Shown one piece after another: positions 1 to 47,909 of a stretch of 47,909 nt of DNA (positions are counted from its first letter, which is position 1; each line of letters starts with the position of its first letter). Where the stretch lies: IMG/VR virus record IMGVR_UViG_3300046535_000863, positions 1-47,909 of that record; one strand, written 5' to 3'. This DNA is from a virus. A program made the translations under genes and the position numbers. The notes beneath the pieces are model-generated. The model searched no databases. It saw nothing but the letters and a program-made list of their open reading frames with translations, and was not told where the DNA came from.

Positions 1-127
1 GCTGCACCAGGGCGCCCTGCTTGGCTGCGAAACACTTGCGATCGAGACAGCGGTCGTCTTTGCCGGTGTCGTCGAATAACGCCAGATTGGCGCCGGTGCG
101 CTTCTGGCAGGCCGTGCACGATCCGGC
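1..127. repeat. Terminal direct repeat, left copy
   Basis: The first 127 bases are identical to the last 127 (47783-47909), and the ParB reading frame continues in register from one copy into the other. The simplest reading is that the molecule is circular or circularly permuted and that this is the overlap where the assembled contig closes. A length of exactly 127 equals a common maximum k-mer of short-read assemblers. It is therefore more likely an assembly overlap than a physical phage terminal repeat. Confidence 0.95.
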
Positions 128-805
128 CGCCGGCAGCAGCTCGGCATCGTCGCGGTCCCAAGGCGCCGCGGCCAGCTTGAGGTAGACGTTGCGCTCGATG
201 AAGGATCGCAGGGTCTCGATGCTGCAGGCTTCGCGATCGCCGCCGTAGCCGCGGAAAAGGCACTCGCGCGCCGTCATAATCTGGTCGGGCTCCTGCAGCC
301 GACAGAGCTGCAGGGCGTGGCCGATTTGGATCTTGCCGGCGAGGAACTTGCCTTTGAGCGGCTCGATCAGCTCGGTGAGCTGAATGCGCTTGTAGATATA
401 GCTGCGGTCCTTGCCGACTTTCTCGGCCAGCGTGTCGGCATTGTAGCCGGGCAGTTTGAGCAGCCGGCTGTAGCCTTCCGCCTCTTCCAGCGGATGCGGG
501 TCTTCGCGCTGCAGGTTTTCGATCAGCTGGACCTCGAGAACCTGCGCATCGCTCAGCTGCATGACGCGCACGGGCAGCCCGGCCAAGCCGGCCGCCTTGG
601 CAGCGCGATAGCGCCGGGCGCCGGCGACGATCTCGTACTTCTCCTTGGCGGGCCGCACCAGGAGCGGCTCGAGGATTCCGTGCAGTTTGGCGCTTTCCGT
701 CAGTTCCGCCATTGCCTTCGGCTCGAAGGTGCGGCGCGGGTTGGTCTTGGATTCGATGATCTTGCCGATCGGGATATAGGTCGGATGCGTGGCTTCGGTC
801 GTCAT
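1..805 (-). CDS. parB: ParB partition protein, N-terminal part (gene crosses the contig junction)
   Basis: This is the first 268 codons of a 521-aa ParB/Spo0J-family protein whose remainder lies at 47909-47022. ATG is at 805. Visible in order: NPRR (residues 22-25), the nucleotide-binding box GARRYRAA (62-69), ENLQRED (96-102), a helix-turn-helix around 121-145 (TLAEKVGKDRSYIYKRI) and a likely metal-binding cluster C230, C233, C253, C258 followed by CFAAK. In the family the GxRR and ENxxR motifs bind CTP and let ParB load as a sliding clamp at parS. Both motifs are intact here, with Ala replacing the usual Glu of GERR. No ParA is encoded, but a 16-bp parS-like site occurs at 42995. The gene is the third of the left-going early operon. 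Family assignment is secure; a role in segregation is inference. Confidence 0.93.
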   Translation of the reverse strand, partial: MTTEATHPTYIPIGKIIESKTNPRRTFEPKAMAELTESAKLHGILEPLLVRPAKEKYEIVAGARRYRAAKAAGLAGLPVRVMQLSDAQVLEVQLIENLQREDPHPLEEAEGYSRLLKLPGYNADTLAEKVGKDRSYIYKRIQLTELIEPLKGKFLAGKIQIGHALQLCRLQEPDQIMTARECLFRGYGGDREACSIETLRSFIERNVYLKLAAAPWDRDDAELLPAAGSCTACQKRTGANLALFDDTGKDDRCLDRKCFAAKQGALVQ

Positions 806-830
806 AGGATGCAGTCAACTCCTGAGCGAA

Positions 831-925
831 GAATCGCTCGAGCTGCGCTCACGCGCCGATGACTGCCCGCCGCGAATCGGAGGAACCCTGGCGGATCCAC
901 GCAGCGAGCGCAGCTCGAGGGATTC
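831..925. repeat. Long inverted repeat upstream of parB
   Basis: Bases 831-850 (GAATCGCTCGAGCTGCGCTC) pair with 906-925 with one mismatch, separated by 55 bases. Each arm is centred on CTCGAG. The repeat lies between the 63-aa gene and the parB start, and its right end touches the stop codon of the upstream gene. It could be a protein-binding site (ParB autoregulation is one possibility) or an RNA stem in the leader of parB. Neither role can be decided from sequence. Confidence 0.65.
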
Positions 926-1116
926 TATTGAATGTGAGCGGCCGCCAGCAGGTTATCGAGCGCGACGATCAGCTGATCGGCCTGCGCGCGATCCAGGTCG
1001 TACAGGCTCGCCAGCTCCTGGCCGGCGATCTGGTTAGCGAGCTGGAAGACTTCGCCCTGGCCGAGCTGCAGCTTGAGAGCCTGCTGCTGAATGACGTTTA
1101 CCTGGTGGCGTTCCAT
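925..1116 (-). CDS. Small hypothetical protein, second gene of the left early operon
   Basis: This 63-aa acidic helical protein starts MERHQVNVIQQQALK and is preceded by a GGAAAGGCA ribosome site. It is rich in Gln, Leu and Asp and ends AAAHIQ. I recognise no family. It overlaps the C-terminal 83 nt of the ribbon-helix-helix gene in another frame and is followed by the inverted repeat and parB. A small helical protein next to an RHH protein and ParB could be a regulatory partner, but nothing in the sequence proves it. A longer reading from 1224 exists, but its N-terminus has shadow-frame composition, so the shorter start is preferred. Confidence 0.6.
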   Translation of the reverse strand: MERHQVNVIQQQALKLQLGQGEVFQLANQIAGQELASLYDLDRAQADQLIVALDNLLAAAHIQ

Positions 1117-1276
1117 TTTTTGCCTTTCCCGGGGGCGCCTCGCGCAGGATCCGCTCGACGTATTGGTTGAGCTGCTCGCCGCACGCGGCCGCCGCCGCTT
1201 TTGCCCGGTTCTTGATGGCCTCATCGATTCGGACGTTGAGGAACACCTGGCCGGGTTGGGTTTTGTATGCTTTCAT
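1034..1276 (-). CDS. Ribbon-helix-helix (Arc/CopG-like) DNA-binding protein
   Basis: This 80-aa protein has N-terminal residues about 11-47 that fit an RHH fold: a strand (VFLNVRID), then a helix (EAIKNRAKAAAAACG), then a second helix (QLNQYVERILREA). RHH proteins dimerise and read the major groove with the strand, often repressing their own promoter. This is the first gene of the left early operon. Its promoter (1318-1290) contains two GGGGTT half-repeats only 13-40 bases upstream of the ATG, which suits autoregulation and control of the divergent right operon. There is no Shine-Dalgarno sequence, and the predicted leader is only about 7 nt. The C-terminal 28 residues overlap the next gene and look unstructured. 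RHH call is good; regulatory target is inferred. Confidence 0.7.
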   Translation of the reverse strand: MKAYKTQPGQVFLNVRIDEAIKNRAKAAAAACGEQLNQYVERILREAPPGKAKNGTPPGKRHSAAGSQAAARPGRSLPAR

Positions 1277-1289
1277 GCTGTCCGAGGAA

Positions 1290-1318
1290 GTTTAACCCCT
1301 GAAACCCCTTTAAGTCAA
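1290..1318 (-). promoter_or_regulatory. Promoter of the left early operon with GGGGTT repeats
   Basis: On the minus strand TTGACT (1318-1313; 5 of 6 to the sigma70 -35) is followed after exactly 17 bases by TTAAAC (1295-1290). The spacer carries two GGGGTT copies. Compared with the 18-mer GACTTAAAGGGGTTAAAC at 3947-3964, this site is the same sequence with a 9-base insertion. Transcription would start about 7 nt before the RHH gene's ATG. The repeated GGGG element may be an operator for the RHH protein. Confidence 0.6.
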
Positions 1319-1333
1319 TTCCCCGAGACCCTA

Positions 1334-1382
1334 GGTACTTCTGGGCTATTGAATGGCGCACGGCCGCGCAGTACTCTGGGCC
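1334..1382 (+). promoter_or_regulatory. Divergent intergenic region with paired GTACT-CTGGGC elements
   Basis: Two direct repeats, GTACTTCTGGGC (1335-1346) and GTACTCTGGGCC (1371-1382), sit 36 bases apart just upstream of the first right-going gene. A similar AGTACT...CTGGGC occurs at 3915-3932 upstream of the gene at 3983. They may be activator or operator sites for the right early operon. I see no convincing -35/-10 pair here. Confidence 0.4.
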
Positions 1383-1399
1383 TGGAGGAACCACCAAAG

Positions 1400-1681
1400 A
1401 TGCTCACCTACGAAGTCAGCTTTACCAAAAACGTAATCGCCGGGCCTCTGGCCGGCATGCAGATGCGCTCGAGCTACCAGACCAAGACGGCCCTCAAGGC
1501 CTTCGGTGTCGCGCTCTGGCTCAACCAGGCCGGCGTCCTGACCGATGACCTGGTCAAGGCGCCCTGGACCGCGGTCAACATCGACACGCACCAGCTCGAA
1601 GAAGAGCTGCCCGAGCTGGCGCCGGTCGACATTCGCCAGCTGGACGCCGAAGAGCTGGCCGAGCTGATGGAGGTCATCTAG
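1400..1681 (+). CDS. Hypothetical protein, first gene of the right early operon
   Basis: This 93-aa protein starts MLTYEVSFTKNVIAG; ATG 1400 is chosen because GGAGGAACC lies 8 bases upstream. The N-terminal half is beta-prone and the C-terminal third is very acidic and Leu-rich (EEELPELAP, DAEELAELMEVI), like many small phage takeover proteins that bind host factors. No family recognised. It opens the rightward operon, two bases before the next gene, and faces the RHH operon across a 123-bp regulatory gap. Confidence 0.75.
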   Translation: MLTYEVSFTKNVIAGPLAGMQMRSSYQTKTALKAFGVALWLNQAGVLTDDLVKAPWTAVNIDTHQLEEELPELAPVDIRQLDAEELAELMEVI

Positions 1682-1683
1682 TC

Positions 1684-1896
1684 ATGTACGACGATCTCAT
1701 TCTCGCCTTCTGCAAGCCCTGTAAGACTGTCTTTATATTTACCCGCGCCGAAGTCCCGGGCGCCAAGTGCGAACGCGGGCCGGCCGGCTGGGTCTGGAAT
1801 GTCCAGTGCCCCACCTGCAGCCGCTGGCTCAATCGCTCGTCGACCGGCAACAAGGCGCCGCGGCGCCCGCTGATTACTCCCGAGGTCGCACAATGA
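1684..1896 (+). CDS. Small zinc-ribbon protein
   Basis: This 70-aa protein has two CxxC knuckles (C10/C13 in FCKPCK and C42/C45 in QCPTC), the spacing of a zinc ribbon. The middle contains an aromatic beta-hairpin (WVWNV) and the C-terminus is basic. Its stop overlaps the next start (ATGA), implying translational coupling. Zinc ribbons of this size in phage early operons often bind nucleic acid or host transcription proteins; the partner here is unknown. Confidence 0.75.
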   Translation: MYDDLILAFCKPCKTVFIFTRAEVPGAKCERGPAGWVWNVQCPTCSRWLNRSSTGNKAPRRPLITPEVAQ

Positions 1897-2078
1897 AACA
1901 AGCCGAACGCGCACTACTCGAAGAGCTTCGCGAGGGCCTGCAGCAGCTGGCCGCCCTCGACAAGGATCCGGCCGCGCCTGATACGGCGATGGCCTACGCC
2001 TTCACGCTGGGCCGGGCGAACGGCATCGCCAAGGGCCTGCTGATCTCGGTCGAGTGCCGTCTGGGGGTGTCCCGATGA
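1893..2078 (+). CDS. Small helical hypothetical protein
   Basis: This 61-aa, mostly alpha-helical protein starts MKQAERALLEELREG, and its ATG overlaps the previous stop. The first half is amphipathic (LLEELREGLQQLAALDKD) and the second contains GRANGIAKGLL. No family recognised. It ends in another ATGA overlap, so it is tightly coupled within the right early operon. Confidence 0.7.
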   Translation: MKQAERALLEELREGLQQLAALDKDPAAPDTAMAYAFTLGRANGIAKGLLISVECRLGVSR

Positions 2079-2296
2079 GACGCCCGATGCCGAAGCATGT
2101 CGCCCGCCGGCTGCGCTACGCGCGCGAAGCCGATCTGAACGCCGGCTACTACCAGGCCGGCGGCGAGCTGCCGAAGCCCGGCGGCGCCTGCCAGCTCTGC
2201 GGCAAGCTCGAGGCCGATCACTTCGCCGGCATGTGTAACGACTGGCGCAAGTACACACCGGCGCCGGTTATCACGCCCACGCGGGGGCAGCGATGA
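2075..2296 (+). CDS. Small Cys/His (zinc-binding) protein
   Basis: This 73-aa protein has a basic N-terminus (MRRPMPKHVARRLRYAR) and a compact Cys/His cluster: C39, C42, H49 and C54 (CQLC...ADHFAGMC). This suggests one bound zinc and nucleic-acid contact through the basic part. ATG 2075 overlaps the upstream stop, and its own stop overlaps the next start. Function unknown. Confidence 0.7.
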   Translation: MRRPMPKHVARRLRYAREADLNAGYYQAGGELPKPGGACQLCGKLEADHFAGMCNDWRKYTPAPVITPTRGQR

Positions 2297-2970
2297 ACGC
2301 CCTGGCCGAGCTGGCGCGCCATGCGATGACGCTCGCCGTGCCGGCCGAGCTGCTGCTGCCGGCCAAGCTGATCGCCATCGCCGGCGATCTCGAGATGGAG
2401 TCGGCCGCGGTCCATGCGCTGATCGAGACCGTCGACGTCGACGCGATCGTCGCCGCTTCGGCTCGCGTGAACGGCGACGAGTCCCGGGTGAATCCAATCG
2501 CCCGGGTCGAGTTTCCAGAGGCCATCGTCTTCGGCACGGTCACCGATGCCGGCTCGATCTCCAAGGGCAAGAGCTGGGGCGGCCGGATCGTGAGCGTCAC
2601 GCCACTGCTGCCGACCGATGCGATCCATCCGGATCGGATTACCTACAGCCTGAAGGCGACCAGCAAGCAGCGCCAGCGCTGGGAGTGGCGCGACACTATC
2701 AAGGCGCTGCTCGGCCGCGACCGGCGCCTGGTGACTCGGGCGATGCAGCTGGGCAAGGCCGGCTTCCTCGAGCAGCTCACGCCGGCCGACGCCGACTTGA
2801 TCGCCGGCAAGGTCGACCTGGATCCGGCCGCCTTCTGGGTCGCCGTGCGGCATGGCGATCGCCTGGGCCCGAACGCGATCGAGCAGCACCTGCAGCGCCT
2901 GGAAGAGCGGCGCGTCGGCTATAGCTTCGATTTCGGCAGCGAGCTGGTGCAGATCCAGCCGGCCGCCTGA
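2293..2970 (+). CDS. Hypothetical early protein, 225 aa
   Basis: This 225-aa soluble protein starts MNALAELARHAMTLA at an ATGA overlap. It has a helical N-terminus (1-60), a beta-rich middle (about 65-120, PEAIVFGTVTDAGS to ITYSLKAT) and a helical C-terminal half. No catalytic motif or family is recognisable. It sits directly upstream of the RecB-like nuclease, so a DNA-metabolism role is possible, but context is the only evidence. Confidence 0.7.
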   Translation: MNALAELARHAMTLAVPAELLLPAKLIAIAGDLEMESAAVHALIETVDVDAIVAASARVNGDESRVNPIARVEFPEAIVFGTVTDAGSISKGKSWGGRIVSVTPLLPTDAIHPDRITYSLKATSKQRQRWEWRDTIKALLGRDRRLVTRAMQLGKAGFLEQLTPADADLIAGKVDLDPAAFWVAVRHGDRLGPNAIEQHLQRLEERRVGYSFDFGSELVQIQPAA

Positions 2971-2987
2971 TATCCTGGGCGCTCGCC

Positions 2988-3668
2988 ATGAGTACTCAAG
3001 ATACCCTGGCCCTCGGCGCGGCGGCGCCGGGGGCTTTGCGTTTTGACGACGCCGATCACCGCTACTTCATCGATGAGGTCGAATGGCCGGGGGTCACGCG
3101 CGCCCTGGAAGATGCCCGCCTGATCGACTTCAGCAAGGTGCCGCGCGACGTCCTCGAGCGCGCCAAGCAGCGCGGCACGGCCGTCCATAGCGCCGTGCAC
3201 TATTGGCTCGAGGGCGATCTGGACGAGGGATCCCTGACCGATGAGACGCACGGCTATCTGATGGCCGCCGGCGCCTTCCTGAATCAGATGCGCGTCACGC
3301 CGCTGCGGATCGAGCGCTTCATCCAGGCGCCGGCCTATCGCTTCTGCGGCCGCCTGGATCTGGAAGGGCTCATCGAGCGCAAGGATGGGAAGAGCGACAA
3401 ACTGGTCGTCGACTGGAAGAGCGGACTGATCCAGCCGGCGCATCGCGTGCAGCTGGCCGGCTATGTGTCGGGCCTGCCGGATCCGCGCAGCTATCGGCGC
3501 ATGACCGTCGAGCTGCACGCCGATGGCAGCTATAAGATCTTCGAGTACTCGCCTGAAGACTACCTGCGCGACCTGAACGTGCTGCACGCCGCGGTCGCGC
3601 TCTGGCACTGGAAGCGCGACCAGGGCCTGAATAACCGGCCCGAGCCGCTCTACTCCTACGCTATCTGA
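2988..3668 (+). CDS. PD-(D/E)XK exonuclease (RecB/Cas4-like)
   Basis: This 226-aa protein carries the nuclease signature in order: GTAVH (63-67), GRLD with D124 (121-124), VDWKSG with D142 and K144 (141-146), and QLAGY (155-159). These match the metal-binding Asp, the (D/E)xK and the QxxxY motifs of RecB-type and Cas4-like exonucleases. No helicase domain or Fe-S cysteine cluster is visible, and the length suits a stand-alone phage exonuclease. With the candidate annealing protein at 4838-5659 it would form a recombination pair (end resection plus annealing). The 3' end overlaps the opposing AT-hook gene by 13 bases. Confidence 0.85.
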   Translation: MSTQDTLALGAAAPGALRFDDADHRYFIDEVEWPGVTRALEDARLIDFSKVPRDVLERAKQRGTAVHSAVHYWLEGDLDEGSLTDETHGYLMAAGAFLNQMRVTPLRIERFIQAPAYRFCGRLDLEGLIERKDGKSDKLVVDWKSGLIQPAHRVQLAGYVSGLPDPRSYRRMTVELHADGSYKIFEYSPEDYLRDLNVLHAAVALWHWKRDQGLNNRPEPLYSYAI

Positions 3669-3859
3669 TCCTTCGGCCGATTCTTCGATCCAGGCGGCCG
3701 GCCGCGGCGCCCGGTCCCTCGATGCGCAGCCATCCATAGCGGCGGCCGCCCGCGGCGCCGGCCACCATGCGCAGCCAGGCGCTCGAGCACCAGGATCGCC
3801 TCTTCGATCCGATTCTTCTCTTCCTTCAGCTCTTCGAGCATTTTGATGTAATTCGCCAT
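3656..3859 (-). CDS. AT-hook DNA-binding protein with N-terminal coiled coil
   Basis: This 67-aa protein has an N-terminal heptad-like helix (MLEELKEEKNRIEEAILVLERL, about 7-28) followed by two AT-hook cores, GRRRGRPP (33-40) and GRRGRPPGSKNR (50-61). AT-hooks bind the minor groove of AT-rich DNA, and the coiled coil suggests an oligomer. It is transcribed against the right early operon from a GGGGTTAAAG box 17 bases upstream and has no obvious Shine-Dalgarno. In this GC-rich genome the likeliest targets are the few AT-rich promoter and origin stretches, making it a candidate transcription or nucleoid-type regulator (inference). Confidence 0.8.
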   Translation of the reverse strand: MANYIKMLEELKEEKNRIEEAILVLERLAAHGGRRRGRPPLWMAAHRGTGRRGRPPGSKNRPKDQIA

Positions 3860-3875
3860 AGCGCCCAGAATCAGG

Positions 3876-3887
3876 CTTTAACCCCTG
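3876..3887 (-). promoter_or_regulatory. GGGGTTAAA box upstream of the AT-hook gene
   Basis: The minus strand reads CAGGGGTTAAAG, ending 16 bases before the ATG at 3859. It is nearly the same as CAGGGGTTAAAC (1301-1290) before the RHH gene. The TTAAAG could act as a -10. No good -35 lies 17 bases away, although TTGCGC occurs 9 bases upstream. Confidence 0.45.
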
Positions 3888-3935
3888 CCGGCGCAAGGCC
3901 CACGGGCGCCTGAAAGTACTAGGACGCTGGGCGGA

Positions 3936-3964
3936 TTGCGGGCGGCGACTTAAAGGGGTTAAAC
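3936..3964 (+). promoter_or_regulatory. Rightward promoter for the recombination genes
   Basis: TTGCGG (3936-3941), a 17-base spacer ending AAAGGGG, then TTAAAC (3959-3964). This is the same -10 element and spacing as the RHH promoter. The start point would fall near 3969-3971, leaving a leader of little more than the GGAGGAACC ribosome site (3974-3982) before ATG 3983. The good geometry on both strands supports a real promoter family. Confidence 0.55.
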
Positions 3965-3982
3965 TGTGACCCTGGAGGAACC

Positions 3983-4768
3983 ATGGAAACACAGATGCAA
4001 ACCGCCCGCGCCGTCGCTCAGACCGCCGGGCTCCTGAATCGGGTAGAGCTGCCCTGGCCGGAACGTGCCGCGGCCCTCAAGATCGTGGACGCCCAGACGC
4101 TGCAGCTGGCCGTCGATGAGCGCGGCGGCGCCAAGGCGCTGCTGGACCTGGCGCAGGCCAACAATAAGCCGATCTGCGACGCCACCTATACGGCCTGGCA
4201 GCAGGCGCTCGAGGATCGGCGGAAGGAGACCGCGCCGCTCGAGACCGCGATCAAGACCTTCGACCAGGCGATCATCGACTGGGATCGGAAGGAAAAGCGG
4301 CGCCTGGCCGATGAGCAGCGCGCGATCGAGGCGGCCGCCTACACTCAGGAAGCCGTCGAGCAGGAAAAAGTCGTCGAGCATGTCGAGGCCACGGGCGGCA
4401 CGCCGCTCGAGGTGAAGACGGTCGCCGAGCGGCCGGTCGCGATTCCGGTCGCGCCGACGCAGGTCATGCGCACGGCCGCGGCGCCGCCGAAGCCGGTCGG
4501 GATCTCGAAGGTGCGCGAGAACTGGAAGGGCGAGGTCACCGATCAGCGCGCGCTGGTGCTGTTCGCGATCGTGGGCGCCAAGCCGCCGGCCGAGGTCCAG
4601 GCCTGGATCGATGCGCACTGGCGGCCCGAGCTGCTCTCCATGCTGAAGCCTGACCTGGTCGCCTGCAATTCGCTGGCAGCGTCCACCAAGGGCGCGATGC
4701 AGGTGCCCGGCGTGCGCTTCTGGGATGAAGGATCGGTCGCCTCGGCGCCGACGAAGCGGGGGGCCTAG
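3983..4768 (+). CDS. Coiled-coil early protein upstream of the annealing protein
   Basis: This 261-aa protein has residues about 75-130 that form a charged, heptad-like helix (AWQQALEDRRKE through DRKEKRRLADEQRA), then a Pro/Ala linker. A compact C-terminal domain (about 175-250) has the pattern ENWKGEVTD...LVLFAI...NSLAASTKGAM.VPG. I know this C-terminal pattern from phage genes next to recombination functions, but not with an assigned activity. The start is set by GGAGGAACC directly before ATG. It is the first gene behind the 3936 promoter, so a helper or loader role in recombination is an inference. Confidence 0.7.
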   Translation: METQMQTARAVAQTAGLLNRVELPWPERAAALKIVDAQTLQLAVDERGGAKALLDLAQANNKPICDATYTAWQQALEDRRKETAPLETAIKTFDQAIIDWDRKEKRRLADEQRAIEAAAYTQEAVEQEKVVEHVEATGGTPLEVKTVAERPVAIPVAPTQVMRTAAAPPKPVGISKVRENWKGEVTDQRALVLFAIVGAKPPAEVQAWIDAHWRPELLSMLKPDLVACNSLAASTKGAMQVPGVRFWDEGSVASAPTKRGA

Positions 4769-4837
4769 TACATGCTGCCCAACGAACCATTGCAAACGCC
4801 GGCCGATCCGGCCACTCTGGACGTAAGGAGTATACCG

Positions 4838-5659
4838 ATGCCCGAGACCCAGGTCGTCGCGCACCATGCGCGGCAGATGCCCGTCGTCGAGTTTGGCAGC
4901 TTCCGGCCGCCCGAGACCGCGCTCGCCGAGGCCGAGCTGGTCGCCAAGGCCTTCGCGCGTCGCGCTGAGGGCTTGAACCTGTTCACCCAGATCGGCGAGT
5001 CTCGTCATCTGAAGATCGAGGGCTGGCAGATGCTCGCGATGATGTATCGCGTCACGGCCGGGATCGTGTCGACCGAGTACGTCGAGTTTGGCTCGCATGA
5101 GGGCTTCGAGGCTACGGCCGAAGCGCTGCTGATCCGCGGCGGCGATCTGTCGCCGATCCGGATCTCGACGGCGCAGGCGATGTGCTTGAACGACGAAGAG
5201 CGTTGGGACGTGCGGCCCGAGTACGACTGGATTCCGGATCCCACGCAGAACGGCAAGAAGGTCAAGACGAAGACCGGCGAAGTGCCGGTGCCGCTCCAGC
5301 AGCTGCGATCGATGGCGCAGACGCGCGCGATCTCGAAGGTCTTGTCGAACCTGCTGAAGTTTGTCGCCGTGATGGCCGGCTACGCCGGCACGCCGGCCGA
5401 AGAGATGCAGGGCGCCAGCGCCCAGCGCGGCGCCCAGGTGCAGCAGCCGCAGCGCGCAAACGGCGGCAACGGCATGCCCAGCGAGAAGCAGATCGGCCGT
5501 CTGTGGGCGATCGCGCACGCCCGCGGCAAGTCCGACGAAGCCGTCGGCGTCATCCTGGCTCATTTCGGCTACAGCTCACCTGACGGCCCGCGCGCGGCCG
5601 CCGATCTCATCAAGAAGGCCGATTACGATCGCGTCGTCGCCGAGGTCGACAAGCCGTGA
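4838..5659 (+). CDS. Candidate single-strand DNA annealing protein
   Basis: This 273-aa protein starts MPETQVVAHHARQMP. The ATG at 4838 follows TAAGGAG with 7-base spacing and is preferred over an in-frame ATG at 4772 that has only a G-run before it. The core includes FTQIGESRHLKIEGWQML, an Arg/Ser/Ala-rich motif LRSMAQTRAISKVLSNLLK and AGYAGTPAEEM. After a Gln/Gly-rich linker comes a small C-terminal domain (SEKQIGRLWAIAHARG). This layout, a conserved core, flexible linker and C-terminal protein-contact domain, is typical of phage annealing proteins, and the neighbours fit. I cannot place it firmly in the Rad52, ERF or RecT classes. Profile searches would settle that. Confidence 0.6.
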   Translation: MPETQVVAHHARQMPVVEFGSFRPPETALAEAELVAKAFARRAEGLNLFTQIGESRHLKIEGWQMLAMMYRVTAGIVSTEYVEFGSHEGFEATAEALLIRGGDLSPIRISTAQAMCLNDEERWDVRPEYDWIPDPTQNGKKVKTKTGEVPVPLQQLRSMAQTRAISKVLSNLLKFVAVMAGYAGTPAEEMQGASAQRGAQVQQPQRANGGNGMPSEKQIGRLWAIAHARGKSDEAVGVILAHFGYSSPDGPRAAADLIKKADYDRVVAEVDKP

Positions 5660-5979
5660 AACTGACACCCGTCAACAGCTCGAACATGCACAGCGCCGGC
5701 CATGACCATACCGGGCAGTATGTGCGCTTCCATGTCCGCGGCTGCCCGCGGACTCGCAAGCCGGCCGACGGCGCCGCGGCCGAGCGCTGCGCCTGCGAGG
5801 GCTCGCCGATCTATCACTACGCCGGCGTGCCGGCCGAGCTGCATCAGCTGATGATGGTCGCGCCCTCGCCCGCCAGCTTCCACCATGCGCAGGTGAAGAC
5901 CGCGAAGGATCCGCGCACGGGCGCCCTGCTCTACCCGGGCGTGCTGCGCGTCGAGGATCCGATCACTACCGGCGACTAG
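5656..5979 (+). CDS. KTSC-domain protein
   Basis: This 107-aa protein begins at GTG 5656, which overlaps the previous stop (GTGA). The pattern SSNMHSAGHD...YVRFH...YHYAGVPAELHQLMMVAPS...FHHAQVK fits the KTSC family (short, hydrophobic, about 60-80 residues, named from lysyl-tRNA synthetase fusions), here with a roughly 20-residue Cys-containing insert (CPRTRKP...CACEG). KTSC function is unknown. This is the last gene of the right early operon; its TAG lies on the palindrome CTAG (5976-5979) that also stops the converging late operon. Confidence 0.75.
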   Translation: MKLTPVNSSNMHSAGHDHTGQYVRFHVRGCPRTRKPADGAAAERCACEGSPIYHYAGVPAELHQLMMVAPSPASFHHAQVKTAKDPRTGALLYPGVLRVEDPITTGD

Positions 5980-8900
5980 AACAGGCCGCCCTGCCGCTCG
6001 CCGCCAAAGAGCGGCGAGTCCTCGATCGATTGCCGGCCGGCGTCCACCTGGCGGCGCGACTTCTGCTTCAACTCGAGCGTCGCGCGATCGGCGTCGATCC
6101 GGCTCTGATACTCGCGATCGGCTTGGCCCTGCAGCTTCAGCGCCTCGGCCCGGGCCCGGTCGAAGTCCGGATCCGGCCGGCGTGCGGCCGCCGCGGCTTC
6201 GGCCGTCCTGCGCTGCTTTTCCGCGGCCTGGTCTGCGCGGCCCTTCTTCTCGAGATCGAGCAGCCGGTATTTCTCCGGATTGGCAGCGCGATCGCGAGCT
6301 GCAGCTGCCTCGGACGCCGTCGGCGTCGGCTCGGTCTCGAGCGCCGCGAAGAGGTCGTCGATCGCCAGTGACGCCTTTTTGATCTTGAGGGCGCCCTCGG
6401 TATCGTTGGCCAGCTTCGAGAGCTGCTCGCCGATCTTCTTCGCGATGCCGGTCGCCTCGGCCTTCACTTCCGGTTTTTCCGCCGGCTTTGCGGCCCGCGG
6501 CGGCGGCCCGAGCGGCTTGCCGCCAGGCCGGAAGGCATCCTCGAAGGCCTGCTGCGGGCCCTTGGGCTCGGGGGTGATCGGGTCCACTTCCCACGCTGCG
6601 ACGCGCGCGTGCCGGCCGCCGACCATGACCTCGAGACTGGGCACAGACTTGCCGCTGTACGGGCTCGTTTCGTTGAACGTCAGAGCGACGCGCCCGGTCT
6701 GTCCTTTTTGCGAATCAAGCACGCCCTGCGCGTTGGGCTTGAGGCGCACAATATCGCCGACTTGGTAGGCCTCGGGCGTCGGTGTGAGCTGGTCACCGAA
6801 TAGCCCGCTCTTAGCGTCGGCATGCTCGGCCGCGGCGCCGGCGGCGGTCTGGTATTCCTTGACGGCTTCGGCGATCCGGCGGCCGCTTACGCGCGTTAAG
6901 GTCTTGGCCAGGCCGATCGCATCCTGGGTATAGCGCGACTCGCCCAGCAGGCCGGTCTGCTTCAAGAACTCGTCCATGTTGCTGCGGCCGTAGCTGTGCA
7001 TTTCATCCAGCAGGTCGAGCGCTTCCTGCAGGCGCGGCATCAGATTCCAGGGCCCGGCGTCCTCGAGCTTGGCGATCGGCGCCGCGATCCGCTCGAGCTT
7101 GCCGGTGACCTTCGCCGGCACGGTATCGAGCTGCGCCGGATCCCTGAAGAAACGGCCGAGCATCAGCTTGATGACGCGCGACTTGCCGGCCGCGGTCAGC
7201 TTGTCGCCCGAGACCAGGCCGGCCTTTTCCTGGCTGGTGATGACGCCGTCGTCGATCAGCCGGTTGAGGATCTCGGGCCCGTCGCCTTCGCCCAGGATCG
7301 AGGTCAGGGTCGCTTCGTCGCCGCCGGCGACCAGGCGCCGGTTGATGTCGTCGAGCGTGTTGTGCGAGACGCGCCGGCTGTCGGCGATCGCGCGCTCGGC
7401 CGGCGTCAGGCTGGCCGTGCCGGTCTTGTTGAGGTCCGTGATCGCGTGCTGCGGGTTGCCCAGGTGCTCGTCGGCGATTTCGCGCACCAGGATCGGCTGC
7501 TTCATGCCGGCGACCTCGGCCGGGTCGATGCCGAACTGCGGCGCCTTGCGCATGAGCATGTCGCGATAGGCCGCGGCGCCCGGCTGGTTGTAGGCATAGA
7601 CGCGCTGCAATTGCATCGTGCGGCCGTTGCCGCCGATCGCGTTGCCGCGGGCGTCGACGACCGGCGGGCCGTTGGCCGGATCGGGGTTATCGGTCAGGTG
7701 CAGGTCGGGCTCGAACTTGCCGCCGGATCCTTCGAGGATCTTGCCCTGGTTTTCCGGCTTGGTGTAGTTGCGATCGTTCACCAGCGAGTACTTCTCGTTC
7801 GGCTGGAAGGTGATGCCGCTGTGCGACGGCTGGACGTCGGCTAGTTCTCGGACTCGGTAAGTGACGGGGAAGCTGCGGCCTTCGCCGGGGATTCTGACGA
7901 CATCCGGGGCAGTCTTTCCCGCGCCTGGCCGATCGCCTGATGCAGGCGCTGCCTGAAGCGGTACGCCTTGACTTCCTTCTCCCGGGTTGGCAGTTTCGCC
8001 CGGTCGAGCAGCTCGGTCACCTTGGGCGGGCTCGGCATTCGCTGGCAGTGTAGCATCCGGCGCAGCGGCCGCGCCAGCGGCATCGGTACTAGTCCCGGCT
8101 AGATCCAGCTGGGCCCGGCCGGCGCCGATCTCGGCCATGTGATCGAAGACGGCCTGCAGAGCTTCGGGACTGGTCGGAGGGTTGACGCCGGCCAGCTCGG
8201 CGATGATGTTCCAGCGGTGATCTCCGAACGGGATCCGCTGGGCCTCTTCGAGCGTGATGGAGGGGCCCGCGGGCGGATTGGCCAGCAGTCGGGCGATCGC
8301 GCGGCCCTTGACCTTGCGCGCGTTCTCCTGGTAGTGCGCTTTGCGGGCCTCGGGCGTGTCGAGTTTCTCAGCCGGCCGGTTATACGCCGGCTCATCAAGC
8401 AGATCAGGCTGGGCGGCAGGCTCGGGCGCTGCAGCAGGCTCTGGTACGGCGGCAGCAGTATCGCTAGTAGTGTCAGCAGGTTGCGCCTCCTGTGCAGCCG
8501 CAGAAACCGGGGTTTCTGCGGTTATTGCGGTTTCTGCGGTGTTTGTGCCGGGTTCCTGCGGGGTTTCCGCGGCCGCTGGCGCTTCGGCCGGCGGGGGGTT
8601 CAGCTTGGCGCCCACGTTGGCCGCCGCGCGCAGGGCGCCCGCCTGCTCTTCCGCGCTGAGGCTTTCAAAGGGCTTGTGCGCCATGCCCTGCGCGATCTCG
8701 TTCAGCAGCTCGGCCGGGGTGAGGGTCTGGGTTTGAGCGGCCGCCGGTGTCCGCTCAAACGTGCGAGCGGCCGGCGTCGGGGTCTGGGCGACAGCTTCAT
8801 CGATGACGGGCGTCCGCGGCTGGACAGCGTTCGGATCCTGGGCGCCCGGGGTGCTCGCGCCCGGCCGAGCTGGCGGCGCCAGGTCGTCTTCGGTGAACAC

Positions 8901-9821
8901 GCGCGGCGCCGGCGTCGGCGTCTGCGCGACGGTCTCGTCGACCTGCGGGGTCCTGGGCTGGACCGCGGCCGGATCCTGCGCGCCCGGATAGGCGACGCCG
9001 GCCGGCTGGCTGCCCGGGACGGCCGGCGCATTCTCGCCGAGGCCCTGCGCGGTCTTGATGCGGGCCCGGGCCGTCCGCGCCAGGCGCGCGGCCGTGTTGG
9101 CGGTCGCGACAATGCTCGAGCCGCCCGGCAGGATCTTGATCGCGTCGGCCGTGCCAGGCTTGAGCGTCGCCGCCTTCTCGATCTTCGGCAGCAGGTCTTC
9201 GGTCACCGAGGCCGGCACTTGACGCGCCAGGTCGCCGACGGTGTTGGCCGGGTTGCGCACGGCATCGGCGACAGTCGCGCCGGCGGTCCTGACCGTGTTG
9301 GCGGCCGTCCTGACGGCATCCACTCCCGAGCGCACGGCGCCGGGCGCCTTGCCGAGCAGCTTCGGAGCCTCGAGCGCCAGGCGCAGGCCTGCGGCATGGC
9401 CGAGGGCCTCGGCGTAGTTGCCGCCATCGATCTCGCGGACGATCTGCTCGGCCTGCGGCCCGAAGACCGGGATCGCGCCGGTCAGGCTCTTGGCCGCTTC
9501 CCCCCAGTCGCCCTTAGCCCGGGCGCGATCGAAGCGATCGAGCGCGTCGACGGTTGCGTGAAACATCTGCCGGCCCGTGTTGGTGTTCGGATCGGTGTCA
9601 AAAGAGTGCCGCACAGCATGCACCAGGCTGGCCGGATTCAGGTTTTCCCAGGCCGAGGTCATGAAGCGGCCGGCCTGGCTGGCCATGAGCGACGCGACGG
9701 TCTCGCCGCTCTTCTCGTCGGCGCCGTGGTCGATCGCGACGTCGGCGTCACTGAACGAACGGCCGGCGGCCGGCGCCGCCGCGGGCGCCAGGTCGTCTTC
9801 CGTAAATACGCCGTTAGCCAT
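5976..9821 (-). CDS. Giant polyvalent virion protein with DdrB/ParB-like domain
   Basis: This 1281-aa protein starts MANGVFTEDDLAP (ATG 9821 behind AAGGGG). The N-terminal 300 residues are helical and Ala-rich, followed by a low-complexity Pro/Thr/Gln region that repeats a block (PGAQDP.AVQPRTP...TPTPA) and the motif VFTEDDLAP (residue 5 and again near 307). Residues about 650-890 (VTYRVRELADVQPSHSG, NPDPANGPPVVDARGNAIGGNGR, RVSHNTLDDINRR) match the DdrB-like ParB-superfamily domain of large polyvalent proteins. A KOW-like segment (YQVGDIVRLKPNAQG) follows, then a charged C-terminal coiled coil. As the last gene of the late block, in such a position, it is probably packaged and ejected with the DNA. 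Domain call good, ejection inferred. Confidence 0.75.
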   Translation of the reverse strand: MANGVFTEDDLAPAAAPAAGRSFSDADVAIDHGADEKSGETVASLMASQAGRFMTSAWENLNPASLVHAVRHSFDTDPNTNTGRQMFHATVDALDRFDRARAKGDWGEAAKSLTGAIPVFGPQAEQIVREIDGGNYAEALGHAAGLRLALEAPKLLGKAPGAVRSGVDAVRTAANTVRTAGATVADAVRNPANTVGDLARQVPASVTEDLLPKIEKAATLKPGTADAIKILPGGSSIVATANTAARLARTARARIKTAQGLGENAPAVPGSQPAGVAYPGAQDPAAVQPRTPQVDETVAQTPTPAPRVFTEDDLAPPARPGASTPGAQDPNAVQPRTPVIDEAVAQTPTPAARTFERTPAAAQTQTLTPAELLNEIAQGMAHKPFESLSAEEQAGALRAAANVGAKLNPPPAEAPAAAETPQEPGTNTAETAITAETPVSAAAQEAQPADTTSDTAAAVPEPAAAPEPAAQPDLLDEPAYNRPAEKLDTPEARKAHYQENARKVKGRAIARLLANPPAGPSITLEEAQRIPFGDHRWNIIAELAGVNPPTSPEALQAVFDHMAEIGAGRAQLDLAGTSTDAAGAAAAPDATLPANAEPAQGDRAARPGETANPGEGSQGVPLQAAPASGDRPGAGKTAPDVVRIPGEGRSFPVTYRVRELADVQPSHSGITFQPNEKYSLVNDRNYTKPENQGKILEGSGGKFEPDLHLTDNPDPANGPPVVDARGNAIGGNGRTMQLQRVYAYNQPGAAAYRDMLMRKAPQFGIDPAEVAGMKQPILVREIADEHLGNPQHAITDLNKTGTASLTPAERAIADSRRVSHNTLDDINRRLVAGGDEATLTSILGEGDGPEILNRLIDDGVITSQEKAGLVSGDKLTAAGKSRVIKLMLGRFFRDPAQLDTVPAKVTGKLERIAAPIAKLEDAGPWNLMPRLQEALDLLDEMHSYGRSNMDEFLKQTGLLGESRYTQDAIGLAKTLTRVSGRRIAEAVKEYQTAAGAAAEHADAKSGLFGDQLTPTPEAYQVGDIVRLKPNAQGVLDSQKGQTGRVALTFNETSPYSGKSVPSLEVMVGGRHARVAAWEVDPITPEPKGPQQAFEDAFRPGGKPLGPPPRAAKPAEKPEVKAEATGIAKKIGEQLSKLANDTEGALKIKKASLAIDDLFAALETEPTPTASEAAAARDRAANPEKYRLLDLEKKGRADQAAEKQRRTAEAAAAARRPDPDFDRARAEALKLQGQADREYQSRIDADRATLELKQKSRRQVDAGRQSIEDSPLFGGERQGGLF

Positions 9822-9831
9822 TGCTCGCCCC

Positions 9832-11862
9832 TTATTGCAGCGCGACGCCAGTCTTGGGATCCGCCAGCTGCATGCCGCCGCTCGGATCAAAGCCCGTGAT
9901 CTTGCCCGTGCGGCCGTCGCGCAGGGTCACCAGATCGCCGACGTTACGCCTGGGCGCGCCAGCTCGGCCGCCGCCGGTCCCCCCATTCGTCCCCCCATTC
10001 GTCCCCCCATTCGTCCCCCCATTCGCGGGGGCCGGCGTCGCCTGGGTGCCGATGTTGCCGATCCGATTCTTGACGACGTCGATCGCCGCATGCAGGTTGG
10101 TGGTGCGGTTTTCCATGTCCGTCAGAAGGATCTTGGCGACGGCCTTGGTCTGCTTAAACGTCGCGTCGGCCGGGTTGTAGTTCTTGACTTCCTGGCGCGC
10201 CGAATCCGACAGCACTCCGGAAAGGCCGCCGCCCGCGGTGACTTTCGCGATCTCGTTGGTAGAGACGGCGCGGGCAGCGTTGACGGCCGACATCGCGCTC
10301 GAGCCGATGATCTTTTCATCCAGCTCACGGATCGGCCGATTCAGCCACGGGATGCCGGTGTCGGGAATCTCGGCGGCCGCGGCCAGGAACTGCTGCAGGT
10401 TGGCCTTCGCTGTTTTCTCGAAGGCATCGATCTGGTCGGTCTGCGTCTGCAGCGCCGCCAGGCTCTTCGCGTCGCCCTTGAAGGCAGCGCCGGCGACGGC
10501 CAGCTCGCGCGGGCTCAGGCCGCTGTCGCGAGCGAACTGTTGTTTAGCGTGCGCGATGCGCGCCTTGAGCACGCCCTGCCCGTTGCCGAGCTGCGGCATC
10601 TGCCCGGTGATGGCGGCCTCGACGCCCATGCGCGCGACGTCGTCGTCGGTCACTCCCGACACTTTCATCTGAGCCTCGCCGCGGGCGGCCGCTTCGGCGC
10701 CGGCGACGTAGACTTTGGTGCCCGCGGTCGCCTTGGCCGTGCGCACGGCGGTCTCGCTGCGCCCCAGCTCGTCGTAGGCGTCCTTCAGAATCTTGTCGGC
10801 GCCGTCGAGATCTCCGTGTGCGAGCCGACTGTGCGCATACTCTTTGGTGCGCTTGTTGAGCGCCGCGGTGTCGCCGGTCGGCGGCACGATCGCGTCGATG
10901 TGCGCGTCGATCGTCGCCGGGTCCGACTCCATGGCGACCAGCTTCTTCTGCGCCAGGTCGTACTCGGGTTGCTTTTCGACCGGAACATTCTGCCGGATGA
11001 GGCTCTTGGCCATGATCGGGTTAAACGTCTTCGGCCAGCTGGCTGTCGCCTGCGGGTTGGCCTTCCGGATCGCGTCATAATCTTCCTGCGTGGCGTCTTT
11101 GTTGCCGACGACGGCCGAGAGCTGCTGGATCGCCTTCTGCTGCTGTTTGGCGTCGATTGTCGTCGCGATGTTCTCAGAGCTCGCCAGCCCGGCCATCAGC
11201 GGATCAAGCTCGGCCGGCAGGAACTTGCGGGGCTTGCGCAGGTCGGCCGCAGGTGCTAGGCCTGCAGGCGCCGGCGCCGCCGATCGGGCGGCCGGCAGCT
11301 CGGCCGCGGTCGTCGCCGCGGGAGCGGCCGCCGGCTGCGTGAAGATCTCGCCGAATCGGTCCTGCAGGCTCTGCGGCGCGACGACGCCATTCTGCTCGCG
11401 GTTGCGGTTGACCAGGTCCTGGGCCGCGGTGCCAGTTGCGGTTGCGACCTGGCCGGCCTTGGCCGCTGCTTCCTGGTTTTCCTGCGCGCGCACGTCGGCC
11501 TCGCCCTGGAATTGTCGATGCAGCAGGCGCAGCCCGCGATCGGCTTTCTGGGTCGCCTGCTCTTCGATGCTCGGGACTTCCCACTGGACCGGGCCCGCGG
11601 CCGTCTTCTGGGTCGTCTTGATGCGGTTGGGATCCGGCGCGCGATAGACCGAGGTTTTCGAGCCGTCGGGCGCCGTGATATCTTCCTGCACCAGACCATG
11701 AAAGATCGGCTTGGCGCCGATGTCCTGCAGGTGGTTGGCGAACTCGAGGTCGGCGTTGCGGTTCTTCAGATCGTTCGCATCGTTCTGAATGCGCTCCGCG
11801 GTCCCGGGAATGCCCGAGACGGCCGCCTTGCCGAACGCCTGTAGAATGTGCCCGAGTCCCAT
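9832..11862 (-). CDS. Large internal/ejection-type virion protein
   Basis: This 676-aa protein starts MGLGHILQAFGKAAVSG, with ATG 11862 chosen for the TAAGGAG nine bases upstream. It is almost entirely helical and rich in Ala, Gln and Lys. Long amphipathic stretches in the middle resemble podoviral internal core proteins in composition only. Near the C-terminus is a Gly/Asn/Thr linker from four 12-bp repeats (9977-10024), then a KOW/SH3-like tail (VGDLVTLRDGRTGKITGFD). It lies between two small glycine-rich virion-type genes and the 1281-aa protein. Probable virion internal or ejection protein; no enzymatic motif seen. Confidence 0.7.
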   Translation of the reverse strand: MGLGHILQAFGKAAVSGIPGTAERIQNDANDLKNRNADLEFANHLQDIGAKPIFHGLVQEDITAPDGSKTSVYRAPDPNRIKTTQKTAAGPVQWEVPSIEEQATQKADRGLRLLHRQFQGEADVRAQENQEAAAKAGQVATATGTAAQDLVNRNREQNGVVAPQSLQDRFGEIFTQPAAAPAATTAAELPAARSAAPAPAGLAPAADLRKPRKFLPAELDPLMAGLASSENIATTIDAKQQQKAIQQLSAVVGNKDATQEDYDAIRKANPQATASWPKTFNPIMAKSLIRQNVPVEKQPEYDLAQKKLVAMESDPATIDAHIDAIVPPTGDTAALNKRTKEYAHSRLAHGDLDGADKILKDAYDELGRSETAVRTAKATAGTKVYVAGAEAAARGEAQMKVSGVTDDDVARMGVEAAITGQMPQLGNGQGVLKARIAHAKQQFARDSGLSPRELAVAGAAFKGDAKSLAALQTQTDQIDAFEKTAKANLQQFLAAAAEIPDTGIPWLNRPIRELDEKIIGSSAMSAVNAARAVSTNEIAKVTAGGGLSGVLSDSARQEVKNYNPADATFKQTKAVAKILLTDMENRTTNLHAAIDVVKNRIGNIGTQATPAPANGGTNGGTNGGTNGGTGGGRAGAPRRNVGDLVTLRDGRTGKITGFDPSGGMQLADPKTGVALQ
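9977..10024 (-). repeat. Four 12-bp G-rich tandem repeats
   Basis: GTCCCCCCATTC is repeated four times without change on the plus strand. The coding strand therefore carries four G6 runs separated by six bases, a G-quadruplex-compatible pattern in DNA and mRNA. It encodes an (NGGT)4 linker inside the 676-aa virion protein. Such homopolymer repeats are prone to slippage and copy-number change. Confidence 0.95.
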
Positions 11863-11872
11863 GATCTTCTCC

Positions 11873-12145
11873 TTACCGCGGTCCAAACAGCCGCTGCACC
11901 ATTGACGCGAAGCCCGCCAGGCCGCCCTCATCCTGCGGCGGATTCTTCGCCGGCTGGAAGAGCGACATCCAGGCCGGGGTTTCCGCGGCCGGCTTTGCCC
12001 AGGCCGGCGCCGTCGCGATCGGCGCCATCTGCGCGGGCGAGCTGCGCAGGCTCGAGCCGATCGACGAGTTACCGCCGAGGGCTTTGCCGATCGTGCCCTC
12101 GCTGCCGAAGGCCTTCATCAGGCCCGATGCGCCGCCAGAAAACAT
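11873..12145 (-). CDS. Small glycine/alanine-rich virion-associated protein
   Basis: This 90-aa protein starts MFSGGASGLMKAFGS. The Gly/Ser-rich, hydrophobic N-terminus is followed by an Ala/Pro-rich, disordered middle and an amphipathic end (LAGFASMVQRLFGPR). It is placed between two internal-protein-type genes in the late block, so a small internal or membrane-active virion component is plausible. No family recognised. Confidence 0.65.
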   Translation of the reverse strand: MFSGGASGLMKAFGSEGTIGKALGGNSSIGSSLRSSPAQMAPIATAPAWAKPAAETPAWMSLFQPAKNPPQDEGGLAGFASMVQRLFGPR

Positions 12146-12150
12146 GCCGT

Positions 12151-12705
12151 TTATCCCAGCCCGAAGAGCTTCACGCCAGCATTGACGCCCGTGCCGCCGC
12201 CCTCGGCGTGGCCGGTCGACGTCGTCGTCTGGTTGCCCGTGTTGGTGCCGGTCGCCGTGGTCTTCGTGCCCATGTTCATACTGAGCAGCTGCTGCGCCAG
12301 GCCGGCCGCGGTGAAGGGCAGCTGGCTCTTCTCGGTCGCGAAGGTGGTGTCTACTTTTGACAGGTCGCCGCGGCGCGCCAGGTCCGACTGCAGCGCTGCA
12401 GTGCCATATTTTCCGGATCCGCCGCCGCCGGTGTTACCGAGAAACTGCTGCCGCAGGTTGTCGGCGACTCCGGAGTAATTCTCGTTCACCTGGTTGCGCG
12501 CCTGATTCTGCGCCGGCGCCAGGAACTGGTCGGGGTTGGTCGCCAGGGCGTGGATCAGCTGCGTGATCTGACTCTGCGCCTGCAGCTGCTCGGGGGTCAG
12601 GATCCTCGACTGCTCGCCGGTCTGCGTCTGGTTCTGGTTGTAAAGCGTGTCCTGCAGCTGGCTGGTGTCCTGATGCTGCGAGCTGTGATTGATGCCGAAG
12701 CTCAT
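12151..12705 (-). CDS. Gln/Asn-rich virion-type protein
   Basis: This 184-aa protein starts MSFGINHSSQHQDTSQLQ behind AAGGAG. It is Gln/Asn/Thr-rich, with a helical core (about 35-140) and a Gly/Thr-rich C-terminal tail (TGTNTGNQTTTSTGHAEGGG). Composition and position, directly before the internal-protein genes, suggest a virion component. Its first 272 nt are also covered by the extended acetyltransferase reading frame. The present frame has its own strong ribosome site and sensible composition, so it is taken as real. Confidence 0.7.
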   Translation of the reverse strand: MSFGINHSSQHQDTSQLQDTLYNQNQTQTGEQSRILTPEQLQAQSQITQLIHALATNPDQFLAPAQNQARNQVNENYSGVADNLRQQFLGNTGGGGSGKYGTAALQSDLARRGDLSKVDTTFATEKSQLPFTAAGLAQQLLSMNMGTKTTATGTNTGNQTTTSTGHAEGGGTGVNAGVKLFGLG

Positions 12706-13201
12706 CGAAGCGCTCCTTCTGCAGGCCTAGTAGCATTACATCCACCAGGACGCCGCCGCGCCTCGTTTGCCCGTGCTGGATTCCCTCGCGGGATCCACCG
12801 AGCGCCTTAACCATGCCGCTCAGAGATAGATTATCAGCAAACGCGGTAGTACAAATCTTCTCGGCGCCCAGGCCCTCGGGCGGCGCGCCGAAGATGACCG
12901 CGCAGGCCTGCTGTAACGCCGGCACGGTGATTTTGTGTCCCCAGAACTCCTTAGCGAAGATGCAGTGCAGATTCCAGACGATCGGGCCGATGCGCTCGGC
13001 GGTGATGACGCCGCCCAGCTGGCCGGCGCGATCGACGCCCCAGCTTACTCGGCCGGGCCCATCCAGGCGCCAGGTGTCGACGAACTCATCGAGCGTTTTT
13101 ACATAGTAGTCGTCGGCGATGCGGTTGCGGTGCGCCTCGATCCAGCGCCACACGCGCGGCAGCGCTTGAATCGGAAACGGGCGGATCAGCTCGAGTTGCA
13201 T
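12434..13201 (-). CDS. GNAT-like acetyltransferase with unusual out-of-frame extension
   Basis: The N-terminal part of this 255-codon frame (about residues 1-170) fits phage GNAT-type acetyltransferases: WRWIEAHRN, GVITAERIGPIVWNLHCIFAKEFWG, a cofactor-loop-like stretch and a closing strand VDVMLLGLQKERF. Family members normally stop about there. Here no stop occurs and the frame runs 272 nt into the next gene, giving a Pro/Arg/Ala-rich shadow-like tail. Either the tail is real, or a single-base indel has removed a nearby stop: one frame over, a TGA lies in the start region of the next gene (GATGAGC). Start ATG 13201 overlaps the preceding stop. Acetylation target unknown. Confidence 0.6.
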   Translation of the reverse strand: MQLELIRPFPIQALPRVWRWIEAHRNRIADDYYVKTLDEFVDTWRLDGPGRVSWGVDRAGQLGGVITAERIGPIVWNLHCIFAKEFWGHKITVPALQQACAVIFGAPPEGLGAEKICTTAFADNLSLSGMVKALGGSREGIQHGQTRRGGVLVDVMLLGLQKERFDELRHQSQLAASGHQPAAGHALQPEPDADRRAVEDPDPRAAAGAESDHAADPRPGDQPRPVPGAGAESGAQPGERELLRSRRQPAAAVSR

Positions 13202-14049
13202 CAGCTCTCCGAAATATACCAGCGATTGGTTATGACCAGGATGTCGACCTCGACGACGGCCTGGAATACCTGCAGCTGGGTCGAGTCAGGCAGCTCGTCC
13301 ACTTCGACGACGGCCTGCAGCACTGTGATCTCGGAATCGTCGGGCAGCTCGTCGATCTCGACGACGGCCTGGAACACGACGGCATTCGGCGCGCCGCCGT
13401 GCGGGTAGGTGTTAATCGCCTGCAGCGTGTCGAGCGTGTAGGCGCCATAGTGGCCGTTGTTCAGCTGGAACTGGTTGACCTCGGCCGTGCCGTTGGCCAG
13501 GCCGCTCGAGCTGATCGAAGTCGTCGTGTTGAAGCTGATGATCGAAACGCCATCGAGCGCGATCTCACACTGGATATTTACCTTGTTCACGCCCGAGACC
13601 ATGACGTCGGACAGCGTGATGTTGACCTGAAAGAAATGCCACTGCTCGAAGGATTCCAGGGCATCGTAGGAGTAGGCCAGCAGCTGGTTGCTGTCGGTGC
13701 AGAAGACCGAGAGCGTCGAGTCTGGATTAATCCGGATGTCGAGCAGCGAGAACGACTGGCCGCCGCCGTTCGGGCCGTTGACAAACGTCACGACGGCATG
13801 CGTCGAGGTGTCGAAGCTCGGGCGATGCGCAAACCACTGGGTAAATGATGTCAGGAAGGCGCCGCCGCCCGTGCCGCGGTTGTAGATCGCCGTCGCCAGG
13901 CCGAGCGCGAGCGAGCGATCCGTGCCCGGGATGCCCGTGCCGATCGCCTCGGCTACGATGCTCGACAGGAAGCCGCCCCCGGTCCAGGATCCGAAGGGCA
14001 AACTGGTGCCGATCGAGTAGCCCTGAAAGTCGTCGTCTAGATAGGCCAT
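13201..14049 (-). CDS. Tail/surface protein with lectin-like domain and C-terminal repeats
   Basis: This 282-aa protein is beta-rich through residues 1-210, with the look of a LamG/concanavalin-like sandwich (DDDFQGYSIG, FSLLDIRINPDSTLSVF, WHFFQVNITLSD, ALDGVSIISF). The C-terminal part carries an 18-residue repeat (V[FL]QAVVE[IV]DELPD..., residues 225-269). It is the last of three consecutive fibre-type genes. A glycan-binding virion accessory role is likely but unproved. TAGGAAA precedes the ATG. Confidence 0.65.
   Translation of the reverse strand: MAYLDDDFQGYSIGTSLPFGSWTGGGFLSSIVAEAIGTGIPGTDRSLALGLATAIYNRGTGGGAFLTSFTQWFAHRPSFDTSTHAVVTFVNGPNGGGQSFSLLDIRINPDSTLSVFCTDSNQLLAYSYDALESFEQWHFFQVNITLSDVMVSGVNKVNIQCEIALDGVSIISFNTTTSISSSGLANGTAEVNQFQLNNGHYGAYTLDTLQAINTYPHGGAPNAVVFQAVVEIDELPDDSEITVLQAVVEVDELPDSTQLQVFQAVVEVDILVITNRWYISES
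13243..13377 (-). repeat. 2.5 copies of a 54-bp coding repeat
   Basis: Encodes VFQAVVEID-ELPDDSEIT, VLQAVVEVD-ELPDSTQLQ and VFQAVVEVD, an exact 18-residue period near the C-terminus of the lectin-like tail protein. Alternating hydrophobic strand and acidic turn suggest stacked beta units. Recent duplication is likely because the DNA (GACGACGGCCTG) is nearly unchanged between copies. Confidence 0.85.
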
Positions 14050-14069
14050 GGCGCGGTTTTCCTATCCAA

Positions 14070-15116
14070 CTAGGAAATACACTTCACGCCGATGATATAG
14101 GGCGCGTTGATCTCGGCCTGGGTGAACGCCAGGCCCGTCAATGGGTTGACCGTCAGACTGAACTCGTAGTACTCAGGGTTCGAGCTGGAGACGAAAAACT
14201 CGTCCGACTGGGCATCTGTGCCGGTCGGGCCTACCACGATCTTAAAAGACTTGCTGCCCTCGTCATCCTTCTGCGCCAGGACGCGGATGTTGATGCCCTT
14301 GATCACGCCCGAGAACGCCGGCAGCGCGTCGAGGCCCCAGAGATCGAAGGCGCCGGGCGTGGCCGTTGAGAGCCACTTCGTCAGGTCGACGGGGTGCGTG
14401 TTGACTCGGTTATAGTGCACGATGCCCGAGTTGGGCGTCCAGCTCGAGATCCCACCGTCGGAAGCCGGATAGAGCGGCACATTGCGCACGTCGCCTTCGT
14501 AGCCGGCCTCGTCTTTGATATAGAGGTCGGTATACCAGGTCGTCTGACCAAGGCCGACGGAAACGCCATCGAGCTTATGTACGTTAGTCGTCGCATCGCT
14601 CGACAGCAGGCTGCTCGCGTTGACGCCGGTCGAAGCGCTGCCCGAGATCTCGACGTGCCCGTTGATCCGGACCTCGGCCGTGCAGGTGATCGGCGTCGTG
14701 CCGCTGAAGCTGTAATCGATCTCGATAAAGTAGCGGGTCTGAGACAGCAGCGCGCGATCGGACACGCCGATGCTGGTGCCCGCGCCGGCAATGAGTGCGA
14801 TCGTGCCGTCGGCGTTTTGCTTCAGCTCGAAGAGCGGGGTGTCGTTATTCTTGGCCTCGTAAATGAAGGAATTGCCGAGCGTGGCGCCGCCGTAGCGATA
14901 GCGGAAGCCGACGACCCAGCGCGAGCGGTGGGGCAGCGTCTTGCTGACCGATCCATTGGCGATCGCCAGCTCGTTGCGACCAGAGAGCCCGCCGGTGTTA
15001 TCGATCAGGAAGCCGCCGGCCGAAGTGTAGCGGCTCAGAATGTTGGCGAGTAGCGCTGCGTCGCTCGAGGTGGCGACTTTCCAGGCTGCGTAGGAATCCT
15101 TGAAGAGTACGGGCAT
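14070..15116 (-). CDS. Tail fibre / surface protein with jelly-roll domain
   Basis: This 348-aa beta-rich protein starts MPVLFKDSYAAWKVA. Residues about 60-200 resemble a concanavalin/LamG-type sandwich (RSRWVVGFRYRYGG, YFIEIDYSFSG, TCTAEVRINGHVEISGS, DLYIKDEAG). The C-terminal part is a second beta domain (IKGINIRVLAQKDDEG, FTQAEINAPYIIGVKCIS) common in phage structural proteins. The start overlaps the previous stop by one base. Likely receptor or surface glycan binding as part of the tail; no enzymatic motif seen. Confidence 0.7.
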   Translation of the reverse strand: MPVLFKDSYAAWKVATSSDAALLANILSRYTSAGGFLIDNTGGLSGRNELAIANGSVSKTLPHRSRWVVGFRYRYGGATLGNSFIYEAKNNDTPLFELKQNADGTIALIAGAGTSIGVSDRALLSQTRYFIEIDYSFSGTTPITCTAEVRINGHVEISGSASTGVNASSLLSSDATTNVHKLDGVSVGLGQTTWYTDLYIKDEAGYEGDVRNVPLYPASDGGISSWTPNSGIVHYNRVNTHPVDLTKWLSTATPGAFDLWGLDALPAFSGVIKGINIRVLAQKDDEGSKSFKIVVGPTGTDAQSDEFFVSSSNPEYYEFSLTVNPLTGLAFTQAEINAPYIIGVKCIS

Positions 15117-15733
15117 CAGTGTCCTCGGATCGAAAGGCCGATCGTGATCTGGCTGCAGCCGCCGGCATGCACGACTTCGGCCTGGACCAGCGTGCCGCCG
15201 GGGAAGCTGGCCGGCAGCGCCAGCGAGGTCGAGAACGTCGGCCCGATCGAGCCGATCGGCAGGATCAGGTTAGTCTTCAGCAGCTGGCCTTTGCCGAAGA
15301 TTGTCAGGTTGACCTCAGCATCGCGCAGCGAGGGCGCGACGACCGCGCAGACTCCCACCTGCACGGGACTGAAGCCGGCGCGGTTGGCCAGTATCGGCGC
15401 GTAAGGTGAGACCTCGCCATCAAACGGCAGCCCATCGAAGGTGAAGTACACCGTCGGGAACTCGATGCCCGAGCCCGCGGTCTGCTGCGCGATGCCAGTG
15501 CCCGAGAAGCGCTTCAGCGTCCGGAGGTTGACGCCATCGAGATCGTCCTTGGGATCCGCCAGGTTGACGATCCGCGAGGTGCCCAGGTTGGCGTCGCCCA
15601 GCGCGGGATTCTGAAGCATGCGCTGAAAGGCCAGATTGATCTGTTGAATGCGATCGTTGACCGTGTTGGCGTCGAACCGATCGGGCGGAATCTCGAGGAT
15701 CTGCTGCGCTTGCTTGCTGGGATCCGTCGGCAT
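15116..15733 (-). CDS. Tail fibre protein
   Basis: This 205-aa protein has N-terminal residues 20-75 with the usual fibre attachment pattern: a helix (NDRIQQINLAFQRMLQ) then SRIVNLADPKDDLDGVNLRTL, matching the 'RI.NL..P...DAVN' motif of tail fibres. The rest is beta-rich. No Shine-Dalgarno precedes ATG 15733, but a perfect TATAAT sits at 15746-15741, so it may also be made from a near-leaderless message. It directly follows the large nozzle-like gene. Confidence 0.75.
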   Translation of the reverse strand: MPTDPSKQAQQILEIPPDRFDANTVNDRIQQINLAFQRMLQNPALGDANLGTSRIVNLADPKDDLDGVNLRTLKRFSGTGIAQQTAGSGIEFPTVYFTFDGLPFDGEVSPYAPILANRAGFSPVQVGVCAVVAPSLRDAEVNLTIFGKGQLLKTNLILPIGSIGPTFSTSLALPASFPGGTLVQAEVVHAGGCSQITIGLSIRGH

Positions 15734-15740
15734 GGCGTCA

Positions 15741-15746
15741 ATTATA
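15741..15746 (-). promoter_or_regulatory. Perfect -10 hexamer just upstream of the fibre gene
   Basis: The minus strand has TATAAT ending 7 bases before ATG 15733, in an 18-bp gap between two late genes. There is no -35 match at 16-18 bases. A start here would give a leaderless fibre mRNA. In such GC-rich DNA a perfect hexamer is noticeable, but it could be chance. Confidence 0.3.
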
Positions 15747-15751
15747 TTTGA

Positions 15752-18700
15752 CTACTCGATCGGATCGACGGGAAGGTCGACCCAGGTGAAGCCCTCGGGC
15801 GTCTGATTGACCGGCATCGCGACTTCGTGCCAGGCGTCGGGCGTCGGCTCGAGCGGCACGTTGATCCAATCCCACGGGGTATCGTTGGTCTGGATCCGCC
15901 GGCCGAGGATCCGCACGCCGAAAATGCGCGCCACATACGGGCCCACCATGCGGAAGCGCTGCAGCCGGCCCTTGAAGTTGCCCGGCAGCCGGGTCGAGAT
16001 CCGCGCGCGGCCGCTGGTCGTCAGCCCGGTGTCGACGGTCATGCGGGCCCGCACGCGGACGTCGTTTTCGGGCAGCTCGGCCGATGCCTCGACGATCATG
16101 GCGCCCTCGGTCTGCGCGGTGACTTCCAGCTCGCGGAAGATGGCCATGCCATCGACCAGGTCGAGCGGCTGGGTCTCCCAGATCTCGCCGCGGGTTCCGT
16201 CGAAGTAAACACCGATGACGCGCGCGCGGAAGGTCGCCCGGCCGTGCAGGCGCAGCACGCCGCCGGCCGGCGGATAGATCCGCACCTTGAAGAGCTGGCC
16301 ATAGGGCAGCGCCGTCTGCTGGTCGCTGGCGCCGCTTAACGTCGGATCCTCGAAGGGCAGCATCCGCGGCGCCCTGGTCTGCGTCGGCAGCGCGATCGTG
16401 CGCTGCAGCACCAGGGCATTGCCCGGCAGGTCGCCATAGATCTCGAGCCGGCCGGATCCGGATCCGCCGACGGTGTCATAGTCGAGCAGCAGATCCTTCA
16501 GCTCGCCGACGCGCGCCGGCGCGACCGAGAACTCGGCAGACTCGAAGTACTCGCCGATGGTGCCGTCGATGTATTCGCCGATCGGCCGCATGCGCAGCCT
16601 GGCCTGGTGGACTTGGAAGAGCCCGGTCGCCGCCGAGGCCCACATGCGCCAGTTGCGGCCGTCGACCTGCGCCGGCAGCCGGAAGCGGATATTCCCGCGG
16701 CCGTTGGGCGCCGTGAAGGTCTCATCGTTGCGGTGCACCAGCAGCGAGCCGGGCAGGTCGCTCGAAATGACGTTGCGGATCTGCTGGCCGGCCGCGGTCA
16801 GGTAGAACTCGGCATAGTCGACTTCTTTCACGCGCTCAGGAAGCCCGAGGTGCGTCGGGCCCGTGTCAAACGTGGCCGCCAGGCGCTCTTCCGGATACCA
16901 GTGAATGTAGACGCCATAGATGACGATCGTCCCGAGGTAGTCCGATTCCACGCGCACGGCCGCATTCTTCGCGATGATGCCGGGGTCGTCGCCGGTCGTC
17001 GTCTTAAACATGGCCGTAAAGCGCGGCTTGGCCGCCGAGCTGCTCGAGCAGGTCCCAAGCAGGATCTTGGTGCCGTTGTTATAGACCAGGTACACCGACA
17101 GCGTCGCGTTGGGCCCGCTCGGCGCCATGGTCTGACAATCGATTTCGATGTCAGTCATCACCTTGTTGTTATCCGGCAGGCCCATGTCTTCATAGGCGCT
17201 CTGCCAGCGCGCCGTCGCGCTCAGGCCGTTGTCGAGATAGAAGCCCTCCAGCTCGAGCGAATAGAGATAGCCGCCGCCCGAGGCGCCGGTTGCGCCGGCC
17301 ATCATCTGGAAGCCCGGGCCCTCGTACAGAATGCAGGTGAATGCCGGCGCCGCCAGGTTGGTGTATTTCTCGAGCGCCCAGCGCTGCGTCGGCTTGTGGT
17401 AGACGGCGACGACGTTCGGCAGCGTCTTGCCCTGCTCGGGATAGCAGAAGCGCAGCCGGTCGCCGATGACGGCGATCGACACATTGGCGACCGCGGCGGC
17501 CTCGAATGACATCGGCGGCAGCACTTCGCCGTCGGCCAGCTCGACGAAGCCGCCCTTGAAGATGGGATCGATCGCCGAGCTGATCTTCTCTTCTTGATCG
17601 CCGTCGAACTTGTAAATCCCTTCCCAGGCAGCGACCCAGTCGACAGCGCCATCGGTGGCGACAGCGTTTTCGCCCAAGGCGCCGATCGCTGCATTGGTCT
17701 GGATCGGATCGGCAAAGGCCGGATCGCCCACCAGGCGCCAGATCGAGCGGCGCTTATAGAGCAGCGCGACGGTCTTGTGCAGGGTGACCGTCAGGATCTC
17801 GTCTTCGTCGCTGCCGGCGTCTTCCCAGTTGCCTAGGAAGTCATCGGTTGCGCCCGGGAAGCTCCAGGCGATGCCGGCGTCGGTCCAGAAGTAGCGCGCC
17901 GGATGAAACAAGACGTTATAGGCGATCAGCTTGCCATAGAAGGGGCCGACGACGCCCTTGGCCTTGGGCGGGGCCTCGCGTGTCACGGGCATGACGACGT
18001 TATTGGCCTGCGCCTGGCGGTTGGTCGTGTCGTCTTCCCAGGGCCCGGTCGAGCTATTGCCGGCCAGCTTGCCCACCAGCAGCGCCGCGCTCAGGCCGCC
18101 GCCGATCCGCCAGATCCGGCGGGCCGCGATGTTGGGATCCGCCGAAACGGGGATATTGGTCAGGGTCACCGTCTGCGTGCCGGCGACGACTGCATTGGAT
18201 GCCGGGCCCGGCGGGCCGTCTTCGCCGTCGGTGTTCTCGAAACTGACGAAGTAGCTGATCGCGCCCGAGCTGTTCTCGCCCACGGTGCCGACGAACTCGA
18301 GCCGATCGAGCCCGATGTTGCAGTCGCTGTTTGTCTTGACCGTGACGCCGATCTCGGTCACGTCCTGCCAGTTGACGCGCAGCATGGCCTCGGAGGGCGG
18401 ATAGGTCGCCGGCGGCGTGCCGCCGATGCCGGTCTGCGGCCAGGCCGAGCCGGTGTAGACGAAGGTCGGCTGCTGCAGCTCGGTCGCGAAGCGCGCCTCG
18501 AGGTCGCTGATGGTCGTCGGGTTCGAGCCCGGGTCATTCGTCGCCGCGGTGACTCGCTGGGTCCAGTCGTCAATGTTCAGGCGCCGGCGGATCTTCAGCT
18601 GGGTCCAGCTGTTCAGCGCCTGGTTGAGAAACTTGGCCGGATCCTGGAAGGTGAACTCCGCATAGCCGGCGTTGCTGGTGCCGGCGGCGCCGGTCTTGAC

Positions 18701-19477
18701 GTAGACCGTCAGGGCATCGACCGCGGCCGGGTTGGTGCAGAAGACCCAGATCCGGATCAGATCGGTGTCGAGCGTCTGCGCGTCGACGGATCCATCGAAA
18801 CCGGACAGCGCCACGTAAGCGGTGACCGAGGTCGCGCCCGCGATCGCCATACGCAGCGAGGCGGCGCCCGATTGCTTATTATCGCTGTCGAAGTCGGCGA
18901 CGACCTGGTCATTGGCGACCGCGACGCCGGCCTTGAGCGCGTAATCGGTGAAGGGATCGGCGCCGTTCGGCGGCGAATCGATCGCGACATTCATCGTGCC
19001 GTCGGCTGCATCGAACTCGGTGACCAGCGTCGTGAGCTGGCCGCCGCCGGTGGCGGTCGGGCCTGTCGCCGGCGTCGACGGACACCAGGGCACGACCTCC
19101 GTGCCGAAGTTCCGGATCTTCTTCTGCTTGGCCTGGTTCATCATCCAGGCGGCGCCGCGGAAGAATGCTAGGCCGACAGGCTTGCCATCTAAGCCGGTGA
19201 CCAGCTCGGTCGCGCTCGAGCCGCCATAGCTGGCATGCCATAGGCTGGTTCCGATGCCCAGATAGCGATCGTTCGAGGACCGGCGCAGCGTGTGGAACGT
19301 GCCGGCGCCGATCGGGCCCAGCTCCTGGTTGCTGCCGAAACGGGTGCGCAGCTCGTCGACCTGGTCTACGCGAAAGTTTTCGACCAGCCGCGAGTAGCCC
19401 GGCGCCAGGTTATCGCCCGGGGGCAGCAGCTGCATGCCGCCCGTATAGAGCCGCTTGCGTTCGGTCTTACTCGCCAT
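15752..19477 (-). CDS. Very large tail protein, nozzle/stabiliser type
   Basis: This 1241-aa protein starts MASKTERKRLYTGGMQLLPPGD. The first 55 residues follow a pattern seen in short-tail nozzle and stabilisation proteins: Gly-rich start, PP..N..PGY, then ENFRVDQVDELRTRFGS. Repeated short blades such as TFHTLRRSSNDRYLGIGTSLW and VVAVYHKPTQRWALEKYTN suggest a beta-propeller, followed by several beta domains to the C-terminus. It comes directly before the fibre genes and after the adaptor-like gene, as expected for the distal tail tube of a podovirus. It is larger than T7 gp12, so extra domains are appended. Structural role good; exact homologue uncertain. Confidence 0.7.
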   Translation of the reverse strand: MASKTERKRLYTGGMQLLPPGDNLAPGYSRLVENFRVDQVDELRTRFGSNQELGPIGAGTFHTLRRSSNDRYLGIGTSLWHASYGGSSATELVTGLDGKPVGLAFFRGAAWMMNQAKQKKIRNFGTEVVPWCPSTPATGPTATGGGQLTTLVTEFDAADGTMNVAIDSPPNGADPFTDYALKAGVAVANDQVVADFDSDNKQSGAASLRMAIAGATSVTAYVALSGFDGSVDAQTLDTDLIRIWVFCTNPAAVDALTVYVKTGAAGTSNAGYAEFTFQDPAKFLNQALNSWTQLKIRRRLNIDDWTQRVTAATNDPGSNPTTISDLEARFATELQQPTFVYTGSAWPQTGIGGTPPATYPPSEAMLRVNWQDVTEIGVTVKTNSDCNIGLDRLEFVGTVGENSSGAISYFVSFENTDGEDGPPGPASNAVVAGTQTVTLTNIPVSADPNIAARRIWRIGGGLSAALLVGKLAGNSSTGPWEDDTTNRQAQANNVVMPVTREAPPKAKGVVGPFYGKLIAYNVLFHPARYFWTDAGIAWSFPGATDDFLGNWEDAGSDEDEILTVTLHKTVALLYKRRSIWRLVGDPAFADPIQTNAAIGALGENAVATDGAVDWVAAWEGIYKFDGDQEEKISSAIDPIFKGGFVELADGEVLPPMSFEAAAVANVSIAVIGDRLRFCYPEQGKTLPNVVAVYHKPTQRWALEKYTNLAAPAFTCILYEGPGFQMMAGATGASGGGYLYSLELEGFYLDNGLSATARWQSAYEDMGLPDNNKVMTDIEIDCQTMAPSGPNATLSVYLVYNNGTKILLGTCSSSSAAKPRFTAMFKTTTGDDPGIIAKNAAVRVESDYLGTIVIYGVYIHWYPEERLAATFDTGPTHLGLPERVKEVDYAEFYLTAAGQQIRNVISSDLPGSLLVHRNDETFTAPNGRGNIRFRLPAQVDGRNWRMWASAATGLFQVHQARLRMRPIGEYIDGTIGEYFESAEFSVAPARVGELKDLLLDYDTVGGSGSGRLEIYGDLPGNALVLQRTIALPTQTRAPRMLPFEDPTLSGASDQQTALPYGQLFKVRIYPPAGGVLRLHGRATFRARVIGVYFDGTRGEIWETQPLDLVDGMAIFRELEVTAQTEGAMIVEASAELPENDVRVRARMTVDTGLTTSGRARISTRLPGNFKGRLQRFRMVGPYVARIFGVRILGRRIQTNDTPWDWINVPLEPTPDAWHEVAMPVNQTPEGFTWVDLPVDPIE

Positions 19478-20138
19478 GGCTGCTCCAGAGGTGCTCGGCG
19501 ACCTGGTCGATCATGTCCACCAGCCCGCGAAACCATTCGGCCGTTTCATCCATGCTCGCGTTGGTCTCTTTCGCCCGGGCCTCGCCCAGAGCGAAGAACG
19601 TGAAGTACTCGCGCAGGATCGGCGGCGCCGCCAGGATCGCCGCGGCCGCGCTGATCGCCGCCGGCAGCTCGGCCATGACCAGGCCGACGGCTTTGCCGTT
19701 GTAGGCGACGGTCGGCGGCGGATAGAGCGCGACCTGGGTGAGGCCCTTCGTGTCTTCGAGGAACGCCTTCGGCTTGCCGGCTGCGGCCGTCGGCCAGGTC
19801 GCATCGAGCGCGTCCATTTCCTGGACGTTGCGGGCCCGCAGATAGCGGCCATCGAGATCGGCCTGGAAGGTCAGCACATGCGCCGCCGGCAGATCGTAGT
19901 CGGCCGTGCCAGTGACGGCCAGGATGGTCTGATCGTAGACGACGAAGGCCGCATGCTTGCGCGCGAAGCGCTTGACGGCCTCATCGATCCAGGCATACAG
20001 CTCGGCCTCGGTCCAGAAGACCGCATCGGCCGGCCCGCGCGCATTGAGCGGCGGCCAGAGATCGCCGACGACCAGCGCCGTATTGATAAATCCCGGCGAC
20101 GCCGGCGCCGGCTGCGGAACTATGAAGAGCAGCAGCAC
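19467..20138 (-). CDS. Head-tail adaptor-like protein
   Basis: This 223-aa protein begins at GTG 20138 (no good ribosome site). It contains ELYAWIDEAVKRFARKHAAFVVYDQTILAVTGTADYDLPA and a Pro-rich VALYPPPT segment, a helix plus beta arrangement common to podoviral connector/adaptor and tail accessory proteins. It overlaps the nozzle-like gene by 11 bases. Its logic resembles the protein at 22093-23031. Connector role is inferred from pattern and place. Confidence 0.6.
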   Translation of the reverse strand: MLLLFIVPQPAPASPGFINTALVVGDLWPPLNARGPADAVFWTEAELYAWIDEAVKRFARKHAAFVVYDQTILAVTGTADYDLPAAHVLTFQADLDGRYLRARNVQEMDALDATWPTAAAGKPKAFLEDTKGLTQVALYPPPTVAYNGKAVGLVMAELPAAISAAAAILAAPPILREYFTFFALGEARAKETNASMDETAEWFRGLVDMIDQVAEHLWSSHGE

Positions 20139-20144
20139 AGTGCT

Positions 20145-21266
20145 TTACGTGGTCTCGAAGCCGTGAATGGTCATGATCGCGACCAGCCCGCTGCCCGAGG
20201 TGTACTTCAGCACGTTGTCGACGGTCGAGGATCGCCACGGGTGCGCCGTGAAGTTGTACGATTGCCGGCCGATCTGTAGCCCGGCAGCCAGCGTGTTAAA
20301 CACCAGGTTTGCCGCCGAGTTGGTCCCATCGAAGACCGTCAGGTCGCCGACGACGGAGATATTCAGCTCGATCGAGGTGATGACGAAGCGCGTCGAGCCG
20401 GTCGGCGTCCAGAGAGTAACGCCGGTCTGCGATGCGGTGAGCGAGACGCTCTTCGTGACGCGCGTCCGGTTGCTGATCGCATCGGTGGTAAAGAGCGGAT
20501 TGGCGTCGGTGAAGGCGCTGCCGCCATTGTCGAAGAGCTTGATCGACTGCTTGGTCGCATCGGTCGGATCGACGCGCACGGGCGCGCCGCTGGTGCCGAT
20601 CTCCGTGCCGGCGGCCGCGCGCAGGCTTACGTGCAGCCCGCGGTTAGCGGTGAGCCGGATCGCCGCCAGCTGCCCGGAGCTGGGCGCAGCGACAGCGTCA
20701 TCATAGACGCCGGCGATCGGCTGCACTTTGGTCGTCGTCGCGGTGAACGTGGCCGAGTCGGCCGGCTGCGCGGCAACGGTGGACTGGATGACATCGACCT
20801 TCAGCGCCTTGGCGCCGCCGACGTCGGTGATCCCTACGCTATCGGTGCCGTTGGTGATCTTGGCGAACCAGGCGCCGGATGCCGCGGCCGCGGTGCCCTG
20901 GTTGGCCGTGACCGTGCCGGATACGGGCAGCGTCGTGATCGCCGAGGATCCATCGGACAAACGCACGAAAACCGGCGTGCCGACGGGCGCGTCGACGGTC
21001 AGGCTGCCGGCGCCATCGTCGACCGAGAGCGTCGTGCCGTTATCGGTGACCGGCCAGGCCTGCCCGGCAAGGGGCTTAGTGACCAGGCCCGTCGCCGGCC
21101 CGCTCAAGACGTCGACCGGCAGGCCATCAGAGCCGCCCTGGATGACCGGCTTCGAGACGCCATCGCCGCCGATGTCCAGCTTAAAGCGCTGGTACTGCAC
21201 GCCACTGACGTCGTCGGTCGCGATCGAGATGCCCGAGCCGGGTGTGATCGGTACGTTATCAGCCAT
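20145..21266 (-). CDS. Beta-rich virion protein
   Basis: This 373-aa protein starts MADNVPITPGSGISIATDD after AAGGTGG. It is composed of repeated beta motifs (KPVIQGGSDGLPVDVLSGP, LPVSGTVTANQGT) and ends with a compact domain (TRFVITSIELNISVVGD...TAHPWRSSTVDNVLKYTSG). The SGTVTANQGT type is common in phage structural proteins, often decoration or fibre-associated. No Cys, no catalytic motif. Confidence 0.65.
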   Translation of the reverse strand: MADNVPITPGSGISIATDDVSGVQYQRFKLDIGGDGVSKPVIQGGSDGLPVDVLSGPATGLVTKPLAGQAWPVTDNGTTLSVDDGAGSLTVDAPVGTPVFVRLSDGSSAITTLPVSGTVTANQGTAAAASGAWFAKITNGTDSVGITDVGGAKALKVDVIQSTVAAQPADSATFTATTTKVQPIAGVYDDAVAAPSSGQLAAIRLTANRGLHVSLRAAAGTEIGTSGAPVRVDPTDATKQSIKLFDNGGSAFTDANPLFTTDAISNRTRVTKSVSLTASQTGVTLWTPTGSTRFVITSIELNISVVGDLTVFDGTNSAANLVFNTLAAGLQIGRQSYNFTAHPWRSSTVDNVLKYTSGSGLVAIMTIHGFETT

Positions 21267-21962
21267 TTAGCCCACCTTTCGATTGAGGAACCGGCTCTGA
21301 TCCGCGCGGTTTAATTCGACCGGCGCCGCGTCGTAGCCCTGCTCGCGACAGCGTGCCCGCACCTTGCCGGCCAGCTCGTCGACTGCATCGAGAAATCGTT
21401 GCCACTGCGGCAGGACCTTCTGCCATTCCTGCGCGCCTTCTTTGGTCCGGAGGATCGGGATCGCTCCGTCGATCAGCATCGGATGGTAGCGCTCGGGGAT
21501 CTCGGGCACTTGCGCATTGTCGCCTGGATAGCTCGAGAGCAGCTCGACGGGCGAGCGCGCGTAGGTGATCGGGATCGTCGCGGTCGCCACTTTATAGACA
21601 CTCAGCAGATCGAAGCCGGTGTGCGCGTAACGCGCCGGGAAGCCGGTTATCGTCGACCAGTTGGGATCGATCGCCGCCAGATCAGCCAGCCGGCAGGGCC
21701 GCACCTTGTTGCCGACCTGGTTGCGGATCCTGAGCGGCACGATCCAGTCGCCGAAGGTGTCAAGCATGTGATACCTGGCGACGCCGGTCAGGCCGAAATT
21801 GGCCGTCGTTTCCAGGCAGAGCGTGAACAGGACGAAGAGCCGCTGGCACTGATTGAGCGCGACCAGGTGCTCGGCGGGGGTGTAGTGCATCAGGCTGGGA
21901 TCGATGTCGGGATCGTCGCCGATCCGCTCGATGCTGCGCCGCTGTAGCTCTAAGACCGTCAT
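21267..21962 (-). CDS. Hypothetical structural/adaptor protein, 231 aa
   Basis: It starts MTVLELQRRSIERIGDDPD, with ATG 21962 chosen over a longer frame that overlaps the small Cys-rich gene. A helical N-terminus (FVLFTLCLETTANF) is followed by a mixed domain with DWIVPLRIRNQVGNKVRP and TITGFPARYAHTGFDLLSVYK. The Gly/Pro-rich turns suggest a virion protein. It lies between two adaptor-like genes, so a connector or tail-completion function is plausible; family unknown. Confidence 0.6.
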   Translation of the reverse strand: MTVLELQRRSIERIGDDPDIDPSLMHYTPAEHLVALNQCQRLFVLFTLCLETTANFGLTGVARYHMLDTFGDWIVPLRIRNQVGNKVRPCRLADLAAIDPNWSTITGFPARYAHTGFDLLSVYKVATATIPITYARSPVELLSSYPGDNAQVPEIPERYHPMLIDGAIPILRTKEGAQEWQKVLPQWQRFLDAVDELAGKVRARCREQGYDAAPVELNRADQSRFLNRKVG

Positions 21963-21964
21963 CG

Positions 21965-22096
21965 TCAGTTTTTCCCTAACACCATGCGCCAGGCCGTGAA
22001 CAGGACAAAGGCCTGGTAGAACTTGCACGGGCACACGCGCCGCGGGCAGAGCCCGCCGACTTCATACACCAGCCGGCCGACGGGGCAGATCTTCAT
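21965..22096 (-). CDS. Cys-rich 43-aa miniprotein
   Basis: ATG 22096 overlaps the stop of the upstream gene (ATGA), and the 43-codon frame ends three bases before the next start. It encodes four cysteines (C4, C17, C22, C24: MKICP..., GLCPRRVCPCKFYQ) followed by a hydrophobic helix (AFVLFTAWRMVLG). Tight coupling on both sides and the clustered Cys argue for a real gene. A small zinc-binding or membrane-associated virion factor is possible. Too short for family assignment. Confidence 0.6.
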   Translation of the reverse strand: MKICPVGRLVYEVGGLCPRRVCPCKFYQAFVLFTAWRMVLGKN

Positions 22097-23031
22097 CCTG
22101 GCCAGCCTACATGCCGCGGCCCGCGGCCATAGCGCGGCCGGGCGCGGCGCTTCAGGTTGTCGGCGAGCTGGATGTACTGCGGCCCGCGCTGCTGCGCGTT
22201 AATCATCTGCATCTGGCCGAGCAGCTTCTCGTACTCGGTCTCGTAGGCCATGGCTGCGTTCAGGTCGCCGGCCCAGTTGGGCCGCGGGCGCATCGCGTCG
22301 GCCTTGACGCCCTCCATCAGGCACGCCGGCCGCACGAAGGGCTTTAGCGAGACGGTCGTCGCGTCGCTGTCCAGCTCGGCCTCTTCGTAGATGTAGTCGA
22401 TCGCCCAGCTCAAGACCGTGCTGGTCGAGTCGGGGCAGTCGGGGATCGGATACAGCTCGAGCTGCAGCTGCGGCGGATCGCTGAAATTGTCCCAGGTGGC
22501 CGCCGCCCATTGCGGCGTCCCGTAGGTGGTGCGGCCGCTCGCGAGCCGATTCAGCTCCGACGGCGGCACGATATCGAGCGGCCGGTTTTTGTTGTGCAGC
22601 GGGGTCACCTGGCGGATGATCCGCGCATTGGACGGCATCAGGAAGATCGCCTGGTCGATCCGGTAGCTGGCCGCGGTGGTGTCGGGCCCTTCGTAGCCGC
22701 GGTCGAGATTGCCGACAGTCGGCGAGACGTAGGTGAACTGATAGTACTCGTTTGTGTTGCCGATCCGGATCGTGCGGCCATCCATGGCGGCCGTAAAGAC
22801 CGTCGGCGTGGTTAGATCATCGCTGGTGATGACGACCGAGCCCTGCGTCGCCGCGAGCGTGCCGACGGCATAGCTAAAGGGCGCCTGGATGACAGATTCC
22901 GCCTCTTGCCGCTTCCAGCTCATCGAGTCCAGAATGCGGGTATACCGGCCCTGGATCCAGCCCTCGATCAGCTCGAGGTCGACGCCGGGCAGCTGCTTCT
23001 GCAGCTGCAGCTTAATCTGGCCGTAGGTCAT
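22093..23031 (-). CDS. Head-tail connector / adaptor protein
   Basis: This 312-aa protein starts MTYGQIKLQLQKQLPGVD after AGGAG. The N-terminal helices (GWIQGRYTRILDSMSWKRQE), a beta-rich middle (TPTVFTAAMDGRTIRIGN..YYQFTYVSP), PQLQLELYPIP and a C-terminal helical region (YETEYEKLLGQMQMINAQQRG) are the pattern of phage adaptor proteins that sit under the portal. Position in the morphogenesis block agrees. Family-level confidence only. Confidence 0.65.
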   Translation of the reverse strand: MTYGQIKLQLQKQLPGVDLELIEGWIQGRYTRILDSMSWKRQEAESVIQAPFSYAVGTLAATQGSVVITSDDLTTPTVFTAAMDGRTIRIGNTNEYYQFTYVSPTVGNLDRGYEGPDTTAASYRIDQAIFLMPSNARIIRQVTPLHNKNRPLDIVPPSELNRLASGRTTYGTPQWAAATWDNFSDPPQLQLELYPIPDCPDSTSTVLSWAIDYIYEEAELDSDATTVSLKPFVRPACLMEGVKADAMRPRPNWAGDLNAAMAYETEYEKLLGQMQMINAQQRGPQYIQLADNLKRRARPRYGRGPRHVGWPG

Positions 23032-23072
23032 GCCGCCTTGCTCCTGCGGCCGCCGCCGTCTTGACTATCCTA

Positions 23073-24215
23073 CTATGCGCCCGGCTTAAAATGCCCAGGC
23101 ACGCCGGTCTCGCTCTCTGGTTTGAAGTGCCCGGGCGTGCCGCTGGTGTCGGCCGACTTGAAGTGCTGCGGGTCGCCGTCGATGGTCGCCGGCTTGAACA
23201 CGCCCGGCGGGATCGGCACGGCGACGACGCTCGCGATCGCGCTCAAGGTGTCGTCGCCCTCGGTGATGCTGGCGTCGCCGTGCTCGGTCGTGCTGGCGTC
23301 CGCGCTGACAGTGTCGTCGCCCTCGGTGATGCTGGCGTCGCCGTGCTCGGTCGTGCTGGCGTCGGCGCTGATGGTGTCGGCGTCTTCAGTGATCGAGGCG
23401 TCACCCGTCGCAATGTTGTCAGCGATCGCGCTCAAGGTATCGGCGCCCTCGGTGATCGATGCGTCGGCCAGCGCCAGCGCGCCGGCGGCCGCGGTGACGG
23501 TGTCGGCCTCTTCGGTGATCGAAGCGTCGCCCGTTTCCGTCGCACTGGCGTCGGCGCTTACCGTGTCAGCGGCCTCGGTAATCGATGCGTCGCCGGTCGC
23601 CGGCGTCGCGGGCGGCGCCAGGCTCGCCAGGACGGCGCTCATGGCCGAGACGCTGCCGCCGTATTGATGGATCAGCGTTTTCGAGCCGGCAGGATGCACG
23701 ACGCCATTGCTGTCATAGATCCCGTTGGCGCTGAAGCCGGTGTCGATCGCGCGCTGGGTCGTGCCGGATCCGGCCGTCTGGGCGCCGCCGCCGTTGTAGC
23801 CCTCGCCGACCATGACGCACCAGCAGTTATCCTCGACGGTGGTGATCGAGGTCGACAGCGACGAGATCGAGCTGCCCGAATTGGTGACCGGCGTCGCGGT
23901 TCCATCGCCGCCGACGCCTGAATAATCGGCGGCATTGACCAGGGTCAGCAGGCTCGCGGTCGCCGTGACGACGACGTTATGCGAGCCGGTCGAGGGATTC
24001 AGCAGGCCGAAGAGGTAGCACCAGTTTTGCCCGAACTTCTTGCCGAGCAGGTTCATCGCCGTGCCGTTATAGCTGCAGGCCGTGACGGTGTCGGCGCCGC
24101 CCGAGCCCACGGCGACGACGGCGACGATCAGATAATTGCCGCCGACGCTGTAGGCGGCCGTGATACTACCGGCGCCATTGCCCAGCCAGGCAGCGCCGAC
24201 GAAGGCGATCGCCAT
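23073..24215 (-). CDS. Repeat-bearing virion surface protein
   Basis: This 380-aa protein has an N-terminal domain (1-200) that is a beta sandwich rich in Gly/Ser (VGAAWLGNGAGSITAAYSV, CWCVMVGEGYNGGG), of a type common in phage structural genes. Residues 208-333 are six copies of a 21-residue acidic repeat (GDASITE.ADT.SADAS), and 337-380 are four copies of a 12-residue repeat (G.PGHFKPE..T). The repeats probably form an extended stalk and a basic tip. No enzyme motif. Exposed decoration or fibre-like role is inferred. Confidence 0.65.
   Translation of the reverse strand: MAIAFVGAAWLGNGAGSITAAYSVGGNYLIVAVVAVGSGGADTVTACSYNGTAMNLLGKKFGQNWCYLFGLLNPSTGSHNVVVTATASLLTLVNAADYSGVGGDGTATPVTNSGSSISSLSTSITTVEDNCWCVMVGEGYNGGGAQTAGSGTTQRAIDTGFSANGIYDSNGVVHPAGSKTLIHQYGGSVSAMSAVLASLAPPATPATGDASITEAADTVSADASATETGDASITEEADTVTAAAGALALADASITEGADTLSAIADNIATGDASITEDADTISADASTTEHGDASITEGDDTVSADASTTEHGDASITEGDDTLSAIASVVAVPIPPGVFKPATIDGDPQHFKSADTSGTPGHFKPESETGVPGHFKPGA
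23076..23207 (-). repeat. Four 36-bp repeats encoding a 12-residue HFKP unit
   Basis: Phe-Lys recurs at residues 340, 352, 364 and 376 of the surface protein: GVFKP, QHFKS, GHFKP, GHFKP. The period is exactly 12 residues. It follows the 21-residue array and ends the protein. Confidence 0.85.
23217..23594 (-). repeat. Six 63-bp tandem repeats
   Basis: The Asp of DASITE falls at residues 209, 230, 251, 272, 293 and 314, an exact 21-residue (63-bp) period. Copies 4-6 are nearly identical in DNA (TCGGTGATGCTGGCGTCGCC recurs), the first three are diverged. Recent unequal expansion is likely. Confidence 0.9.
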
Positions 24216-24227
24216 CGCGCCCCCCTG

Positions 24228-24632
24228 CTAAGCGTTGCCGCCCGTGAGCGTGAAACTGTTCTCGGTGATGGTCTGGCCGACGGCCAACACGTTGTTATCC
24301 ATGGTCAGATCGCCGCCGCCGCCGGTTGCGGTGACCGACCCCTGGACGTGGCAGGTCGTGCCGGCCGAGTCCTTGATCCGGAAGTGCAGCGCCGTGCCGG
24401 CCGCAATGCCGGTGCCTGACCAGGTGCCCAGCTTGGTCTTGGTGCCGCTCGAGGCTGCATTCATCCAATCAGTGGGCAGCGTGATGTCGACCAGCTTGGT
24501 GCCGGAATCGGCCGCGGCGCAGTTGGCCGGCTGGGATCCGGTAAAGAGCTGCAGCTTGGCGTCGGTGCCCGTCGTCGACTCGACGGCATCGAGCCGGGCG
24601 TTGCGAACGGCAACGGAGTATTGCATCGCCAT
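24228..24632 (-). CDS. Small virion protein
   Basis: This 134-aa protein starts MAMQYSVAVRNARLDAVE after AAAGGGGG. The segments AKLQLFTGSQPANCAAADSGTKLVDITLP, WSGTGIAAGTALHFRIKDS and NSFTLTGGNA form a compact beta sandwich that I recognise as a common small phage structural protein, without a proven role. It neighbours other small surface-type proteins and is probably a minor decoration or fibre-associated protein. Confidence 0.65.
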   Translation of the reverse strand: MAMQYSVAVRNARLDAVESTTGTDAKLQLFTGSQPANCAAADSGTKLVDITLPTDWMNAASSGTKTKLGTWSGTGIAAGTALHFRIKDSAGTTCHVQGSVTATGGGGDLTMDNNVLAVGQTITENSFTLTGGNA

Positions 24633-24645
24633 GGTCTTGCCCCCT

Positions 24646-25203
24646 TTAGGCCGCCGGCGTGATCGCCGCCAGCGTTCCGGTCGCGGTCTGCGTGAACCCC
24701 TTCCAGCTGGTCGCCGTTTCGCAGGTCAGCGTAACCGTGGTGTTCGCTGGGATCGCGCTCTTGGCGCTCGCGCCTGTGCCGCCGTTGATCGCGATCGATG
24801 CCGGCGTCGAGCTTTTCAGGTCGAAGCCGTTGGCGCCTACATATAGGCGCAGCAGCAGCCCAGGTGTAGGCGCCGGCAGGATGACTTGTTTGGTCGCGCC
24901 CGAGCTGGTCACGACCGCGAAGCTGGTGCCGTCGGGGATCGTGCCGGTCGTCGAGCCGTCGGTCGTCGCCGTGACGGCGACCGCGGTCGGCTGCAGCGAG
25001 GGCCCGCTAACGCTCTTATTCGTCAGGACCTGCGAGTCGGTCGTGCCGACGATCGTGCCCGTGGGCGCCGCCTTGCCGTCTTTGAGGATCTTCGAGTTGG
25101 CGCCGTTCCACTGCGGAATAAAGCTGTCGGTGTTTGTGCCCGGCCCGGTGACGTCGCCGGTGCCGGCGCCGGTCGGTAACGGCTTGAAGCGTCCCTGACC
25201 CAT
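24646..25203 (-). CDS. Beta-rich virion protein, 185 aa
   Basis: It starts MGQGRFKPLPTGAGTGDVTG. The GDVTGPGTNTDSFIPQWNGANSK stretch followed by 'SQVLTNKSVSG' is characteristic of the shaft region of phage fibre and baseplate-type structural proteins. The C-terminal half is a compact beta domain (VVTSSGATKQVILPAPTPG, TVTLTCETATSWKGF). Its start abuts the upstream stop with no gap. Structural role likely. Confidence 0.65.
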   Translation of the reverse strand: MGQGRFKPLPTGAGTGDVTGPGTNTDSFIPQWNGANSKILKDGKAAPTGTIVGTTDSQVLTNKSVSGPSLQPTAVAVTATTDGSTTGTIPDGTSFAVVTSSGATKQVILPAPTPGLLLRLYVGANGFDLKSSTPASIAINGGTGASAKSAIPANTTVTLTCETATSWKGFTQTATGTLAAITPAA

Positions 25204-25563
25204 CTAACCGGGCCCTACCATTCCGGTCAGCTTCTGCACGACCAGCGTCAGGATCCGGTCGGCGTTCTGGTTGACGGCCAGGCTGCCGGTGCCGCTGCGG
25301 ACCTTGATCCAGGTCGCGCCCATAAACTCGTCGATGGTGACCATGTGGCTCGCCGCGGCCTTGACGGTGACCTCGGCGCCCTGAAAATCGTAAATGTCCT
25401 GATAGGTGACTCCGTCGATCGAGCCCTGAAACGTCAGATCGGCCGCGTCCCAGCCCGTCGGCATCTGGATCGAGACGAAACGGCCGTGCCCGATGTAGCA
25501 GCCATTTGAGAGCGACTCGCCCGATGCGATCGTCGCGGGCGGGTTGGTGATGGGCGCAGACAT
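25204..25563 (-). CDS. Small virion protein with discoidin-like fold pattern
   Basis: This 119-aa protein has the segments GRFVSIQMPTGWDAADLTFQGS, TYQDIYDFQGAEVTV, ATWIKVRSGTG and DRILTLVVQKL, a pattern I know from small phage structural proteins. The start overlaps the previous stop by one base. Likely capsid- or tail-surface component; no activity inferred. Confidence 0.65.
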   Translation of the reverse strand: MSAPITNPPATIASGESLSNGCYIGHGRFVSIQMPTGWDAADLTFQGSIDGVTYQDIYDFQGAEVTVKAAASHMVTIDEFMGATWIKVRSGTGSLAVNQNADRILTLVVQKLTGMVGPG

Positions 25564-25844
25564 TAGTGTAGGGGCTCCTTGGTCGCCGGCTGCTCACTGG
25601 CCGGCGGATCCGGCTGCGGCGCCGGCTGCTCGGCAGCTGCGGCCTTGTCGATCTGGCGCAGCCAGAACTCGACGTCCTGCTTGGCGCCTGAGAGCGCGTT
25701 GGTCAGGTCGCGCGTCTTGGCCAGGGTGGCGACGGCTTCCTGGCGCCGGCCCTCGGCAGCGTTGGCAAGCTCCTGCTGGGCAATCAGATCCTGCTCGAGC
25801 TGGGCGCGCCGCGCGAGTAGCTGCTCTTTGGTGACCATGGGCAT
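25563..25844 (-). CDS. Coiled-coil protein, 93 aa
   Basis: It starts MPMVTKEQLLARRAQLEQD; an alternative ATG two codons on is equally possible. Residues 4-75 form a continuous amphipathic helix (RRAQLEQDLIAQQELANAAEG..), with a Pro/Ala/Glu-rich disordered tail. Possibly a small assembly chaperone or tail-assembly factor. Family unknown. Confidence 0.65.
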   Translation of the reverse strand: MPMVTKEQLLARRAQLEQDLIAQQELANAAEGRRQEAVATLAKTRDLTNALSGAKQDVEFWLRQIDKAAAAEQPAPQPDPPASEQPATKEPLH

Positions 25845-25848
25845 CAGC

Positions 25849-26046
25849 TTACCACCAGGCCAGCTCGGCGCGCACTGTCGCGATCGAGGTCCGATAGTCG
25901 ACGGCCGCCTGGTAGGCGTTGCGGTGTGCGAGGCTTTTTCGCAGATCGTTCACTAGAACCGTATGCGCCGCGTCGACCGCGGTGTCGGCCGCGACCAGCT
26001 CGGTATCGAGCGAGGCCTTGGTCGCCGTGATCCATGCAGCATCCAC
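25849..26046 (-). CDS. Small helical protein, 65 aa
   Basis: It starts MDAAWITATKASLDTELVA with GAAAGG upstream. Almost all alpha-helical, it ends YRTSIATVRAELAWW. It is separated from the coiled-coil gene by four bases, and the two may act together. A longer frame covering the same bases in another register (26149-25844) has shadow composition and was not chosen. Confidence 0.6.
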   Translation of the reverse strand: MDAAWITATKASLDTELVAADTAVDAAHTVLVNDLRKSLAHRNAYQAAVDYRTSIATVRAELAWW

Positions 26047-26061
26047 TGCCGGGCGCCTTTC

Positions 26062-27048
26062 TTAGACCATGCGCGCGACGCCGGCCGTATCGGCCGCGGG
26101 CGTGGGCGCGTTCATCAGCGCGATGCGGTTGCGGTCGTCGGCGTCCCACTTGACGGCCGTCAGATCGTCCGACGGGTTGGTCATGCAGTCTTCAAGGATG
26201 ATGAAGCCCTGCGTGAGATCGGCCGACAGCTTGAAATTGCCGGCCTGGGCGAAGGCGTAATTCACCGACTCATTCAGGAACAGGCAGCGCTTGAAGTGCA
26301 GCCAACGGTCGATCGCCGTCGCGCCGGTCAGGCGCACCAGAGGATGGTTGGTCGCGTGGCCGATCATGGCCGCAATGGTGCAGTCGACGAACTTGTTGCG
26401 GGTCGCCGCGGTGTCGATCAGAATCTCGCAATTGGCCGCGGCCGAGCGGACGATCGTATCGAGTCCGATATAGCAGTCCTCGAAGATGTTCTCGGCGCCG
26501 CCCGAAACATTGACCGAATAGGCGCCGGCGATATCGTTGGCGGCGTTGCCGATGCCCGAGATCTGGCAGCGTCGCACAACGTTCCGCTGGCCGGTGACCT
26601 TCAGCGCGCCGATCGGCGTCGTGCCGGCGACGCCCATGAAGATCTCGAGACCCTGTAGCCGGCAGCCGTTGGCCGAAAGAGTCAGCAGCGGCGTCACGGT
26701 GTCATAGGTCGAAGCGAACGCGATGCGGGCGCGCTGGCCGAGGAAGGGATCGGCGCCGATGCCGATCAGGTGCACGCCGTCTTTGTTCCAATCGAGCGGG
26801 CCCGAGCGGTCGGTCGTCGAGCCGGCCGTATTCGATTCGGCCATCAGCGCGACAATGTCGTTCTGGTTGGCGGTTGCCAGGCTCAGGGCTTCGGTCAGGC
26901 TGGCGACGGCCTTCTGGGGCGTCGAGCCGTCCCGGCCGTCCGATCCTGTGCCCGGCCGGCAGAAGATGATCCGGCCCTGCGTGGCGGGGAACTGGCTCCC
27001 AAACGCATTCAGGACCTGCTGGGCCGCGTTGAAACGGTGGACGCTCAT
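26062..27048 (-). CDS. Beta-helix (pectate-lyase-like) virion protein
   Basis: This 328-aa protein starts MSVHRFNAAQQVLNAFG after AAGGAG. The N-terminus (FCRPGTGSDGRDGSTPQKAVASLTEAL) followed by repeated turns (LLTLSANGCRLQGLEIFMG, NVVRRCQISGIG, ENIFEDCYIG, NKFVDCTIAAM, FKRCLFLN, IILEDCMTN) is the ladder of a right-handed parallel beta-helix. It is the first gene after the capsid gene in transcription order, so a capsid-surface or tail appendage is likely. No catalytic residues are evident. Confidence 0.75.
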   Translation of the reverse strand: MSVHRFNAAQQVLNAFGSQFPATQGRIIFCRPGTGSDGRDGSTPQKAVASLTEALSLATANQNDIVALMAESNTAGSTTDRSGPLDWNKDGVHLIGIGADPFLGQRARIAFASTYDTVTPLLTLSANGCRLQGLEIFMGVAGTTPIGALKVTGQRNVVRRCQISGIGNAANDIAGAYSVNVSGGAENIFEDCYIGLDTIVRSAAANCEILIDTAATRNKFVDCTIAAMIGHATNHPLVRLTGATAIDRWLHFKRCLFLNESVNYAFAQAGNFKLSADLTQGFIILEDCMTNPSDDLTAVKWDADDRNRIALMNAPTPAADTAGVARMV

Positions 27049-27114
27049 GCTGGTATGCTCCTTGCCGCTTGCTGCGGCGGCCGGCTTTGAAACGGGCCCG
27101 GCTTGCCCGGGGGT

Positions 27115-28038
27115 TTACTGGCCGGCGTTGCCGACGACGCCGATATAGTTGTTCCAGCCGTGGCTCTTCTTGTAGCGCATGCCGACGATGCCGACCTCGG
27201 TCTCGTCGTCGGTCCAGCTCTTGGTGTACGGCTTCTTGCGATCGAACCAGACCAGCCCGGTGTCCTGCGGCTCGGCGACCAGGAACCACGCATTCGGCGC
27301 GGTCAGGTACGGCCAGACGAACATATCCGGCATGCCGTCTTCGGCGCCGCCCAGCGGGTTGATCGAGCGCTGCGCGGTCTCCGGATCGTCGGGGCTCTTG
27401 GTCAAGATGTGCGCGACGAAGCGATTGGACGGATGCACGACCAGCTTCGACGGCTTGATGTGGATCAGCTCGCCCGAGGGCCGCTTCATCAGCTCGAACA
27501 CCGTGAGCGCCAGCTGCAGGCTGTAGCTGTCCAGATCGGCCGCGGTCATGAGATTCGACTGCAGGCCGCCGGCCTTGTAGAGCGGGTGCGAGGCGCTGAA
27601 GAGCGGCACGCCGTCGGGCCCGAAGAAGGCCGCCGAGTTGGTGAAGCCGTTATTGAACGTGCCGACGGCATCCAGCTCGCGGGTCTCGTTGCAGCTCCAG
27701 CCGAGATCGCGGTGCATGTTCTCGATCAGTTGCCACTCGTCATCCTCGACGACGTCGATGGTCGTCGGCACGGCCAGGCCGAAGCGCTTGTGCGTGAAGG
27801 TCGACTTGAAGCCCTGCACGGGCTGGTCGTAGCGGATCTTCCCGCCGACGGGGATCGCGCCGAAACGGCCGACGCCCGAGACCTGACTGAACTGCTCAAG
27901 CGAACGGCTCGAGGGGTTCATCTGGAAGATCTGCGAGAACTTGACCGGCCGCGCGCGATAGCCGCGATCGATGACCGCGCGCAGGCCCGGCAGCATTGTC
28001 TCGCCGTAGAAGTTACCGAAATTACCCGGGACTAGCAT
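27115..28038 (-). CDS. Major capsid protein (HK97-fold)
   Basis: This 307-aa protein starts MLVPGNFGNFYGETMLPG after AAGGAG. The length and features fit an HK97-fold coat protein of the Mu gpT-like type: N-arm, VPTTIDVVEDDEWQLIENMHRDLGW as the long spine helix, LFSASHPL, LMTAADLDSYSLQLA, IKPSKLVVHPSNRFVAHIL as the P-domain strand and WFLVAEPQ. It is preceded by a decoration-like gene, a Lys-rich gene and the scaffold-like gene, the classic head module. Its own message may be governed by the structured intergenic region at 28623-28908. Confidence 0.85.
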   Translation of the reverse strand: MLVPGNFGNFYGETMLPGLRAVIDRGYRARPVKFSQIFQMNPSSRSLEQFSQVSGVGRFGAIPVGGKIRYDQPVQGFKSTFTHKRFGLAVPTTIDVVEDDEWQLIENMHRDLGWSCNETRELDAVGTFNNGFTNSAAFFGPDGVPLFSASHPLYKAGGLQSNLMTAADLDSYSLQLALTVFELMKRPSGELIHIKPSKLVVHPSNRFVAHILTKSPDDPETAQRSINPLGGAEDGMPDMFVWPYLTAPNAWFLVAEPQDTGLVWFDRKKPYTKSWTDDETEVGIVGMRYKKSHGWNNYIGVVGNAGQ

Positions 28039-28088
28039 CTGAGCATTCTCCTTAGACTGATGACTCTGCTGCCGAAAACCGTCGGCCG

Positions 28089-28622
28089 TTAAGTGGCCGT
28101 GACTCCCGCCGTCGCCAGGTGCTTGTTGAAGCGGATCTCCAGGCGCCCGTATGCGCCATAGGCGTTATCGGGGGAACTGAGCAGCCGCTCGATCCGCACG
28201 TCGAGCGTGCCGGTCGTGTTGATCGAGGTGCCCGAGATCTGGACCTTCGACGTGTTGCGGGTCGAATCGCCCGCGGTCGTCGTCAGGTTGGCGTTGTAGC
28301 CCATCTTGGCGGCGACGACGTTGGAAGCGCCGCTGTTGTCTTCCTGGGCTTCATAGAGCGCCTGGACGTCGTCCATGATCGTCATGAGCGCGGCGACCGA
28401 GGCGAGGCTGTAGTCCATCGCCACGCCGCGGAAGAGCGTAGTGCCCGGGGTGATGCCCGAGGCGGGCCCGTTCAGGACGCCGGCCAGCTCGGTCACGGGA
28501 TCCCAGATGTAGATCGCCTGGCCGTAGCCCGATTCTTTGGTGTAGGTCTCACAGGACGGTCGACCGCCCACTGCGTTGCGCATCAGCGGCCGAAGCCCGT
28601 GCGGGTTATTGACGTTCGACAT
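28089..28622 (-). CDS. Capsid-associated structural protein
   Basis: This 177-aa protein starts MSNVNNPHGLRPLMRNAVGG. ATG 28622 is set by GGAGG nine bases upstream. The 'NPHGLRP' N-terminus with TYTKESGYGQAIYIWDPVTEL is common in uncharacterised phage head proteins encoded next to the coat gene. It ends with a beta-rich domain. Decoration or head-stabilising protein is likely. Confidence 0.7.
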   Translation of the reverse strand: MSNVNNPHGLRPLMRNAVGGRPSCETYTKESGYGQAIYIWDPVTELAGVLNGPASGITPGTTLFRGVAMDYSLASVAALMTIMDDVQALYEAQEDNSGASNVVAAKMGYNANLTTTAGDSTRNTSKVQISGTSINTTGTLDVRIERLLSSPDNAYGAYGRLEIRFNKHLATAGVTAT

Positions 28623-28908
28623 CGCGAAAACCTCCAAACGAATCAGAAATCGACGGTCAGATTGCTGTTGTTTGGGCCTACTGCGCGAGTCGTGCCGGCG
28701 GCCGCTACTCCCGGCGATCTATCGATTGGCCTTGGAAAGGCTCGGTAGGGCGATAGACCTTAGTGCTCGAAGGGAAAGTTACCACGGAACCGAAACATAA
28801 TGCAAGTGGCTTGTTTTTGGTAGTGGGCCCGGCCTGCCTAGTGTCGCCGTCCGGAACGGTCACTGACCGCGGTGCGCCGGGCCCTTCGTGTGGGTGGTAT
28901 GAAAATGC
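28623..28908 (-). other. Structured intergenic region before the capsid genes
   Basis: No gene is visible in these 286 bases. Two structures stand out. GGGCCCGGC (28825-28833) pairs perfectly with 28876-28884 around an inner stem CGGTC/GACCG (28857-28869). Nearer the capsid genes, CTATCG (28719-28724) pairs with CGATAG (28751-28756), enclosing GCCTT/AAGGC (28729-28741). No T-run follows, so this is not an intrinsic terminator. It may hold a promoter, an RNA processing site or an attenuator setting capsid expression. Confidence 0.5.
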
Positions 28909-29700
28909 CTATTCGTGCCGCAGCGGCTCGGGCTGGACCGTGCGCAGCAGCTCGCTGTCGCTGGCCGCCTGGTCTTCATCCTCGAGGCCGATCGCTGCAT
29001 CGCTGGCGCCTTTGCGACGCAGCAGGCCGCCGCGCTCGCGCCGATCCATGAGTCTCTCCGAAGCCTCTTCTACCTTGTCGAGCGCGCTCACTTGCTTGTC
29101 GTGATTGACGCGCGCGTAGTAGGCGTCGGACTTGCGCACCAGCTCTTCGGGCACGCTGGCCAGGAACATATTGCCGCAGGTGACCTCCTTCAGGCCGCCC
29201 TTTCCGTCGTCGACCAGCACGGGCTTGTACGTCAGCACGCCGCGGGTCAGGCCTCGCTCGCTGGTCTGCCGGCGCGACATGAACATGCCGCGGTGACCTT
29301 TGGGCGTGAACTGCTCGAGCAGCGGGCCCATCGGGTCGACGGACATCGTCAGGCCTTCGGTGTCGATCGTGAGCGCGTCCCTGAAGGCCTCGGCCTTTTT
29401 GTCGTCATCGCTCAGCTGGTCGTAGATGGTCTGAGCCGGCCGGGCTCGTTTGCTGTAGTCGACCGGCAGCGCGCGCCGCTCGGCTTCCATGGCGGCCTTG
29501 CCCTGGTCGGTGAGCGAGATCGGGAACGTGTCCCAGCACTCGGGCGGCAGCGGTTTGCCGTTCACGGTGTAGGCGCTCAGGTCCTTGCCCTGGCCGGCGC
29601 CGGGCGAGTCGGGTGTGCCGCCGTGCCGCTTCGATTCGCCGACGCCCTGCGCGATCGCCTTCTTCTCGGCCTGGTTCTTGCTCCTGTTAGTTGCGGCCAT
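28909..29700 (-). CDS. Charged hypothetical head-region protein, 263 aa
   Basis: It starts MAATNRSKNQAEKKAIAQG; ATG 29700 overlaps the previous gene by 14 bases. It has a basic N-terminus and Gly/Pro-rich spacer, a central folded region (TMSVDPMGPLLEQFTPKGHRGMF, VLTYKPVLVDDGKGGLKEVTCGNMFLASVP) and a charged helical C-terminus (LDKVEEASERLMDRRERGG). Placed between the scaffold-like and decoration-like genes, it may be an internal head or assembly protein. Family not recognised. Confidence 0.65.
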   Translation of the reverse strand: MAATNRSKNQAEKKAIAQGVGESKRHGGTPDSPGAGQGKDLSAYTVNGKPLPPECWDTFPISLTDQGKAAMEAERRALPVDYSKRARPAQTIYDQLSDDDKKAEAFRDALTIDTEGLTMSVDPMGPLLEQFTPKGHRGMFMSRRQTSERGLTRGVLTYKPVLVDDGKGGLKEVTCGNMFLASVPEELVRKSDAYYARVNHDKQVSALDKVEEASERLMDRRERGGLLRRKGASDAAIGLEDEDQAASDSELLRTVQPEPLRHE

Positions 29701-30631
29701 TGCGGCGCCCTCCCTTCGCATCCTTGTGGCGATCGTACTCTTCCGGTTTGACCTTGAGCCGCTTCATGACCTCGAGCGAGTCGGCCGAGTGACCGCCGCC
29801 GGCGTCGGTGTCTTCATCCTCGCGACCGCGGTCGGGATTCTGGCGCGCGATCCGCTGCCGGCGGCGCGCCTGGTCGTCGTCATCGGCCGCAGCTCCGCGG
29901 CGCGGTGCCGGCTCGTCACTGGCGCCCTTGCCGCCCTTCAGTGCGGCCTTGGCCTGGCGCGCAGCGATCAGCAGCAGCCCGCGGGAGTTTTTGAGCGACG
30001 GATCGAGGTCGACCAGCTCGCGATAAATCTCGCCGGCCTTGGCGAACAGCTCCGACTTGGGCGCCAGGCCTTTCGCTACCCGATTGGAGTCTTCCATCAT
30101 TTCGGGGAACTCGGCTTCCAGCCGGCCCGTGAATACGGCCTCGTTGCGGGCCTCGGTGATGTCGGCCTGGTTGCTTTCGCGGACGTCCTCGAGGGCTTGC
30201 GCCAGCTCGTCTTTGCTGATGAAGCCGCGATCGCTCAAGGCGGCCAGGCCGCGCTTGTTCAGATCGTCGATCAGCTCTTCGGGCTTCTCGATAGGTGCGG
30301 CCGCGGGCTCGCGCCGCCTGGGCGCCGGCTCTTCATCGTCGGCCGCGCGCCTGGCCGGCGCTGCTGCTGCATTGCGCGCGCGATCGGCCCAGTAGCGAGC
30401 GTCGCGGGCGTTCTCATCGGCGACGGCTTTCAGCCGCTTGTTGTCGGCTTCCAGCTCTTCGGCCCGCTGCTCGGCCGCGGTCTTCCTGGGCGTAGCCGGC
30501 GCCGGGGTGTCATCATCGAGGGGATGCTCGGCGCCTGGATCGGCGACGCGAACGGTATCGGATCCGCCGCCGCCGCCTTCATCTTCAGGAGCCCGCAAGG
30601 GCGAGGGGATAACGTCAAACCAGCGGCGCAT
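29687..30631 (-). CDS. Scaffold-like protein
   Basis: This 314-aa protein is highly charged, with long low-complexity stretches, a coiled-coil segment (AAEQRAEELEADNKRLKAVADENARDA, about 52-78), a helical core (about 115-225) and a Lys/Arg-rich C-terminus (EVMKRLKVKPEEYDRHKDAKG). Phage scaffolds are typically acidic, helical and end in a basic coat-binding segment, and sit just upstream of the coat gene, as here. GAGGAAGGA precedes ATG 30631. Function inferred from composition and place. Confidence 0.65.
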   Translation of the reverse strand: MRRWFDVIPSPLRAPEDEGGGGGSDTVRVADPGAEHPLDDDTPAPATPRKTAAEQRAEELEADNKRLKAVADENARDARYWADRARNAAAAPARRAADDEEPAPRRREPAAAPIEKPEELIDDLNKRGLAALSDRGFISKDELAQALEDVRESNQADITEARNEAVFTGRLEAEFPEMMEDSNRVAKGLAPKSELFAKAGEIYRELVDLDPSLKNSRGLLLIAARQAKAALKGGKGASDEPAPRRGAAADDDDQARRRQRIARQNPDRGREDEDTDAGGGHSADSLEVMKRLKVKPEEYDRHKDAKGGRRNGRN

Positions 30632-30696
30632 CTATGATCCTTCCTCATGGACGCTGCCGCCGCGGCGCCTCTTCAGATTGTTAGGTCTGCTCTGTT

Positions 30697-30975
30697 TTAT
30701 AGCACAAACTTGGAGAGCGCCAGCACTTCGCGGAAGGGCATCCCCATCAATCGATCATGTGCCTCGCGGGCGCAGGCCAGGACTAGCCGATCGCTTTCGA
30801 CACTTTTGGTATCGAGATATTTCGGCGCCCGTTCCTGGTAAATCTCGCGCATGACTTTATAGTGGGCCGTCGGCTCGAGCCCGTGATCGACCCGATAGAC
30901 ATCAGTCATCAGATGCGGAAACTCTTCATCCAGCGCGAGGTTGACCTCGTCCTTACTCATCAGGTCGGGGCTCAT
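30697..30975 (-). CDS. Hypothetical protein, 92 aa
   Basis: It starts MSPDLMSKDEVNLALDEEF at an ATGA overlap (30975). It is helical, with many charged residues (YKVMREIYQERAPKYLDTKSVESDRLVLACAREAHDRL). No family recognised. It is the last of a run of small coupled genes upstream of the scaffold-like gene; the 65-bp gap after it is the only break. Confidence 0.65.
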   Translation of the reverse strand: MSPDLMSKDEVNLALDEEFPHLMTDVYRVDHGLEPTAHYKVMREIYQERAPKYLDTKSVESDRLVLACAREAHDRLMGMPFREVLALSKFVL

Positions 30976-31316
30976 AGATTCCGCTGCTTGCCGAACGGCG
31001 TGCCGGCGAACTGGTCGCGCCGCTTCAGCACATAGATCTTGTCGCACGGCGCGCACAGCATGCCGAAGGTCCCGTCGATCCAGTGCGGGTACATTTTGAC
31101 GGTCTCGGTCAGCTCGCGCTTGGCCAGCTCGAGGAAGCTGATCTGGCAGAGCGCGCACTCCTTCGGCGGGCTCCAGCCCTCGAGGACCTCGCGCTGCTTT
31201 ATGTAGCAGTCCCAGCAGATCAGGCTCGCGATGCCCATGCGCACGACCTCGCTCGGCGAGACCTGCTTCGAGCAGTCCATGCAGCGCAGCGCGATGATGA
31301 TGCCCGAGCTGCTCAT
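30972..31316 (-). CDS. Multi-zinc-knuckle protein
   Basis: This 114-aa protein has four CxxC pairs: C12/C15, C34/C37, C54/C57 and C88/C91 (RCMDC, ICWDC, ECALC, LCAPC), enough for two zinc ribbons. Between them are helical stretches. Its start and stop overlap neighbours (ATGA). It is next to another CxxC protein, so the pair may form one DNA- or protein-binding unit made with the head genes. Role unknown. Confidence 0.7.
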   Translation of the reverse strand: MSSSGIIIALRCMDCSKQVSPSEVVRMGIASLICWDCYIKQREVLEGWSPPKECALCQISFLELAKRELTETVKMYPHWIDGTFGMLCAPCDKIYVLKRRDQFAGTPFGKQRNL

Positions 31317-31567
31317 GCCTCAGCGGCCTGGCGGTCTTCGGTTGGGGCTTCGAGGTCGCCGGCTTCTTCGGCCGTTGTGATACCGGCCGCGGTCGCTTCC
31401 TTGGCCAGCTCGTCGGCTCGCTGCTTTTCGATCCGGCGTAACGCTGCCCGGCACTCGACGCACAGGGCCAGCTTGCGGCCCGCCAAGGCCACGATCGCCA
31501 GGCCTTTGATCGCCGGGCAGGCGTCGCACTGGCCACGCTTGGGCCCGTGCCCGTGTTGTCGCGCCAT
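31313..31567 (-). CDS. Zinc-ribbon protein, 84 aa
   Basis: It has two CxxC pairs, C14/C17 (QCDAC) and C36/C39 (LCVEC), in the first half and a charged helical tail (RRIEKQRADELAKEATAAG). The N-terminus is basic. It is coupled to the multi-zinc gene. Small zinc ribbons can recruit nucleases or polymerases, but nothing here identifies a partner. Confidence 0.65.
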   Translation of the reverse strand: MARQHGHGPKRGQCDACPAIKGLAIVALAGRKLALCVECRAALRRIEKQRADELAKEATAAGITTAEEAGDLEAPTEDRQAAEA

Positions 31568-31570
31568 CGT

Positions 31571-31864
31571 TCACCCCTTTCGCTTCTTCGTCGGCTTGTG
31601 CATGGTCACCAGCTGGACGTCGGCCACGATCGCCGGCTCGGTCTTCATGTCGCCCAGATTCCGCACGGGCGCATAGGCTGGGTCGATGACCATCAGCTCG
31701 AGCGCTTCGCTTTGCAGGTTGAGCTGCAGCGAGCGGATGTAGCCGGTCTCGGGCAGGTTGGCCAGGCGCTTCTGACCGCGCAGGATCGCCGGCAGGTCGT
31801 TAAATGGGACGGTGATCAAGCGGGCCCGCAGCGCGAGCCCGCCCTCAGCCGATTGCTCGGCCAT
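31571..31864 (-). CDS. Hypothetical protein, 97 aa
   Basis: It starts MAEQSAEGGLALRARLITVPF and is mixed alpha/beta with a basic end (HKPTKKRKG). No motif or family recognised. It lies in the run of small genes between portal and scaffold. Confidence 0.6.
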   Translation of the reverse strand: MAEQSAEGGLALRARLITVPFNDLPAILRGQKRLANLPETGYIRSLQLNLQSEALELMVIDPAYAPVRNLGDMKTEPAIVADVQLVTMHKPTKKRKG

Positions 31865-31870
31865 GTGAGA

Positions 31871-32305
31871 CTACTCGCCCGCGGCCCGCTGGGCAGCGTC
31901 TTCGGAGACCTTGGCGAGCGGCTCGCCGGCGGCCTCGGCAGCTTTACCCTGTGCCTCGACGTCATGCTCGACGCGCAGCGTCGGCGCCGTGCCCTCGGGC
32001 GGCTTCTTGTTGGCGTCGGCAGCGATCGCTTCGGCCTTGAACTCGAGCAGCTGCACCAGCTCTTCGCCGGTGACAGCGACGATGCCGCCGAGCGAGCAGA
32101 GCTTCAGGCGATCCTCGAGCGACAGCGCCAGCAGCTTCTCGAGATCCGGATCCGGCAGGTCGGTCTTGCCGCCGCTGATATCTTCCTGCGTGCCGTGCGC
32201 GATCGCCAGCGTCGTGCCGGCGACGACGTGAACGAAGTCCAGGGGTACGTTGCCGTGCTTGGTCTGCGCGTTGCGCAGCTCATCGAGTAATTCAGTCAGA
32301 AACAT
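31871..32305 (-). CDS. Hypothetical protein, 144 aa
   Basis: It starts MFLTELLDELRNAQTKHGN directly after the stop of the 52-aa basic gene. A helical N-terminus and a folded core (DFVHVVAGTTLAIAHGTQ, LEDRLKLCSLGGIVAVTGEELVQLLEF) are followed by an acidic, Ala-rich disordered tail. No family recognised. Likely head-module accessory by position. Confidence 0.6.
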   Translation of the reverse strand: MFLTELLDELRNAQTKHGNVPLDFVHVVAGTTLAIAHGTQEDISGGKTDLPDPDLEKLLALSLEDRLKLCSLGGIVAVTGEELVQLLEFKAEAIAADANKKPPEGTAPTLRVEHDVEAQGKAAEAAGEPLAKVSEDAAQRAAGE

Positions 32306-32464
32306 TTAGCAGCTCGCTCCTTCCGCCATGAACTGGCTACCCAGTGTTTTCGCGACGCCGCCCTTCTTGGTCGCCGCCGCGGCCTTCTTCTTCGCCGGCA
32401 TGCCGGCTTTCTTGGATGGATACGCCGACGGCCCAGCGGCCGCGGCTTTCTTCATCGGGAACAT
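32306..32464 (-). CDS. Very basic 52-aa protein with shared C-terminal motif
   Basis: Encodes MFPMKKAAAAGPSAYPS followed by KKAGMPAKKKAAAATKKGG and ending VAKTLGSQFMAEGASC. The Lys/Ala blocks resemble histone-tail peptides. The last part aligns with the C-termini of the two upstream proteins (KK.G.A..LG.QFM). Its stop touches the next start, and ATG 32464 lies one base before the end of the upstream gene. It is probably a DNA-binding or packaged peptide. Confidence 0.65.
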   Translation of the reverse strand: MFPMKKAAAAGPSAYPSKKAGMPAKKKAAAATKKGGVAKTLGSQFMAEGASC

Positions 32465-32465
32465 C

Positions 32466-32693
32466 TTAGACCTCCATGAGCTGCGCGCCGATCCGCTGCG
32501 CCGTGCCCTTTTTCTTCTTCGCCTGGTCGCGGGTGTGCTTGGCTTCCATCGCCTTGCCCTTCGCCGTTTCCTTGTTGCCGTGCATGGCGCCCATGTTGTT
32601 CATCGCGCCGTAGACGTAGCGATCGGCTGCGCGGCCGCTCTTGCCGGCCTTGGCTGCGCCGGCTTCGAGTCGCTCTTCGAGAAACTTCGGCAT
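32466..32693 (-). CDS. Basic 75-aa protein ending in KKKKGTAQRIGAQLMEV
   Basis: It starts MPKFLEERLEAGAAKAGKSG. It is rich in Lys, Ala, Gly and Met, with a helical N-terminus and a C-terminal motif at 59-74. That motif is almost the same as in the 86-aa protein just upstream and related in the 52-aa protein just downstream. The shared tail suggests a common target, for example a portal or capsid docking signal (inference). Confidence 0.7.
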   Translation of the reverse strand: MPKFLEERLEAGAAKAGKSGRAADRYVYGAMNNMGAMHGNKETAKGKAMEAKHTRDQAKKKKGTAQRIGAQLMEV

Positions 32694-32695
32694 GG

Positions 32696-32956
32696 CTATT
32701 GCTCCATCAGCTGGCCGCCGATGACGTCGGCGGTCCCGGGCTTTTTCTTCTTCTTGACCGGCGCCGCGGGCGCAGCAGCTGCCGGCGGCTTGGCGAGCTG
32801 GCGCGCGGCCTGCTTGTTGGCCAGGTCTCCGATGTCGATGCCCGAGGGCGTCGCCGGCGGCGCAGGAGCTGCAGGAGCTGGCGCGCCGGCGGCCGCGGAT
32901 CGAAGCGGCGCTGCAGCGGGGAAAAGCAGGTCTTTGAGACTTTGGAAGCCGGCCAT
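32696..32956 (-). CDS. Pro/Ala-rich 86-aa protein ending in KKKKKPGTADVIGGQLMEQ
   Basis: It starts MAGFQSLKDLLFPAAAPLR. It has a short hydrophobic N-terminus, a long disordered Ala/Pro linker and a basic C-terminal motif (68-85) with the shape K4-x-GTA-xx-IG-x-QLME. It is first of three neighbouring genes with this tail. The linker-plus-tail architecture fits a tethered docking peptide. Confidence 0.7.
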   Translation of the reverse strand: MAGFQSLKDLLFPAAAPLRSAAAGAPAPAAPAPPATPSGIDIGDLANKQAARQLAKPPAAAAPAAPVKKKKKPGTADVIGGQLMEQ

Positions 32957-32959
32957 GGT

Positions 32960-33244
32960 TTAACCCTCGTCGTCGTCTGCCGCCGCTGGCGCCTTCATAC
33001 CTTCGCGCATCAGAATATCAGGAATCGAGCCGACCGCGCGCAGGGCCTCGAGATAGCCGCGGATCAGGGCCGTGTTGGTCTCGCCCTGGTCTTGTTCCAG
33101 CTCGAGCAGCTTCACCTGGCGCATGTGCTGGATCCTGGCGGCGATCAGCTTCCAGCCGCGGGTCTGCAGGGTCTCGCGGATCTGCTCGGCGTCGACGCGA
33201 TCGAGCACCAGGCGCTTCTGTTTACTCTTTCGGGGGGTCGGCAT
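32960..33244 (-). CDS. Small helical hypothetical protein, 94 aa
   Basis: It starts MPTPRKSKQKRLVLDRVDA; the internal ATG is preferred because the longer frame reads back through the membrane-protein gene. A basic N-terminus is followed by one long helical domain (ETLQTRGWKLIAARIQHMRQVKLLELEQDQGE) and an acidic end (AAADDDEG). Family unknown. Sits between the membrane protein and the shared-tail genes. Confidence 0.6.
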   Translation of the reverse strand: MPTPRKSKQKRLVLDRVDAEQIRETLQTRGWKLIAARIQHMRQVKLLELEQDQGETNTALIRGYLEALRAVGSIPDILMREGMKAPAAADDDEG

Positions 33245-33251
33245 TCCGTGT

Positions 33252-33446
33252 TCATCGGCCGCCAAAGTGGAAGCCGGCGACCGCGGCCCATACGCCGAAG
33301 AACTGCAGCACGGCGACGACGGCGCAGACAATGATTACGAAGACGATGATCTGCTTGATCGTCGCATTCTCAAACGGCGCCCGGTCGATCAGCCAGGCCG
33401 CGGCGCCCAGGCCGAGCAGGATCAAGATCAGCGTGAGTAGGGTCAT
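33252..33446 (-). CDS. Small membrane protein, Thivi_2564-like
   Basis: This 64-aa protein has two transmembrane helices (about 2-19 LLTLILILLGLGAAAWL and 32-52 IIVFVIIVCAVVAVLQFFG) with a short polar hinge of charged residues (IDRAPFENATIKQ). It matches what I know of the Thivi_2564 family of small phage and bacterial membrane proteins. It is placed just after the portal gene. Its role is unknown; holin-like or membrane-docking functions are both possible. Confidence 0.7.
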   Translation of the reverse strand: MTLLTLILILLGLGAAAWLIDRAPFENATIKQIIVFVIIVCAVVAVLQFFGVWAAVAGFHFGGR

Positions 33447-33455
33447 GCCCAGAGT

Positions 33456-35759
33456 CTACGTGATCTGTGCGCTGGGTGCAGGCGCGGCCAGCGCCGGCTG
33501 CTCGGGCGCCGGATTGACGGGCGGCCCGCCGAAACCACCAGCAGCCCCGGGCCCGGCCGGCTGCGCGCCGCCGGATCCATCGGGCGCCAGCTGCGGCGCG
33601 GCGCCGCCGTTCTGCTGCTGGGCGGCCTGCATGGCAGCGATCGCCTTCTGCGCCAGCTGCTGCAGCAGCATCTTCTGCCGCTTCTGCCGCTCATGCTCGA
33701 TGATGTGCGCCTTGGCCAGGTGCTGCAGCTGCAGGTCCTGCCGCTCGTCGGGCTCGTTGATCTCATCCTCGAGCCGGCGCCGGTGATCGATCAGGTGCTG
33801 GTCGTCGTCGTCGATCGGCGAGACGTGCACGACCTCGCCCTTGAGCATCAGCGCCCATTCTTCCTTTGGCATCTTCGGGCGCTCGGGGTGCGGCGGCTCG
33901 GGGATAACGTCCTGGAAGCCGTCCTCGCCGAAGGCCTGCCAGATCCGATTGAGCAGGGTCCAGAGGGCCTTCGGATCCTGCTGCACGATCGGATTCTGGA
34001 TCGAAAGACCGTAGAGCTGCATCAGCATCTGCTTCTTGGCCTCGCGGGCCCAGACCGACGTCGCGAAGCGAATATCGAACGCGAAGGGATGCTCGCGCTC
34101 TTCGGCCGTCATCGTGCCGAAGCCGTTCGAGACGTCGTAGCCGACGGCGTCCTCTTCGGTCACTCGGAAGAAGACCTTCTTGTCGCCATACTCGCGATCG
34201 AGCAGCCACACCAGCGAAGCGAACTTCGAGAAATCCTCGCGCAGCATCATCATGTCCAGGCCCGAGCGCGTGTTGCCTTCCTGCAGCAGCATCGCCTGGC
34301 CGGCCGCGGTCTGCGGCGCATTCGGGCGATCGCTGGCGCGGCCGAGCGATTGATCGTTGACGCCGGTCACCAGCTCGGCGATCGCCTTCAAGGCCTGATT
34401 CATGGCCTGGCAGTACTCGAGATTCGCGTTGAACGTGACGACCTTCACGCTGGTCGGGTCCATAGTGGGGATCGCTACGCCGGCGTCGTACTTGAAGGTC
34501 TCCGGATCGAACTCGCCGTTAGGCTTGTAGAAAATGACCGGGCCCGTCGACAGCTGGCCGGCCTTGCGGAACAGAGCATGATTGATGGATAGCTCGTTCT
34601 GAAGGTCCTCGAGCAGCTCGCCGATGCCCGGCGCCCAGTAGCTGCCGTCTTTCACCGTGGCCAGGTCGACGAAGGGATGCCGCTTGCGCATGCGCGGATA
34701 GACGTCGCGCAGATCCTGGATCCCGATTATCAGGTTGACCTTGGGCAGCACGGTGACCAGCAGCTCGGACTGCTTTACCTCGCGGTACTTCAGATTATTC
34801 GGGGTCGCATCGCGATCGCTCTTGGGCAGCCGCCATTTTCCATACCAGCGCCAGACCTCGAGCGAGTCGCGCCGGCCGAGCGTGTTGACTTTGTCGACGC
34901 CCTCGGCTTCGTCCGAGTCGATCTTCTCATCGTCCCACCAGAAATCTCGTTCCTGGCGCTGCTGCGCGCTGCTCGAGATCGCTGTCCAGCGATCCTGAAT
35001 GCCGAAGTACTTGCCCTTTTCCTCGCCGTCGAGCAGCTCCTGCGGGGTGATGCGATCGCGCCGGATCTTCCAGTCGAAATCGTCGATCGAGTCGACATCC
35101 ATGGCCGGCAGAATAAGCTGCGACGGCCAGAGCGCGCGCAGCTTCGGGCCGTCGTAGGCCCGCACCTCGCGATCGTCGCCGGTCTTTTCGTCGCGCTCGA
35201 AGTAGTACTCCTGCTCATAGATGCACTCGCCGAACGCACGCCCGAACAGGATCCCGCGGAAGACCCAGGTCGACAGCGGGATCGCTGCCTGCATGTACTC
35301 GAAGATGCGCCAGGTCATGTATGTGCCGACCTTGCGCGCGTCGGCCTTCGACGTCGGCGCCGTGGCGCGCGCGACGATCTCAGCATCATCGCCGAGCAGC
35401 GCCTGCATGAACTTTGCCCACTGGCCGAAGACGGTCCACTTGATGAGCGGCACCTGCAGATCCTGGCCGGCGTTGCGATCGCCGTGCGTCTGATTCAGGC
35501 CTCGCCACATGCGCCAGTAGCGGCGAAAGCGGTTGATCCGGCTGTCGTGATCGGCGCGGGCGGCAATGAAGTTTTCCCAGATGTGCTGATAGAGGCGCTG
35601 TTGCTCGCGCGGCGTCGCGCGAATCTGCTTATAGACGATGTGCGCCGCGGCCTTCTCGGGCGGATCCTCGCGATCGGCCGGCTCATGCGTCAGGGCCTCG
35701 GGCAGCGGGCCCGGCTCCATCTCCTGCGGGTTATCTTGGAACGGCGGGCGCGGCGTCAT
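33456..35759 (-). CDS. Portal protein
   Basis: This 767-aa protein starts MTPRPPFQDNPQEMEPG; ATG 35759 is preferred, with a GTG at 35774 in frame as alternative. The core has the classic portal sequence style: QVPLIKWTVFGQWAKFMQALLGDDAEIV, STWVFRGILFGRAFGECIYEQ, DIRDVYP-type segments and GIGELLEDLQNELSINHALF. A Gln/Ala-rich C-terminal tail (about 700-767) follows. The large size suits portals of short-tailed phages. It is next to TerL and the scaffold module, and overlaps the upstream small gene by 29 bases. Confidence 0.85.
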   Translation of the reverse strand: MTPRPPFQDNPQEMEPGPLPEALTHEPADREDPPEKAAAHIVYKQIRATPREQQRLYQHIWENFIAARADHDSRINRFRRYWRMWRGLNQTHGDRNAGQDLQVPLIKWTVFGQWAKFMQALLGDDAEIVARATAPTSKADARKVGTYMTWRIFEYMQAAIPLSTWVFRGILFGRAFGECIYEQEYYFERDEKTGDDREVRAYDGPKLRALWPSQLILPAMDVDSIDDFDWKIRRDRITPQELLDGEEKGKYFGIQDRWTAISSSAQQRQERDFWWDDEKIDSDEAEGVDKVNTLGRRDSLEVWRWYGKWRLPKSDRDATPNNLKYREVKQSELLVTVLPKVNLIIGIQDLRDVYPRMRKRHPFVDLATVKDGSYWAPGIGELLEDLQNELSINHALFRKAGQLSTGPVIFYKPNGEFDPETFKYDAGVAIPTMDPTSVKVVTFNANLEYCQAMNQALKAIAELVTGVNDQSLGRASDRPNAPQTAAGQAMLLQEGNTRSGLDMMMLREDFSKFASLVWLLDREYGDKKVFFRVTEEDAVGYDVSNGFGTMTAEEREHPFAFDIRFATSVWAREAKKQMLMQLYGLSIQNPIVQQDPKALWTLLNRIWQAFGEDGFQDVIPEPPHPERPKMPKEEWALMLKGEVVHVSPIDDDDQHLIDHRRRLEDEINEPDERQDLQLQHLAKAHIIEHERQKRQKMLLQQLAQKAIAAMQAAQQQNGGAAPQLAPDGSGGAQPAGPGAAGGFGGPPVNPAPEQPALAAPAPSAQIT

Positions 35760-36108
35760 GATGAGGGGCCTCACTTGCCGCCGCCGCGGCCTTATCTGCT
35801 TCCTTGAACGGATTGCGATCGGCTGCCAGCTTCAGCAAGTCGGCCAGCTCGGCCAATGGCCGCGGAGGATCCCCGAAGGTGTCCTGCACGCCGGTCTCGA
35901 GCAGCTGGCGCGCTGCGCGCTCGAGATATTCCCAGTTAATGACCAGGTGAACCGGCTCGACCGCCATCGCTCCGAGGGCCTCGACCAGGTCAGTCGAGCG
36001 GATGTAGATGCCGCGATGCCGCACGCGGATACATTTCGCCCAGCGCGCGGGCTGCTCAATGATCGGTGTCACCAGCTCGGCCGTGTCAGTGATCGGTGTC
36101 GTCTTCAT
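35731..36108 (-). CDS. Hypothetical protein between terminase and portal
   Basis: This 125-aa protein starts MKTTPITDTAELVTPIIEQP. It has a mixed N-terminal part (WAKCIRVRHRGIYIRSTDLVEAL), a helical middle (ERAARQLLETGV) and an Ala-rich tail. It overlaps TerL by 23 bases and the portal gene by 29. Small proteins between TerL and portal often have assembly roles; no family recognised here. Confidence 0.65.
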   Translation of the reverse strand: MKTTPITDTAELVTPIIEQPARWAKCIRVRHRGIYIRSTDLVEALGAMAVEPVHLVINWEYLERAARQLLETGVQDTFGDPPRPLAELADLLKLAADRNPFKEADKAAAAASEAPHHDAAPAVPR

Positions 36109-37816
36109 CTCGCGATCGCTTCACCCCGTACTTTACCACTGCGCGGCCTACGTTTTCGTTCCCTGGTTTGCCGATCCGTTTGGGGATCGCACGGCGGCCT
36201 ATCTCCGCGAAACATAAGGCGAGTACACAATCATCGTGCGCGCCGTCCTGGTGCTCCTTCTTTCCGTTGGGTTTGATGACGAAACGGATCAGCTCATTGA
36301 TGGCGACCGGCGAGACTACCGTGATCGCCTGCGTGCGGATGGCATCTTCGCCGGCGCCGATCAGCCAGCTGCGCGTTAGCGGCGTGGTCTCGAAGCCGAT
36401 CTCTTCGATCGTCGCCGGCCGCTTGTCGGTCGGATCCCTCTGCCGCTGATAGATCGACGCCATCGGGTAGCGTGTGCGCACCAGCGAGTCGATGAAGCCG
36501 GCATCGTTGGCCTCGGGCACCAGGAACGCATAGTTATACCACTGGCCGACGAGGGCGAAATACTCCGCGAAGGCGACGGGCCGGATCCGCGCGCGCAGCA
36601 TCGCGACCTGCTCGCCGGTGTCGGCGTCGATGAAGAAGCCGACGCTATAGTCGGGGTCTTCGCCCTTCTTGCGCACTGATACGTCGATGCCCTTTGAGGG
36701 ATCGCCGCCGCCCACATAGCGCCGGCCGTCGATCGGCCGCTTCCAGATCGTGAGGGCGCCGCGGTCGTTCGGCTTGAACACCAGGCGCTTGATCGGGCCT
36801 TCGTCGTCGAGCTGCTCAAGCTCGCCCGCCTGGCCGCCGACCGAGGGCATGCGCATGATCGCCTTGTGATCGAAGACCGGGCGGCCGCTGGCCAGAAAGG
36901 CCTCTTCCGGCGTCGTCGGATACTCCTGATGGAAGGCCTCGACCGAGTTGCCGAGATCGGTCGCGATCTTCCAGCGGCGCCAGTAGAGCTGCTCGAGGGT
37001 GGCGCCGTGGGTCTCATGCAGCGCGCGCTCTTCCTTGTCCAGGCTCTGCGAAAACTTGACCATGGCCTGCACGTTGTCAAAGTGGCGAACGAAGAGCGGA
37101 TGCTCGAGCCAGCCGAAGAAAACGAACTCATAGCCGCCTTCGTTGCTGGGATCCTGCGCGCGCTGGCAGTATTCGTAGAACTCGCCGCCGATGCCGTTGG
37201 CCGTCGACTGGATGATGACGGAGGTCTCGGGCAGGAACGGCACCATGTTCAGCACGCCGAGCAGCGTCAGGGCCGCATCGCGCCAGAAGGCGACCTCGTC
37301 GCATAGGGTCGAATGCCGGCCGCCGCCGCGGATCTCGCCGGCCTCGGCAGATAGCACCTCGATGCTCGAGCCGTTCGCCCAGGCAATTTCTTGCTGGCTG
37401 TCTTTGATGAGCGGCTTCAGCTTGATGCCGGCGCCGTGCCGGCGGAAGGCCTTATACCTACGCTGGAACTGCAGCAGGTAGTCGAAGGCCTCTTTGCCCG
37501 CCGGCTTGTAGGTGTCGGCGATGATCAGCCCCTTCCGGCCCGGGTAGAAAGGTACTTCGTGGAACATCTCGGCGCAGCTGCCCGTCGTGAAGCCCGAGCG
37601 GCGCGTCTTCAGCACGACCAGGCGCACGGGCCGATGCTTGGCGCGCTGCCGCTCGATGGCGGCGTGCAGCTTGATCTGGCTGGGCTCGAGGATGAGCGGC
37701 ACGACGCTGCCGCCGCGGTTGCGGATTGAGAGCGACTCGGCGCAGAAGGTCGCATGGTCGTCGAAGGCGAGCGCGAGGTCCTGGCGTTCGGCCAGGGTGA
37801 GATCTGCCAGCTCCAT
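36086..37816 (-). CDS. terL: Terminase large subunit
   Basis: This 576-aa two-domain packaging motor carries a Walker A-like LKTRRSGFTTG (69-79), Walker B LCDEVAF with D173-E174, and coupling motif IIQSTANG (201-208). In the C-terminal RNase H-fold nuclease the acidic residues are D372 (GGDPSKG), E435 (PEAND) and D528/D529 (AHDDC). All expected catalytic groups are present and the length is normal. It cuts and pumps DNA into the procapsid through the portal. ATG 37816 overlaps the TerS stop. It is the third gene from the terminator-bounded start of the packaging module. Confidence 0.95.
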   Translation of the reverse strand: MELADLTLAERQDLALAFDDHATFCAESLSIRNRGGSVVPLILEPSQIKLHAAIERQRAKHRPVRLVVLKTRRSGFTTGSCAEMFHEVPFYPGRKGLIIADTYKPAGKEAFDYLLQFQRRYKAFRRHGAGIKLKPLIKDSQQEIAWANGSSIEVLSAEAGEIRGGGRHSTLCDEVAFWRDAALTLLGVLNMVPFLPETSVIIQSTANGIGGEFYEYCQRAQDPSNEGGYEFVFFGWLEHPLFVRHFDNVQAMVKFSQSLDKEERALHETHGATLEQLYWRRWKIATDLGNSVEAFHQEYPTTPEEAFLASGRPVFDHKAIMRMPSVGGQAGELEQLDDEGPIKRLVFKPNDRGALTIWKRPIDGRRYVGGGDPSKGIDVSVRKKGEDPDYSVGFFIDADTGEQVAMLRARIRPVAFAEYFALVGQWYNYAFLVPEANDAGFIDSLVRTRYPMASIYQRQRDPTDKRPATIEEIGFETTPLTRSWLIGAGEDAIRTQAITVVSPVAINELIRFVIKPNGKKEHQDGAHDDCVLALCFAEIGRRAIPKRIGKPGNENVGRAVVKYGVKRSRDEDDTDH

Positions 37817-38223
37817 CAGGCGCCCTTCCGGATCGTGCGCATGCTGAAGAGCAGCTCTTCAAGTGTGAAGTCGCCGTCGGAGCTGCCGACGTCGCCCACG
37901 CGATGCAGCGGCGGATCGCCGGCCGTGATGGCGCGCAGCAGGAAGTTGCGGCCGTCGCGCCGCATCGCGAAGTCTTTCGAGCGCACGTCTGAGCCCAGTC
38001 CCTTCATCATGTCGGCCCACAATTTGCCGAAGGCCTGGTCGTTTTTCTCTTTCAGGCGCAGGATCAGCGTGGTAGTGCGCACGTCGCCGGCGACTTTCTT
38101 TACCGTGTCCGGATGCAGCTCGAGCGCCTTCGCGATCGCCTTGGTGGGCTTGCCGGCCACTTTGGCCGCGGCGATCGCCTGGCGCTGGCGATCGCTGATT
38201 TTGCTCTTCCCTTTTGCCGGCAT
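37816..38223 (-). CDS. terS: Terminase small subunit-like protein
   Basis: This 135-aa protein has an N-terminal helix-turn-helix (about 10-45: SDRQRQAIAAAKVAGKPTKAIAKALELHPDTVKKVA), then a helical oligomerisation region, ending near the TerL start with overlapping codons. Small subunits bind the packaging site and load TerL. The position directly before TerL makes this the natural candidate. It is probably expressed from its own promoter, because a strong terminator lies just upstream. Confidence 0.75.
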   Translation of the reverse strand: MPAKGKSKISDRQRQAIAAAKVAGKPTKAIAKALELHPDTVKKVAGDVRTTTLILRLKEKNDQAFGKLWADMMKGLGSDVRSKDFAMRRDGRNFLLRAITAGDPPLHRVGDVGSSDGDFTLEELLFSMRTIRKGA

Positions 38224-38255
38224 TCCGTTCGGGGGTCGTTTGGGGGTCGTTTCGA

Positions 38256-38270
38256 TAATAACCCCTTTGG
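38256..38270 (-). promoter_or_regulatory. GGGGTTA box upstream of the packaging genes
   Basis: The minus strand reads AAAGGGGTTATTA (38268-38256), 32 bases before the TerS ATG. The CCCC-AAA-GGGG part is itself an inverted repeat, and TATTAT is a -10-like hexamer next to it. The box matches those upstream of the RHH, AT-hook and recombination genes. Two GACCCCC direct repeats (ACGACCCCCAA) follow it towards the ATG. Confidence 0.45.
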
Positions 38271-38283
38271 GGTCAACGAAGCG

Positions 38284-38315
38284 AAAAAAGCCGCCGGCCC
38301 GTGAAGACCGGCGGC
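38284..38315 (-). terminator. Intrinsic terminator between the lysis and packaging genes
   Basis: GCCGCCGG (38290-38297) pairs with CCGGCGGC (38308-38315) around a 10-base loop, and the minus strand continues directly with six T residues (38289-38284). This ends transcripts that come from the left-going holin-like gene (stop at 38340) and isolates the packaging genes, which then need their own promoter. Confidence 0.85.
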
Positions 38316-38339
38316 TGGAGTGACGGAGGATACAGCCTG

Positions 38340-38684
38340 TTAGAGACTGGGCTTCACGCGCGCCGTTACGGCCTTGACGTTCCCGGGCGAAGCGGGCGGC
38401 GCTTCAGTGCCAGGATTCATCTGGTGGACGGCGTCAACTGTCTGCGCGATCGTCGCGTCGATGACCGGGCCCAGCGGCTGCTTGGCTTTAATGCGGCCGT
38501 AGATGGTGAGCGCGCCGAGCCCGATGGTGATGGCAGCGCCCGCGGGCGTGCCGGCCGGGATGAATTGCAGGATCTGCGGCGCATAGGGCGCGGCGATCTG
38601 GCCGACGCCGAGCGCGGCCGTGCCGATGCCGGCCCAGACCGTCTTAGACTTCAGCGCCTTGCCGAGCGAAGAAAAGAAGCTCAT
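38340..38684 (-). CDS. Holin-like membrane protein
   Basis: This 114-aa protein has two hydrophobic spans, about 15-37 (TVWAGIGTAALGVGQIAAPYA) and 42-62 (IPAGTPAGAAITIGLGALTIYG), joined by a short turn, followed by a basic motif RIKAKQPL and a Pro-rich tail. The GIG..L..GRIKAKQPL end is typical of small phage holin-type proteins. Class II-like topology is plausible. It is the last gene before a strong terminator. No endolysin is recognisable next to it. Confidence 0.65.
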   Translation of the reverse strand: MSFFSSLGKALKSKTVWAGIGTAALGVGQIAAPYAPQILQFIPAGTPAGAAITIGLGALTIYGRIKAKQPLGPVIDATIAQTVDAVHQMNPGTEAPPASPGNVKAVTARVKPSL

Positions 38685-38700
38685 GCGGCGCAGGATATCA

Positions 38701-38835
38701 CTATTCCACTTTGAACGGGGTCGCCGCCATGGCGTTTACTTTGCCGATGATGGCCTCGCGTGTGCTGCGCAGGACCTCGATCGCGATGTCGGCCCGGGCC
38801 TTAATGCGCGAGGGCTGCGCCAGATCGCGCAGCAT
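38701..38835 (-). CDS. Small 44-aa protein in the lysis region
   Basis: Encodes MLRDLAQPSRIKARADIAI and ends GKVNAMAATPFKVE. Its ATG lies two bases past the stop of the membrane/coiled-coil gene, consistent with coupled translation. Third-position GC and composition look coding. There is no Shine-Dalgarno. The same frame stays open upstream to about 39138, overlapping the neighbouring gene, so a longer protein cannot be excluded. Confidence 0.5.
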   Translation of the reverse strand: MLRDLAQPSRIKARADIAIEVLRSTREAIIGKVNAMAATPFKVE

Positions 38836-38837
38836 GT

Positions 38838-39074
38838 TCAGCGTCGTCGTATATCGCGAAGCTCTTGCAGCACTTCCTGGCGCAGGCGATCCAGGGCTTC
38901 GGGGATCTGATTCAGCTCGGCTACGTGCGTTAGGAACTCGCGCTGATACGAAGAGTTTGCCGTGCGTTCCGCCTGCCAGGCCCGCCATACGAACACCAGG
39001 CCCACCGTCAGCAATAGGGTCACCCCGCCATGTGTTAGTTCCTCGATCAGAGGTAAGTCGATCGCTGCGAGCAT
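38838..39074 (-). CDS. Membrane-anchored coiled-coil protein (spanin-like layout)
   Basis: This 78-aa protein has one transmembrane helix (about 14-32, HGGVTLLLTVGLVFVWRAW) followed by a charged periplasmic-type helix (ALDRLRQEVLQELRDIRRR). This is the layout of an inner-membrane spanin or small holin accessory. CAGGAG lies about 12 bases before ATG 39074. Adjacent to the holin-like gene. No lipoprotein partner gene is evident. Confidence 0.6.
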   Translation of the reverse strand: MLAAIDLPLIEELTHGGVTLLLTVGLVFVWRAWQAERTANSSYQREFLTHVAELNQIPEALDRLRQEVLQELRDIRRR

Positions 39075-39188
39075 CGAGCATTGACTCCTGCGGCCCTTTC
39101 ACATCGGCTGGACTTGTAAACGGCTTTCGGTTGAGCATAACATCTTCCTGCCGTGCACGTTTCTGGCCGGCTCGATTTGATTGGAGCG

Positions 39189-39566
39189 TCACGGTTTGGG
39201 CGGCAGCGCGGCCTGCAGACTCGGGAAAAGATACCGCAGATCTGTGCCGCCCTCATGCAGATACATCTCGCCGATGATCCGGAGCTTGATCGCCGCGGTT
39301 TGCTGCAGCCAGAGCCAGGTCGGCATCGCCATGTATACCCACCGATTCGATCCGTAATGCGTATAGAAGCCGCACTTGTCGATGACGCGGATCGTCGTTT
39401 TGATCGGATCGAGCAGCAGCCTGGCAGTGTAGTAGGTGATCGGCCCGTGCGGGCCCGGCACGGTGAACGGATCGCCCTGCTCGAAGTCGACGCCCTGCAC
39501 CAGGCCGGCGAGCTTCGCTACGTCGGTGGTGAACGCCGTCGGATTGCGGTGCTTGTCGGTGCGCAC
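39189..39566 (-). CDS. Conserved phage hypothetical protein near the lysis genes
   Basis: This 125-aa protein starts at GTG 39566. The pattern RNPTAFTTDVAKLAG...GVDFEQGDPF, ..TIRVIDKCGFYTHYG, RWVYMAMP and LHEGGTDLRYLFP recurs in uncharacterised phage proteins, often near lysis genes. No catalytic triad or known lysozyme motif is visible, but it is the best place-based candidate if the phage encodes an unrecognised endolysin. Confidence 0.6.
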   Translation of the reverse strand: MRTDKHRNPTAFTTDVAKLAGLVQGVDFEQGDPFTVPGPHGPITYYTARLLLDPIKTTIRVIDKCGFYTHYGSNRWVYMAMPTWLWLQQTAAIKLRIIGEMYLHEGGTDLRYLFPSLQAALPPKP

Positions 39567-39569
39567 GGG

Positions 39570-39929
39570 CTATTTCTTCTTGGGCGGCGCGGCCGGCTTC
39601 TTCTTGGCGGCGGCCAGGGCAGCGAGCGCGGCCCGGCGCGTCGTGTTGAACCATTGCACGAAGGTCAGCTGCGGCGTCTGCGGCAGCGGCAGCTCGAGCA
39701 GCTTGTTATAGAACTTCGTGTATTCGGCATCGAAGTCGCCGGCGAGCTTCTTGACCGCGGCCTCGGACTCGATCCAGGGCGCGTTGCCGACGCCGGGCGC
39801 GACCTTGATCTCGTTCTGGACTTCGGCGCGCAGCGCGGCCGGCGAGATCGGGATCGTCGAGCCCATGTTGACGGCGCCGATGTACTGGCGGCGATACATT
39901 TCGATCGTGTCTGCGAAGCGCATGTCCAT
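39570..39929 (-). CDS. First gene of the late leftward block, hypothetical
   Basis: This 119-aa protein starts MDMRFADTIEMYRRQYIGA. It is helical, with a Pro/Lys-rich tail (AAAKKKPAAPPKKK). No Shine-Dalgarno lies upstream, though an ATG two codons on is possible. It is the first gene after the TATAAT/hairpin leader at 40153-40109. Family unknown. Confidence 0.6.
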   Translation of the reverse strand: MDMRFADTIEMYRRQYIGAVNMGSTIPISPAALRAEVQNEIKVAPGVGNAPWIESEAAVKKLAGDFDAEYTKFYNKLLELPLPQTPQLTFVQWFNTTRRAALAALAAAKKKPAAPPKKK

Positions 39930-39943
39930 GGTCGGCAGTGTAT

Positions 39944-39992
39944 CACGGGCGCCGCTGTACCGGATGTTTTCCACTCATCCACGGCGCCCGTG
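39944..39992 (-). repeat. 11-bp inverted repeat in the late leader
   Basis: CACGGGCGCCG (39944-39954) is a perfect inverted repeat of 39982-39992 around 27 bases, lying 15-60 bases before ATG 39929. It could be an operator or a leader stem that affects translation of the first late gene. On the plus strand a T-run follows 8 bases later, too far for a standard terminator. Confidence 0.6.
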
Positions 39993-40108
39993 CGCGTCCC
40001 TTTTTTGGTTGAGGTCTTCTTTTCCCCTTTCGTATTGGATTTTCGCCCGGGCCGGGCCGCTTGCGCGACACACACCGCGGTTTAGACGGCGTGACAGCCG
40101 GCCCGAGC

Positions 40109-40153
40109 CTTTCCTCGGCGGAGGAAAGCCCCTGGAGGGGTGAGGCGATTATA
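40109..40153 (-). promoter_or_regulatory. Candidate late promoter with two 5' hairpins
   Basis: The minus strand has a perfect -10, TATAAT (40153-40148), with no -35 at 16-18 bases. Seven bases downstream is an A (40141), followed at once by CCCC-TCCA-GGGG (40140-40129) and then CTTTCCTC-CGCC-GAGGAAAG (40128-40109). A transcript starting at 40141 would carry two back-to-back hairpins at its very 5' end, which could protect it from decay or act as an antitermination element for the 34-kb late block. Promoter missing a -35 suggests an activator. Confidence 0.5.
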
Positions 40154-40161
40154 AAACAGAA

Positions 40162-40190
40162 TTGCGCGATCGCGTTTTTGGCGCTAAAGT
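40162..40190 (+). promoter_or_regulatory. Rightward promoter for the glycosyltransferase island
   Basis: TTGCGC (40162-40167), a 17-base spacer and TAAAGT (40185-40190), 28 bases before ATG 40219, which has a strong GGAAGGAG site. It overlaps the upstream part of the divergent late promoter, so the two may compete or be jointly controlled. Confidence 0.45.
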
Positions 40191-40218
40191 ATCTCCATCC
40201 CTGGAAGGAGATCCTGAA

Positions 40219-40446
40219 ATGCCTTTTCCGCCGAACGCGACCGGCAGCCGCGACCGGGTCCGCTTGCGCCGCCCGTTGCTCAATTCGATCGCCGTGCATG
40301 GCACGGTCTTGACGTTTAACCCTGACACTGGCGACTTTACCGCGCTGATGGATTATCAGCCGGCCGGCGCCACTCCCTGCAGCTACACGCGGCACGATGA
40401 CAAGTATGTCGACCAGGCCGGCCTCGACTGGCAGCTGGTGAGCTGA
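40219..40446 (+). CDS. Small hypothetical protein, first gene of the rightward island
   Basis: This 75-aa protein starts MPFPPNATGSRDRVRLRRP after GGAAGGAG. It is beta-prone (GTVLTFNPDTGDFTALMDYQ) with a basic N-terminus. No transmembrane segment. Precedes the glycosyltransferase by 18 bases and may be its accessory or a small virion protein. Family unknown. Confidence 0.7.
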   Translation: MPFPPNATGSRDRVRLRRPLLNSIAVHGTVLTFNPDTGDFTALMDYQPAGATPCSYTRHDDKYVDQAGLDWQLVS

Positions 40447-40464
40447 GCCTCGGAGTGATTCGCC

Positions 40465-41460
40465 ATGAAAGACATCACGCCCGAAAACCAGCACGGCCAG
40501 CGTCGCGTCGTCGATCCGGCGCATCGGCAGCTGCACGTCGAGCCGATCTCGGCGCCGCTCTACGTCGTCTGCGCACACTTTAACCCGCTGCGCTTCCGCT
40601 CGCGCGATCGGCTTTACACGCAGTTTGCCAAGCACTGCGCCGACGCCGGCGCCATCCTCTACACGATCGAGCTGGCGCTGCGCGATCGCCATCACCAGGC
40701 GACGCACTTCGCCGATCCGCATGCGATCCAGCTCCGCGGTCATTCCGAAATCTGGTACAAGGAAAACCTGCAGAATATCGCCGTGCAGCACCTGCCGGCC
40801 GATGCCGAGTATGTCGCCTTCGTCGACGGCGACTTCCACTTCACGCGCGCCGACTGGGCGACCGAGACCGTCCACATGCTGCAGCACTATGAAGCCGTGC
40901 AGATGTATAGCTGCCTGACGTATGAAGGCCACGATCATCGGACGCACTCGACGATGGACAGCTTCGCCTTCACGCACTGCAACCAGGGCACGATCCCGAA
41001 GCACTACGGGCACCAGGGCGCCGTCGGCGGCGCCTGGGCGTTCCGGCGTAGCGCGCTGCGCCAGCTGGGCGGCCTGCTCGATATCTGCATCCTCGGGTCC
41101 GGTGATTGGCACATGGCCTTCGCGATGGCCGGCCGGGAAGACTACCATCCCGAGATGACGACGCTGCGCGGCTGTCCGGAATATGTGAAGGCGATCCGGC
41201 GCTGGCAGGAGAATGCCCAGGTGCTCAAGGGGAACATCGGCTACGTCGACGCGCATGCGATCCACCACTGGCACGGGCCCATGAGCAAGCGCGGCTATAC
41301 CACCCGGCCCGAGATTCTCGCCAGGCACCAGTACGATCCGTTGACCGATCTGGTCTATGACGAAAATGGCGTCCTGCAGCTGCGCGGCAACAAGCCGGGC
41401 TTCCGCGACGACATTCGGGCGTACTTCCGCTCGCGCAACGAAGACTCGATCGACAGGTGA
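40465..41460 (+). CDS. GT-A-fold glycosyltransferase
   Basis: This 331-aa soluble protein has its nucleotide-sugar region at LYVVCAHFNPLRFRSR (about 32-47) and YVAFVDGDFHF, where DGD (121-123) is the metal-binding DxD-type motif. The acceptor-side stretch GAVGGAWAFRRSALRQLGG and GSGDWHMAFAMAG resembles the family-2/galactosyltransferase C-terminal motif. There are no membrane helices, so it is not a GtrB-type bactoprenol enzyme. Phage enzymes of this kind modify virion proteins, DNA bases or host surface sugars. The substrate cannot be told here. It is the central gene of a small rightward operon set against the late block. Confidence 0.8.
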   Translation: MKDITPENQHGQRRVVDPAHRQLHVEPISAPLYVVCAHFNPLRFRSRDRLYTQFAKHCADAGAILYTIELALRDRHHQATHFADPHAIQLRGHSEIWYKENLQNIAVQHLPADAEYVAFVDGDFHFTRADWATETVHMLQHYEAVQMYSCLTYEGHDHRTHSTMDSFAFTHCNQGTIPKHYGHQGAVGGAWAFRRSALRQLGGLLDICILGSGDWHMAFAMAGREDYHPEMTTLRGCPEYVKAIRRWQENAQVLKGNIGYVDAHAIHHWHGPMSKRGYTTRPEILARHQYDPLTDLVYDENGVLQLRGNKPGFRDDIRAYFRSRNEDSIDR

Positions 41461-41552
41461 CCGCGCTCGGGCTCCAGCTGCTGCTGATCGCGCTCACGGC
41501 GCTCGCGCTGTGGCTGGCCTTCGGCGATGACGACGACGATCTGCCCGGGTGA
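41457..41552 (+). CDS. 31-aa membrane miniprotein with acidic tail
   Basis: GTG 41457 overlaps the glycosyltransferase stop (GTGA). It encodes MTALGLQLLLIALTALALW followed by LAFGDDDDDLPG: one transmembrane helix and a five-Asp tail. Short but perfectly coupled, and hydrophobic in a way random frames rarely are. It may anchor or modulate the neighbouring enzyme or act on the membrane. Confidence 0.6.
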   Translation: MTALGLQLLLIALTALALWLAFGDDDDDLPG

Positions 41553-41567
41553 GCTACACTGGCGGGC

Positions 41568-41918
41568 ATGAAACAATTACGGCGCCTTGATCTCGGCTGG
41601 TGGTTGATCCTCGCCGGCCTTCTCATCCTGCTGGCCTCGCACCTGTTGAAGGGCCAGACGGCGACCGGCGCGATCGCCGATGAAGAAGAGCTGAAGGGCC
41701 TGCTGAACGGCGCTAACGATACGTTCACGATCGTCCGCGCGCCGATCCCCTGGATCTCGCTCAAGGTCTACCGGAACGGGATCCGGATGCGGCGCTGCCG
41801 CGATGGCGTGCCGGGCATCTGTGATTACACGCTGGTCGCGCCCTATAACAAGCTGGTCTTCATCCCGGGGCAGCTTCCGCAGGCCGGCGATCTGTTGATC
41901 GCCGACTATCGATACTGA
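41568..41918 (+). CDS. Membrane-anchored protein with fibre-like domain
   Basis: This 116-aa protein has an N-terminal signal anchor (residues about 10-27, LGWWLILAGLLILLASHLL) and an outward domain with the pattern NGANDTFTIVRAPIP...LKVYRNGIRMRR..DYTL....KLVFIPGQLPQAGDLLIADYRY. This is typical of small beta domains in phage tail and virion proteins. A virion-type domain tethered to the host membrane is unusual and could serve superinfection exclusion or entry blocking (inference). Confidence 0.65.
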   Translation: MKQLRRLDLGWWLILAGLLILLASHLLKGQTATGAIADEEELKGLLNGANDTFTIVRAPIPWISLKVYRNGIRMRRCRDGVPGICDYTLVAPYNKLVFIPGQLPQAGDLLIADYRY

Positions 41919-42019
41919 GCCGGCGCCGGGGGTCGGAGGAACCCCAGGCGATCCTCGCAAAAGACCGAGACCTGGTTGGAAGCCCGGCGCCGCTGGGACT
42001 GGTATATCATAGCCGGCAG
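41919..42019 (+). other. Intergenic gap with a GGAGGA-loop hairpin
   Basis: GGGGT (41929-41933) pairs with ACCCC (41941-41945), holding CGGAGGA in the loop. The sequence TCGGAGGAACCC also occurs at 868-879 with no gene directly after it. It resembles the ribosome site used by several early genes but is 75 bases from the next ATG. The remaining bases contain TATATCAT 20 bases before the next start; no full promoter is clear. Confidence 0.35.
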
Positions 42020-42484
42020 ATGAAAAGGCGCCTGCTCTTCTGGATCCTGGCCTTGACGCTGGCCTGGTGCGGCCGCGACGGCGCCCGGCTGCACGGCCAG
42101 ACCAGGCCGCGGCCCGAGCAGATCCGCAACATCGAGCAGGTCCGGATCAGCTGCGGCGCCTGCGATCCTCGGCCGGCGACGCTAGTCGGCTCGATCCAGC
42201 TCCAGAGCGGCCGCTCGATCCAGACGCCGGCCGATGGCGACAAGCCGACGGTCTGCGTCGTCGTCTTCACGCGCGTCGCGGTCACTCCGGAGACCTGGCC
42301 GCCGCATAACATCCAGCGGAACAGCTGCTACACGCAGCCGGGCCTCATCCAGCTGCTCGCCGATCCGGCCTGGTTGACCTGGTGGCTGGCGCATGGCGGC
42401 GCGCCGATCGTGCCGATGGTCGGGCCCGGCGCCCAGGCCGTCATCGACCAGCTGACCCACCCGCGGCCGCTGCCGCGGCCGTAG
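42020..42484 (+). CDS. Exported Cys-containing protein
   Basis: This 154-aa protein begins MKRRLLFWILALTLAWCG, a basic-hydrophobic signal sequence; C17 could be a lipid-attachment or plain mature Cys, and the lipobox fit (TLAWC) is imperfect. The mature part has C45/C48 (SCGAC), beta strands and C102, probably disulphide-bonded in the periplasm. It ends in a Pro-rich tail that overlaps the converging gene by 44 bases. Function unknown; with the anchored fibre-like protein it suggests envelope modification. Confidence 0.7.
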   Translation: MKRRLLFWILALTLAWCGRDGARLHGQTRPRPEQIRNIEQVRISCGACDPRPATLVGSIQLQSGRSIQTPADGDKPTVCVVVFTRVAVTPETWPPHNIQRNSCYTQPGLIQLLADPAWLTWWLAHGGAPIVPMVGPGAQAVIDQLTHPRPLPRP

Positions 42485-42761
42485 CGCTACGGCGCGGCCT
42501 GAGCGATTTGGCGACCGGGAGCTTCTGGACCTCGGCCAGCAGGCCGGCGGGCTCCAGGCCGGCCGTTTCCCTGGCCTTGGCGACCATCCTGGCGGCCTGA
42601 CGCCAGCCCAGCAGCAGTTTCGGGCCGCCGACGGCGTACTGGACGCGCAGCTGCTCGCCTTGGGCATGGATGGCCGCGAAATGGCCGTCCTTGCGCAGCT
42701 GGATCAGGCCCTGCAGGATCTCGATCTTCTGCTCGTCGCTGAAACGGTGGAGCTGTCGCAT
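42441..42761 (-). CDS. Helical protein next to the parS region
   Basis: This 106-aa protein starts MRQLHRFSDEQKIEILQGL. It is helical and charged through residue 90, with an Ala/Gly-rich tail (SATAAAAAAGGSAGR). No family recognised. It has no Shine-Dalgarno, opens directly onto the AT-richest gap (42762-43032), and runs against the exported-protein gene. Could be a DNA-binding regulator, but no classic motif is visible. Confidence 0.6.
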   Translation of the reverse strand: MRQLHRFSDEQKIEILQGLIQLRKDGHFAAIHAQGEQLRVQYAVGGPKLLLGWRQAARMVAKARETAGLEPAGLLAEVQKLPVAKSLRPRRSATAAAAAAGGSAGR

Positions 42762-42971
42762 TAGTTGCTACGCCTATGATTCCAACTACTTAGATAACTA
42801 GTCATATAGGAACGGTGGAAAACTCGGCCGATTCTGCATCAAACGGCTGCAGATTGTGCGACCTACGCAGTGCAAAAGTCTGCGGAAAACTTGAGGATCG
42901 AGCTGTGGACGGCCGAGGAAAACCAGACCGGCCTCGATTCCATCCACTAGAGCGCACAGGATTTAGACAGG

Positions 42972-42980
42972 TTATCCGCA
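42972..42980 (+). promoter_or_regulatory. DnaA-box-like 9-mer
   Basis: TTATCCGCA differs in one base from the strong box TTATCCACA. It is a single copy, 15 bases from the parS-like site. Because the phage has no replicative polymerase or helicase, host DnaA entry here is attractive, but one box is weak evidence. Confidence 0.4.
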
Positions 42981-42994
42981 GATTTTTCCTCAAG

Positions 42995-43010
42995 TGTTCC
43001 ACATGGAACA
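42995..43010. promoter_or_regulatory. parS-like ParB binding site
   Basis: TGTTCCACATGGAACA is a 16-bp palindrome with a single break (A for G at position 9). It differs in one base from the chromosomal parS form TGTTCCACGTGGAACA and in three from TGTTTCACGTGAAACA. No second copy was seen. It lies 4 kb from the end of parB in the same region. It may be bound by the phage ParB, by host ParB, or by both. Confidence 0.75.
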
Positions 43011-43032
43011 AAAGGCGGCAACGCGAACCCGG

Positions 43033-43374
43033 TCAGACGCCGGTATAGCCTTCGCGCCGGCCCGGGACCGACTCGCTGGCGATCGGCGGGTCGGCGCGCT
43101 CCATCTCGATGCCGGTGATCGTGCCCTGGATGAAACAGCTCGTCAGGGCAGAGGCCAGCGACATCTGGCCGTTGGCGACCATGGCCATAACCGCGGCGAT
43201 GTAGTTGGCCGCCAGCTCAGACGTCTGGATATCGGCAGCCAGGGGCACCCAGCGGCCGGCCTCGGCCTCGATCTCGCTGAACAACTTCCTACTGATGGCA
43301 TCGTCGTCTTCGCCGGCGCCGCGGTTGATGGTGCGCGCGAACGTGGCCAGGCAGGCTTCATCGAAAGTTTTCAT
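43033..43374 (-). CDS. Hypothetical protein, last gene of the left early operon
   Basis: This 113-aa protein starts MKTFDEACLATFARTINRG directly after GAGGAACC. It is a helical, acidic protein (AISRKLFSEIEAEAG, SELAANYIAAVMAMVANGQMSLASAL) with a disordered charged tail. The ATG overlaps the previous stop. Family unknown. The operon ends here, about 25 bases from the parS-like site. Confidence 0.65.
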   Translation of the reverse strand: MKTFDEACLATFARTINRGAGEDDDAISRKLFSEIEAEAGRWVPLAADIQTSELAANYIAAVMAMVANGQMSLASALTSCFIQGTITGIEMERADPPIASESVPGRREGYTGV

Positions 43375-43652
43375 GGTTCCTCGATCCTGGGCTTCCGAGC
43401 CCGGGTAAACTGCTCGGCCTCGGGGCAGTCTATGAAGTGATTCAGGCCGGCCACGGTGTAGGGCGCCTTCTTGCCGTTGACATGGGTCACCATGTAGAGC
43501 TGCGCGCCGCAGGCCTTGCAGGGTCGGATCTCGAAGGCCAGCTGCTTGAGCAGCCGCTCCATCGCGTCGCGCTGGGCCTGGATGCAGGCATCGAGCGGAT
43601 CGCCGTCCACGCCGTGGACCAGTTTGCAGTTGGCGCACGTTTCAGCTGGCAT
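43371..43652 (-). CDS. Cys-rich protein (MPAETC family within this phage)
   Basis: This 93-aa protein starts MPAETCANCKLVHGVDGDP. It has CxxC pairs C6/C9 and C45/C48 (PCKACG) around a helical segment, so probably one zinc site, followed by VTHVNGKKAPYTVAGLNHFIDCP. The first 45 residues are paralogous to residues 50-90 of the upstream 128-aa protein, and the start lies in an exact 31-bp repeat. Function unknown. Confidence 0.65.
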   Translation of the reverse strand: MPAETCANCKLVHGVDGDPLDACIQAQRDAMERLLKQLAFEIRPCKACGAQLYMVTHVNGKKAPYTVAGLNHFIDCPEAEQFTRARKPRIEEP

Positions 43653-43663
43653 TGGTTTTACGC
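43633..43663. repeat. 31-bp direct repeat, copy A
   Basis: GCGCACGTTTCAGCTGGCAT continues to base 43663 and recurs exactly at 43862-43892. This copy contains both the end of the 128-aa gene and the start of the MPAETC gene. Confidence 0.95.
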
Positions 43664-44028
43664 GGGAACTGCGCGTCATCTTCCTGCAGCAGCCAGAGGA
43701 CCTCGCACATCCGGATGGCAGCGCCGCGGACGATCCGCAAATTGGCCCGATAGTGCTCGCGATCGAAGACGGCCAGCTGCTCGAGGGCCCGTTGTGTCGC
43801 CGCGGCCAGGGCATCGAGACAGGCCTGGGGGTCGCCCGCGGCGTGTTCCAGCTGGCAGCGCGCGCACGTTTCAGCTGGCATTGGTTTTACGCTCAGCAGC
43901 AGCATGATCTCTTCCGGCCGTAGGACAACAAAGGCGCCGCTCGCATCGGTGAAGCCCCAGCCGCCGCCCGATCGCTCGACCGTGACGACGCCGGCAGCTC
44001 TCAGCGCGTCGATTATTTTCTCTCGCAT
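43642..44028 (-). CDS. Mosaic protein built from three shared modules
   Basis: This 128-aa protein has ATG 44028 preceded by AAGGAGGAACCC. Residues 1-47 are a small alpha/beta domain (MREKIIDALRAAGVVTVERSGGGWGF, EEIMLLLSV). Residues 50-86 copy the start of the downstream protein (MPAETCARC). Residues 88-122 (FDREHYRANLRIVRGAA...LLQEDDAQFP) copy residues 54-90 of the winged-helix protein at 44703-45308. DNA identity in the last two parts shows recent recombination. A fusion formed by loss of a stop/start junction fits. Role unknown. Confidence 0.65.
   Translation of the reverse strand: MREKIIDALRAAGVVTVERSGGGWGFTDASGAFVVLRPEEIMLLLSVKPMPAETCARCQLEHAAGDPQACLDALAAATQRALEQLAVFDREHYRANLRIVRGAAIRMCEVLWLLQEDDAQFPRKTNAS
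43721..43768. repeat. 48-bp direct repeat, copy A
   Basis: Bases 43721-43768 (starting GCGCCGCGGACGATCCGCAA) are identical to 45103-45150. They encode FDREHYRANLRIVRGA in both genes. Perfect identity over 48 bases, including silent positions, indicates recent duplication or gene conversion. Confidence 0.95.
43862..43892. repeat. 31-bp direct repeat, copy B
   Basis: Identical to 43633-43663, offset 229 bases. Here the sequence is internal to the 128-aa gene and read as SVKPMPAETCA. Confidence 0.95.
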
Positions 44029-44086
44029 GGGTTCCTCCTTCAAAGAATCCGGCCGGCCCGGTGGACGCCCGAGCCGGCGAGACACT

Positions 44087-44161
44087 CTACAGGCCGATAT
44101 CCATCTGCGGGCACTCGAAGAAGCGCGCGAAGAACGCATACCAGTCGATGATCCAGGTCAT
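44087..44161 (-). CDS. 24-aa aromatic microprotein
   Basis: ATG 44161 follows AAAGGAGGT with ideal spacing and overlaps the stop of the nuclease gene (ATGA). It encodes MTWIIDWYAFFARFFECPQM then DIGL, ten of 24 residues being aromatic or Ile, an amphipathic, probably membrane-seeking helix. The strongest ribosome site in this operon sits before its shortest gene. Possible roles: inhibitor peptide, leader for the next gene, or toxin-like effector. Confidence 0.6.
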   Translation of the reverse strand: MTWIIDWYAFFARFFECPQMDIGL

Positions 44162-44706
44162 GGGGTGGACCTCCTTTCTGGGCCGGCCAGCGGCTGGAAT
44201 ACCTCGCGCCGGCGGCACAGTCCCGATTCGAGATAATGCCGGGCGGCGCCGGCGAGCGTGGCGGCGTGATCGATGCCGGCGATCCAGACCAGGAAGCCCT
44301 TGCGCTTCTCGGCCTCGGTCCAGAGGACCTGGTCGGGCGAAAGATATTCGCGTCGCTTGCGCCGGCGGGTGCTTGCTTTGAACTCCCACCAGAGGACCTC
44401 GCACAATACCAGGGGCTCGACTAGCGATTTGCCGGGTTCGTCCCATAATCGTACAAACAGGTGATCGCACATACCCGGCTCGCCCAGCGTCAGCTTCTTG
44501 ACCTGGTCGAAGCTGTATTGCATCTTGAACGCGCGCCAGCCGTCGCGCACCATGGCGTCGACGATCGTGGTCTCGATGTCGGCTTCGTACTCGAGGGCCG
44601 CGGCCACCAGGCCGGCCGGAACGTGCATAACCCTCGGCTTGATGATGCGCCCGTCACGCAGCGCCTTTTTGAGCTGGGCGGCCGTTAATGTGATGCCCTT
44701 GCTCAT
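44158..44706 (-). CDS. VRR-NUC-type nuclease
   Basis: This 182-aa protein has residues 40-145 that match the VRR-NUC fold of the PD-(D/E)XK superfamily: EYEADIETTIVDAMVRDGW with E41/E45, GMCDHLFVRL with D81, WWEFKAS with E108 and K110, then SPDQVLWTEAEKRKGFLVW with Q126. Stand-alone phage VRR-NUC proteins are Holliday-junction-type or structure-specific nucleases. There is a 20-30 residue basic insertion (RRRKRREYL) between the ExK and the SPDQ motif. It follows the winged-helix gene by an ATGA overlap. Probable role in recombination or branch resolution during replication. Confidence 0.8.
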   Translation of the reverse strand: MSKGITLTAAQLKKALRDGRIIKPRVMHVPAGLVAAALEYEADIETTIVDAMVRDGWRAFKMQYSFDQVKKLTLGEPGMCDHLFVRLWDEPGKSLVEPLVLCEVLWWEFKASTRRRKRREYLSPDQVLWTEAEKRKGFLVWIAGIDHAATLAGAARHYLESGLCRRREVFQPLAGPERRSTP

Positions 44707-45308
44707 GATGCCAGCGCATTGAGCAGGCGCCGCGGGCCGGCGCGCCGGGTAACCACTTCGCCAGAGACGCGCATCTTGGCGAGCGCGTCCTTGATCGTCT
44801 GCGCGCTGGCGCCCGAGCCTGCCTGCATCGCGTCGAGGATCTCGGTCGTCGACAGCGTGCCGGCCTCTTGCAGCAGAGCGCGGATCGTCGGCCGGATGCC
44901 GCCCTCGACGGGCACAGCGCTCGAGCGCTTGCGGCCGTTACCGGCGGGCGGCGGCTCCGCGGAGATTGCCGCGGCCTGGCGGTCCATCTCTTCGGCGACC
45001 GTCGCCGGCGCCATGACGACGCCCACGACGCCCGCGGGCGGGAAGTGCGTCGCGTCGTCTTCCTGCAGCAGCCTGATGCAGCGCTCGCCCATGCGCACGG
45101 CGGCGCCGCGGACGATCCGCAAATTGGCCCGATAGTGCTCGCGATCGAAGGGCAGCTGGCGCAGTAGATCTTCCATGGTCTCGACGTCGTGCAGCATCTC
45201 GCCCAGCAGCTCGATATCGTGCTCGGGCTCCCGGTACAGCTCGGCCGGCGCCGGCGGCGCGTCTTCCGGCCGGCGGCGTGCGCGCGTGGTGATCGATCGC
45301 TTGGGCAT
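44703..45308 (-). CDS. Winged-helix protein with a duplicated N-terminal module
   Basis: This 201-aa protein has residues 54-90 (FDREHYRANLRIVRGAA.RMGE...LLQEDDATHFP) shared with the 128-aa protein, including 48 identical bases. Residues about 135-200 (TIRALLQEAGTLSTTEILDAMQ, AQTIKDALAKMRVSGEVVTRR) form a winged-helix DNA-binding domain. A disordered linker joins the two. It could be a replication or transcription regulator. The N-terminal coiled-helical module is a probable protein contact. Confidence 0.7.
   Translation of the reverse strand: MPKRSITTRARRRPEDAPPAPAELYREPEHDIELLGEMLHDVETMEDLLRQLPFDREHYRANLRIVRGAAVRMGERCIRLLQEDDATHFPPAGVVGVVMAPATVAEEMDRQAAAISAEPPPAGNGRKRSSAVPVEGGIRPTIRALLQEAGTLSTTEILDAMQAGSGASAQTIKDALAKMRVSGEVVTRRAGPRRLLNALAS
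45103..45150. repeat. 48-bp direct repeat, copy B
   Basis: Same sequence as 43721-43768, 1,382 bases away, in the same reading frame and orientation in the winged-helix gene. Confidence 0.95.
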
Positions 45309-45311
45309 GGG

Positions 45312-45890
45312 TTACTTCTTCACCCGGCGGATCGGCGTCGTCTTCGTGTTGGCGCGATGCTCTTCGAGCGCGGCGCCGGTTAGCGGGAGCTTCTCCTGGC
45401 CGTCGTCGTCGTCGTCATCCTTGCCGTGCTTGGCCTTCTTCTGCAGCTCGCCATAGTTGATCTTGAGCCGGGCCTTGCAGTCGCCGAGGATCCGGCCCCA
45501 ATTGCCGAGCTTGGTCTCGAGACCGTCGTCGGCCGATTCGACGCGGAAGCGAAGCACGGGCGGCTTTTCTTTCTTGGTCGTCTGCTCGGGCAGGAAGACC
45601 TCGAAGTTACCGACGCGCTGCACACGCATGGTGATCTCATGCTGCTGCAGCTCCGGATCGACCGGCGTCATGGTGACCTGGCAGCCGACTAGGGCGCCGC
45701 GCAGCCGCGGCGTTCCCTTGACGGTCTCGACGTCGATCTCTTTCCAGCCCATCGCGACGCGGATCGGCTCGAGCCAGGCGCCCTCGAAGTAGCTGCGGAT
45801 CGACGGGCCGCCGGGCCCGCGTTTGGGCTTGCCGACGAACTCGAAGCGGGTCTGGTGGACGCCGGTAAACTCGATCTGATTCTTAGCCAT
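45312..45890 (-). CDS. Hypothetical protein, 192 aa
   Basis: It starts MAKNQIEFTGVHQTRFEFVG with GAGGAACC directly before ATG 45890. A beta-rich core (RGALVGCQVTMTPVDPEL, EITMRVQRVGNFEVFLPE, PVLRFRVESADDG) is followed by a charged helix and a six-Asp run. It may bind nucleic acid or protein as an OB-like or beta-sandwich domain; no family recognised. Sits between a small basic gene and the winged-helix gene. Confidence 0.65.
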   Translation of the reverse strand: MAKNQIEFTGVHQTRFEFVGKPKRGPGGPSIRSYFEGAWLEPIRVAMGWKEIDVETVKGTPRLRGALVGCQVTMTPVDPELQQHEITMRVQRVGNFEVFLPEQTTKKEKPPVLRFRVESADDGLETKLGNWGRILGDCKARLKINYGELQKKAKHGKDDDDDDGQEKLPLTGAALEEHRANTKTTPIRRVKK

Positions 45891-45896
45891 GGTTCC

Positions 45897-46154
45897 TCAT
45901 GCTCCCTGTTTGATGATTCCAGCCGCGACGGCGCGCTGGTAGGCGTTCCGAAACTTTTGTACGGCGGCCGGCGTCACACGGCCCTTGACTTCGACGACGA
46001 TCGTGCCGGCGGCGTCGCGTCCGACGATGCGCTCGGAGCTGGCAACGGACCCAGAGCTGCGCAGCTCGGCGCCGAAGCCGAGTACTTCGATCTTGGCCAG
46101 GCCGCGGCAGTAGCGGCGCAGCTCGGCCAGCGTCTGATCGTAGGGCTGCTTCAT
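45897..46154 (-). CDS. Small basic hypothetical protein, 85 aa
   Basis: It starts MKQPYDQTLAELRRYCRGL at ATG 46154, overlapping the previous stop. Alpha/beta composition (GTIVVEVKGRVTPAAVQKFRNAYQRA), ending GIIKQGA. No family recognised. Confidence 0.65.
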   Translation of the reverse strand: MKQPYDQTLAELRRYCRGLAKIEVLGFGAELRSSGSVASSERIVGRDAAGTIVVEVKGRVTPAAVQKFRNAYQRAVAAGIIKQGA

Positions 46155-46381
46155 TGGTTGCGACTCTCCCCTACCCGGCGCTGGTGTTGTATCGTTTCCC
46201 AGGCTGTATTGAGATCCTGCACCAGGTTCTCCATGCTGGCGGGGTGCTGCCCTAGCACCCATTCAAGCCCCAACATCAAGCCGATCATCTCAGGGGGCGG
46301 CTTGAAACCGCGGCGCCCGGAATGGTCGCACACTTCCTTCGCGCGAGCGAGCAGCTGGCGGATGTTGGCTTCAGTTTGCAC
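46151..46381 (-). CDS. Small paralogous protein A, 76 aa
   Basis: It starts MQTEANIRQLLARAKEVCD. Aligned with the upstream 77-aa protein it shares M.TE..IR.L, PP......L.L.W..G and A.E.I...RVG, so the two arose by duplication. Helical throughout. Overlaps the upstream gene by 11 bases. Function unknown; possibly a heteromeric pair. Confidence 0.7.
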   Translation of the reverse strand: MQTEANIRQLLARAKEVCDHSGRRGFKPPPEMIGLMLGLEWVLGQHPASMENLVQDLNTAWETIQHQRRVGESRNQ

Positions 46382-46604
46382 GATGCCGCCTTTCCCCCTT
46401 GCCGACGCGCCGGATCGCTTCGGCGGCCTTGTGCGTGGCGACGCGCAGCTCGATGACGGGCGCCGTCTGGTCGCCGATCGCCCAGCGCAGGACCATCAGC
46501 TCGGCCGTGACGGTGTCGGGCGGCCGGTTGCCGACGTCGAGCTGCGACTGCACGATGACCTCGAGATCGTCGATTAGACTCCGGATCTCCAGCTCGGTCT
46601 TCAT
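46371..46604 (-). CDS. Small paralogous protein B, 77 aa
   Basis: It starts MKTELEIRSLIDDLEVIVQ. Paralogue of the following gene as described there; differs in a Cys-free N-terminus and a basic C-terminus (GKGERRHRAN). Coupled to its upstream neighbour by an ATGA overlap. Function unknown. Confidence 0.7.
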   Translation of the reverse strand: MKTELEIRSLIDDLEVIVQSQLDVGNRPPDTVTAELMVLRWAIGDQTAPVIELRVATHKAAEAIRRVGKGERRHRAN

Positions 46605-46885
46605 AGGGCGCCCTCTTCGCGATCGCCGTCCGGATCCACGCGCTGGCCGACTTCGATGCGCACGCCGGAATCGACGCCCATGGCGACCGGCTTAACGGTG
46701 ATGATGGTCTTCCGCGGGAACTGCTCGGCCACGATCGCGCGCGCCTTGGCGTAGTAGTACTTTGCCTTCCAGAACTCCAACTGGTCGTTACTCTCCTTGA
46801 GCATTTTGGCGCACTCGGCAGCCATGGCCTCGGCCGCCCTGTTGAAGCCGCGCTCGGTGAGGATCCGCAGCCCGAAGATCTTCAC
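46601..46885 (-). CDS. Helical hypothetical protein, 94 aa
   Basis: GTG 46885 is chosen because it overlaps the previous stop (GTGA); a longer ATG frame upstream runs through the neighbouring gene. It encodes VKIFGLRILTERGFNRAAEAM, then a long helix (CAKMLKESNDQLEFWKAKYYYAKARA) and a beta end. The KIFGLRIL start is common in small phage helical proteins. Function unknown. Confidence 0.65.
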   Translation of the reverse strand: MKIFGLRILTERGFNRAAEAMAAECAKMLKESNDQLEFWKAKYYYAKARAIVAEQFPRKTIITVKPVAMGVDSGVRIEVGQRVDPDGDREEGAL

Positions 46886-47025
46886 GGCCACACCTGATCG
46901 AGGAACGCCAAGGCGAGCTTCCACCAGCGCGGCCGCGGCGCGGGGACTTCCTCGGCGTGTTTGAGCAGCTGGGCCCAGAGCAGCTTATTGTTGCGGGAAT
47001 CGCAGAAGACGACGCGGCTCTTCAT
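46882..47025 (-). CDS. 47-aa protein directly after parB
   Basis: ATG 47025 overlaps the parB stop (ATGA), and its own stop overlaps the next GTG start. It encodes MKSRVVFCDSRNNKLLWAQL and ends WWKLALAFLDQVWP. Basic N-terminus, Trp-rich hydrophobic C-terminus, possibly membrane-associated. Coupled translation at both ends supports it. Function unknown. Confidence 0.6.
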   Translation of the reverse strand: MKSRVVFCDSRNNKLLWAQLLKHAEEVPAPRPRWWKLALAFLDQVWP

Positions 47026-47909
47026 TGCGCGGCCGCCTTCTGGCCAGTCGCCGGCGGCGACTTCCTGGCCTTCTTCTGGCGCTCCATCGCCGCCGCCCGC
47101 TGCTGTTTGAATGTCTTGCGCAGCGCGCTGCCGACGTCCCGGTCGAGTTTCTTGCGGTCGAGTTTATAGGGGTACTCGAAGTCCTTGCGCTGTTCCGGCC
47201 GGTGCGCCATGCCCAGCGCCAGGATCCCCACGATCAGCCGCGCGATGGTCTTATCCGTCGCGGCGATCAGGTGCGCGGCGATCGCCTTCTCGAGCGGATT
47301 GTCGCGCCAGGTGCGCCTCTGCTCGGCGGCCTCGGTAATCTCGAAGCCGACGGCGCCCGCCAACCATTTCAGATCGTCGTCGCCGCAACCGTCGAGCAGC
47401 TCGATTGCGATCGCGCGCATCTCATGCCGGCCGAGGGCCTTGACCTTGGTCATGATCTGCGACGCGACGCGCCGATCGACGGCCTCTTCAATCTGGCCGG
47501 TGAGCTGCCGCTCTTTGTCGCGCCAGACGTCGGCCGCGGTGCGCGGCGTCGAGCGGTAGCCGTGATGCTTGCAGCCGCGGGTCGTGCAGATCTGCAACTT
47601 CTGGCCGACGTCGTCGCCGGCGACGATGATCGCCGATAACGGCTTGGCGCATTTACTCTTGATCGCGGGCTCGTACTGGCCAGGCAGCAGGACACTTTTC
47701 GGGTGCTTCTTGTTGCGTTCGCCATAGCCGGCGGCGACCTTGACCAGGTCGATGCCCTTTTCGCCGGCCTTGGCGATCCGCAGCTGCACCAGGGCGCCCT
47801 GCTTGGCTGCGAAACACTTGCGATCGAGACAGCGGTCGTCTTTGCCGGTGTCGTCGAATAACGCCAGATTGGCGCCGGTGCGCTTCTGGCAGGCCGTGCA
47901 CGATCCGGC
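47022..47909 (-). CDS. parB: ParB partition protein, C-terminal part (continues from base 127)
   Basis: This is the remainder of the 521-aa ParB; the first 40 codons here are the same as codons 227-266 of the left part because of the terminal repeat. The cluster CTTRGCKHHG (C334, C339, H341, H342) adds to the Cys set near 230-258, so the middle of the protein probably binds zinc, as in some plasmid and phage ParB-type proteins. The helical C-terminal 150 residues end in a basic tail (KKARKSPPATGQKAAAQ). No ParA-like ATPase is encoded anywhere in the window. Dimerisation through the C-terminus, as in the family, is assumed. Confidence 0.9.
   Translation of the reverse strand, partial: AGSCTACQKRTGANLALFDDTGKDDRCLDRKCFAAKQGALVQLRIAKAGEKGIDLVKVAAGYGERNKKHPKSVLLPGQYEPAIKSKCAKPLSAIIVAGDDVGQKLQICTTRGCKHHGYRSTPRTAADVWRDKERQLTGQIEEAVDRRVASQIMTKVKALGRHEMRAIAIELLDGCGDDDLKWLAGAVGFEITEAAEQRRTWRDNPLEKAIAAHLIAATDKTIARLIVGILALGMAHRPEQRKDFEYPYKLDRKKLDRDVGSALRKTFKQQRAAAMERQKKARKSPPATGQKAAAQ
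47783..47909. repeat. Terminal direct repeat, right copy
   Basis: This stretch is identical to bases 1-127. It lies inside parB, which reads through it in frame, so it is the circular closing overlap rather than an independent element. Confidence 0.95.

Follow-up and report, generated by a model that had tools for sequence, protein, structure and literature searches.

What leads three neighboring phage genes to carry the same short ending on unrelated bodies? The question is raised by genes A, B, and C, three consecutive minus-strand genes whose products of 86, 75, and 52 aa have in common a Lys-rich linker followed by a short C-terminal tail (Table 1). They lie in IMG/VR record IMGVR_UViG_3300046535_000863, analyzed here over its whole length of 47,909 bases (the window). 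Because an identical 127-base direct repeat stands at both ends of the record, the genome is probably complete. Its gene order is terminase large subunit, portal, a 64-aa protein, a 123-aa protein (p123), A, B, C, p144, p97, p84, p114, p314, p270, p182, and major capsid protein; elsewhere, the match of a 1241-aa protein to an internal virion protein family points to a podovirus-like particle. PHROG and Pfam searches gave no family match for A, B, or C, nor for p314, the probable scaffold protein.

Table 1. Features discussed in the text; positions refer to the window unless another genome (L number) is named
Feature	Position	Strand	Basis or description
Terminal direct repeat, 127 bases	1-127 and 47783-47909		identical copies
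1241-aa protein	15752-19477	-	match to internal virion protein family phrog_511
Major capsid protein	27115..28038	-	Pfam Phage_capsid_4 2.3e-11; PHROG major head protein
p314, probable scaffold protein	29687..30631	-	place in the gene order, preceding p270, p182, and capsid protein; composition; conserved
p114, scaffold-side border of slot	30972..31316	-	four CxxC pairs; sequence; conserved in relatives
Gene C, 52 aa	32306..32464	-	ORF; short Lys/Ala-rich protein, tail at end
Tail of C, KKGGVAKTLGSQFMAEGASC	32309..32368	-	sequence
Gene B, 75 aa	32466..32693	-	ORF; body with GAMHGNKETAKGKAMEAKH, then tail
Tail of B, KKKKGTAQRIGAQLMEV	32469..32519	-	sequence
Gene A, 86 aa	32696..32956	-	ORF; N-terminal FQSLKDLLFP helix, Pro/Ala linker, GIDIGDLA segment, Lys linker, tail
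Tail of A, KKKKKPGTADVIGGQLMEQ	32699..32755	-	sequence
p123, conserved; portal-side border of slot in most relatives	32960..33331	-	tblastn across relatives
Portal protein	33456..35774	-	PHROG portal/head-tail adaptor matches
Terminase large subunit	36086-37816
MPW-type protein, L150	7350-7508
MPW-type protein, L032	5960-6136
MPW-type protein, L041	about 5409-5582
MPW-type protein, L028	inside 5985-6452

Two observations concern the genes that border this slot. The TTG start listed for p123 is probably too early, because its homologue in the nearest relative begins at the equivalent of an internal MPTPRKS start, which would give a protein of about 94 aa. The CxxC pairs of p114 are zinc-ribbon-like, and its gene precedes the scaffold gene, a place taken by a GroES-like gene in several cultured relatives.

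The tails of A, B, and C are alike beyond chance

Over their last 20 aa, the three proteins give local alignment scores of 55 (A-B), 36 (A-C), and 37 (B-C), with shuffle p values of <0.0002, 0.0006, and 0.0002, respectively. None of the 3741 other gene-end pairs, which are the C-terminus pairs among the other called genes of the window, scores above 35. The claim of the first-pass annotation that three consecutive small genes here encode the same C-terminal tail was therefore borne out, as were its coordinates. Its account of how the proteins end needs a minor correction for C, which finishes ...MAEGASC and so carries the motif 6 residues from the C-terminus.

The tails of A and B contain ATGGAG (Met-Glu; 32702-32707 and 32472-32477, minus strand), which is the likely Shine-Dalgarno sequence of the next gene, so the very end of these two tails may partly have another cause. 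After trimming from that Met onward, 0, 2, and 0 of the 3741 other pairs reach the A-B, A-C, and B-C scores; for an 11-residue core without lysines, the corresponding numbers are 0, 13, and 6. Codons differ at 6 of the 11 scoreable identical residues of the A and B tails, and at 75 of 170 identical residues when all the tail pairs that we compared are considered. These differences argue for a similarity preserved in the protein sequence, as opposed to a recently copied stretch of DNA.

The tail recurs on six body types in uncultured relatives

Scanning IMG/VR with portal, capsid, and terminase profiles yielded 48 distinct genomes having p114 plus the portal or p123. Tagged proteins numbered 31, spread over 18 lineages of uncultured phages, and every one of them is encoded in the slot between portal and p114. 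They fall into six body types: A (5 proteins), B (3), H (7; HPGFKAVQ...GAILAS), G (7, taking in a short member from L013; EP..GGF), short K-rich (5, taking in C), and F (4; similar to phrog_16160). A genome has one to four tagged genes, with two to four in each of 10 lineages, and the net charge of every tagged protein lies between +5 and +15.

The first-pass annotation had said that its reading would fall if homologues of these genes proved tailless; this check did not go against it, since the tail is present in all the homologues of A (L001, L024, L029, and L035) and of B (L001 and L035) that we found, as well as on further unrelated bodies in the slot. Short K-rich tagged proteins similar to C occur in L024, L050, L140, and L147. 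In the nearest relative, L001, whose portal is 86% identical, A ends in the tail KKKPNVATTVGTTLMETP and B in KKMKSRGVAAKLGAQLMEA, and C is absent. L013 (portal 58%) has two different small slot genes with unrelated bodies, ending KTMHQQIADRMTDGY and KPMHQQIAERMIGG. Four tagged genes stand in a row in L035, three of which end SLGSNLMKGHA, TLGANLMKGGK, and AGTMQKNLMGGGQ, and in L144, L147, and L149 a second tagged gene is of the F type (PWQDVANKMLNR, PWQDIADRMLGAK, and PWQHVANQMLGGR).

Searching cultured phages with the portal revealed none related at E<1e-5, and searching with B, an H-type protein, and the MPW-type protein described below found nothing; cultured relatives picked up by the capsid protein have no such tagged gene pairs. 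Host-genome searches with capsid and portal profiles returned nothing beyond one contig found before.

The tails conform to the consensus [W/A/H]xx[ILV][AG]x[QNR][ML][LM], followed by 1 to 14 residues and the stop. Among the 31 aligned tails, I, L, or V occupies position 0 in 29 (M in the other 2), A or G occupies position 1 in 30, position 4 always holds M, L, or F, position 5 holds L or M in 28, and W or A stands at position -3 in 22; because the alignment anchor was set by eye, these counts describe the set and do not constitute a test. The spacing of the conserved positions fits one face of a helix. The final residue of the protein is unconstrained, with Q, V, C, P, A, Y, G, K, S, and R all seen. 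We considered a T4-like protease site (LxE in QLME) and rejected it, since most tails are without LxE.

An independent scan of all IMG/VR (2.9 million contigs) with the pattern W-x-G-[FLIMV]-A-N-Q-M-L/F, which represents one variant of the tail, returned 15 stretches, 14 of which are tails in the portal-p114 slot of the same phage group, with about nine lineages represented since several matches are copies of each other; the fifteenth is an unrelated coding sequence. These 14 matches sit on four different bodies, and the H, G, and K bodies also share a tail extension, approximately ASGVxxPKSxNGGR. A strict DNA pattern of the window's own tail, run over IMG/VR, recovered the closest relative and otherwise nothing but chance matches.

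The tag follows the head module

A maximum-likelihood tree built on the capsid protein places the phages that carry the tag in two clades, both supported at 100/100. All 16 members of these clades in which the slot is covered are tagged, the four untagged leaves being contigs that do not cover it; the tag thus appears to travel with the head module. In clade I, leaving out the window and L001, the general motif ends 9 of 21 called slot genes versus 1 of 108 other genes (p=1e-7), and in clade II it ends 5 of 11 called slot genes versus 0 of 69 other genes (p=2e-5), p values that are descriptive because the motif was drawn up after the tails of both clades had been seen. Outside both clades, it stands at the end of 1 of 97 slot genes and 4 of 449 other genes. 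A position-specific scoring matrix built only from the tails of the window and L001 separates slot genes in the other clade I genomes (p=7e-5) and does not separate those of clade II (p=0.37), which only the general motif reaches.

The bodies have a wider distribution. Homologues of the H-type body occur outside the clades without the tail in L034 (a Bradyrhizobium phage), L044, and L090, and the same is true of the F-type body in L154 (a Tunturiibacter phage), L110, L098, and L097.

Tails match their genomic neighbors

If one co-evolving partner in each phage binds the tag, tails should be alike across bodies within a genome, and this is what we see. The mean tail score is 29.7 for different bodies in one genome; between genomes, it is 19.9 for different bodies and 23.6 when the body is the same. 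When genome labels were shuffled inside body types, the within-genome likeness had p=0.0001, and p=0.0004 when they were shuffled within clades. The H-type proteins illustrate the pattern, as their bodies align well and their tails diverge, matching those of genomic neighbors instead. Within-genome pairs are weak in L024, L028, and L035_G. Recent copying of tail DNA between genes seems unlikely given the codon differences at shared residues; older exchange of tails between neighboring genes, or a partner outside the head, could also produce such likeness.

A proposed docking tag for head assembly, and its alternatives

The reading of the tail as a docking tag is well supported: the suggestion in the first-pass annotation that a shared tail on unrelated bodies marks a docking signal gains from the tagged homologues and from tails that match within genomes across unrelated bodies. 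We lean, if only slightly, toward a modular C-terminal tag that brings interchangeable small basic proteins to a component of head assembly. The tag would consist of a flexible Lys/Pro/Ala-rich linker and then one short amphipathic helix, and would couple swappable small basic proteins to a single partner encoded by the same phage. That partner would most likely be a head-assembly component, such as the inner capsid face, the scaffold, or the portal barrel. The tagged proteins might in this way be carried into the procapsid, and their basic bodies could there touch the DNA or be expelled along with it. Packaging into the head, also suggested in the first-pass annotation, is consistent with where the genes lie and with the basic charge of their products; the single partner, its identity as a head component, the loading, and the payload roles are steps that we infer.

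In an AlphaFold model of an H-type homologue, the body is helical (pLDDT about 80), the linker lacks structure, and the tail forms a short helix of low confidence. We take the tail as a candidate amphipathic helix; the tail models are generally of low confidence, and that of B is poor. A Foldseek search with the H-type model returned only HU-like helices at E>2, to which we give no evidential weight, and profile searches of solved structures gave no match.

A variant of the same explanation differs in the partner. Here the tag would bind the portal barrel or internal core instead of the capsid wall or scaffold, and the tagged proteins would belong to the ejection apparatus as built-in components, in the manner of T7 gp6.7 and gp7.3, whose genes lie beside the portal gene. 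The nearness of the tagged genes to the portal gene, the podovirus-like character suggested by the internal virion protein match, and the location of T7 gp6.7 between portal barrel and core (PMC11784390) all speak for it. We nevertheless think it unlikely, because tagged proteins vary from one to four and in kind by genome, a variation more in line with optional cargo than with fixed components of a machine, and because no homology to T7 proteins was found.

It is similarly improbable that the tag acts outside the virion, with its helix tethering the small proteins to each other or to a host target, a membrane, or a replication or expression factor during infection. A short amphipathic helix behind a Lys-rich linker could serve any such tethering; against this, the tails are strictly limited to the structural gene slot and the capsid clades, and the helix is short, broken by Gly, Gln, and Asn, and not membrane-like. 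The short hydrophobic C-terminal element on several proteins also recalls a degradation tag for a host protease. Degrons of the ssrA type are read at the free C-terminal end, whereas here 1 to 14 residues follow the motif and the terminal residue is free to vary, making this a very improbable explanation. Equally remote is a likeness empty of docking function, left by old duplication, low-complexity Lys-rich sequence, and overlapping Shine-Dalgarno sites: the ATGGAG overlaps and the Lys/Ala-rich composition would favor it, but it is largely refuted already, with chance, composition, and Shine-Dalgarno overlap largely excluded by pair scores, trimming, and enrichment tests, by likeness that persists without the overlapping codons, by the codon differences, by unrelated bodies that also occur without tails, and by enrichment only in slot genes of two clades.

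Returning to head docking, a bolder form would make the tail a C-terminal head-loading code in the two clades, such that any small protein gaining it rides in the virion and reaches the host, with payloads swapped freely and the tail co-evolving with one head protein. We regard this stronger version as possible but rather doubtful.

Relation to known systems

Phage T4 internal proteins bear a capsid targeting sequence at the N-terminus (PMC3012670), and the head signal of P1 DarB is N-terminal as well (PMC9024508). The present tails resemble these in that a single short conserved element recurs on proteins of one phage that are otherwise unlike, a situation seen in 10 lineages. However, all 31 are C-terminal and of other sequence, and head loading is for them a proposal. 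Classical encapsulin cargo is docked inside an HK97-fold shell by a C-terminal targeting peptide (PMC8346489), likewise a short peptide after a flexible linker, but encapsulins are cellular compartments with enzyme cargo and another motif, whereas here small basic proteins are encoded among phage terminase, portal, and capsid genes. We therefore claim membership in neither group, the first failing on position and the second on shell setting. T7 gp6.7, which bridges portal and core (PMC11784390), shares with A, B, and C a small gene near the portal gene of a podovirus-like phage; for gp6.7 and gp7.3, however, no common C-terminal tag is described, and PHROG and Pfam revealed no homology to A, B, or C. 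Finally, phrog_16160 and small proteins of Bradyrhizobium phage ppBeUSDA76-2 and Tunturiibacter phage Tunturi_2 are homologous to F-type or H-type bodies, and these cultured-phage members end without the tail.

A full-text search of open-licence papers for C-terminal elements common to several phage virion proteins, or for packaging signals on them, did not turn up a description of the tag, and its novelty is provisional because the search was confined to such papers. Should head loading prove true, tailed phages would possess a C-terminal capsid-loading signal shared by an entire range of exchangeable payloads. Such a signal would also offer a simple means of searching uncultured phages for undescribed proteins carried in the virion, and a possible handle to package chosen proteins. 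Even without head loading, the locus clearly exemplifies a tag at the protein level that unrelated small genes share and that stays matched inside each genome.

Possible origin of the tail and hosts

The motif also occurs internally in a family of small proteins that we call MPW-type (MPW..KDA...TKKA.TPK..R.W..IAN.LL..GASEG.AIR.ANGV; Table 1). Its member in L150, a separate small slot protein (MPWTPKDAKKKTKKARTPKLQRQWTHIANRLLASGASEGSAIRQANGVIGRQ), has W..IAN.LLASG within a longer domain. The tail may represent the first helix of an MPW-type protein fused to other bodies, which we offer as a lead. A weak match of the MPW-type protein to DUF3693 was left unused.

One relative, L015 (contig JAJPHS010000159.1), lies on a contig assigned to the genome bin of a Terriglobia member (Acidobacteriota). 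Together with the F-type body in a Tunturiibacter phage, this contig hints that the hosts are Acidobacteriota.
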